NCBI GenBank assembly: GCA_938021675.1
Contig: CALIFY010000014.1
Span: 1 to 34,725, forward strand
Source: an uncultured Acidimicrobiales bacterium
GTDB taxonomy: Bacteria > Actinomycetota > Acidimicrobiia > Acidimicrobiales > SZUA-35
Length of the DNA: 34,725 nucleotides
Direction of reading: 5' to 3'
The position numbers were made by a program, and so were the translations under genes. Shown one piece after another: positions 1 to 34,725 of the stretch. Position 1 is the stretch's first letter, and the number at the start of each line of letters is the position of its first letter. The notes under the pieces were generated by a model. It did not search any database, was not told where the DNA came from, and saw only the letters and a list, made by a program, of their open reading frames with translations.

Positions 1-420
1 GGAGTTGTGGCGGCTGTGGCCGTTGCGCTGATTGTTGTCGCCGTCGTCGTGTCGGATGTGGTCGTCGTGGTTACGTCGGCCGCCGTGCTGGTTGTCGCGC
101 TGGTTGTTGGTGGGGTGGTGACCGTTGTGTCCGTCGTGGTGGGTGCGGACGTGGTGGTCGTTGTTGTAGTGGTTGTTGTTGTGGGTCTGGACGTAGTGGT
201 GGGTGTGGTGGGTCTCGTTGTTGGGGGTCTGGATGTAGTGGTGGGTCTCGTCGTTGTGGTGGTTGGCCTGGGTGCGGTGGTTGGCCTAGACGTAGTAGTC
301 GATTCCGATGTTGTCGTCGTCGGTCGAGACGTCGTCGGTGTTGGTCTGGGTGCCGTTGTGGTCGTGGTCGTGCGGTCTGTCGGGCCGGCTGTCGCTGTGG
401 GCCCAGTGCTGGTGGTCGTC
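1..420 (-). repeat. Thr/Pro low-complexity coding tract
   Basis: Quasi-repetitive TTTxRPTTT-type sequence read on the minus strand, made of GGT/CGT/TGT triplets on the plus strand. The units are irregular, so this looks like a stalk or linker and not an exact tandem repeat. Confidence 0.7.
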
Positions 421-920
421 GAATCGATCGCTACTTCCGGCGACCGGGTCGGGCGATCGGGGGTTGTCGGCGGTGGGGTGACTGTCGTATCTCCGGGAGG
501 GACTGTGGACGAGCCGAGCAGCTGGCGAGAGGTTTCGTCCTCTGGCTCATCTTCGGCGTCCTCCACGTCGTCCGTCTCTTCTTTAGTCTCTTCGTCCTTC
601 TCTTCGTCCTGGAGGTCGTCCTTCGGTGGGAGATCTTCTGGCGGCATCGCGGCCGGGGCCGCGGCGTCAGGCGGCGGCGGAGAGGTGCTCGCCGCCCCGT
701 AGTCTCCCGCGTGGATGTCGGGGGCCATCCGGGCATGTGAGGCCGTCTCGGCAATCGAGACCAGCGCTCGACCGTCTTCGCCCTTTGGCCAGATCCAGGC
801 CAAGGTGAGGCCCAGCGTCAGGGCGGGGAGTAGTCGTGCGGCGATTCCTACTCGGTAGTCGAGAGAGCCCGCGGTGAACGGACGTTTTAGGGTGGAATGC
901 GGTGCGGCGGTGCGGTGCAA
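1..920 (-). CDS. Membrane-anchored Thr/Pro-rich protein, C-terminus beyond the window
   Basis: Not recognised as a family; open to the left edge (at least 306 residues). From the chosen TTG start (GGAGA 8 nt upstream) the chain has a basic N-terminus of about 24 residues, one hydrophobic segment (residues about 25-45, ending AWIWP), an Ala/Pro/Asp/Glu-rich stretch with an acidic run (DEEKDEETKEETDD), and then a long Thr/Pro/Ser/Arg tract filling at least 1-420. The reading frame is supported because the Thr codons mix ACC, ACA, ACG and ACT freely: the residue is conserved while the third base drifts. A single membrane anchor with an extracellular Thr/Pro stalk suggests a wall-spanning protein. 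It lies about 140 nt downstream of the SigE-like sigma factor on the same strand, so it could be a cognate membrane regulator, but no anti-sigma domain is visible. A GTG at 1022 is an alternative start. Confidence 0.6.
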   Translation of the reverse strand, partial: MHRTAAPHSTLKRPFTAGSLDYRVGIAARLLPALTLGLTLAWIWPKGEDGRALVSIAETASHARMAPDIHAGDYGAASTSPPPPDAAAPAAMPPEDLPPKDDLQDEEKDEETKEETDDVEDAEDEPEDETSRQLLGSSTVPPGDTTVTPPPTTPDRPTRSPEVAIDSTTTSTGPTATAGPTDRTTTTTTAPRPTPTTSRPTTTTSESTTTSRPTTAPRPTTTTTRPTTTSRPPTTRPTTPTTTSRPTTTTTTTTTTTSAPTTTDTTVTTPPTTSATTSTAADVTTTTTSDTTTATTISATATAATT

Positions 921-1062
921 GGTGAAGATCTCCGAAGATCTACTATGAGGTGAGGAGATTCCACATTGTAGTCGAAGTGTGTCGATTCGATGACGCCAAT
1001 GACGCTGATTGGGTGAGATCACATGGCCCGGTCTCAGGTCTTAGCTTTTGAAAGCTTCCTGT

Positions 1063-1545
1063 TCAGTGGAAGGCGCCCCGAAGATCGGCCAGTCCTCGGT
1101 GAATGAGGCTCTTGGCGGTGCCGGTCGGGATGTCCATCGCCGCGGCTACCTCAGACAACGAGTGTCCGCCGTAGTAGCGGAGGACGAGTGCAGTTCGGCG
1201 CTTCGGTGTCACCGAGGAGAGCGCATCGGCGATGTAGTGCCGCTCCGGCGGTGTTTGGTCGGGGATGGCCCGCCAGTGTTCCCGCCTGACCCGCCGCCGT
1301 CGCAACTCGTCGTTGCAGCGGTTCGTCACGGTCGTTCGCAGATAAAAGGTGGGCTCGGTCAGCGTGTCCCATCGCAGCCAGACCTGCTGGAATGACTCCT
1401 GAACGATTTCTTCGGCTACGGATCGTTGGTCGACCATGCTGCAGGCCAAGCCGATCATGGGGCCGTGCCGGTCTGAGAAGAACGCATTGAAACGATCGTC
1501 ATCATCGTCGCTGGTGACTGCGTGGTTCGATTCGGTGATCGTCAT
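1063..1545 (-). CDS. ECF sigma factor, SigE-like
   Basis: A 160-residue RNA polymerase sigma factor of the extracytoplasmic-function type. Region 2 spans about residues 19-85 (RHGPMIGLACSMV, AEEIVQESFQQVW, then a basic LRRRRVRR end). Region 4 spans about 105-157, with the helix-turn-helix ending SLSEVAAAMDIPTGTAKSL and the family-typical TGTAKSLIHRGL. The start is set by ATG at 1545 with AAAGGAAG just upstream; a longer in-frame opening to 1674 has no ribosome binding site. Length and lack of region 3 fit the SigE-like group of actinobacteria. It is divergent from the lipid-kinase gene across a 207-nt gap and is followed on its own strand by the Thr-rich membrane protein, which may sense or restrain it (inference). 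Confidence 0.88.
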   Translation of the reverse strand: MTITESNHAVTSDDDDDRFNAFFSDRHGPMIGLACSMVDQRSVAEEIVQESFQQVWLRWDTLTEPTFYLRTTVTNRCNDELRRRRVRREHWRAIPDQTPPERHYIADALSSVTPKRRTALVLRYYGGHSLSEVAAAMDIPTGTAKSLIHRGLADLRGAFH

Positions 1546-1692
1546 CGCTCTTCCTTTCGTGCTCCGCTGCCAGTTATCGACTTTTGGCCGACGAGCCGCT
1601 GATGGCGGTAAGCAACTCGAAGGCCTGACAAGCATCATGATCCGAGCACGTATGGCCGTACATAGGGGCCACACCCCATAGCTCCCTGGGTA

Positions 1693-1713
1693 ACCCTGAG
1701 GTGGTCTCAGGGT
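1693..1713. promoter_or_regulatory. Inverted repeat between sigma factor and lipid kinase
   Basis: Arms ACCCTGAG (1693-1700) and CTCAGGGT (1706-1713) form a perfect 8-bp stem with a 5-nt loop. It lies in the 207-nt divergent gap, about 40 nt before the lipid-kinase ATG and 148 nt before the sigma ATG. There is no T-run, so it looks like an operator or leader hairpin and not a terminator. Confidence 0.4.
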
Positions 1714-1752
1714 CAGCCCGTAGTGCGGTTAAACAGCTACGCTCCGTGAAAG

Positions 1753-2775
1753 ATGATTGGAAGTGCTCGGGGACCGGTAGGAGTGTTGGCCAACCCGGCC
1801 GCGGCGTCGGGCCGGGGAATGGCGGCGGCTGAGGCGGTGATGGCCCAGCTGGAGGGTTGGGATGCGACCGCCGAACTGTTGATCCCGTCATCGACCGCAG
1901 CCATTTCACCCACGGTGGCCCACGCCGTGGCCGGCGGAATGGAGCTGCTGCTCGTCGTCGGCGGAGATGGACTACTCCATCACGCGCTCCCTGCTTTGGT
2001 CGACACCGACGTGGTGGTTGGAGTCGTCGCCAGCGGCACCGGAAACGATTTCGCCACCGCGCTCGGGTTGCCGGTGAAACGCTCCGAAGCCATCGCGATT
2101 GCCACCACCGATCAGGCCCACCTCATCAGGCCGGTCGATTTGGTTCGCGCTGACGTGCTGCCCGGAGTCGCCCCGGTCGGGGTTGGTGTGCGGGCGGAGA
2201 GCGAGCAGATGCCAATCGTCGCCACCTCGGGGTGGGCGGCGACCGTCGTCACCGGCGGGTTTTCCGGGCGGGTGAACCGTCGCGCCGATCGACTCCGGTT
2301 CCCCCGGGGCTCCAGCCGATACACGGTCGCCACCCTACGGGAGTTGGTCCGGCTCGAATCATCCCCCGTGACGGTGACGGTGGATGGGGGCACGCCGGTG
2401 ACCGTCGACGCATCTATGTTCGCCGTGGCCAACACCGCCTACTTCGGCGGCGGAATGGCCATCTGCCCAACGGCGTCGCCGTTCGACGGCAAACTCGACC
2501 TGACCGTCGTAGCAAAGACGTCGGCCGTCACCCTGGCCCGGGTTTTGCCGACGGTGTTCTCCGGTCGCCACGTCGACCACAAGGCGGTGTCCACGTTCCG
2601 TGGGCATCGCATCCGCCTCGACACCACCGAGGCGCTCTGGGCTGACGGCGAACCGTTCCTGGCCGCCCCATCGACCGATGGGTCCACGGTGGCCAATCCG
2701 CTGTCTGTGCTATTTTCGGCAGAACCGGCGGCGTTCGATGTAGCGGGTGCCGGTGGTTGCGAGCAACAGGTATGA
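1753..2775 (+). CDS. Diacylglycerol kinase family lipid kinase (DagK_cat)
   Basis: A 340-residue member of the DagK/YegS/sphingosine-kinase superfamily, which phosphorylates a lipid hydroxyl (diacylglycerol or a similar lipid) with ATP at the inner membrane face. Visible motifs are the N-terminal NPAAASGRG (from residue 14), the nucleotide-binding GGDGLLHH (70-77), and SGTGNDFA (94-101), the strongly conserved second phosphate-binding motif. A C-terminal beta-sandwich carries YFGGGMAICPTASPFDGKLD and a late WADGE motif, both typical of the family. No signal peptide or membrane span is seen. The ATG at 1753 has almost no ribosome binding site; GTG at 1783, preceded by GGTAGGA, would start just before the motif and is a weaker alternative. 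The substrate cannot be decided; phospholipid recycling or PI/mannoside lipid synthesis are possibilities for actinobacteria. Confidence 0.85.
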   Translation: MIGSARGPVGVLANPAAASGRGMAAAEAVMAQLEGWDATAELLIPSSTAAISPTVAHAVAGGMELLLVVGGDGLLHHALPALVDTDVVVGVVASGTGNDFATALGLPVKRSEAIAIATTDQAHLIRPVDLVRADVLPGVAPVGVGVRAESEQMPIVATSGWAATVVTGGFSGRVNRRADRLRFPRGSSRYTVATLRELVRLESSPVTVTVDGGTPVTVDASMFAVANTAYFGGGMAICPTASPFDGKLDLTVVAKTSAVTLARVLPTVFSGRHVDHKAVSTFRGHRIRLDTTEALWADGEPFLAAPSTDGSTVANPLSVLFSAEPAAFDVAGAGGCEQQV

Positions 2776-2871
2776 CCAGTTGGCTTTCCGGAGCGAAATC
2801 TCGGGCGATATAGTGAGGCGCATTCGACGTAAAGCCGATTGCATAACGCCGCAATCCATCGGTAACTGGTG

Positions 2872-2895
2872 AATCGACGCATCGGCGCGTCGATT
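2872..2895. promoter_or_regulatory. Palindrome, candidate operator of the double-TetR gene
   Basis: Perfect 9-bp arms AATCGACGC (2872-2880) and GCGTCGATT (2887-2895) flank a 6-nt spacer. The repeat sits 57 nt upstream of the chosen ATG of the TetR-like regulator. Related half-sites TTCGACG (2823-2829) and CGTCGAA (2908-2914) flank it. TetR proteins usually bind palindromes near their own promoters, so autoregulation is the simplest reading. A TATAGT at 2809-2814 could be a -10 element (weak). Confidence 0.5.
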
Positions 2896-2952
2896 GAGGT
2901 CGGCGCCCGTCGAAGTACGGTGTGTCCAATCGGCGGCGGAGACTACATTGAT

Positions 2953-4620
2953 ATGAGCGGCTCCAAACTTCCGACCGATAAGGACGGCAGCCCATTAGAT
3001 CTGATTCGCGATCTCGTGGTTCAGGCCGGCCTCGACGTGATCGACCGAGATGGGCTTGGGCTCCGGGCCGAGGCAATCACGTACTCCAAAGTCTTCGCAT
3101 ATATCGAAGATGAGTACGGCATTCGAGTCACCCGGGGCTCGGTTCACGAGCGGATTTGGGCAAACCAGGACGAATTTCGGTACGACGTACTGGCCGAGGC
3201 AGCGACCCACCGCCTACCATTCGATCCCAGTCGGCGAGTCAATCGGGTCTTGATCGAATCGATTGCGGCGGCCAACGATGTCGATGCCGGGTTCACCATG
3301 CGGGTCCGCTCCTTCGTCCGGCCGTTCTCGAATTCCTTGCTCGATTCGTACCTGCAGTCCGAGGGGTACCGACAGTTTCAGGCGACAAAAGCGGCGGTTC
3401 GAACCGGAGATGATACGGCCACCGCCGGTATTCGCCAGCTGGTCGACGACCGCCTCCGCCACGCTGACGACGCCCGCACCGCCCGATATCGCACGATAAT
3501 CCACGCCTTGGGCATGGGTGGTCGCCGGAGCCTCGGATTGAGCGACGATGCTGCGAACGACCTGTACTCAACGTTGCTGCACGTCCTCGTTTCCGGTGCT
3601 CACCTCGACCACTGGGCTGGATTCGACGGGATTTCTGAGACCTGCGAGATCGGTGACGACCCAGATGGCGGGTCGCCGTGGACGGGCTTCAGCCTCGCAG
3701 CTCTCGGCTGCGTGCAGATGCTGTACGAAGCAAACGACTCGATCGATCAAGCTGCCGCCGCGGCAAAGGTCTCGTCGTTCGACGCCAGAGAAGACAGCTT
3801 GGATACCGAGAACGACGGATGGGACTGGTCCTCAGACGGAAGGGCTCGTCGATCGCGGGCCGAACTCCGACGCCTGGTGACGACAGCCGGCGTCGAGGTA
3901 TTCCTTCGCGACGGTCTGCTCCTCAAACCAGAGACGTTGAGTTATGCGTCGGTCTTCGACAATGTCCGAAAGACGAAGGGCATTATCGTGCACCGGAGCA
4001 CGGTACACCCTCGGATTTGGTCGAATCAGGACGACTTCCGCCATGAGGTGCTGGCCGAAGCCGCTCGGCGTGCCTCACACGAGGTGACGATCAAAATCGG
4101 CCAGGAGGCCGGAGCGACCGTTACCGCACACAACGATGACGGGTCGATCAACCGTCGCCAGACGATGTTGGACAGCGTATTGTCGGCGACGGTCGCGCTG
4201 TGTCATCTCGCTATTCACTCGAGGTCGTTCGCCCGTTGGCAGTCGATCAAGGCATCGTCGATGACCCAAGCACCAGACGCCGAACGGCATCGACACGAAC
4301 TGGGGGAGGCGGTGTGTCAACAGTTCGACACGCTGTTGCCTCCATTGGCCGCCATGTTCGGGAAGTGGTTCGATGAACTTGGCTACGGGGTGCGTCCCGA
4401 GTTCGAGATGGACAATGACGAGGCCCTTTACACGCTCGCCGTCATTTGTATCACCTACCTCGCTGGTCTCGAATTCAATGTTGCTGCCGGCAGTGCGCTG
4501 TCGGCCCGGACCGTAGCGCTTCCCCGCGTTGACGGCACCGACCGAGTTGACGACTGGCCTGTTGTGGGGGTTGGGGTGCGGGCCGCCATCGAGCTGCTGT
4601 TCGATATCCGGCCCGATTAG
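2953..4620 (+). CDS. Large regulator with two tandem TetR-like halves
   Basis: A 555-residue protein, more than twice the usual TetR length (about 200). Two N-terminal-type DNA-binding segments occur in one chain. The first (about residues 18-85) contains ITYSKVFAYIEDEYGIRV then SVHERIWANQDEFR. The second (about 300-372) contains LSYASVFDNVRKTKGIIV then TVHPRIWSNQDDFR. They share VF..., GI.V.R, VH.RIW.NQD.FR and VLAEA, so this is an internal duplication; each half is followed by its own long helical region that could hold a ligand pocket. The layout suggests a single-chain pseudo-dimer. ATG 2953 is chosen because GGCGGAGA lies 10 nt upstream and the family-like region starts soon after; GTG at 2869 would be inside the palindrome. 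The inducer and targets are unknown. Candidate targets are itself and the neighbouring lipid kinase and protease genes. Confidence 0.72.
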   Translation: MSGSKLPTDKDGSPLDLIRDLVVQAGLDVIDRDGLGLRAEAITYSKVFAYIEDEYGIRVTRGSVHERIWANQDEFRYDVLAEAATHRLPFDPSRRVNRVLIESIAAANDVDAGFTMRVRSFVRPFSNSLLDSYLQSEGYRQFQATKAAVRTGDDTATAGIRQLVDDRLRHADDARTARYRTIIHALGMGGRRSLGLSDDAANDLYSTLLHVLVSGAHLDHWAGFDGISETCEIGDDPDGGSPWTGFSLAALGCVQMLYEANDSIDQAAAAAKVSSFDAREDSLDTENDGWDWSSDGRARRSRAELRRLVTTAGVEVFLRDGLLLKPETLSYASVFDNVRKTKGIIVHRSTVHPRIWSNQDDFRHEVLAEAARRASHEVTIKIGQEAGATVTAHNDDGSINRRQTMLDSVLSATVALCHLAIHSRSFARWQSIKASSMTQAPDAERHRHELGEAVCQQFDTLLPPLAAMFGKWFDELGYGVRPEFEMDNDEALYTLAVICITYLAGLEFNVAAGSALSARTVALPRVDGTDRVDDWPVVGVGVRAAIELLFDIRPD

Positions 4621-4634
4621 TTGTTGGGAACAAC
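4620..4634 (+). terminator. Short hairpin right after the double-TetR stop
   Basis: GTTGTT (4620-4625) pairs with AACAAC (4629-4634) over a GGG loop, starting on the last base of the stop codon. There is no U-tract, so termination is uncertain. Confidence 0.25.
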
Positions 4635-4732
4635 CCAGGGTGGAGTTAACCGAATTTGGCTATGTTGACGGGTGAGCCGAGAAGAACAGAAGCCGGGGCG
4701 AAGAGTTCGGGGTTCTGAGTGTCCTAACGCAT

Positions 4733-6766
4733 GTGGAGCCGGAGTTGACCGAAAACACACAAGGCGGGTCTAGACAATCGTCTGTCGATTCCTGGCTGGA
4801 CGAATGGGAGCAAAAGTCCCCAACGGAACAACCGACTTCAGGTCATTCCGAAGGTGCACGGGCACCGGCTGCTGAGCCGGTTCCCCCTGAATCTGCGTCT
4901 ACAAAAGCATCGGTCGATCGACAAGACGCAGCAACGAACCGTCGGACGGATCGGGCCGCGCCCAGCGACGCCGGATCACCTCCGGTGGCTCCAGGCCCAT
5001 CTCTGGCCAAGTCGGCTGCACGAATGCCCACGCCGGTGCGCAGCGGGCATGCGACGCCGCAACACTCGAAGCGACAAGCATCGCAGCGGCGAGCCCGTGT
5101 CATCCAGAAAAAGTCAGATTCTGGCCTGGCCAGCATCACCGGAGAGTTATCGACGACGACCGAACGACAGCGGACCGGTCGACGCCGTGCCATGGCCGTT
5201 GGATTCGTGCTGTTGGTCGCCGCGGTGGGACTGGTCGGATATCTGTTCACCGGGTTTCAAGAGAACGCTCCGTCAGCCCTCGGTATAGATGCCGCCCAAC
5301 CCGCAGGCAACGAATCGGTCGCCTCTCCCGAAGCGGAGCTCGACCTCAGCACCAGCGGCGGCCCCCCACCACAGAGTGTCGAAGAGCTGGCGCGTTCAAC
5401 CGTGCAGCTCATCGGCCTCACCAGTGCCGGAGATCCGGCATGCGCAGGGTCCGGCGTGCTCATCGGGGCCGACGGAACCATTCTGACAAACGCCCACGTG
5501 GTCACCAGCGGACCGGGTTGCGAGTTCAGTTCGGTGGGTGTCGCCGTCATCGAGAACTCTGGCGAGCCGGCAAAGCTCCAATACCGAGCAGAGCTCCTGG
5601 CCGTGGACCGCAAGCTCGATCTGGCCGTGCTTCGGATCGTGGCCTACCTAACCGAGACCATCGAGCCCCTTCCCGAATTTTCGGTAGCCGCCCTCGGAGA
5701 CAGCGACACCGTCGACCTCGGAGACGACATCCGGATCCTTGGCTACCCGGTGATCGGTGGTGAGACGATCACCTTTACCAACGGATCGGTCAGCGGTTTC
5801 ACGAAACAGGCCGGAATTGGAAATCGAGCATTGATCAAGACCGACGCCACCATCGCTGCGGGTAACAGCGGCGGGATCGCCGTTGACGCCGATGGTCGGG
5901 TCGTTGGCATTCCAACCAAGGCCAGGGCCAGCGAGACGGGCCCAGCCGTCGATTGTCGACCGCTGTCGGACACCAACGAAGACGGAAGGGTCGATGATGA
6001 GGACATTTGCGTTCCCGTCGGTGGATTCCTGAACGGTGTTCGACCGATCAACTTGGCAAAGATTCTGCTCCAACAGGCCCAAGGTGCCGACCCGATCGGA
6101 ACCGTGCTACGTCCAAGGGGCGATGTCGATCTGTCGAACGTCACTTTTTCGAATCCACGCTTCAGCCTCGGAAAGAACGACGAAACAAACCAGCCGATCG
6201 ACATTGTCACAACGGCGAGTGCCGGCATCCCAGAGATTTGCTTCTTCGCCGACTGGCAAGGGGTGCCTGACGGCACCGTCTGGGACGGCGTGTGGTACGT
6301 CGACGGCGAGCTTGCGCCTCGGCTCGGCTTCACCGACATCACATGGGCCAACGGCGAAAGTGGTGAGAACTTTTGGCTTTGCGCCCCCGGGTTGGAAGGC
6401 GACGGATTACCGGCTGGCATATACGAGATCGGCTTCTTCCTCGAAGGCGAAGTCGTCTTCGCTGAAGGCTTCGAGATCGTGGAGGACGAGGTCGATGTGC
6501 ACACGATCGACTGGTCAAACAATACCGACGTTGAAGTTTGCGGACTTGCCATCAATCCATTGGCCGAATCGGGCCAGACCGGCTTGAACGAGTTGGAGCC
6601 GGGAGACTCTATTCCGCCCGGTGAATCTCGGCCTCTCGAATTGGCGACAGGCCGCGTCGTTGTCGAAGCGTACGACTGCCTCGGCCGTTTGGTAGCTGAC
6701 GCCTATGACGGCCTCGATATTGAACAATCGACCACCCTATTGATCGGTCTCGAACCCGAGGGTTGA
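4733..6766 (+). CDS. Membrane-anchored HtrA/DegP-type serine protease with calcium-loop insert
   Basis: A 677-residue trypsin-like protease. Order: a disordered Ser/Pro/Arg-rich cytoplasmic region (1-150), one membrane span (about 152-173), then an extracytoplasmic S1C protease domain (about 215-450). The catalytic triad is visible: His255 in LTNAHVV, Asp297 in LDLAVL, Ser379 in GNSGG. A loop before the last part of the protease domain carries D-x-N-x-D-G-x-x-D-D-x-D at residues 413-424, an EF-hand/dockerin-like calcium loop, flanked by Cys408 and Cys426. Instead of PDZ domains, the C-terminus has beta-rich modules (about 465-590 and 590-677) with paired cysteines. The role is probably envelope protein quality control or regulated proteolysis. 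The start is uncertain: GTG 4733 has no clear ribosome binding site, while TTG 4745 has GGAG 6 nt upstream. Confidence 0.86.
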   Translation: MEPELTENTQGGSRQSSVDSWLDEWEQKSPTEQPTSGHSEGARAPAAEPVPPESASTKASVDRQDAATNRRTDRAAPSDAGSPPVAPGPSLAKSAARMPTPVRSGHATPQHSKRQASQRRARVIQKKSDSGLASITGELSTTTERQRTGRRRAMAVGFVLLVAAVGLVGYLFTGFQENAPSALGIDAAQPAGNESVASPEAELDLSTSGGPPPQSVEELARSTVQLIGLTSAGDPACAGSGVLIGADGTILTNAHVVTSGPGCEFSSVGVAVIENSGEPAKLQYRAELLAVDRKLDLAVLRIVAYLTETIEPLPEFSVAALGDSDTVDLGDDIRILGYPVIGGETITFTNGSVSGFTKQAGIGNRALIKTDATIAAGNSGGIAVDADGRVVGIPTKARASETGPAVDCRPLSDTNEDGRVDDEDICVPVGGFLNGVRPINLAKILLQQAQGADPIGTVLRPRGDVDLSNVTFSNPRFSLGKNDETNQPIDIVTTASAGIPEICFFADWQGVPDGTVWDGVWYVDGELAPRLGFTDITWANGESGENFWLCAPGLEGDGLPAGIYEIGFFLEGEVVFAEGFEIVEDEVDVHTIDWSNNTDVEVCGLAINPLAESGQTGLNELEPGDSIPPGESRPLELATGRVVVEAYDCLGRLVADAYDGLDIEQSTTLLIGLEPEG

Positions 6767-6785
6767 TCGGTCTCGAACCCGGGCC
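6740..6785 (+). repeat. 23-bp tandem duplication across the protease stop
   Basis: TTGATCGGTCTCGAACCCG begins at 6740 and again at 6763, a period of 23 bases. The stop codon at 6764-6766 lies in the second copy, so the duplication shifts frame and fixes the end of the protein at LEPEG. Confidence 0.75.
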
Positions 6786-6793
6786 AACACCGT

Positions 6794-7231
6794 TTAGGGC
6801 GATGACGGGCGGGGGATCCACTTCGCCGTCGACGTCGTGTCCTCGACGTCGAGTCCGGCTGCTTCCCACCCGCTGAAGCCGGGTTCGAGGTGGGCGACAT
6901 CGCTGTATCCCATATCTTTCATCGTTTTGGCCGCCAAAGCCGACCGGCCGCCGGCCGCGCAGTACAGGATGTAGCGGGTCGACGGCTGGAACACCGGCCG
7001 GTGGTACTCGCTCGTCGGATCGACCCAAAACTCGAGCATGCCTCGCGGCGCATGCACCGCACCGGGGATCTTGCCTTTTTGGTAGAGCTCTCGATGGTCG
7101 CGGATGTCGACGAGAACGGCGGTGCCCTCAGCGACCTCGGTCATGGTCTGTTCGGCCGACAGATTCTCGATCTCTTTCTTGGCCGACTCGACCAGTTCCC
7201 ATGCGCTCATCACCGGTAGCGGTTCATCCAT
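6794..7231 (-). CDS. Single-domain rhodanese-like sulfurtransferase
   Basis: A 145-residue cytoplasmic protein with one rhodanese domain. The catalytic cysteine is Cys91 in the loop CAAGGRS, which matches the six-residue active-site loop of thiosulfate/polysulfide-type rhodaneses. Upstream is the structural motif VDIRDHREL (residues 41-49, the CH2A-like element), then GAVHAPRGMLEF and the final GFSGWEAAGL helix typical of the fold. It would transfer sulfane sulfur to cyanide, thiols or protein acceptors; the partner is unknown. The gene is convergent with the protease gene, ending 27 nt from it, and lies just downstream of the unknown membrane-anchored gene on the same strand, 55 nt apart. 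Confidence 0.9.
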   Translation of the reverse strand: MDEPLPVMSAWELVESAKKEIENLSAEQTMTEVAEGTAVLVDIRDHRELYQKGKIPGAVHAPRGMLEFWVDPTSEYHRPVFQPSTRYILYCAAGGRSALAAKTMKDMGYSDVAHLEPGFSGWEAAGLDVEDTTSTAKWIPRPSSP

Positions 7232-7286
7232 GGCGTCTAGTATCGCTCACAAGGCGGGCACGGACTCACGTGTTGACGTTCCGGGG

Positions 7287-8066
7287 CTAGAAATTGGCCA
7301 GGAGCTGGTTGGTCTCCGACGGGTCGCTGGCCACGCAGACCGCCGGAACAGCTCCAGCTTGCATGTCGACGTCACCCAAATCGACCGGCGTTGGGTCCCC
7401 GAAATCCGGGCTGCCCTCGATCCTGACGGTGATCCGATCGGGGTCCGCTCCCTGATCGACGAGCTGCTGATGGTATGCGTCGACGAGGAGTCCCTCGGTG
7501 ACTTCGAATGCGGTTTGCATGCACTCGCTCCCACCGATCACGTTTTGAGCGTAGGCATAGGCCAGCGGGGTCAACCCGAGGTTGTCGTCGACCCAGGGAA
7601 AGGCATCGACCAGCTTGCCGACCATGTCTTTGTCGACATCGACCGAGCTGGCGGTTCGAACCGCATCGACCCGGGGGCGAACGAACACGATCGACTCGCC
7701 GGGGATGACTACCTCGGTCGTTCCATCCCGCTGCAAGGTGATGTCGGTAGCCGACCCGTCGACACAGGTATCAACATCGCCATAGGCGTGCATGGTGATT
7801 CGGTCGGTGCGGTAGACGACGCCGAACGACTCGTGTTCTCGCTTGCCCTCGACCGGCACTTCGGCGAATACCCGAGCCCGGCAATCGAGGTGGATCGGTT
7901 CCACGTTTGTAATCGTCGCCTCATCCGGCAGGGACAACCGCACATCGACCGAGGTGAACTTCGGCAGCGACGGGCCGGAGAGGGTGAGCATGCCGGTAGC
8001 GATCGCTATCGCGACGATCAGCACGCTGAATCCACCAAGAACGATTGCTTCGATAAACCTCTTCAT
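7287..8066 (-). CDS. Membrane-anchored protein of unknown function
   Basis: A 259-residue protein I do not recognise with confidence. It begins MKRF and has one N-terminal hydrophobic segment (about residues 7-30) without a lipobox, so it is an anchored or secreted protein facing outward. The rest is soluble, mixed alpha/beta, acidic, with four spaced cysteines (one near 62, one in DTCVDG, one in GSECMQ, one in AVCVAS) that could pair. The pattern of an N-terminal anchor, a beta-rich half and a helical half ending in a charged strand loosely recalls DUF4230-type proteins, but this is only an impression. It is divergent from the GH3 gene and precedes the rhodanese gene by 55 nt. Confidence 0.6.
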   Translation of the reverse strand: MKRFIEAIVLGGFSVLIVAIAIATGMLTLSGPSLPKFTSVDVRLSLPDEATITNVEPIHLDCRARVFAEVPVEGKREHESFGVVYRTDRITMHAYGDVDTCVDGSATDITLQRDGTTEVVIPGESIVFVRPRVDAVRTASSVDVDKDMVGKLVDAFPWVDDNLGLTPLAYAYAQNVIGGSECMQTAFEVTEGLLVDAYHQQLVDQGADPDRITVRIEGSPDFGDPTPVDLGDVDMQAGAVPAVCVASDPSETNQLLANF

Positions 8067-8150
8067 GACACTTGTAGTGACGCTGCACGACGATAAAAAG
8101 TCGCGAAGACTAGAAGTGGTTCTCGTCGAACCGTTCCCGTTTTGCCTCCC

Positions 8151-10718
8151 ATGTCGTACAAAGGGGTGGTGACAACTTTCGGAACCAGTTCGACCGCCGA
8201 GTTGGTGGCAGCCTTGACCACCGACGAGAAAGTGTCCCTCCTCAGCGGTCGCGATGTGTGGCGAACCGTGTCCGTGCCCCGGCTCGGTATCCCGTCGATC
8301 AAGGTGACGGACGGACCGAACGGCGCCCGAGGTGACAGCACGACCGGCGCGTTGTCGGTGTGCCTTCCGGCGCCGATCGCTATGGCCGCATCATTCGATC
8401 GGGCACTCGTCAGCGAACTTGGGCAGCTGTTGGGGCGAGAAACGGCCCGTAAGGCAGCCCATGTCGTGCTCGCCCCGACGATCAACATGGCCCGTCACCC
8501 TCTCGGAGGTCGCAACTTCGAAAGCTTCGGCGAAGAGCCGTTGTTGACCGCGGCACTCGCTTCGGCATACGTCGAAGGCGTGCAACGGGAAGGGGTTGGC
8601 GCCTGTGCCAAACACTTTGTGGCCAACGACACCGAAGACGGTCGGCTCACCGTTTCCTCCGAGGTTGATGAACAGACCCTTCGCGAGGTGTTGCTCGCCC
8701 CCTTCGAGGCGGTCGTTGACACTGGGGTGTGGACCGTCATGGCCGCTTACCCAAAGCTCAATGGCACCTACTGCACCGAACATCGCTGGCTCCTTACCTC
8801 GGTGTTGCGCGACGACTGGGGATTCGATGGGCTCGTCATGTCGGACTGGAGCGCTACCCACGATCCAGGGGCGGTGACCGCCGGGCTCGACCTCGAGATG
8901 CCGGGGCCAACCCAGGCCCTCGGCGACCGGGCCCGTGCGGCCGTGGCGAACGGAGAGTTGGCCGAAGCCGATCTTGACCGTGCCGCCGGGGCGGTTGTGG
9001 AGCTGGCCAGGCGGGCCATGGCCGCCGGCGTCGTCGGGCCAGCCGATGGCGACACTACGACCGGGGTGAGCGAGGATGAGCGATCCGCAGACGAACCCGA
9101 AGAGCGGGCACTCGTTCGGAACGCGGCAGCCGATGGGATGGTCCTGCTCACCAATCATCAGGTCACGAACGGCGACACCGAGGTCAGCGCACCCCTCCTC
9201 CCGTTGGACTCGGCACTGACCTCGGTGGCGGTTATCGGACCCAATGCCGACCCTGGTGTCATCCACGGGGGCGGCTCGGCCCAGCTGTTGCCCCACTACC
9301 GAGTTTCGCCGGTCGACGGCCTGAGAGCAGCGTTGCCGCAAGCCCACATCACGGTGTGGCCGGGGTGCCGGGCCGATCGGTACGTTCCCCCGGTCGATCG
9401 GAGTTCCTGGATCGACGATGGGGTCGCAGACGGCCCGCTTCGCACCGAGGTGTTTGCCGACCCGGAACTCGACGGCGAGCCGATCGAGATCGGCCGGGCC
9501 ACCTCCATCGCCGCGTTCTTCCATGGCAAGCGCCAGAACATGCCGAACGTCGCCGTGTGGTCTCAACGCTGGACCGGGCGAATGCGGATCACGACCAACG
9601 GTCGTCACCGGTTCGGTGTGTTGGCCGTTGGCCGGTCACGGGTGTTGGTCGACGGAGTACTCATCGCCGACAACTGGACCGACCCCAAGCCCGGTCAGGC
9701 CTTCTTCGAAAAGGCCACAGAGGAGGTTGTCGGTGAGGTAGAGCTGACCGCCGGAACCGACGTTGAAGTGATCGTCGAATGGTCGAGCGGAGACGACCTG
9801 GACCTCGCCGGTCTTCGGTTCGGCCATCAGCCACCGGCCGACGACGATGGGCTGCTGACCGAAGCGGAACACGCGGCGAAGGCGGCGACCGTCGCGGTGG
9901 TCGTCGTCGGTTTGACCGCGGAGTGGGAGACCGAGAGCCACGATCGGGTCATGTTTGGTCTCCCCGGTCGTCAGGACGAACTCGTTCGCCGGGTGGTCGC
10001 AGTCAACCCCCGGACCGTCGTCGTCGTCAATGCCGGCGCGCCGGTCGATCTCCCTTGGCTCGACGACGTCCCCGCCACCGTGATGGCCTGGTATCCGGGG
10101 CAAGAGTTCGGGAACGCTCTGGCCGACGTGTTGCTCGGACATCGCGATCCCGGCGGTCGCCTGCCGGTCACCTTCCCGGTCGAGTTGGCGGACGGGCCAA
10201 CTGCGGAACTCGTGCCAGGAGATGGGCAGCATCTGCACTACTCCGAAGGAAATCTCATCGGTCATCGCTGGTACGACCACCACCGAATCAGGCCCCGGTT
10301 GGCCTTCGGTCACGGCCTGTCATACGCAACATTCGAGTTCGGCATCCCGTCAGCAACTCGCCAGCCTGAAGGTCCAGGGGCGGTAGCCATACCGGTCCGA
10401 TGTGGCGACGACCGGGAAGGCAAATGCGTCATCCAGGTCTATCTTCGCCCTGAAGGGGCCGAGCGGCCCCGCGTCCTCGCCGGGTTTACCGCCGTCGAGC
10501 TGGCAGCCGGCGAGGAACGAATCGTGGCCGTCGACCTGCTCCCACAGGCATTCCGGGAGTGGGACGTCGACCGCGGCTGGCAACCCTTGGTCGGCACCCA
10601 CGAACTCCAGGTAGCCACCGCGGCCGACGCGGTCGTTCATCGTTTCCCGTGCACTATCGGACCCGATGGTGCTGTGGTCTCGGTAAGCGAGGTTCGGCCC
10701 GATGATCGGAGCCGTTAG
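8151..10718 (+). CDS. Glycoside hydrolase family 3 beta-glucosidase with PA14 insert
   Basis: An 855-residue GH3 enzyme that would hydrolyse beta-linked glucosides (or xylosides) by a retaining mechanism. The N-terminal TIM-barrel carries KVTDGPNG, GRNFESFGEEP, KHF (154-156) and the nucleophile Asp232 in VMSDWSATHD. The second domain contains a PA14 segment (about residues 420-555), as in the yeast-type GH3 group, where it shapes the sugar pocket. The acid/base is then probably Glu595 in WETESHDR. A fibronectin III-like domain closes the chain (about 735-845). No signal peptide is visible, so the enzyme should be cytoplasmic and act on imported oligosaccharides or glycosides. ATG 8151 is chosen; TTG 8142 and GTG 8166/8169 are alternatives. 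The HD gene overlaps its stop by 17 nt, implying one transcript. Confidence 0.9.
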   Translation: MSYKGVVTTFGTSSTAELVAALTTDEKVSLLSGRDVWRTVSVPRLGIPSIKVTDGPNGARGDSTTGALSVCLPAPIAMAASFDRALVSELGQLLGRETARKAAHVVLAPTINMARHPLGGRNFESFGEEPLLTAALASAYVEGVQREGVGACAKHFVANDTEDGRLTVSSEVDEQTLREVLLAPFEAVVDTGVWTVMAAYPKLNGTYCTEHRWLLTSVLRDDWGFDGLVMSDWSATHDPGAVTAGLDLEMPGPTQALGDRARAAVANGELAEADLDRAAGAVVELARRAMAAGVVGPADGDTTTGVSEDERSADEPEERALVRNAAADGMVLLTNHQVTNGDTEVSAPLLPLDSALTSVAVIGPNADPGVIHGGGSAQLLPHYRVSPVDGLRAALPQAHITVWPGCRADRYVPPVDRSSWIDDGVADGPLRTEVFADPELDGEPIEIGRATSIAAFFHGKRQNMPNVAVWSQRWTGRMRITTNGRHRFGVLAVGRSRVLVDGVLIADNWTDPKPGQAFFEKATEEVVGEVELTAGTDVEVIVEWSSGDDLDLAGLRFGHQPPADDDGLLTEAEHAAKAATVAVVVVGLTAEWETESHDRVMFGLPGRQDELVRRVVAVNPRTVVVVNAGAPVDLPWLDDVPATVMAWYPGQEFGNALADVLLGHRDPGGRLPVTFPVELADGPTAELVPGDGQHLHYSEGNLIGHRWYDHHRIRPRLAFGHGLSYATFEFGIPSATRQPEGPGAVAIPVRCGDDREGKCVIQVYLRPEGAERPRVLAGFTAVELAAGEERIVAVDLLPQAFREWDVDRGWQPLVGTHELQVATAADAVVHRFPCTIGPDGAVVSVSEVRPDDRSR

Positions 10719-11553
10719 CGTGAACGGGGTGAGCACCATCAGCACCGAACGTAGTTGCGAGGAGCGCAGGGGCCTCCTCAACGCGATCCTGATCGAGCCC
10801 GATCCGACCGACGGCTTGTGGGAGGCGTACGACTCCGGTTTAGCCGAGCAGCTGGTGCCGGAGCTACCAGCACTTCGGCTTGAACAAGACCCGATCCACC
10901 GACACAAGGACGTTTTGGCTCATACCATCGCTGTTACGGCTAAGACCAGCCCAGACTTGACGCTTCGCCTCGCCGCCCTGTTCCATGACATCGGCAAGCC
11001 AGCGACCCGATCATTCGAACACGGCGGGGTAACGTTCCGCCATCACGAGGCGGTGGGGGCCAAAATAGCAAGAAGTCGGCTCCGCGAACTCGGATATGAC
11101 AAACCGCTGGTCAAAGACGTGTGTGAACTGGTCCGGCTATCGGGGCGTTTCAAAGGATACGCCGAAGGGTGGTCCGACTCGGCCGTTCGCCGCTACGCCC
11201 GCGATGCCGGGCACCTCCTGGGAGCGCTGAACGAGTTGGTGCGCTGCGATTGCACGACGAGAAACAGAGCCAAAGCCGAACGGCTTCAATCGCTGATCGA
11301 TCAGATGGAGGAACGAATTCTCCAGTTGGCCCGAGAAGACCGAGAAGCGGCGGAGCGGCCCCAGATCGACGGCTCGGCGGTCATGACCCACCTCGGCATC
11401 GGCGGCGGACCCGCCGTCGGCCAGGCCCTCAACTTTCTACTTGAGCTAAAGCGGTCCGATGGAGTCCTCCCGGAGGAGGAGGTGCTGGCTCGTCTCGACC
11501 AATGGTGGGCATCTCACCCCAACGCCGGGCGGTCGACGTCGCCCGATTCCTGA
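10702..11553 (+). CDS. HD-domain protein, CCA-adding-enzyme body without nucleotidyltransferase head
   Basis: A 283-residue protein. Residues about 24-60 (LLNAILIEPDPTDGLWEAYDSG, described here only in part, and VPELPALRLEQD) and the C-terminal part (HLGIGGGPAVGQALNFLLEL, then EVLARLDQWW) closely follow the neck, body and tail of bacterial CCA tRNA nucleotidyltransferases. Between them is an intact HD metal site: His66/His68 region, HD at 95-96 in LFHDIGKPATR, and a later HHEAVGA. The N-terminal nucleotidyltransferase domain of about 150 residues with its GGxVRD and DxD motifs is absent. The protein therefore should not add CCA; phosphohydrolase activity on a nucleotide or RNA end is the likely function. 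ATG 10702 (GAGG upstream) overlaps the GH3 stop; GTG 10720 or 10729 are alternatives. The ATL gene follows after 4 nt. Confidence 0.82.
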   Translation: MIGAVSVNGVSTISTERSCEERRGLLNAILIEPDPTDGLWEAYDSGLAEQLVPELPALRLEQDPIHRHKDVLAHTIAVTAKTSPDLTLRLAALFHDIGKPATRSFEHGGVTFRHHEAVGAKIARSRLRELGYDKPLVKDVCELVRLSGRFKGYAEGWSDSAVRRYARDAGHLLGALNELVRCDCTTRNRAKAERLQSLIDQMEERILQLAREDREAAERPQIDGSAVMTHLGIGGGPAVGQALNFLLELKRSDGVLPEEEVLARLDQWWASHPNAGRSTSPDS

Positions 11554-11557
11554 CCCG

Positions 11558-11854
11558 ATGGTCGATAAGCCGGTTCGGGCCGGGCTGACCGATTTCGAGC
11601 GGGCGGTGGTCGACGTGTTAGAGGCCACCGAACCCGGTGATGTGTTGGCCTATGGCGAACTGGCGGCAGAGGCCGGCTACCCCGGTGCAGCAAGAGCGGT
11701 CGGTGGAGTGCTTCGTCGGGTCGATGGCCTGCCCTGGTGGCGAGTGGTTGCCGCCAATGGTCGTCTTATTCCTCATGCGCCAGATCGTCAGGCCGATCAC
11801 CTGGCGGCCGAGGGGGTCGCCTGTATCGATGGTCGTGTCGTACCCGGTGGCTGA
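11558..11854 (+). CDS. Alkyltransferase-like protein (ATL), Cys-less MGMT fold
   Basis: A 98-residue protein with only the DNA-binding domain of O6-alkylguanine-DNA alkyltransferase. The Tyr of the family (Tyr32 in AYGELA) and the base-flipping Arg finger (Arg46 in GAARAVGGVL) are present. The active site, normally PCHRV, reads PWWRVV (59-64): the acceptor Cys is replaced by Trp60, as in known ATL proteins, and the following His by Trp61. ATLs bind and flip O6-alkylguanines without repairing them and hand the lesion to nucleotide excision repair (established for the family). ATG 11558 is 4 nt after the HD gene stop, suggesting translation from the same mRNA. Confidence 0.88.
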   Translation: MVDKPVRAGLTDFERAVVDVLEATEPGDVLAYGELAAEAGYPGAARAVGGVLRRVDGLPWWRVVAANGRLIPHAPDRQADHLAAEGVACIDGRVVPGG

Positions 11855-11958
11855 CTTGGCATAGCGGCCATTTTGGCTCACCCCTGGCTCAGGGTCGACC
11901 GAATGCCGACCGATACCCAGAGAAGCGACCGCTCGCACGCTCTGGAGATACATAGCCG

Positions 11959-13212
11959 TTGTCCATCTTTGAAGAACTCACACCCGACCTACTTACCAGC
12001 GCTCGGCCTGATCCCATCGGGTGGGTCACGTCGGTGCTGTGGCCGACCCTCGATCGATCGGAATACGACGGTCAACCGATGGCGGCGACCGTGACAAGAT
12101 CGTTCTGGGCTGCACCATCGGTGGCAAACCCCACGCTGCTCATACCAGCCGATTCGGTCGCCGCGGCCAGACAAGCGGTTGGCCGCTACCACGATGGGAA
12201 ATCGGTCGACGAGTGGGCGAGAAGCCTGTCGGCCGAGATGCTTCTTCGGTTCGGGCCCCTGGGGGCGATGTGGCTTCGTCATCGACACATCGAACTTCCA
12301 GCCCCGAGTACGACCCCCCGATTCGACCTCATCTCGGAGTTAGCCGATCGGCTGAATACCCCGGACCTCTGCGTTGCCATTGGCCTCGCCCGCCCAAAAT
12401 CGAACCGTAAACCCATTCTCCAACTACTCGACCGGCGGGGCACCTGCCACGGTTGGGCCAAAGTGGCGTGGAACGACTGGACCGAGCGGTTGGTCGACAA
12501 CGAGGCCGATTGGCTCCGCCGCCTACCGAGAGGGCACGTCGTCGCTCCAACCGTGCTGCACGACCTCACCCTTCACGGTCGTCGCGTCGTGGTGGTCAGC
12601 GGGGTAGGGGCTACTCGAACGCCATCTCGGGCTCGGGACCGACCGCCTGCTCCCGAGGTCTTTGAGGCGGTCGCCGCTCGCGGGTTTTTCGGTCGACGTC
12701 GAGTGGAGGAAACGTTGTGGTGGCGGTCGGTTGGCGAGGTCATCGAGTATGCGACCGACGACGAGCGAACCGCCATCGAGGCGGTGGCCGCCACGGTGGG
12801 GAAACGGCTGATTCTGGTCGGGGCGTGGCACGGAGATCTTGCGCCGTGGAACGTGATGACGAACAGCCATCGGGTCCAACTGATCGACTGGGAATTTGCC
12901 GCAGACGAGGCGCCCTACGGCTTCGACCTTTGCCATTTCCACACGCAGGTGGCGTCGGAACTGAGAGGGCAGCCGGCCGATGAGGCACTCACCTACAGCG
13001 CCCGCCGCATTCCCCATGGGCTCGCACGACTCGACATCGCCCCGGCCGACAGACTGGTGGTCTGGAGGTTGTACCTCGTGGAGCTGATTCGACGAACCCT
13101 GTCGCTCCGGGCCGCTGGTCAAGCGACGGACGACGTGACGCTCGGCCCGGCCGCCCTTCGCCGGCTCGACCCAACGGGCGGGAATCGACGACGTGAAGCG
13201 GAGGCCCGATGA
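11959..13212 (+). CDS. APH-fold (aminoglycoside phosphotransferase-like) kinase
   Basis: A 417-residue protein. The C-terminal half carries the kinase catalytic loop HGDLAPWN (291-298) with catalytic Asp293 and metal-binding Asn298, and the DFG-equivalent LIDWEFA with Asp310, both standard for APH/choline-kinase-fold small-molecule kinases. Residues 1-120 are not recognised and are longer than in a typical APH. The substrate is unknown. ATGA overlap with the sulfotransferase gene (13209-13212) implies tight co-translation and a common pathway, so a sugar, lipid-linked sugar or glycan intermediate is more likely than an antibiotic (inference). The start is TTG 11959 with GGAGA 10 nt upstream; no in-frame ATG precedes the conserved part. 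Confidence 0.8.
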   Translation: MSIFEELTPDLLTSARPDPIGWVTSVLWPTLDRSEYDGQPMAATVTRSFWAAPSVANPTLLIPADSVAAARQAVGRYHDGKSVDEWARSLSAEMLLRFGPLGAMWLRHRHIELPAPSTTPRFDLISELADRLNTPDLCVAIGLARPKSNRKPILQLLDRRGTCHGWAKVAWNDWTERLVDNEADWLRRLPRGHVVAPTVLHDLTLHGRRVVVVSGVGATRTPSRARDRPPAPEVFEAVAARGFFGRRRVEETLWWRSVGEVIEYATDDERTAIEAVAATVGKRLILVGAWHGDLAPWNVMTNSHRVQLIDWEFAADEAPYGFDLCHFHTQVASELRGQPADEALTYSARRIPHGLARLDIAPADRLVVWRLYLVELIRRTLSLRAAGQATDDVTLGPAALRRLDPTGGNRRREAEAR

Positions 13213-14114
13213 CGACCAGAGTGGCACCGAGGTTGGTTCAGCACCCGGTTATGACCCAGCCTGGCCTTCGGCAGATCAAGGCGGTCGGACGGTGGTGCCG
13301 GGAACGGGCTGCCACCGCCACCTCGGACCGTCGGGCCCTGCCCGATTTGGTGCTCGTCGGTGTGCAAAGAAGCGGCACGACGGCGCTCTTCGACGCGTTG
13401 TATCGACTCCCGAACGTCGAACGTCCCCGTCGTGGTAAAGGGTCTCACTACTTCTCATACAATTACGTCAAGGGCTGGGACTGGTTCCAATCACAGTTTC
13501 CGACGATGTCATGGGCCCAGCGGGTGGAACGGAAAACCGGCAACCGGCTCTTCTGTTTCGATGCCTGCCCGTACTATCTGTTCCATCCCTTCGCCATCGA
13601 ACGGATGGCGCTGGCCATGCCAAAGGTCAAGGTGCTCGTCATGTTACGGGACCCGGTCCGTCGGGCGGAGTCCCACTTCCACCACTCGGTTGGCCACGGT
13701 CATGAAGACCTGGACTTCGCCGCCGCCCTCGACCGAGAGGACGAGCGCCTGTCTGGAGAGGAAGAGCGAATGGCCGCAGATTGGGATTATTGGAGCCACG
13801 ACCACGAGCACCATTCATACGTGGCAAAAGGTCTCTACGCCGAACAGCTGAATCGCCTGTTCACCTACTATCCGAGAGACCAAGTTCTCGTCCGATCCGC
13901 CGAAGAATTCTACGATCGACCGGACAAGGTGCTGACCGAAGTGACCGAGTGGTGCGGCCTCCCACCGGTTCGCCTCGACCCCCGGGACGACCGAAACGGG
14001 CATCGATACCAGCCGATGGACGAGGAGATCAGACACGGCTTGATCGAACGATTTCGGCAGCCGAACGACGAGCTGTTCGAGTTGCTCGGTCGCCGCTACG
14101 ACTGGCTGAGTTGA
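13209..14114 (+). CDS. PAPS-dependent sulfotransferase
   Basis: A 301-residue cytosolic enzyme of the sulfotransferase superfamily, resembling the heparan-sulfate N/3-O type. The 5'-phosphosulfate loop is GVQRSGTT (51-58) and the 3'-phosphate-binding segment is MLRDPVRRAESHF with Arg147 and Ser155. A short Tyr/His-rich stretch (YWSHDHEHHSY) follows, near where the acceptor binds in relatives. It transfers sulfate from PAPS to a hydroxyl or amine of a glycan or small molecule. The ATG overlaps the kinase stop, and the 3' end overlaps the convergent flippase gene by 19 bp. The flippase and polymerase-like genes on the opposite strand make a sulfated surface polysaccharide the most likely product (inference). 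No PAPS-synthesis genes are in the window. Confidence 0.9.
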   Translation: MTTRVAPRLVQHPVMTQPGLRQIKAVGRWCRERAATATSDRRALPDLVLVGVQRSGTTALFDALYRLPNVERPRRGKGSHYFSYNYVKGWDWFQSQFPTMSWAQRVERKTGNRLFCFDACPYYLFHPFAIERMALAMPKVKVLVMLRDPVRRAESHFHHSVGHGHEDLDFAAALDREDERLSGEEERMAADWDYWSHDHEHHSYVAKGLYAEQLNRLFTYYPRDQVLVRSAEEFYDRPDKVLTEVTEWCGLPPVRLDPRDDRNGHRYQPMDEEIRHGLIERFRQPNDELFELLGRRYDWLS

Positions 14115-15709
14115 CCGGTACGGCTGAGTTGACGGGTACTGCCGGGGAGCACGGCCGAGACCAGACGATCGAGTTCCAGCGGGCCACCGAACCGGTACAA
14201 CAAACCGGCGTGTAGCGAGAACCCGATGACCGCGTGGACGGCGATCGCCGCCGGCCCGTATCCGACCGCGGTAGAAGCAAAAATTCCGGCCGATCCGTAG
14301 GCCAGCGCGGCCAAGAGCGCGGCCCGGACACTAACCGAACTCACCGACATGACCCCCGTCGTGGCCCAAACACGCCAAATGGCGAGAACGCGGAGCAATG
14401 ACCTCGACACAGCCCACGCCACCGCCGCGCCCACCACCCCGACCGCCGGAAGTAACGCCACCGACAACCCGACCATGATCACCAGCGCCACCAGGTGATT
14501 GACCAGCGACGCTCGGCTGTCGCCGGTCATCAACAGCAGCGTGTCACCTGGGCCGAGCGCAACGATCGTCAGTAGGCCGATGGAAAGCACGGTCACCACC
14601 GGAGCGGCCGCCTCGAAACCAGGACCGAATACCGACAGCGCCGTCTTAGCACCGAAGGCCAGCCCGATGAACATCGGCCACAGTATGGTGATCGACCAGC
14701 CGGTCACGGTACGGAGAAGGTGGCGGGCGTCGTCGTGGCGGCCGGTGCCAAAGGCCGCCGCAAGCTGGGGAGACATCGATTGGGCCGTGGCGGCCATCAA
14801 CAACTGGCCGAGCAGGATAAGTCGGCTAGATGCGCCATACAGCCCGGCACCGGCCTCGCCGATCAGCGCCGCCACCAGCAACAGGTCGAGCCGTTCCAAC
14901 CCGGCCGACAGGAGATCGGCCGCCGCCCGGGGCCGGGCGAAGCGCCAGTACCGACGGACGATGTCGTCGTCCGATCGAGAGGTCGGACTCGTCACCACAT
15001 CGGCACCAACCTCCGCTGGTCGGATTCGAGCCAACCGGGATCGGGTCCACAAACAAAGCGGAATGGCCGAAACCGTGATGGCCGCCGACCACGCGATGGC
15101 CAAAGGCCACAAGGCGTCGGTGACTATCACCACCGTTGCCACCCCAAGCATCTGCGCTGCCGGGCGGGCCAGCTGAGCGGTCACCACCGAGGGGCGCATG
15201 GTGCCGAACCCCCGACTGGCGCCGGCCAGAGCTTGGGTGATGGCCATGGCGGGAACGGCGACGGCCAGGAGCCGGATCATTCGAATGGCGTCGGTCGTCG
15301 ACGAGCCCGCTGCGGTCATAAGGTGCCCGAGACGAGGCGCAAAGACGAACGCCAGCACGACCACAACGGCGGAAACGACGCTCACACCGATCAACGCCGA
15401 CCGGATCGGTCGACCGACCTCGGCCGGTCGACCATCGGCCCGTAGCGTGGCGACGGCGAACGTCAGCCCGGCCTCGGCCCCGAATCGCGAACCGTTGGCC
15501 GCCACGGTGAACAGGGCGGTCACCGTGAAGAACACCCCGGATCCGACCTCGCCGTACACGTTGGTCACCAAGGCCAACGTTGCCAGCCCGAGGACGGCCG
15601 CGGTCAGCGATCCGGCGAGATTGAGGGCCGAACCTCGAGCGGCGCGTTCGGCAGAACCCGCATGCCCTTGGCCGACGGTACTTTCATCGGTTGCCAGGGT
15701 TGACGTCAC
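14096..15709 (-). CDS. Polysaccharide flippase (Wzx/MATE-like, MVF superfamily)
   Basis: A 537-residue integral membrane protein with about 14 hydrophobic helices and the SLNLAGSLTAAVLGLATLAL-type first helix of polysaccharide flippases. It would move lipid-linked oligosaccharides from the inner to the outer face of the membrane. The start is GTG 15709 because GTGA overlaps the stop (15706-15708) of the upstream ligase-like gene; an in-frame opening reaching 16270 is only the shadow of that gene. The last 12 residues contain a duplicated QLS unit encoded by an 18-bp tandem duplication, and the stop lies inside the convergent sulfotransferase gene. It is the fourth and last gene of the minus-strand operon that begins at 21190. 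Confidence 0.87.
   Translation of the reverse strand: MTSTLATDESTVGQGHAGSAERAARGSALNLAGSLTAAVLGLATLALVTNVYGEVGSGVFFTVTALFTVAANGSRFGAEAGLTFAVATLRADGRPAEVGRPIRSALIGVSVVSAVVVVLAFVFAPRLGHLMTAAGSSTTDAIRMIRLLAVAVPAMAITQALAGASRGFGTMRPSVVTAQLARPAAQMLGVATVVIVTDALWPLAIAWSAAITVSAIPLCLWTRSRLARIRPAEVGADVVTSPTSRSDDDIVRRYWRFARPRAAADLLSAGLERLDLLLVAALIGEAGAGLYGASSRLILLGQLLMAATAQSMSPQLAAAFGTGRHDDARHLLRTVTGWSITILWPMFIGLAFGAKTALSVFGPGFEAAAPVVTVLSIGLLTIVALGPGDTLLLMTGDSRASLVNHLVALVIMVGLSVALLPAVGVVGAAVAWAVSRSLLRVLAIWRVWATTGVMSVSSVSVRAALLAALAYGSAGIFASTAVGYGPAAIAVHAVIGFSLHAGLLYRFGGPLELDRLVSAVLPGSTRQLSRTGQLSQS
14104..14139. repeat. 18-bp tandem duplication in convergent gene ends
   Basis: GGCTGAGTTGACCGGTAC (14104-14121) is followed by GGCTGAGTTGACGGGTAC (14122-14139), one mismatch. 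The first copy includes the sulfotransferase stop (14112-14114); on the other strand both copies are coding and add six residues to the flippase. Confidence 0.85.
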
Positions 15710-17046
15710 GGCCGGCCCAGGCTCCGTTCCGTCGTCGAACCGTGTGCCAACAACGCGGCGCACCCGGCCAATAGGAACAGTTGCTGCGGCATATGACCAT
15801 ATATTGGCAGTTGAGCCACACCTATCAACAACGCCACCTTGGCCCAGTGCCCGATTGGATCGACCGGTTTCGCTCGCAGGAACGCCGAGCAAAAGAACCA
15901 CACATATAAACCGGCGGCCACGTAGCCATGGGCGAACAACACGGTCCACAGCTGGCCGTGGGTGCCGAGGGGTGGGCCGGTGGGGTCGGCGGGGTTTGGC
16001 CTGGTCGTGCCATAACCGATCACCGGCGACCCCGCCACGGCGTCGATCGTTTCGGTGTAGATGCTGCCCCGGCGATCGTTGCTGTCGGCGGTCCTGGCCG
16101 ACAGCTGCTCGGAGAGCGCGGCCGACACGTTCGAACTGAGGCCGGTGGCGGCCCCGACAGCGAGTCCGATGGCCAGGATTGCCGCCAGAACCCGGATCGG
16201 TGTTTTGGTTCGGGCAACGATCGCCCACCGCACCGTGCCGTACACCACGCCGCCCCCCAAGGTCAGCCATGCCCCCCGGTTGAGAGCGATGGTAAACGGC
16301 ACGGCGGCGACGGCGAGGGCTATCGCCACCACAAATTTCGGTAGCCCGACCCGGCGATCGTGGGCCGCGGCGAGTACGAATGGGGTCAAAATTGCGACCG
16401 TCGAACCCCAGGCGTTCGTGTACGGATAGGGGGCCGCCGGCCGGTTGAACGTCACTCCCGTACTTCGAAGGTGCTGGATTTCGGCTACCCGTGGTGTGAT
16501 CAGCTGGCGGACAAACTCGTCGTTACCGATGACGTCGGGCAGGGCCCGAGCGACTGGGGTTGACCAAGTAAGTTCGGGGCTGACCACCGCGACGAGACCG
16601 CCGACGATGACCAGAACCCACAAGGCAACAAGGCTGCGGACGACGAGGACCACCGCCCGTTCACCGGGCTGACGAACGAGATAGAGGAACATGACGAGCG
16701 CGGCCGCATACCACGATGACCGGAGGGTGAAGATGGCCAGGCGGCCGATGGTGTCGACTTGGACCGCCGACGCGGCGATCACCGCCAGAAAGAGCACATA
16801 GGTGATCGTGCCGGTCGGGGCGCGAAGCGGGCGACGGCGGAGCAGCCACAGCCCCATCGGTACCGTCATCACGAGGTGAAACACCGGTGCAAGACCGACG
16901 ATCCAAGCGAACGGGTACCCGACCATCGCCACCCCGTAGGCCAGGCCCGGCCTCCGCGGGCCGTCCAGATCGGCCTCGCAGACTTCGGCGGCCGGGGTCG
17001 GCGGGTGGTGGCGGCTAGTGACCGGCGCCGACGACATGATTGTCAT
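15706..17046 (-). CDS. O-antigen ligase / polysaccharide polymerase-like membrane protein
   Basis: A 446-residue protein with about 11-12 hydrophobic helices and a long extracytoplasmic loop between them, the layout of the Wzy/WaaL (O-antigen ligase) family. Supporting motifs are NRGAWLTLGGGVVYG, matching the Arg-rich start of a late helix, and, after the large loop, SPVIGYGT followed by THGQLWTVLFAHGYVAAGLY, which corresponds to the conserved PlxGxG...H-N-x-hL region. It would polymerise or attach glycan repeat units at the outer face. ATG 17046 is chosen over 17037; either overlaps the Wzz-like gene by 20-32 nt. The stop overlaps the flippase start as GTGA, so the two are coupled. Confidence 0.82.
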   Translation of the reverse strand: MTIMSSAPVTSRHHPPTPAAEVCEADLDGPRRPGLAYGVAMVGYPFAWIVGLAPVFHLVMTVPMGLWLLRRRPLRAPTGTITYVLFLAVIAASAVQVDTIGRLAIFTLRSSWYAAALVMFLYLVRQPGERAVVLVVRSLVALWVLVIVGGLVAVVSPELTWSTPVARALPDVIGNDEFVRQLITPRVAEIQHLRSTGVTFNRPAAPYPYTNAWGSTVAILTPFVLAAAHDRRVGLPKFVVAIALAVAAVPFTIALNRGAWLTLGGGVVYGTVRWAIVARTKTPIRVLAAILAIGLAVGAATGLSSNVSAALSEQLSARTADSNDRRGSIYTETIDAVAGSPVIGYGTTRPNPADPTGPPLGTHGQLWTVLFAHGYVAAGLYVWFFCSAFLRAKPVDPIGHWAKVALLIGVAQLPIYGHMPQQLFLLAGCAALLAHGSTTERSLGRP

Positions 17047-18769
17047 CTTTTGCGGTGCTCCGACCCGGATCGTCGCCGACGGTGACCACACCGATGGCGG
17101 GAACCGGTATGTCGTCGAGCCAGTCCTGCAGTTTGGCTTCGATCGGTACGCCGGTCGGGAGTTGAGAGCCGACCGCGACCCCGTCGGCCAATTCGGCCAA
17201 TTGGCTCGACTCGAACAGGAGGTCGACGTTTTCGGTCCCTCCGCCGATGATCAACACCGCGTGGTATCGGGTCTTCGCCTCGGTCAGCAACAGTTCGAAG
17301 GCCGGACCGTCGGTGATGGGACGACCGAGTTGATGGCTTCCGTTGGTCAATGCGTGGACTCCGGCCATGCCTTCGAGAGGTCGTGTGACATCGAACAAGC
17401 TGGCTCGTCCGGCCAGAATGTCGACGAGGCCGGGCCCGGCAGGAAAACCGAGCAACGAATGGAGCACCACTCCGTCGGTTCCCCCTGGGCCCACGGCGTC
17501 GACGAGAAGTACGCGAGCCCCGATGCCGTGAAGGGCGTCGCCTAGCTCGAAGCCGAGGTTCAGAGCCGAGAGGTGATCGTCGCCGATGCACAACGCGGTG
17601 ACCGAAGAGGTGGCACCGAGCGTGCGCAACTCGCCGATGAGTCCGCTGTAATCGTCTTGAACCAGGAGCGGAGCAGGAGGCGTCGCCTCGATGAGATCAG
17701 CGGCATGGACGATAGCCACCGACGAGCTCACGATTGCACCGTCACGGTCGTCGCCGGGATGATCGTTCACGTCTTCGGCCTGGACGCCATCTCGGTGCGT
17801 CTCTCGGTCGGTCTCTCGGTGGTCGACCGGTTGGATGGGTTCGGCCGGTTGGATCTTGGCCTGGTCATCGGGTGGTGCCGGTGCGTTGGCACGGTCGGAG
17901 GATCTCCTATCCCGGCGACGACCCCAACGGATCGCCGCCCAGGTGTATGCGGTCAGCACGCCGAGCACCAGGCCGCTTATAAGCGAACCGATCACGATCT
18001 GGATCCATCCGAGACCCTCGGGCGACTCGGGACGACTGGCCTGATCGATGACCTCTCCAGCATCGACGGTGAGCGTCGACAGATCGGCCAACGCCGTTTG
18101 CAACGCCGTTAACTCACCCTCGACCGAGGTCTTCTCAACGGTGGCCTCGACAAAAGCTTGACTCCCCGGAGCCGCTCCTGCCAGCGCTTGTTCGGCGTCG
18201 GACAGCCGTTCTTTCAGCGTGGTGATCCGTTCCTGGATCGCTGTTTGGGCCGCTTCTTGCTCAGCATTCGCCAGCTCGGTCCGGTAGGTCAAGTACGTAT
18301 CGGCGAACGAGTTCGCGCCGGCGGTCGCCAGATCGGGCGTCGGTGCCTCGAACCCGTAGTCGAGAATCCGTGAGTCCTGCGGGCTGGTGGCGGTCACGCT
18401 GTCAGCCAAGACGTCCGGTGGGATATCGGCCGTATCGGATGCCAGATCTTCCGACACCAGGTTGACGACGGCTTGCGATGTGGCGATCCGCAGCTCGGTT
18501 GGCATATCCACTTTGATGTCGCCGGATTCGAGGGCCTTGGTCGGGTCGCCCGATATCGGGGTGACCAGGATCGAAGCCGTCGAACGATAGGACGTCGGGG
18601 CCACGGCGCCGGCGATCACACCGGCGGTGAGGGTCCCGACCGTGACCGCAGCGACGAGGCGACGGTGACCGAGAATCGGTTGTATGTACTGCTCCAGCGT
18701 TTGTAGCCGGTCCCCGCCGTCATCGGTGGGTGCCCGCTCCTCGTTGGTGGGGTGGTGATGTGAGGGCAT
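17015..18769 (-). CDS. Wzz-like chain-length protein fused to a degenerate tyrosine-kinase (BY-kinase) domain
   Basis: A 584-residue protein. The N-terminal Wzz-type region has a first membrane span at about 36-60, an extracytoplasmic part with a coiled-coil-prone middle (about 160-235), and a second span at about 255-280. A charged Asp/Arg-rich linker (about 285-350) leads to a cytoplasmic domain (about 365-570) with the BY-kinase/ParA fold. The Walker A position reads CIGDDHLSALN and lacks the GKS/T lysine; the A' motif keeps Asp in VLLVDA; the Walker B position reads VLIIGGG without Asp; no C-terminal tyrosine cluster is present. The kinase half is therefore probably inactive and structural. 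ATG 18769 has AAGGA close upstream. It follows the propeller gene by 36 nt and overlaps the ligase-like gene. Confidence 0.83.
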   Translation of the reverse strand: MPSHHHPTNEERAPTDDGGDRLQTLEQYIQPILGHRRLVAAVTVGTLTAGVIAGAVAPTSYRSTASILVTPISGDPTKALESGDIKVDMPTELRIATSQAVVNLVSEDLASDTADIPPDVLADSVTATSPQDSRILDYGFEAPTPDLATAGANSFADTYLTYRTELANAEQEAAQTAIQERITTLKERLSDAEQALAGAAPGSQAFVEATVEKTSVEGELTALQTALADLSTLTVDAGEVIDQASRPESPEGLGWIQIVIGSLISGLVLGVLTAYTWAAIRWGRRRDRRSSDRANAPAPPDDQAKIQPAEPIQPVDHRETDRETHRDGVQAEDVNDHPGDDRDGAIVSSSVAIVHAADLIEATPPAPLLVQDDYSGLIGELRTLGATSSVTALCIGDDHLSALNLGFELGDALHGIGARVLLVDAVGPGGTDGVVLHSLLGFPAGPGLVDILAGRASLFDVTRPLEGMAGVHALTNGSHQLGRPITDGPAFELLLTEAKTRYHAVLIIGGGTENVDLLFESSQLAELADGVAVGSQLPTGVPIEAKLQDWLDDIPVPAIGVVTVGDDPGRSTAKDDNHVVGAGH

Positions 18770-18805
18770 GCTGTCCTTCCGTCGGTCGGGGAGGTCCCCC
18801 GACCG

Positions 18806-21190
18806 CTAGCGTGAACCGAGGCTGAGATCGAAGCTCAGGTCTGGGTTTCCCGGCCAGTAATTGTGGATCTCGACCGCAACGGTGTTCTGACCGTCGGTCA
18901 GGACCCCATCGAAGATGTTCTTGGGTATCGAGTGGTCGACGAACGTTTCGTCGGCTCCACTCACCCACTGCAGCGGCCGAGAAGTGGGAGAGATCGGCCC
19001 CGCCGGCATGTTGGCTCGAAGAATCTCGGTGCCGTTGAGGTACACGACGGCACCATCGTCGGCCAACAAGGAGAGGTCGAGCTGCGACACGGCGGCCGCA
19101 TCAGCCATATCAAAGGTCGAGGTGAAGTAGTACGCCTCGGCCCCCAAGGTGAGTTCGGTGGCTTCGTCGCCCTCTCCGAAACCGAACTGGGCCGGATCGG
19201 CCGGTGCCGGCAAGCCCTGCTGCCAGTCGGCCGGTTCTCCCGCCGTCGAGTCTGCGTGATGCCAGCTCGACCGGGGAGCGATCAACTCGGTAGCAACATC
19301 GGGTCCGGGGGGCGCCGGTTCGGTCGACGAGGCGATTCGGAGGTCGAATCCGAGATCGCTGTTACCGGACCAGATGTTGTGAACCTCGACCGCTATCGAG
19401 TTTGTCCCTTTGACCAAGGCGTCGGCTGACACGATGTGCGTTGCGAAACCCTCCGCCGCGCCGGCTCTCCAGGTACTGGCCTTCGTCTCGGCGGTGAGCG
19501 GTCCGTCCGGGAGGTTGTCGCGGAGGACTTCGACGCCGTTGAGGTAGACGGCCGCGCCGTCATCGGCTTTGAGGGAAAGTTCGAGCGATGGGGGAAGGGC
19601 GCCGCCGTTGTGGTCAAAAGTCGTGCGAGCGTAGTAGGTGGTGTTTCCGGCGTTTACCACCGTGGCCTCGTCGCCATCACCGAACCCGATTTCGGTGGCG
19701 CCAACCGGCCACCCCTGATCGTCGAACATCGTTGAACGCCACGCCGTTCCGAGGTCCGCTCCGGAGTCGTCGTAGCGCCAGCTTTGACCGACGTCGAGCA
19801 GGATTTGGCCGGCCGGGGGCTGGTCGGGGTCGGTACAGAACTTGCCGAAGCCGCCGAGCCAGCGAGGGGTGCCGGTATCGACACCGCCGACGTGGAAGTC
19901 GCCGCCGACATAGAGGCAACCGTTGGTGTCGCTGGTGATGGCCCAGGTGCCGTCGCGGGGACTGTTGATGTCTGGGGTGAACTGGTCGAGCAGTTCACCG
20001 GTGGTGGCGTCGTAGGCCATCACAAGACGATGCGGCGTTCGTTGCCCATCGAATGACGAAAAGTGGGAATCGATACCGTTCCTTGTTGACCAGGTGCAGT
20101 GGCAGCCGGCAAACACGATGTCACCGATTCGTTCGCCGGCTTGGAATGCCCCTCCGGCGAATCCGTTCTTGTATTCAAAGGTCGGGGTGTTCGCTCCGGT
20201 GGTGTGCCACCCGAGCATGGCGTGATCATCGGCGTCGAGTACCTGGGTCACGTGCTGTTCCCCTATGGCGAACACCGTGTCGTCACCGGTCACCACGTCG
20301 TAGAACTCGGGCTGGCTGGCCGGATAATTACGGGGAACCTCAAGCTTGCCTGCCGCTGTCGCCCCGGTGGAGTCGTCGACGGTGTGGAGGTATCCGGTCT
20401 CGGCTTCGCCGTTTGCCGCCGAGAAGAACCCGCTCAGATGCACTTCGCCTCGGGACGGGTCGGTGTCGAGCCCCCAGATGCCCGATCCGGTGATCTCCGG
20501 TTTCCACGTGGCGTCGAGGACACCGGCCCCGTTGGCGAATCGTCCCGCTTTGAACACTCGGGTTCGGGAACCGCCGGCACCGTCGAGATGCGAGAAGTTA
20601 CCGGCCGCATACACCCGACCGTCGGCCTCGACCTTGACCTCGCGAACGGTTGCCCGTTTCTCGGACCACGGTCGATCGACGGTGCCGGCGAAACTGGGAT
20701 CGATGGCGCCGGTGATGGGGTCGAGTCCGACCAGGCCACGACGGGTGACCCCGTTGACCGTCTCGAATTCGCCGCCGACGAGCAGCGAGCCGTTGGGAAG
20801 CACATCGAGGCTGTACACCGCCCGGTCGAGTTGTGGGGTCCAGGTGTCTATCCAGTCGCCGCTGTCGATGTCGAAGGCGGCGACGAAAGACTGAGGGATG
20901 GGAGTGGCGTATTTGGATTCTTGGACGTTGAGGAAGGCACCGCCGACGAACATGCGGTTTCCGATCTGGGCAAAATCCCACACCAACACATCGAGGCTCG
21001 GAGTTTGCGTCTCGGCTGGATTCAAACCGGAGACCCCCCACGTCCGGACGGGAACCATGTCGAGCGTGTCGATGTCCACGGTGCTGGCATCGTCCATGGC
21101 CACCACCGGCGTCGCGGCGATGGCCGTCAGGCTGGTCGAAGCGAGCCCGAGGATGAGCAAGGGTGTAGAGAGCCGCCGTCGCAGATGCAT
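18806..21190 (-). CDS. Secreted beta-propeller protein with two C-terminal jelly-roll modules
   Basis: A 794-residue exported protein. The signal peptide (1 to about 31) has a basic start MHLRRR, hydrophobic core and an AATPVVAMDD region. Residues about 50-450 contain repeated units of the type VGGxFxxVNG...LVxLDPxTGAID, the delta-60/DUF5122 propeller pattern. Two tandem modules follow (about 455-625 and 635-794), each with ADDGAxVYLNGxEILRxN and a closing NxxAVExHNxWxGNxDLxFDL, which look like carbohydrate-binding jelly rolls of the galactose-binding/PA14 sort. The role is probably surface adhesion or polysaccharide binding. ATG 21190 is chosen since the signal peptide begins there; the ribosome binding site is weak. 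It is the first gene of the operon and divergent from the 21341 lipoprotein. Confidence 0.82.
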   Translation of the reverse strand: MHLRRRLSTPLLILGLASTSLTAIAATPVVAMDDASTVDIDTLDMVPVRTWGVSGLNPAETQTPSLDVLVWDFAQIGNRMFVGGAFLNVQESKYATPIPQSFVAAFDIDSGDWIDTWTPQLDRAVYSLDVLPNGSLLVGGEFETVNGVTRRGLVGLDPITGAIDPSFAGTVDRPWSEKRATVREVKVEADGRVYAAGNFSHLDGAGGSRTRVFKAGRFANGAGVLDATWKPEITGSGIWGLDTDPSRGEVHLSGFFSAANGEAETGYLHTVDDSTGATAAGKLEVPRNYPASQPEFYDVVTGDDTVFAIGEQHVTQVLDADDHAMLGWHTTGANTPTFEYKNGFAGGAFQAGERIGDIVFAGCHCTWSTRNGIDSHFSSFDGQRTPHRLVMAYDATTGELLDQFTPDINSPRDGTWAITSDTNGCLYVGGDFHVGGVDTGTPRWLGGFGKFCTDPDQPPAGQILLDVGQSWRYDDSGADLGTAWRSTMFDDQGWPVGATEIGFGDGDEATVVNAGNTTYYARTTFDHNGGALPPSLELSLKADDGAAVYLNGVEVLRDNLPDGPLTAETKASTWRAGAAEGFATHIVSADALVKGTNSIAVEVHNIWSGNSDLGFDLRIASSTEPAPPGPDVATELIAPRSSWHHADSTAGEPADWQQGLPAPADPAQFGFGEGDEATELTLGAEAYYFTSTFDMADAAAVSQLDLSLLADDGAVVYLNGTEILRANMPAGPISPTSRPLQWVSGADETFVDHSIPKNIFDGVLTDGQNTVAVEIHNYWPGNPDLSFDLSLGSR

Positions 21191-21340
21191 GACATCAATG
21201 AATACCAGTGCGGCCCAGCGGGTGACATGGCTCGGCCCGCCCATCCGATTGGGCAGCCGTACCAGCCGGCGACCCGTGCCCCAGGGGAGCGGACGGTCAC
21301 CGCTGGGGAAGACGGGGTGCGGCAATCTGGTTCTTCGGTG

Positions 21341-21976
21341 ATGACGTTTCGCAGGTACGTGAGCTGCAGCCTGATTGGCCTCGCCGTCCTCGTGGCGGGG
21401 TGCTCCGGTGGCGCCGATGGCGGCCCGAGCACCGTCGAAGTGACGAATCAGGGCGGTGACCAGGAAGGCCATACGCCACGACGGTTTGCCGGTAGCGGAG
21501 TCGGCCTGTTCGCCGGCGACGATCTCAACCCCGGCTTCCCCGAAGGTGAGGGCATCCACCTGTGGCTGGAATTCGAACTCGATAGCTCGATCCACTCTCC
21601 GGTTTCTGCGGTGGTGTCCACCGAGGTGATGGAGGTCCGGGGCGACCCGTTCGACAGCCTTGGGCCCCTACAGATCGAGCCCGTCCGCTACCAAAGCTTC
21701 GACGCTTCGTTGTTCGACATGGCGCCGAGCGGGCCGACTTCCGACTGTGATCGTGTGGGAGAGAGCGGGTTGAGCTGTGATGTGACCGACGCCGTCTCCG
21801 ACCTCCTCGCCGATGGCGTAGACCGGGCACAGTTTCGAATCCGGTTCCTAGAACAGAGCGATGACGACGGCGAGCAGGATCTTGCGCTCTTCTTCCTGAC
21901 CGACTCGAACACGAACGAGCCTGGCATCTTCTCGTTGGAAGTGGTCTCAGAGAACACGCCAGGTCGAGATGACTAG
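21341..21976 (+). CDS. Lipoprotein with a possible jelly-roll domain
   Basis: A 211-residue lipoprotein. The signal peptide MTFRRYVSCS... ends in the lipobox LVAGC, with Cys21 as the lipid-modified residue, followed by a Gly/Ser/Asn linker. The mature domain (about 50-205) is beta-rich and contains GEGIHLWLEFEL, then a Cys pair in the TSDCDRVGESGLSCDVTDAV region and FRIRFLEQSDDDGEQDLALF. The pattern of a strand pair, a 'C-D-V-T-D-A-V' turn and a long final strand resembles the DNRLRE/CBM96-like surface domains, but the match is by eye only. The gene is divergent from the propeller gene (150-nt gap) and convergent with hisC (10-nt gap). It may be an outer-leaflet partner of the polysaccharide locus (inference). 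Confidence 0.7.
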   Translation: MTFRRYVSCSLIGLAVLVAGCSGGADGGPSTVEVTNQGGDQEGHTPRRFAGSGVGLFAGDDLNPGFPEGEGIHLWLEFELDSSIHSPVSAVVSTEVMEVRGDPFDSLGPLQIEPVRYQSFDASLFDMAPSGPTSDCDRVGESGLSCDVTDAVSDLLADGVDRAQFRIRFLEQSDDDGEQDLALFFLTDSNTNEPGIFSLEVVSENTPGRDD

Positions 21977-22011
21977 GCCCCGACCGTCAGGTCTCGTTGA
22001 GGGGCGGGGCC
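21976..22011. terminator. GC-rich palindrome between lipoprotein and hisC
   Basis: GGCCCCG (21976-21982) and CGGGGCC (22005-22011) form a 7-bp stem across a 22-nt loop, exactly at the convergent gene ends and overlapping the last codons of hisC. It could serve both directions as a terminator; there is no clear U-tract. Confidence 0.35.
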
Positions 22012-23081
22012 AGGAACGACTTGAGGAACCGATCGTTTTCTTCCTCCGACCCAACGGTGACTCGGATCCCGTCGCCCGAGAACGGGCGGGTCACCACGCC
22101 AGCGCGCTCAAGATCGAGGTAGAGGTCGTCAGTCCGCTCGCCGGTCGGTATGTAGACGAAGTTGGCCTCGGCCGGCGGCAGCTTCCAACCGTCGTCGGTT
22201 AGGGCCGCCACCATTCGGTCACGCTCCCCGATAATCCCGTCGAGCTTTGGTTTGATTTCGTCGAAGGCGTCAAGGGCGGCCAACGCCCCGGCCTGGCCGA
22301 GTGAGTTCACGGCGAACGGGATCAGGATTTTGTCGAGTTCTCGGACGATCTCGGCATCGCTGATGGCATAGCCGACCCGCAGCCCGGCCAGACCGTAGGC
22401 CTTGGAGAACGTGCGGGTAATCACCAGGTTCCGGTGCTCTGGTAGGAGGTCGGTCACGGGGTCGCCGAGGGAGGGGTCGGCGAACTCTCGGTACGCCTCG
22501 TCGATCAACACCACGATGTTGTTTGGGATCGAGGTCAGCAGGTTGGCGATGTCTTTCGTGGTGATCGCCGTTCCCGTCGGATTGTTTGGCGTTGCCAACA
22601 GCACGAGCTTCGTTCGTTCCGTCACCGCATCGGCGATTGCCGCCATGTCGAAGGCGTGGTCGACCAGTGGCGGTCTGACCGGGACCCCGCCCATCATCTC
22701 GGTACAGATGGGGTATGCCTCGAATGACGGCCACGGAAAGACAACCTCGTCGCCACCATCGACGTAGGTCAAGCACAATTGCTGAAGAAGTCCTACCGAC
22801 CCGCACCCGACCGCCACCTGTTCGACGTCGACGCCTACCCGCTCGGCTAAGGCGGCTCGCAACGCCGAGGCCCGGTGGTCGCCATAGCGGTTCACCCCGT
22901 TCGCCGCCGCTTGTATCGCCGCCGTCACCGCCGGCAGCGGCGCATAGGGGTTTTCGTTCGACGCCAGTTTGATGGCGTTGGTGATTCCATGCTCTCGCTC
23001 GGCCTGGGCCGCGCCCTTTCCTGGGCGGTAGGCGGCGAGACCCTGGATGGACGGACGAACTCTTCCTATCGGCATGTCCAT
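21987..23081 (-). CDS. hisC: Histidinol-phosphate aminotransferase (or aromatic aminotransferase)
   Basis: A 364-residue fold-type I PLP aminotransferase of the HisC family, which interconverts imidazole-acetol phosphate and histidinol phosphate with glutamate as donor. Visible are NENPYAPLPAV near the start, the cofactor-phosphate segment GCGSVGLLQQL, TPNNPTG, the Asp/Tyr pair in VLIDEAYREF, the PLP lysine in TFSKAYGLAGLRVGY, and the C-terminal Arg in FSGDGIRVTVG that binds the substrate carboxylate. No other his genes are near, so a broad-specificity aromatic aminotransferase (the actinobacterial Pat group) is also possible. The start is one of ATG 23081 or ATG 23075; TTG 23090 is unlikely, and none has a strong ribosome binding site. 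Confidence 0.88.
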   Translation of the reverse strand: MDMPIGRVRPSIQGLAAYRPGKGAAQAEREHGITNAIKLASNENPYAPLPAVTAAIQAAANGVNRYGDHRASALRAALAERVGVDVEQVAVGCGSVGLLQQLCLTYVDGGDEVVFPWPSFEAYPICTEMMGGVPVRPPLVDHAFDMAAIADAVTERTKLVLLATPNNPTGTAITTKDIANLLTSIPNNIVVLIDEAYREFADPSLGDPVTDLLPEHRNLVITRTFSKAYGLAGLRVGYAISDAEIVRELDKILIPFAVNSLGQAGALAALDAFDEIKPKLDGIIGERDRMVAALTDDGWKLPPAEANFVYIPTGERTDDLYLDLERAGVVTRPFSGDGIRVTVGSEEENDRFLKSFLAPPLNET

Positions 23082-23193
23082 ACGGTACAAGTCGACCGCA
23101 GTTGGTCGAGGGTCGGAGACAAGTACTGGTTCACATCTGTATCGGATCTTGACTGAATCAGCCTGGACCTGGGGAAAGTGCTAGGTTTTAAGT

Positions 23194-23967
23194 GTGAAGT
23201 TTCTTTGTGGTCGACCAGGGTGTGGCAAGGAGTCCACCGCCACCCTCCAGATTGACGCTCCGTCGTCAACCGTGTCGCTCGTCGATCCCCGGATTAGCCG
23301 CGATGGCGTGCCTCTCTGCGGTCGCCACGCCGATTCCACTACCCCTCCGATGGGGTGGACCATGAACGATCTTCGCAGTCGGAACCGGACACTGGCCGCC
23401 GTTCCCGACGAAGACTCGACGATAACTTCGACACCACCTCGGGTTCGACCCGATGGAGACGATCAGCCAATCGAGACTGGCGTCGCCCCTATCGAGGCCG
23501 ATCAGCGGACGTCGACCACCATGTCGCGACGGCAGTCGATCGCCGAACGGGCCCGCCGAGCCGAGGCGGCTGCGGTTGATGCCGCCGAGATCTCGGCCAC
23601 GAACGAACACCGGTTCAAGAATTCTCGGCCAGCACGCCACTCCAACGGGGCAGGCCAAGAGCACGAACGCCCTGAACCCGCTGGACGCCCCGAGCGCAGA
23701 ACGAACGGTGAGAACGCAGAGAACGCGCCAGCAGCTTCTGCCGCCAACGGCGGGGCCGAAGTCGCCAACGGCGAGGCCGAAGTTGACGGCGGCGGGGCCG
23801 AAGTTGACGGTGGCCCGGCCAGTCGTCCAGCCAGGCGTCGAGAAGGCGGAGACGGCCAGCCCGACGAAGACAAGTTCCCGTGGCACTTCCAGTTCGAAGA
23901 CGATGCCCCAGAAGAACTCCTCGCATCGAGCCCTCTGCTGTCGCGGGCGTTCCGCTCTATCGGATAG
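23194..23967 (+). CDS. DUF3499 family protein with long disordered tail
   Basis: A 257-residue protein. Residues 1-60 match the actinobacterial DUF3499 family: CGRPGC (Cys5, Cys10), a TATLQID strand, then LCGRHADSTTPPMGW with a Cys and a His that would complete a small zinc-ribbon-like site. DUF3499 proteins are usually about 100-150 residues. Here the rest (60-257) is a hydrophilic, Asn/Glu/Arg/Pro-rich tail with imperfect repeats of the type GAEVxGG (about 180-205) and a short conserved-looking acidic end FPWHFQFEDDAPEELL. Function is unknown for the family. The GTG start has no strong ribosome binding site. The gene is divergent from hisC and convergent with gcvP. Confidence 0.78.
   Translation: MKFLCGRPGCGKESTATLQIDAPSSTVSLVDPRISRDGVPLCGRHADSTTPPMGWTMNDLRSRNRTLAAVPDEDSTITSTPPRVRPDGDDQPIETGVAPIEADQRTSTTMSRRQSIAERARRAEAAAVDAAEISATNEHRFKNSRPARHSNGAGQEHERPEPAGRPERRTNGENAENAPAASAANGGAEVANGEAEVDGGGAEVDGGPASRPARRREGGDGQPDEDKFPWHFQFEDDAPEELLASSPLLSRAFRSIG
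23742..23813 (+). repeat. In-frame degenerate repeats in the DUF3499 tail
   Basis: Units built on GGGGCCGAAGTTGACGG recur three times with small changes, encoding NGGAEV, NGEAEV and GGGAEV-type blocks. The period stays a multiple of three, so the frame is kept. Confidence 0.6.
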
Positions 23968-24004
23968 CCCGCCGCCGGCTACTCATAGGCGGTCATCGGC
24001 GGGC
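23967..24004. terminator. GC-rich palindrome between DUF3499 and gcvP
   Basis: GCCCGCCG (23967-23974) and CGGCGGGC (23997-24004) form a perfect 8-bp stem with a 22-nt loop. It starts on the last base of the DUF3499 stop and covers the last codons of gcvP, so it could end transcription from both sides. No U-tract is seen. Confidence 0.4.
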
Positions 24005-26852
24005 AGGAGCAACTCAGGTTGCGGTCCCCGTGGGCGTTGTCGATTCGACCCACCGGACAGAAGTACTTATCGGCCGCCATGCCCGGAAGGGGAAACGCCG
24101 CCTGCTGTCTGCTGTATGGCCGGTCCCAGTCGGTGGCCGTTACCGTTTCGGCGGTATGTGGAGCGTGGCGAAGCACGCTGTCTTCGGCCGCCACGTTGCC
24201 GGCCACCACCTCATCGATTTCCGCCTTGATACCGATCATGGCGTCGCAGAATCGATCGAGTTCGCGGAGGCTCTCGGACTCGGTCGGCTCGATCATGAGT
24301 GTGCCAGGTACCGGGAACGACATCGTCGGGGCATGAAATCCATAGTCGGCGAGGCGCTTTGCCACGTCGTCGTTTGAAATCCCGCTAGCCGCTTCCAGCG
24401 GCCGAAGATCGATGATGCATTCGTGGGCTACCAACCCGTCGGGGCCGGCGTAAAGAATCGTGTAGTGGTCTTGCAGCCGATGGGCGACATAGTTGGCGGC
24501 CAAGACCGCGCCCTCGGTCGCCCGACGGAGCCCATCGGCCCCCATCATACGAATGTACATCCACGAGATGGGCAAGATCCCCGCCGACCCCCACGGTGCG
24601 GCCGAGACCGCGCCGTCGGTCATCGGTCCGGCCCCGGGGTGGAGTTCGGCTACCACGGGGTGACCGGGAAGGTACGGAGCGAGATGCTCGCCGACCGCCA
24701 GCGGACCAACGCCGGGCCCGCCCCCGCCGTGGGGGATGCAGAACGTTTTGTGAAGGTTGAGGTGGCTGACATCGGAGCCGAACCGGCCGGGCTTCGCCAC
24801 CCCGACCAATGCGTTGAGGTTTGCGCCGTCGGTGTACACCTGGCCACCGGCGTCGTGGATCATGGCGCAGACCTCGCCCACCGTAGCCTCGTAGACGCCG
24901 TGGGTAGACGGGTATGTGATCATCAGCGCCGCAAGACGGTCTGCGTGGGCATCAATTTTGGTTTGGAGGTCTTCGAGGTCGATGTTGCCTTGGTCGTCGC
25001 AGCCGACCACAACGACTTGAAGACCGGCCAGAACTGCCGATGCCGCATTTGTGCCATGGGCCGAAGCCGGGATGAGGCACACGTCGCGATCCGACTGGTC
25101 ATTGTCGGCGTGCCACAGTTTGATGGCCAACAGGCCGGCGTATTCGCCTTGGCTGCCGGCGTTTGGTTGCAGCGAGACGCTGTGGTATCCGGTGATTTCG
25201 GCTAGGGCATCGCTCAAGTCGCCGATGAGCTGCCGGTAGCCGACGGTTTGGTCCGACGGTGCGAAGGGGTGAATGTTGGCGAACTCGGGCCACGAAATCG
25301 GCTCCATCTCGGCCGCGGCGTTGAGTTTCATGGTGCAACTGCCGAGCGGGATCATGGTCCGGTCGAGGGCCAGGTCGCGGTCGGCCAGCCGGCGGAGCCA
25401 GCGAAGCATCTCGTGCTCGGTTCGATATCGATCGAAGTTCGGGTGGGTGAGGAACCGGCTGGTGCGCCGCATCGCCGATGGGATTCGGTCGTCTGGTTGG
25501 ACGGCGGGAAGCGAGGTGTGATCGCCGCCGAAAATATTGATCAGCGTGGCGACCAGGTCGTCCGTCGACGTCTCGTCGAGGGCCACCCCGACCCGGTCGG
25601 CGTCGACCAGCCGCAGGTTGATCCGCTGCTCTCGGGCCGTGGCCACCACTCGCTCGGCGTCGCCCGGAACCTCGACCGTGATCGTGTCGAAGTATGCGGC
25701 TGTCGTGGTCAGGCCGATGCCGTTCAGCGCCGTGGCCAAGGTGGCGGTCAAGCGATGAATTCTGCCGGCGATCTCGGTGAGACCGTCCGGTCCATGCCAG
25801 GCCGCATAGGCCGCGGCGACGTTTGCCAGCAGGGCCTGAGCGGTGCAGATATTCGACGTCGCCTTCTCCCGTCGTATGTGCTGTTCCCTGGTCTGAAGGG
25901 CCAGTCGGTACGCCGGAGCACCGGCTGAATCGACGGACACCCCGACCAGCCGACCCGGAAGCGACCGGGCCCGTGACGCGCTGGTAGCCATGAACCCGGC
26001 GTGAGGCCCTCCGAATCCCATCGGCACCCCGAACCGCTGCGCTGACCCGACCACCACGTCGGCTCCTAGTTCACCCGGAGGAGTGATGAGGCAGCAGGCC
26101 AGAAGGTCGGTAGATACGGCGACGAGACCATCGGCGGCGTGCACCGCATCGATGAGCGGTCCGATCTCGGCAAGGCGGCCAGATGAACCCGGTTGTGCCA
26201 CTAACACCCCGAAGTACTCTTCGGGCGAGGACAGGAGGTCGTCATGGGTTCCGATGGTGATGTCGATGCCGAGCGGCTCGGCCCGGGTGGCGACCACCGC
26301 GATGGTTTGAGGATGGCAGTCGGCGTCGACGAAGAAGCCGGTTCGTTTCGAGCGACCGATGCGGCGAAGCATCGTCATGGCCTCGGCCGCTGCTGTCGCT
26401 TCGTCGAGCATCGAGGCGTTGGCCATATCGCAGCCGGTGAGTTCGGCGACCATCGTTTGGAACGTCAGCAGCATCTCCAGTCGACCCTGACTGATCTCTG
26501 GCTGGTACGGCGTGTACGACGTGTACCAGGCCGGGTTCTCGATCATGTTCCGTCGAATCACCGGTGGCGTCACGCAGGCGTTCCACCCCGTGCCCAACAG
26601 CGAGGTGTACACCTCGTTCCGATCGGCGATGGTCCGGATCTCGGCCAACGCTTCGTGCTCGGTGAGCGAGGGAGCGAGGTCGAGTTGCCGATCATGGATC
26701 GACACCGGTACCGCTCGTTCGAGTAGATCGCTGGCTGAGGCGTAGCCAAGGTCGGCCAGCATCTTGCCCCGGTCGGCATCGCTGATACCGATGTGGCGAT
26801 CGGCGAATGCGTCGGTCGACGGCTGGGTGGTAGGACGGGCGGCGTTGTTCAT
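23979..26852 (-). CDS. gcvP: Glycine dehydrogenase (decarboxylating), P-protein
   Basis: A 957-residue, full-length single-chain P-protein of the glycine cleavage system: PLP-dependent decarboxylation of glycine with transfer of the aminomethyl group to lipoyl-GcvH. The N-terminal half has [33 protein letters not shown] and [14 protein letters not shown]; the C-terminal half has the cofactor lysine Lys702 in [19 protein letters not shown] and the glycine-rich loop after it. The start is ATG 26852 with AGGAG 5 nt upstream; the longer opening to 26927 overlaps gcvT and is not used. It follows gcvT by 26 nt in a riboswitch-controlled operon. gcvH and lpd are not in the window. Confidence 0.97.
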
Positions 26853-26878
26853 GTCGGCTCCTGGCACGGTCGTGGCGA

Positions 26879-27997
26879 TCAGCGGCGATAGCGGTGAGGG
26901 TGAAACGGAATGTCGGCGATGGTGCATGGCACGTCTTTACCTCGGACGTCGGCCACGAGCGCGGTACCGGTGGTGGCGTCCTCAGGTCGTACATAGGCCA
27001 TGGCGACCGGCCGATCGACGCTGGGGCCGAAACCACCGCTCGACACGGTGCCAACGGTGGCGCCGTCGGAGTTGAGCAGCGCCGCGCTCGGCCGGACCGG
27101 CCGTTTGCCGTCTGGCAAGACACCGACCCGACGCCGTGATGGGCCGTCGGCTAGTTCGGCCAGGATCCGGTCGGCCCCCGGGAAGTCGGCCGTCGTTCGT
27201 CGACGTTTGGGGATAGTCCAGGCCAGATCGGCCTCGATCGGGCTGATGGTGTCATCGAGGTCGTTGCCGTAGAGGCAAAGCCCCGCTTCGAGTCGCAGGG
27301 TATCTCGGGCTCCAAGCCCCGCCGGTCGAACCCGGTCATCGGCGAGAAGTCGGCGGGCGAGGGCGTCGGCATGTTCAGCCGAAACGGCCAGTTCGACGCC
27401 GTCTTCTCCGGTGTACCCGGACCGGGTGGCCGAGATGGCCATGCCATCGATGGTGACCGAGCGGTGATCGAGGAAGACGGTATCGGTTAGCTCGCTGGCG
27501 CCTGCGTCGGCTACCACGGCAACCGCCTCCGGTCCTTGGAGTGCGAGAAGCGCCACATCGGTCCGTTCGATCACCTCTACTCCATCGAGACGGGAGCGGA
27601 GATGGTCGAGGTCGACCTGTCGTCGAGATGCGTTCACCACCAACGTCAACTCACCGGGAACGGCGGCGTTCACGACCATGAAATCATCGATCGTGCCGCC
27701 GGCGTCGGTCGTCAACAGTCCGTATCGCTGACGGTGTTCGGCCAGGGTTGTGACGCCGGCCGGGGTGACGGTCTCGAGAGCTGCGGCCGGGTCGCTACCT
27801 CGGATAGTGATCGTCGCCATGTGGGCGACGTCGAAGAGGGCAGCCGACGATCGGCACCACAGGTGTTCGGCGATCACCCCTTCATAGGAGATCGGCATGG
27901 CCCAGCCGGCGAACGGCACGAGCTTCGCGCCGAGTTCGGTGTGCAACGCATGGAGCGGCGTAGTGGCGGTGGTGTTCGGGAGTTGAGAGTCTTGCAT
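26879..27997 (-). CDS. gcvT: Aminomethyltransferase, T-protein
   Basis: A 372-residue T-protein of the glycine cleavage system. It takes the aminomethyl group from lipoyl-GcvH and makes 5,10-methylenetetrahydrofolate and ammonia. Seen are [17 protein letters not shown] near the start, the catalytic-region [13 protein letters not shown] (with the His-Met where most members have SHM), the folate-binding TGEDGVEL, and the late [14 protein letters not shown] and [21 protein letters not shown] segments. ATG 27997 has GAGG 7 nt upstream. It is the first gene behind the tandem glycine riboswitch and is followed by gcvP. Confidence 0.95.
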
Positions 27998-28000
27998 ATT

Positions 28001-28038
28001 GGCACCTCGGTAGCGACGCGGCTAGTCCGTTCGGTGCC
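28001..28038 (-). promoter_or_regulatory. Possible ribosome-binding-site sequester of gcvT
   Basis: On the transcript, GGCACC just after the second aptamer (28038-28033) is fully complementary to GGUGCC (28006-28001), which overlaps the GAGG ribosome binding site of gcvT. The 6-bp helix could hide the site in one riboswitch state, pointing to control of translation. This is an inference from complementarity alone. Confidence 0.35.
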
Positions 28039-28255
28039 CCCTCTGTCATTGGTACCTGAGAGATTTGGGCCGAATTGGCCGCTTCCCCTTCGGTGGACCG
28101 GTCCCTTCGATGGCCGAAGGGATTGGACGCTCTCCAGAGTGGTCGTGATCTTGCGATCAAGGTCGTGCGGTACCGGGTGCCTGAGAGATTCCGAGGCGGT
28201 TGCTCCTTCGGCGGACCAGCCCTTGCGGATGGGTCAACTCTCCCGCTCGACACTG
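28030..28255 (-). ncRNA. Tandem glycine riboswitch
   Basis: Two glycine aptamers lie in series in the gcvT leader. On the minus strand the first (about 28251-28171) has GGGAGAGTT, GCCGAAGGAGCAACC and AATCTCTCAGGCACC. The second (about 28140-28034) has TCTGGAGAGC, CACCGAAGGGGAAGC, AAATCTCTCAGGTACC and a closing GACAGAG. These are the conserved blocks of glycine-binding aptamers, joined by a short linker as in classic cooperative pairs. In most such leaders glycine turns the gcv operon on so that excess glycine is broken down. No intrinsic terminator is visible before gcvT. Confidence 0.95.
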
Positions 28256-28267
28256 CGACCGCCTAGA

Positions 28268-28295
28268 ACGCTAGCAGGCTGTGACCGGACGTCAA
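28268..28295 (-). promoter_or_regulatory. Candidate gcv operon promoter
   Basis: On the minus strand, TTGACG (28295-28290) and TAGCGT (28273-28268) are separated by 16 nt, a sigma-70-type arrangement with a strong -35 and a modest -10. The predicted start, near 28260, lies about 10 nt before the first aptamer, which is the expected geometry. Confidence 0.55.
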
Positions 28296-28342
28296 CCGTC
28301 GTGATTGTTCGGTCGCGCTCCGAACCAAGACGGGGTTGCCGG

Positions 28343-29245
28343 TCATCGAGCCCGCTGCCCCTCACCGAAAAGGTCGTCGAGGTTGGAGTCGATGGCTGGT
28401 ACCGGCCAAGGTTCGGCTTCGATACGGCTCAGCCAGCTCACCGATACGAGATCGTCGACGAGTGCAGCCGAGTCGGTTCCGCTCGGTTGATTCTTTTGCT
28501 CCCCCCAGCCGGTATCTATTCGGAAGGCGTCGGGTTCGCCGTCTTTCGCCACCAGCGTGGCTTCGGTCAACGCCCACGGTGGCCGACGACCGATCTCGGT
28601 CCACCGCCAGCCGGCGATCTCCTCGGTCGGTAGGTTTGGAACGTTGAGGTTGAGCACGGCGATGTCGTCGAGCGATTCGGATTCGAGAAGACCGCGAACG
28701 ACGTGAACCGCAACCTCGGCCGCCGAGTCCCACAGTTGGCGGCCGACCATGTCGTCGTAGTCGAACGTCGCCGTATCGTCGGTCGACGACCCCTCGGGTT
28801 CACCAGTCTCGGCAGCCATCGAGGGAAACTTCTGGCTCACCGCAACCCCGGGGATTCCGCTGTTCCGGCCGGTAAGGACCGCCCCGACCGTACCCGAGTG
28901 GTAGACGGCCCGACCGAGGTTGGCGCCGGGGTTGATACCGGAGACGATGACATCGGGTGTAGCCCCGAACGTACCCATTCTGGCGTAAAACACGCAAAGC
29001 CCGGGTGGGCCATTGATGCTCCAAGCCGCTTCCACCCCAGCGAATTCGTGGCCTCTGACCCGCCGAGCTTCGGTCTCGGCCAGATGGAGGGCGCCGATCG
29101 CCGCTCCGGCACCGGAGTATTCGCGGTCCGGTGCTACCACCGTCACGTCTCCAAGATCACACATCGCTCGCGACAGCCTATGAAGGCCGACCGAGTCGAT
29201 CCCATCATCGTTGGTGACGAGAATGGCCGGGCGCTGCGTACTCAT
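28343..29245 (-). CDS. surE: 5'/3'-nucleotidase SurE
   Basis: A 300-residue SurE-family metal-dependent phosphatase acting on nucleoside monophosphates, also linked to stationary-phase survival and damaged-protein repair in bacteria. The N-terminal NDDG (12-15) binds the metal; VVAPDREYSGAGAAI carries the conserved DxxxSG element; SGINPGANLGRAVYHSGTVGA is the second metal and phosphate loop (cited in part). Its last 50 residues are longer than in E. coli SurE. The start codon overlaps the stop of the upstream phosphotransferase gene (ATGA, 29242-29245), so the two are translationally coupled. Confidence 0.93.
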   Translation of the reverse strand: MSTQRPAILVTNDDGIDSVGLHRLSRAMCDLGDVTVVAPDREYSGAGAAIGALHLAETEARRVRGHEFAGVEAAWSINGPPGLCVFYARMGTFGATPDVIVSGINPGANLGRAVYHSGTVGAVLTGRNSGIPGVAVSQKFPSMAAETGEPEGSSTDDTATFDYDDMVGRQLWDSAAEVAVHVVRGLLESESLDDIAVLNLNVPNLPTEEIAGWRWTEIGRRPPWALTEATLVAKDGEPDAFRIDTGWGEQKNQPSGTDSAALVDDLVSVSWLSRIEAEPWPVPAIDSNLDDLFGEGQRAR

Positions 29246-30291
29246 TCGGACTCGAGCAGTCGGAGCGATTCGCTGGCCAGGCTCTCCACCTGGAGGCGGT
29301 ACAGCTCGGTATCCACCGACTCATCGACCATGACACCTTTCAAGTAGCGAGCGAGCACCCCTTCCACGATGGCCGCCAACCGCCAGTTCTGGAAGGCGCG
29401 GTAGTAGTTGATGCCGCTTACCTCAAATCCGGTCCGCTCGGCGTAGGCATCCACCAGCTCTTCCCTCGTGGTGAACCCGCCCCGCTCGGTCGGGTAATCG
29501 GTGGCGCCTCTGACGTGTTGCTCACCGGGTTGGACCCAGCTGTTGAGGACGTACCCGACGTCGGCTAGCACATCGCCGAGGGTGCACAGCTCCCAGTCGA
29601 GAACGGCGGAAACCGAGCCGTCGGCCGGGTCGCACAATAGGTTGCCCAGCCGGTAGTCACCATGGACCACACCGGTGTAACGCTGAGGTGGTTTGGCTTC
29701 GGAGAGCAGCGCGAACGCCTCGTCCATGGTTGGGAGTTCACGGGTTTTTGAACTCTCCCATTGGCTGTGCCATCGCTTGAGCTGCCGGTCGAGGTATGCC
29801 TCCTTGCGGCCGAGGTCGCCGAGCCCAATCTCGTCGGGGTCCACGGTGTGGAGATCGGCCAGAACCTCGATCGTCGAGTGTGAAACCGCACCCCGAAGCT
29901 GATGATCGGCAAACGATTCGTCGGCGATGTCGGCGTCGTGGAGTACCACACCGTCGACGTAGCTCATCACGTAGAACGGCGCGTCGTTGACCGTCGTATC
30001 TTCGCACAGCCCGAGCGCCGTCGGCACGGGCACCGATGTTTGACCAAATCCGGAAATGATGCGGTGCTCTCTTCCCATATCGTGGGCGGTCGCTAAGACT
30101 TCCCCGAGCGGTGGACGACGCAACACGAACCGTCGAGAGTCAGCGGCTACTACCTCGAAGGTCAAGTTCGAGTGGCCGCCGGTGATGAAGTTGAAGTCGA
30201 ACGGGGGAACAGCACCGTCGATGTTGGCCACAAGCCATTCGGTGACCGATGTCGGCCGGATGCCTTGGGGAGATTCCGATGAGGTGCTCAT
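29242..30291 (-). CDS. APH-family phosphotransferase (ACAD10/11-like)
   Basis: A 349-residue kinase-fold protein. It has the N-terminal lobe FITGGHSNLTFEV and RFVLRRPPLGEVLATAHDM, a pattern typical of the phosphotransferase family related to the N-terminal domain of acyl-CoA dehydrogenases 10/11. It also has the catalytic loop VVHGDYRLGNLL (Asp of HGD and Asn) and the metal-binding Asp of VLDWELCTLGD. Relatives phosphorylate 4-hydroxyacyl-CoAs; the substrate here is not known, and no acyl-CoA dehydrogenase is next to it. It is the first gene of a two-gene unit with surE. ATG 30291 has no good ribosome binding site. Confidence 0.88.
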   Translation of the reverse strand: MSTSSESPQGIRPTSVTEWLVANIDGAVPPFDFNFITGGHSNLTFEVVAADSRRFVLRRPPLGEVLATAHDMGREHRIISGFGQTSVPVPTALGLCEDTTVNDAPFYVMSYVDGVVLHDADIADESFADHQLRGAVSHSTIEVLADLHTVDPDEIGLGDLGRKEAYLDRQLKRWHSQWESSKTRELPTMDEAFALLSEAKPPQRYTGVVHGDYRLGNLLCDPADGSVSAVLDWELCTLGDVLADVGYVLNSWVQPGEQHVRGATDYPTERGGFTTREELVDAYAERTGFEVSGINYYRAFQNWRLAAIVEGVLARYLKGVMVDESVDTELYRLQVESLASESLRLLESE

Positions 30292-30370
30292 ATCCCGCTA
30301 TTAGTAGCCGATGAGGCTGTTGACCGAAAGCCGGGCTCGATGCTCGGTCCGGGGCGAAGTACCCTGACGT

Positions 30371-31816
30371 ATCGCTGCTCGCCTGCACAGCCTTCTGGTC
30401 GGGGTACTGGCCGTACTGGCCGTGGCCACCGGTTGCACCGGAAACGCTTCCTCCGATGAGGAGGAGACGTCGCCGACCACCGGCGAACAGGCCGACGAAG
30501 ACGGGTCCGAGAATCGCCCGGAGGACCGGGTCACCGAAGGCCCGGCCGCCGGTTTGCCGAACCCCGGTATTCCGTTCGATCGCCAGGATGGTCCTGGACC
30601 GACTCTCAGCGAGGCCGAGGCTGCCGAACGGGTCTCCGAACTCGGTGGGCAGCTGGCCATCGGTAACGGTCCAGAACTGGTGATCGTCAGACCGGACGGT
30701 GGCTCGCCGCTGGTTCTCGATGGATCGGAGTCGATCGTGGCCAGCCAGCCGACCTGGTCTCGCGATGGCACCCGCCTCGCCTGGAGCTCGGTAGCTGCGG
30801 ACCGTCAGGCTGTCCTGGTTCAGGACTTCAACGATGAGGGTTTACCCGATGGTGACCCGCTCGACGGCGATGCGTCCGGTCCGCCGGTCTTCTATCTTCA
30901 ATGGAGCGTCGACGACGACCGGCTGGCCTACCTGCGGGATGCCCCCGAAGGTGGCGCCGTCGAGACGGGAACCCTGGAGCCTGGAGCGTCGCTGGAACCG
31001 CAGGGGCAGGCGGCGCCGCTGTTTGTGTCTTGGGCACCGGTCGCGGATCGGCTGTTGGCCCACGTCGGCGATGGGACGCTCGGTTTGCTCGACCAGACAA
31101 AAGAACCGTCGGGTCTTCGCCCGTTGACAACCGGTGGTGGTGGGTTTTCGGCGCCGGCTTGGGTCGATGAGCGGACGGCGCTCGTCGTTCTCGACGGCGG
31201 GTTGACGTTGCTCGACGTCGAGACCGGCGACCAACGTCGCGTCCTCGAGTTGCCACCGCCAGTGCAGTTCGTCCTCAGCCCTGACCGTCAGCGCGTTGCG
31301 GTCCAAACGGCCGGAGATCGGATTATCGAAGCGAGTGCTCGGACCGACCTCGTCGACAGGTCGGCACTTGTCGTGATCGATTTGGCCACCGGGGAACAGA
31401 CGGTGGTGACGACCGAGCGAGCCGTGGCGTGGGAGTGGAGCCCCGACAGCGACAAGCTGGCCTGGCTCGGCCTTGGAACGGGAGCGATCCAGCCGGCTGC
31501 CCGTTGGCATTTCTGGTCGAGGTCGGGATCTCCGGTCGCGCCGAACTCGGTGGATTTTCTCATCCCACGGAAGGTTGGCCAGGCGTACCTTCCCTTCTTC
31601 GCTCAATATGCGCAGAGCGTGACCGGCTGGTCGCCAGACTCTTCGGCGTTCGCTTTCGCCGGGTCGGTACAGGAACTCGACGGTTTCGCCACCGGGGTGT
31701 GGATCCAGTTGGTCGACGAGACGGCGCCGCCGCTTCGAATCAGCCCTGGCGACTTCGTGACCTGGGGCTCCGGGCAAACTCCGCCACCTTCGGCCGGCGG
31801 CTCCTCGGCCGCATAG
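30371..31816 (+). CDS. Beta-propeller (TolB/PD40-like) lipoprotein with unusual start
   Basis: About 481 residues. A hydrophobic run (LLVGVLAVLAVATGC) with a lipobox ending at Cys22 marks a lipoprotein; after an acidic, disordered linker (about 23-90) the rest consists of repeated strands such as SQPTWSRDGTRLAWSS, FYLQWSVDDDRLAYL, VAWEWSPDSDKLAWLG and TGWSPDSSAFAFAG, the PD40/TolB propeller motif. Role: surface binding or cell-wall-associated sensing, not known. The frame is closed by TGA at 30365, and between it and GTG 30422 there is no ATG, GTG or TTG. GTG 30422 would lose the signal peptide, so translation probably begins at ATC 30371 or CTG 30383, or the sequence has an error here. It precedes the ECF sigma gene. 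Confidence 0.75.
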   Translation: MAARLHSLLVGVLAVLAVATGCTGNASSDEEETSPTTGEQADEDGSENRPEDRVTEGPAAGLPNPGIPFDRQDGPGPTLSEAEAAERVSELGGQLAIGNGPELVIVRPDGGSPLVLDGSESIVASQPTWSRDGTRLAWSSVAADRQAVLVQDFNDEGLPDGDPLDGDASGPPVFYLQWSVDDDRLAYLRDAPEGGAVETGTLEPGASLEPQGQAAPLFVSWAPVADRLLAHVGDGTLGLLDQTKEPSGLRPLTTGGGGFSAPAWVDERTALVVLDGGLTLLDVETGDQRRVLELPPPVQFVLSPDRQRVAVQTAGDRIIEASARTDLVDRSALVVIDLATGEQTVVTTERAVAWEWSPDSDKLAWLGLGTGAIQPAARWHFWSRSGSPVAPNSVDFLIPRKVGQAYLPFFAQYAQSVTGWSPDSSAFAFAGSVQELDGFATGVWIQLVDETAPPLRISPGDFVTWGSGQTPPPSAGGSSAA

Positions 31817-31974
31817 CGGTCAGGGTCCGCAGCTGTCTTCGGTGTTGGCAAGCCAGGGTGTGGGGCCGCCCGGTTCTCACTGGAATCAGGCGCTAGGGTC
31901 CTCGGCGTGAGGCGAACCGAATACGGCCCCGGCGGCGTATGTTTCCTGACCCAGTGCTTTCAGGGGAACCGGCC

Positions 31975-32604
31975 GTGGCCACTGCAACAATCGAGAAAAT
32001 CAAGATGACCGATATTCCGCCGGCCGAGGCGCGGTCGCGAGAGCTCTCACCAGAGGTGCTCGGCCGGTTTCACGAGGGTGATCTCGACGCTCTCGCCGCC
32101 GTATTCGACCGCTACGCCGGTCCGGTTACCGCCGTGGTGCGCAGGGTGATCCGCAACGAGGCCCAAGCTGAAGACGCCGTGCAAGAGACCTTCATGAAGG
32201 CTTGGCGGTCGGCGGCATCGTACGATCCGCAGCGACCACTTGGGTCGTGGCTTTTCACCATCGCCCATCGAACCGCTATCGATGTCGTTCGTCGAGAGGG
32301 CCGGCCAACGAGATCCGATCACGACGAGCTAACCGAGCAGGTTGCCGTCGATCTCGCCGTCGATGGGCCGGGTTTCGAAGCAACCTGGGAGGCGTGGGAG
32401 GTGCGGGTCGCCCTCGATCAACTTCCCGAAGATGAGCGAATGGTGATGCAGCTCTCCCACTACAACGGTCTCAGCCACCCTCAGATCGCGATGCACCTCG
32501 GCATACCGACCGGTACCGTCAAGTCGCGATCGTTTCGAGCCCACCGGCGACTGGTTGGGCTTCTCGAACACATCGTTGCCGAGGTCCCAGGAGGTGAGCG
32601 ATGA
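31975..32604 (+). CDS. ECF RNA polymerase sigma factor
   Basis: A 209-residue sigma-70 family factor with regions 2 and 4 only. Region 2 (about residues 30-100) contains VFDRYAGPVTAVVRRVI, QAEDAVQETFMKAW and YDPQRPLGSWLFTIAH, with the RTAIDVVRR end. Region 4 (about 140-198) contains LDQLPEDERMVMQLSHYNGL and the HTH GIPTGTVKSRSFRAHRRL. It directs transcription of an envelope-stress-type regulon. GTG 31975 is preferred because AGGGG lies 8 nt upstream; ATG 31939 and ATG 32005 are alternatives. The stop overlaps the anti-sigma start (ATGA, 32601-32604), the usual arrangement for a sigma/anti-sigma pair. Confidence 0.92.
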   Translation: MATATIEKIKMTDIPPAEARSRELSPEVLGRFHEGDLDALAAVFDRYAGPVTAVVRRVIRNEAQAEDAVQETFMKAWRSAASYDPQRPLGSWLFTIAHRTAIDVVRREGRPTRSDHDELTEQVAVDLAVDGPGFEATWEAWEVRVALDQLPEDERMVMQLSHYNGLSHPQIAMHLGIPTGTVKSRSFRAHRRLVGLLEHIVAEVPGGER

Positions 32605-33524
32605 CCGAGGATGCAGAGTGGGCCGGTTACCTCACCGGCGACTCCGACGGTCAAGATCTTCGTCCTGAGGGCCGTGAGGCGCTCGATCGGATTCGCGGCC
32701 AGCTTGGCGATGCCTCTACCTGGACGCCGGTGCCGGTCGACGCCCGGTCTCGGCTGCTGGCAGCCGCTGCGGCCGAAGCCGATTTGGTCGGCGATGCGAC
32801 TGGCGATGTGACCGGCGATGCGACCGGCGGTGATGAGCGTGAGGAGACGTCGGCTGCCGGAGGGCGTGCCGCGGACAGGCCGCGGCCGATTCCGCCGAGT
32901 CATCGATCGCGGCCGACGCCGGTCGAGTCGCCCTCGACGGATGAACCACCGTCGACAGTTCCGACCGAGCGGTCGGATCACGTTCTTGGAGATGAGTCGA
33001 CCACGGTCGTCGATTTCGATGACCGTCGGTCCCGCCGAACTCGGTCTCGGTTGTTCGGCACCGGCGCGGTCGTGGCTGCCGCCGCCGTGGTCGCCGTGGC
33101 CTTTTTTGCCGGCAATCGTCTGGCCGGGTCGGCCGGTTCTGGCCCCGAGGTGGCATCGACGTACCTGTTGGCGGCCACCGATCTCGATCCCGACGCCGTG
33201 GCCAGCGTCGATGTGAAGCCGACCGTTGCCGGTGTTGAGTTCGAGCTGACGGTGATGGGTCTCGACAACACCGAACCTCCGGACTACTACTCGGCATGGC
33301 TGATGAATGACGGCGGGGATACGGTGCCCCTCGGCTCTTTTCACTGGCGAGCCGGTGGCGTGCCAATCATCCTGTGGAGCGGTGTTGACAGCCCGGCATA
33401 CAACCGCTTCACCATCACCGCCCAGGTGCAGGGAGATGGAGGGGTGCGTAGCGACCGGGTTGTGTTGACGGGTGCTATCCCCGATCTCACCGCCCCAACG
33501 GACACCACAAACGACGGTGGTTGA
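32601..33524 (+). CDS. Membrane anti-sigma factor (RskA-like C-terminus)
   Basis: A 307-residue single-span protein. Its cytoplasmic N-terminus (1-150) is acidic and Pro/Ser-rich and should hold the sigma partner; no zinc-binding HxxxCxxC motif is visible. The membrane span is at about 151-172. The outer domain (about 180-300) has the YSAWLMNDGGDTVPLGSFHW pattern and a final LTGAIPD strand, as in anti-sigma-K type proteins. Translational coupling with the ECF sigma gene supports the role. A triple 12-bp repeat in the N-terminus encodes GDATGDVTGDAT. The gene is convergent with the lytic transglycosylase gene, 12 nt apart. Confidence 0.85.
   Translation: MTEDAEWAGYLTGDSDGQDLRPEGREALDRIRGQLGDASTWTPVPVDARSRLLAAAAAEADLVGDATGDVTGDATGGDEREETSAAGGRAADRPRPIPPSHRSRPTPVESPSTDEPPSTVPTERSDHVLGDESTTVVDFDDRRSRRTRSRLFGTGAVVAAAAVVAVAFFAGNRLAGSAGSGPEVASTYLLAATDLDPDAVASVDVKPTVAGVEFELTVMGLDNTEPPDYYSAWLMNDGGDTVPLGSFHWRAGGVPIILWSGVDSPAYNRFTITAQVQGDGGVRSDRVVLTGAIPDLTAPTDTTNDGG
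32790..32825 (+). repeat. Three 12-bp units in the anti-sigma gene
   Basis: GGCGATGCGACT, GGCGATGTGACC and GGCGATGCGACC lie head to tail and encode three GDxT units in the cytoplasmic part of the anti-sigma factor. The frame is preserved. Confidence 0.8.
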
Positions 33525-33536
33525 GCACCGGAACCG

Positions 33537-34544
33537 TTAGTCGAGCAGCAGTTCAGGATGGTCGACTAGCCATTCGGCGGCGTCTACCTCCAGCGGCTCT
33601 TCGTAGCCGACCGGAAGCCGGATCACCCCTTCGGTCGTGTGGAAGTAGATCTCCCAAGCGTGATATCCGAAGTATGCCCGCTCGTCTTCCATCATGACGT
33701 TGGCGTACGCGGTGACGGCGTTTACGTAGTAGTCGGAATTGTTATATCCCCAGAGGGCTTTCGTCATATCCTCGGGGCCTCCCCGAACGGTGAGGTAGGT
33801 GGCGGCCCCGATGATGGCGTCTTCTGGGTTCGTCGGGTCACCTTGGCAGCACTCGGCCCAGGTGGTTGGCAGGAACTGCATCGGACCAACGGCACCGGCG
33901 GTAGAGACACCCTGGATCCGACCCATCCTGGTTTCGACCAAGTTGATGGCGGCTACAAACTCCCACGGGATGCCGGTCTCGGCCTCTGCTCGTTTATAAA
34001 ACTCCAGCAGTTCGTCGGCTGACTCAGGTGCGACGACGTGCCAAGCGGGCACGGTGTGATGTTCCTCCTCGGAGGCCAGAAGGGCCGCCAGGTTGCGCCG
34101 CGCCTCCCAATTGAGGGCGATGGCATCGGCAACCGATGGATCGACGTTGCGGAGGACGTCATCGAACCAGGTCTCCTCTAGGGCCAATTGCCGATAGAGG
34201 GCCTGTTGGCGGCGGCCCCAACCATCGAGGGTGTCGGACGGCAGCCCTTCCCGGCGGACTGCGGTTTCTGCCTCGGTAAGGGCTGACGCCATCTCGACCG
34301 GTGACACAGGCGGAGCCAACCGGTCAGGATCGAGGTCACTCGGGCTGAGGGTCGTACTCGATGACGGTGCGCTGTCGGGAACCGTCGAGCTGACGGGAAC
34401 CGAGTTCGATCCGTCGTCGGCGCTCGACGTTTGGCTGTTGGCCGAGGTGCTTGCCGTACCGCGGTCTGCAACGCTCTGTCCGCACCCGGTGGCCATGACG
34501 ATGCTGCCAGCGATGGCCAATAGGACGCCGAGCCGGCGTGTCAG
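33537..34544 (-). CDS. Lytic transglycosylase lipoprotein, apparent CTG start
   Basis: A 335-residue lipoprotein that would cleave peptidoglycan between MurNAc and GlcNAc, giving the anhydro-MurNAc end. The signal peptide TRRLGVLLAIAGSIVMATGC ends at lipid Cys21. A Ser/Thr/Asp linker (22-75) and a helical region follow, then the goose-lysozyme-like catalytic segment IPWEFVAAINLVETRMG with Glu204, followed by VSTAGAVGPMQFLPTTW, typical of the MltB/SLT type in actinobacteria. The only codon that starts this signal peptide cleanly is CTG 34544, which forms CTGA with the stop of the upstream gene. A GTG at 34607 would add 21 residues in front, inside the overlapping upstream gene. The regulation is probably by translational coupling. 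Confidence 0.8.
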   Translation of the reverse strand: MTRRLGVLLAIAGSIVMATGCGQSVADRGTASTSANSQTSSADDGSNSVPVSSTVPDSAPSSSTTLSPSDLDPDRLAPPVSPVEMASALTEAETAVRREGLPSDTLDGWGRRQQALYRQLALEETWFDDVLRNVDPSVADAIALNWEARRNLAALLASEEEHHTVPAWHVVAPESADELLEFYKRAEAETGIPWEFVAAINLVETRMGRIQGVSTAGAVGPMQFLPTTWAECCQGDPTNPEDAIIGAATYLTVRGGPEDMTKALWGYNNSDYYVNAVTAYANVMMEDERAYFGYHAWEIYFHTTEGVIRLPVGYEEPLEVDAAEWLVDHPELLLD

Positions 34545-34725
34545 TTGGTGATCTGCCAGCCGAGCCGCTGTGGTCCGATAGAGCGGGGATAGAAGACCAC
34601 GGCCCACCCGGTGCTGGGTCCGGCCTGAATTTCGAGACCGTTTCCGTATGCGTCGTCCCCGCTGAACAGCCCGTCCCATCGGTACAGGGTGACTCCTGGT
34701 GGCATGGTTGCTTCGGCCATCGCTA
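34541..34725 (-). CDS. Partial gene at the right edge, function unknown
   Basis: An open frame of at least 59 residues ends at TGA (34543-34541). The visible part has MAEATMPPGVTLYRWDG at an ATG at 34720, then a Gly/Trp/Tyr-rich beta-type sequence ending RLGWQITN. It is open to the window edge, so the ATG may be internal. Codon use looks coding (Gly, Trp and Phe in place, no rare stops), and the CTGA overlap with the transglycosylase supports it as a real neighbour. I do not recognise the family. Confidence 0.55.
   Translation of the reverse strand, partial: AMAEATMPPGVTLYRWDGLFSGDDAYGNGLEIQAGPSTGWAVVFYPRSIGPQRLGWQITN

Follow-up and report, generated by a model that had tools for sequence, protein, structure and literature searches.

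Ordinary TetR proteins act as pairs of identical subunits that bind a palindrome (PMC11667970). The closest described counterpart of the locus considered here is Mce3R, a natural mycobacterial protein belonging to an infrequent subfamily of double TetR repressors, of which PMC11667970 presents the first structure (9b7y) and cites an earlier prediction of 204 double TetR proteins in Actinomycetes. According to the same paper, the halves of Mce3R are homologous to distinct TetR subgroups, pair within the chain through an asymmetric four-helix bundle, and bind a non-palindromic site of 25 bp. We analysed a stretch of 34,725 nucleotides (hereafter the window) from an uncultured Acidimicrobiales bacterium, in which the gene at positions 2953-4620 encodes what is probably a gene-switch regulator with two diverged copies of a DNA-binding module in a single chain. 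An engineered protein of comparable layout is the single-chain Tet repressor (scTetR), in which two TetR subunits are joined by a flexible linker, whereas the window protein is natural and its halves have diverged.

The gene (2953..4620, forward strand) is an open frame of 555 amino acids that runs from an ATG at 2953 without an internal stop. An alternative GTG at 2869, upstream of this ATG, would give a protein of 583 amino acids; the ATG is the preferred start, if an unproven one, because similarity to fused relatives begins at about residue 10-17 of the 555-residue form. The protein contains a TetR-like module of approximately 250 residues twice, joined by a linker of 38 residues. All parts lie on the forward strand: the N-terminal module (residues 14-260, 2992..3732) is delimited by a domain model and by structure prediction for that half, the linker (residues 261-298, 3733..3846) by alignment and structure prediction, and the C-terminal module (residues 299-551, 3847..4605) by the domain model and by structural comparison of the full-chain prediction. 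A sequence-only reading of this DNA had proposed an internal duplication marked by two segments of shared pattern about 285 residues apart, and both points were confirmed. The segments occupy residues 47-83 (VFAYIEDEYGIRVTRGSVHERIWANQDEFRYDVLAEA) and 334-370 (VFDNVRKTKGIIVHRSTVHPRIWSNQDDFRHEVLAEA), a spacing of 287 residues, and a BLASTP comparison of one half with the other (split at 289/290) returned 35% identity over 136 amino acids, with 75.5 bits and an E value of 2e-20. This likeness is beyond chance, since the best of 200 residue-shuffled second halves scored 23.5 bits, and at 35% identity the halves have indeed diverged, as had also been suggested. A trace of the duplication is left even in the DNA of the gene (75% over 72 bp, E 6e-10).

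The same organisation recurs in related genomes. Among 39 genomes surveyed from the taxonomic family, including the window's own genome (G000), intact fused frames were found in seven, distributed over three genera: G000 (twice), G034, G016, G031, G012, G013 and G010. A survey of homologues had been suggested as a check, and it shows the fused form to be conserved in related genomes. The second copy in G000 lies on contig C10 and shares 41% identity with the window protein over residues 13-551. The domain model (260 positions) was built from 14 sequences that include both window halves, such that its match to the window arises by construction; however, it also matches both halves in all seven other fused frames, none of which was used in building it. 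In 13 of these 14 halves the match is nearly full-length, the remaining case being the C half of G031, where it ends at position 226.

By prediction, each half is a complete TetR-like module, with a three-helix helix-turn-helix (HTH) followed by a helical ligand-binding domain. The AlphaFold2 model of the full chain, calculated from an input alignment of nine rows (the window protein and named public loci), has a mean pLDDT of 77.4 and a pTM of 0.77, with regions of low confidence at residues 1-10, 271-299 (pLDDT < 50, within and around the linker) and 322-324; the N half modelled alone reached a pLDDT of 83.1 and a pTM of 0.77. The N-terminal HTH (residues 41-84, 3073..3204) was placed from the AlphaFold2 models and from the register of the family profile with the TetR HTH, and has predicted helices at residues 44-55, 61-64 and 72-86, while the C-terminal HTH (residues 328-371, 3934..4065) was placed from AlphaFold2 and an alignment of HTH segments. 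In VIA-align searches with the full model, Mce3R (9b7y_A) ranked first (Z 13.4, 362 of 385 residues, model residues 3..551) and was the only chain among the best 50 structures listed to span both halves of the model, although, at an rmsd of 10.5 Å, the way in which the model places the two halves can resemble Mce3R no more than loosely. Rows 2-50 all fell within residues 294-555 and are TetR-type by title or name, the best of them reaching Z 11.5 at an rmsd of 3.6 with 180 residues aligned. For the N half, the 50 rows listed are likewise TetR-type by title or name, the top one having Z 12.8 and an rmsd of 3.7 with 201 residues aligned; among them, QacR, EthR and HapR are structures that we take to be of this type. 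These models bear out the claim that a long helical region follows each HTH, both halves being modelled with the TetR fold, and the second segment, whose capacity to fold as an HTH had been singled out as a critical point, is predicted to be part of a TetR-type module at approximately residues 294-555. Foldseek gave no match with E < 0.001 for either the full-chain or the N-half model: for the full model the first nine rows were TetR-type with E no better than 0.039, followed by unrelated helical membrane proteins, and for the N half E was no better than 0.003.

Because helical models can reach a Z of 13 in VIA-align through common arrangement alone, sequence profiles were also compared. A profile of 55 domains of the present family matched one of the N-terminal parts of 17 ordinary TetR proteins from the same genome with 95.4% probability and a score of 52.3, against at most 15.7 in 60 column shuffles, and the HTHs of the two profiles align in the same register, the family carrying insertions of 4, 6 and 1 residues. 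The 39 other (single-gene) modules alone gave 96.0% and a score of 56.8; the eight fused N halves alone gave 31.7% (score 28.4, shuffles at most 17.3) and the eight fused C halves 5.0% (score 21.6, shuffles at most 16.9). At the profile level, homology with the TetR HTH is supported for the family as a whole and is weak for the fused halves taken alone. Pfam contained no match at E ≤ 10 to the full protein or to either half, whether for TetR_N (PF00440) or any other family, and NCBIfam returned no TetR match at E ≤ 10 for the window protein or its halves, its one row (ribonuclease Z, E 0.063) being at chance level. In a Pfam scan of 14 family members, TetR_N was absent from the eight families listed and three members matched TetR_C_6 (best E 6e-4); the window genome holds 17 matches to TetR_N, and the fused gene is not among them. 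Searches of PDB sequences returned only rows with E of 0.14 and above for the domain profile, and two chains with E no better than 1.1 (listed at E ≤ 10), neither of them Mce3R, for a profile of the eight fused proteins. A direct match of the window protein to known families is accordingly rejected, there being nothing meaningful in Pfam, NCBIfam or the PDB sequences. The suggested check, a profile search of each half against TetR families, thus had a mixed outcome: no match to Pfam TetR_N, but homology at the level of the family profile, which is weak for the fused halves.

Like Mce3R, the window protein is predicted to combine, within a single polypeptide, two TetR modules whose HTHs differ from each other. 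The two differ in length (406 residues in Mce3R, 555 in the window protein), and the window family has approximately 11 inserted HTH residues in the profile alignment and lacks a match to Pfam TetR_N. Furthermore, the window halves look like sister duplicates, whereas those of Mce3R are reported to derive from distinct TetR subgroups (PMC11667970). We detected no sequence relationship, which does not disprove kinship; we therefore regard the window protein as having the same kind of architecture and do not file it in the Mce3R family. Compared with ordinary TetR repressors (PF00440), the same fold is predicted for each half and the HTH is in register in the family profile, but there are two modules per chain and the HTH has diverged beyond the Pfam model. 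Single-gene relatives in the order belong to the same sequence family, with one module per gene, and are presumably homodimers. The order also contains three double frames of 437-471 amino acids, known as frames alone, in G250 (L112:1458-2771, forward strand), G269 (L113:1258-2568, reverse strand) and G113 (L114:1276-2688, reverse strand). These resemble the window protein in having two TetR-type HTH matches per frame, but differ from it in having a first HTH of the ordinary TetR type, and only a short stretch of each matches the window family model. Judged from sequence, they are a different, Mce3R-sized kind of double TetR, with a weak match for the second HTH (i-E 8.5e-5, 0.009 and 4.5e-5 for G113, G250 and G269, respectively).

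We consider it likely that 2953-4620 encodes a one-component double-TetR regulator with modules that pair within the chain, probably on an asymmetric operator, that is released by a ligand and that originated through tandem duplication and fusion. Such a one-component transcription regulator would most likely be a repressor. By sequence and prediction, each module brings an HTH and a helical ligand-binding part, with a flexible linker of about 38 residues between the two modules. These would pair inside the chain in the manner of the subunits of an ordinary TetR dimer, so that one chain would occupy one operator, which would probably not be a perfect palindrome. A small molecule held in the C-terminal parts would then cause release from DNA. 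What the sequence-only reading claimed about duplication, a TetR-like fold, a conserved fusion and divergence has stood, while its single-chain pseudo-dimer and asymmetric site are matters that we infer only, the folding of the chain back on itself being drawn from the analogy with Mce3R.

An alternative that we regard as unlikely is a tethered assembly of four modules, in which two chains pair N half to N half and C half to C half, forming two symmetric dimers on two palindromic sites. Each half is a whole module with invariant residues (G187/G215/W243 and G477/G505/W535, in all four fused proteins aligned), and could consequently dimerise as the single-gene relatives presumably do; a perfect palindrome upstream of the gene would also suit this arrangement. 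However, the linker is near-constant in length (33-38 residues in all eight fused proteins aligned, with a sequence that is not conserved), which suits pairing within the chain, and Mce3R, the one solved double TetR named in PMC11667970, is reported there to pair in that way; its chain aligns over both halves of our model. The palindrome itself (2872..2895, assigned to neither strand) is a 24-bp element that lies 57 bp before the ATG and consists of two perfectly complementary 9-bp arms separated by 6 bp (AATCGACGC-6 nt-GCGTCGATT). It is a hint only of a possible operator, because an inverted repeat as long occurs in 23 of 1000 shuffles; an arm of 9 is also present in 18 of 576 overlapping stretches of the window, and the genome holds no second perfect copy of the element. 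If it were an operator, it would argue for symmetric recognition.

The neighbours of the window gene encode a YegS-type lipid kinase and a trypsin-like protease, and, judged by protein starts, no conserved neighbourhood was found among the surroundings of relatives examined. A divergent XRE/DUF5753 gene lies beside both the C10 paralogue and the G034 gene, accompanied in G034 by a DUF397 gene. Next to this XRE gene, both loci carry an asymmetric direct repeat of 25 bp in two copies, TGCCTASGAAWTGC-N7-CGTA (L066:5416-6246 and 6279-6368 on C10 of G000, and L058:4627-5651 and 4496-4584 in G034, for the gene and repeat regions together), of which a one-mismatch copy occurs at G000:C39:8597. A genome-wide search for the pattern with up to 3 mismatches yielded four matches, against three for a backward control. 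We do not assign this repeat as operator of the fused regulator, given its position beside the XRE gene and its absence from the window. In genus g5 (L061, L062, L065, L067 and L068) the location of the fused gene seems to be conserved, with genes for an RlmL-like methyltransferase and a PadR-family protein nearby (identified from gene calls, with Pfam applied to the L062 copies only). Elsewhere in the window, positions 7-702 hold a valine-rich, low-complexity frame, which may be the antisense of a repetitive gene; the AT skew is -0.44 over positions 1-1000.

The proposed asymmetric operator rests on the recognition segments, whose role is deduced from the register with the TetR HTH: VTRGSVH in the N half (residues 59-65, 3127..3147, forward strand) and VHRSTVH in the C half (residues 346-352, 3988..4008, forward strand), within the recognition stretches RVTRGSVHERIW and IVHRSTVHPRIW, respectively. 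The difference T60/H347 is fixed in all four of the window protein, C10, G034 and G016, and the differences G62/S349 and S63/T350 in the first three of these. G016 has A/S at positions 62/63 in both halves; in G031, T60 stands opposite N347 and both halves have S/S at 62/63, and the recognition differences are not kept further out than the closest relatives. Since the recognition segments differ alike in those closest relatives, the window protein probably reads two unlike half-sites, which makes an asymmetric operator plausible. In the g5 proteins, the recognition segments of the N and C halves are alike at 10 of 12 positions in G012 and G013 (SRAQVH core), and at 7 of 12 in G010, as compared with 7 in the window; over the whole HTH, 15-17 of 44 positions are alike between g5 halves and 17-23 of 44 between those of the window clade. 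The contrast between the clades in these segments is thus real for G012 and G013 but weakened overall, because G010 is no more alike than the window and likeness over the whole HTH is not higher in g5, and a near-palindromic site for the g5 proteins would be a guess.

It is rather improbable, in our judgement, that only one half binds DNA while the other serves as a partner for dimerisation or ligand sensing. The halves have diverged, and double-length relatives in genome G038 match the ligand-binding part of the model alone, so that some members of the wider family have indeed lost the HTH pattern. Yet the window clade conserves both HTH segments, with 27 of 44 positions (N) and 22 of 44 (C) invariant in three sequences, and the two halves change at a similar rate: identities for the two halves are 41.2% and 41.5% between the window protein and its C10 paralogue, and 47.1% and 46.7% between G012 and G013. 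In 22 of 28 pairs the N halves resemble each other more closely than the C halves do, mostly by a few points. Because both halves evolve at a similar pace, neither looks decayed.

Beyond the intact fused frames, the sequence family is spread over the order. In the 39 genomes of the taxonomic family, a protein search found matches in 19 and a search with the module profile in 22; in G009 a fusion is presumed only, because the two halves run off two contig ends. Profile scans found matches in at least 35 of 298 genomes of the order, in at least 20 of 395 of the class (three of them outside the order, weak and partial) and in at least 3 of 396 of the phylum, all from the same order, these counts being lower bounds because scoring was limited to 8, 6 and 6 candidates per genome, respectively. 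Among the candidates scored, no frame with two profile matches was found outside the taxonomic family in any of the three scans. Longer frames of 399-436 amino acids outside it (G087, G305 and G588) contain one module of the present family each, and single-gene relatives in the order (e.g. L072-L077, L009 and L014) match the module model over nearly its full length. The named relatives are eight MAG loci, labelled Acidimicrobiales, Acidimicrobiaceae, Actinomycetes or Actinomycetota. A related-locus search with the single window protein as query found no relative. G038 harbours four double-length relatives (L056:4248-5783, L056:6770-8383, L057:5695-7311 and L057:7367-9091), whose frames match the model in its later, ligand-binding portion alone and are without the SVHxRIW-type motif; it is possible, from their sequences, that these are double TetR-like proteins past DNA binding. 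That two adjacent genes were joined by an error of assembly or annotation, the outcome against which the sequence-only reading had cautioned, is rejected and may be dismissed as hardly credible, for although true neighbouring two-gene versions exist in other genera (G014, G015 and G500), the window frame has no internal stop, a fused paralogue lies on another contig, and intact fused frames in six other genomes refute it.

The gene pairs offer a potential view of how the fusion arose. In G014 and G015 each module has a gene to itself, the two genes overlapping by 8 bp and 4 bp, respectively; neighbouring module genes overlap by 7 bp in G500, from another family of the order, and in G552 two module genes lie about 140 bases apart, the overlaps depending on the start codons chosen in our analysis. 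An overlapping pair is the expected intermediate between single gene and fusion. We propose that a single gene would have been duplicated in tandem, that the copies, as in the overlapping pairs of relatives, would have fused, and that the halves would then have diverged. We placed 55 modules in a maximum-likelihood tree. Within the window clade, N halves and C halves group as sisters with support 88/94, of which the first value does not reach the threshold of 95 set by the tool; the g5 fusions contribute two separate groups of halves (100/99 each), and modules from gene pairs are found elsewhere. On a long branch, the C half of G031 is placed apart from the window clade, although a placement inside is not rejected (p 0.288). 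Constraining all N halves together (p-AU 0.057) or all C halves together (p-AU 0.053) is likewise not rejected. Matches were admitted to the tree only if they started by model position 20 and had an E value no higher than 1e-5, which excluded L054, L055 and, from G038, the double frames of L056 and L057. The tree also omits repeated copies, frames under 150 amino acids (L020) and first-look matches not confirmed by the model (L003 and L021, the latter presumably a phosphofructokinase frame), as well as L112-L117 and the gene pairs of L101-L102. We favour, short of demonstration, two origins, with the window lineage having duplicated its own module and g5 having undergone a separate fusion, while a single origin of the fusion is not rejected; the present family seems to have arisen by self-duplication. 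As a more tentative and somewhat doubtful proposal, this one order may hold a natural series from symmetric to asymmetric repressor, leading from a single gene through an overlapping pair (likely a heterodimer) to a fusion, at least twice (in the window clade and in g5), with recognition segments that are near-identical in g5 (10 of 12 positions in two of three proteins) and have parted in the window clade.

Our literature searches found no publication on the double-TetR family of the window among the matches listed. Since the double TetR kind is already known, from Mce3R and approximately 200 predicted proteins, the window family, which is distinct in sequence, looks like a separate lineage of a known but rare kind. 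Genes of this lineage may go unannotated, because the window protein has no regulator match in Pfam or NCBIfam. A second lineage with singles, overlapping pairs and fusions would allow the passage from a homodimer to a single-chain reader of asymmetric sites to be tested, and this lineage might also supply natural single-chain parts for asymmetric operators.
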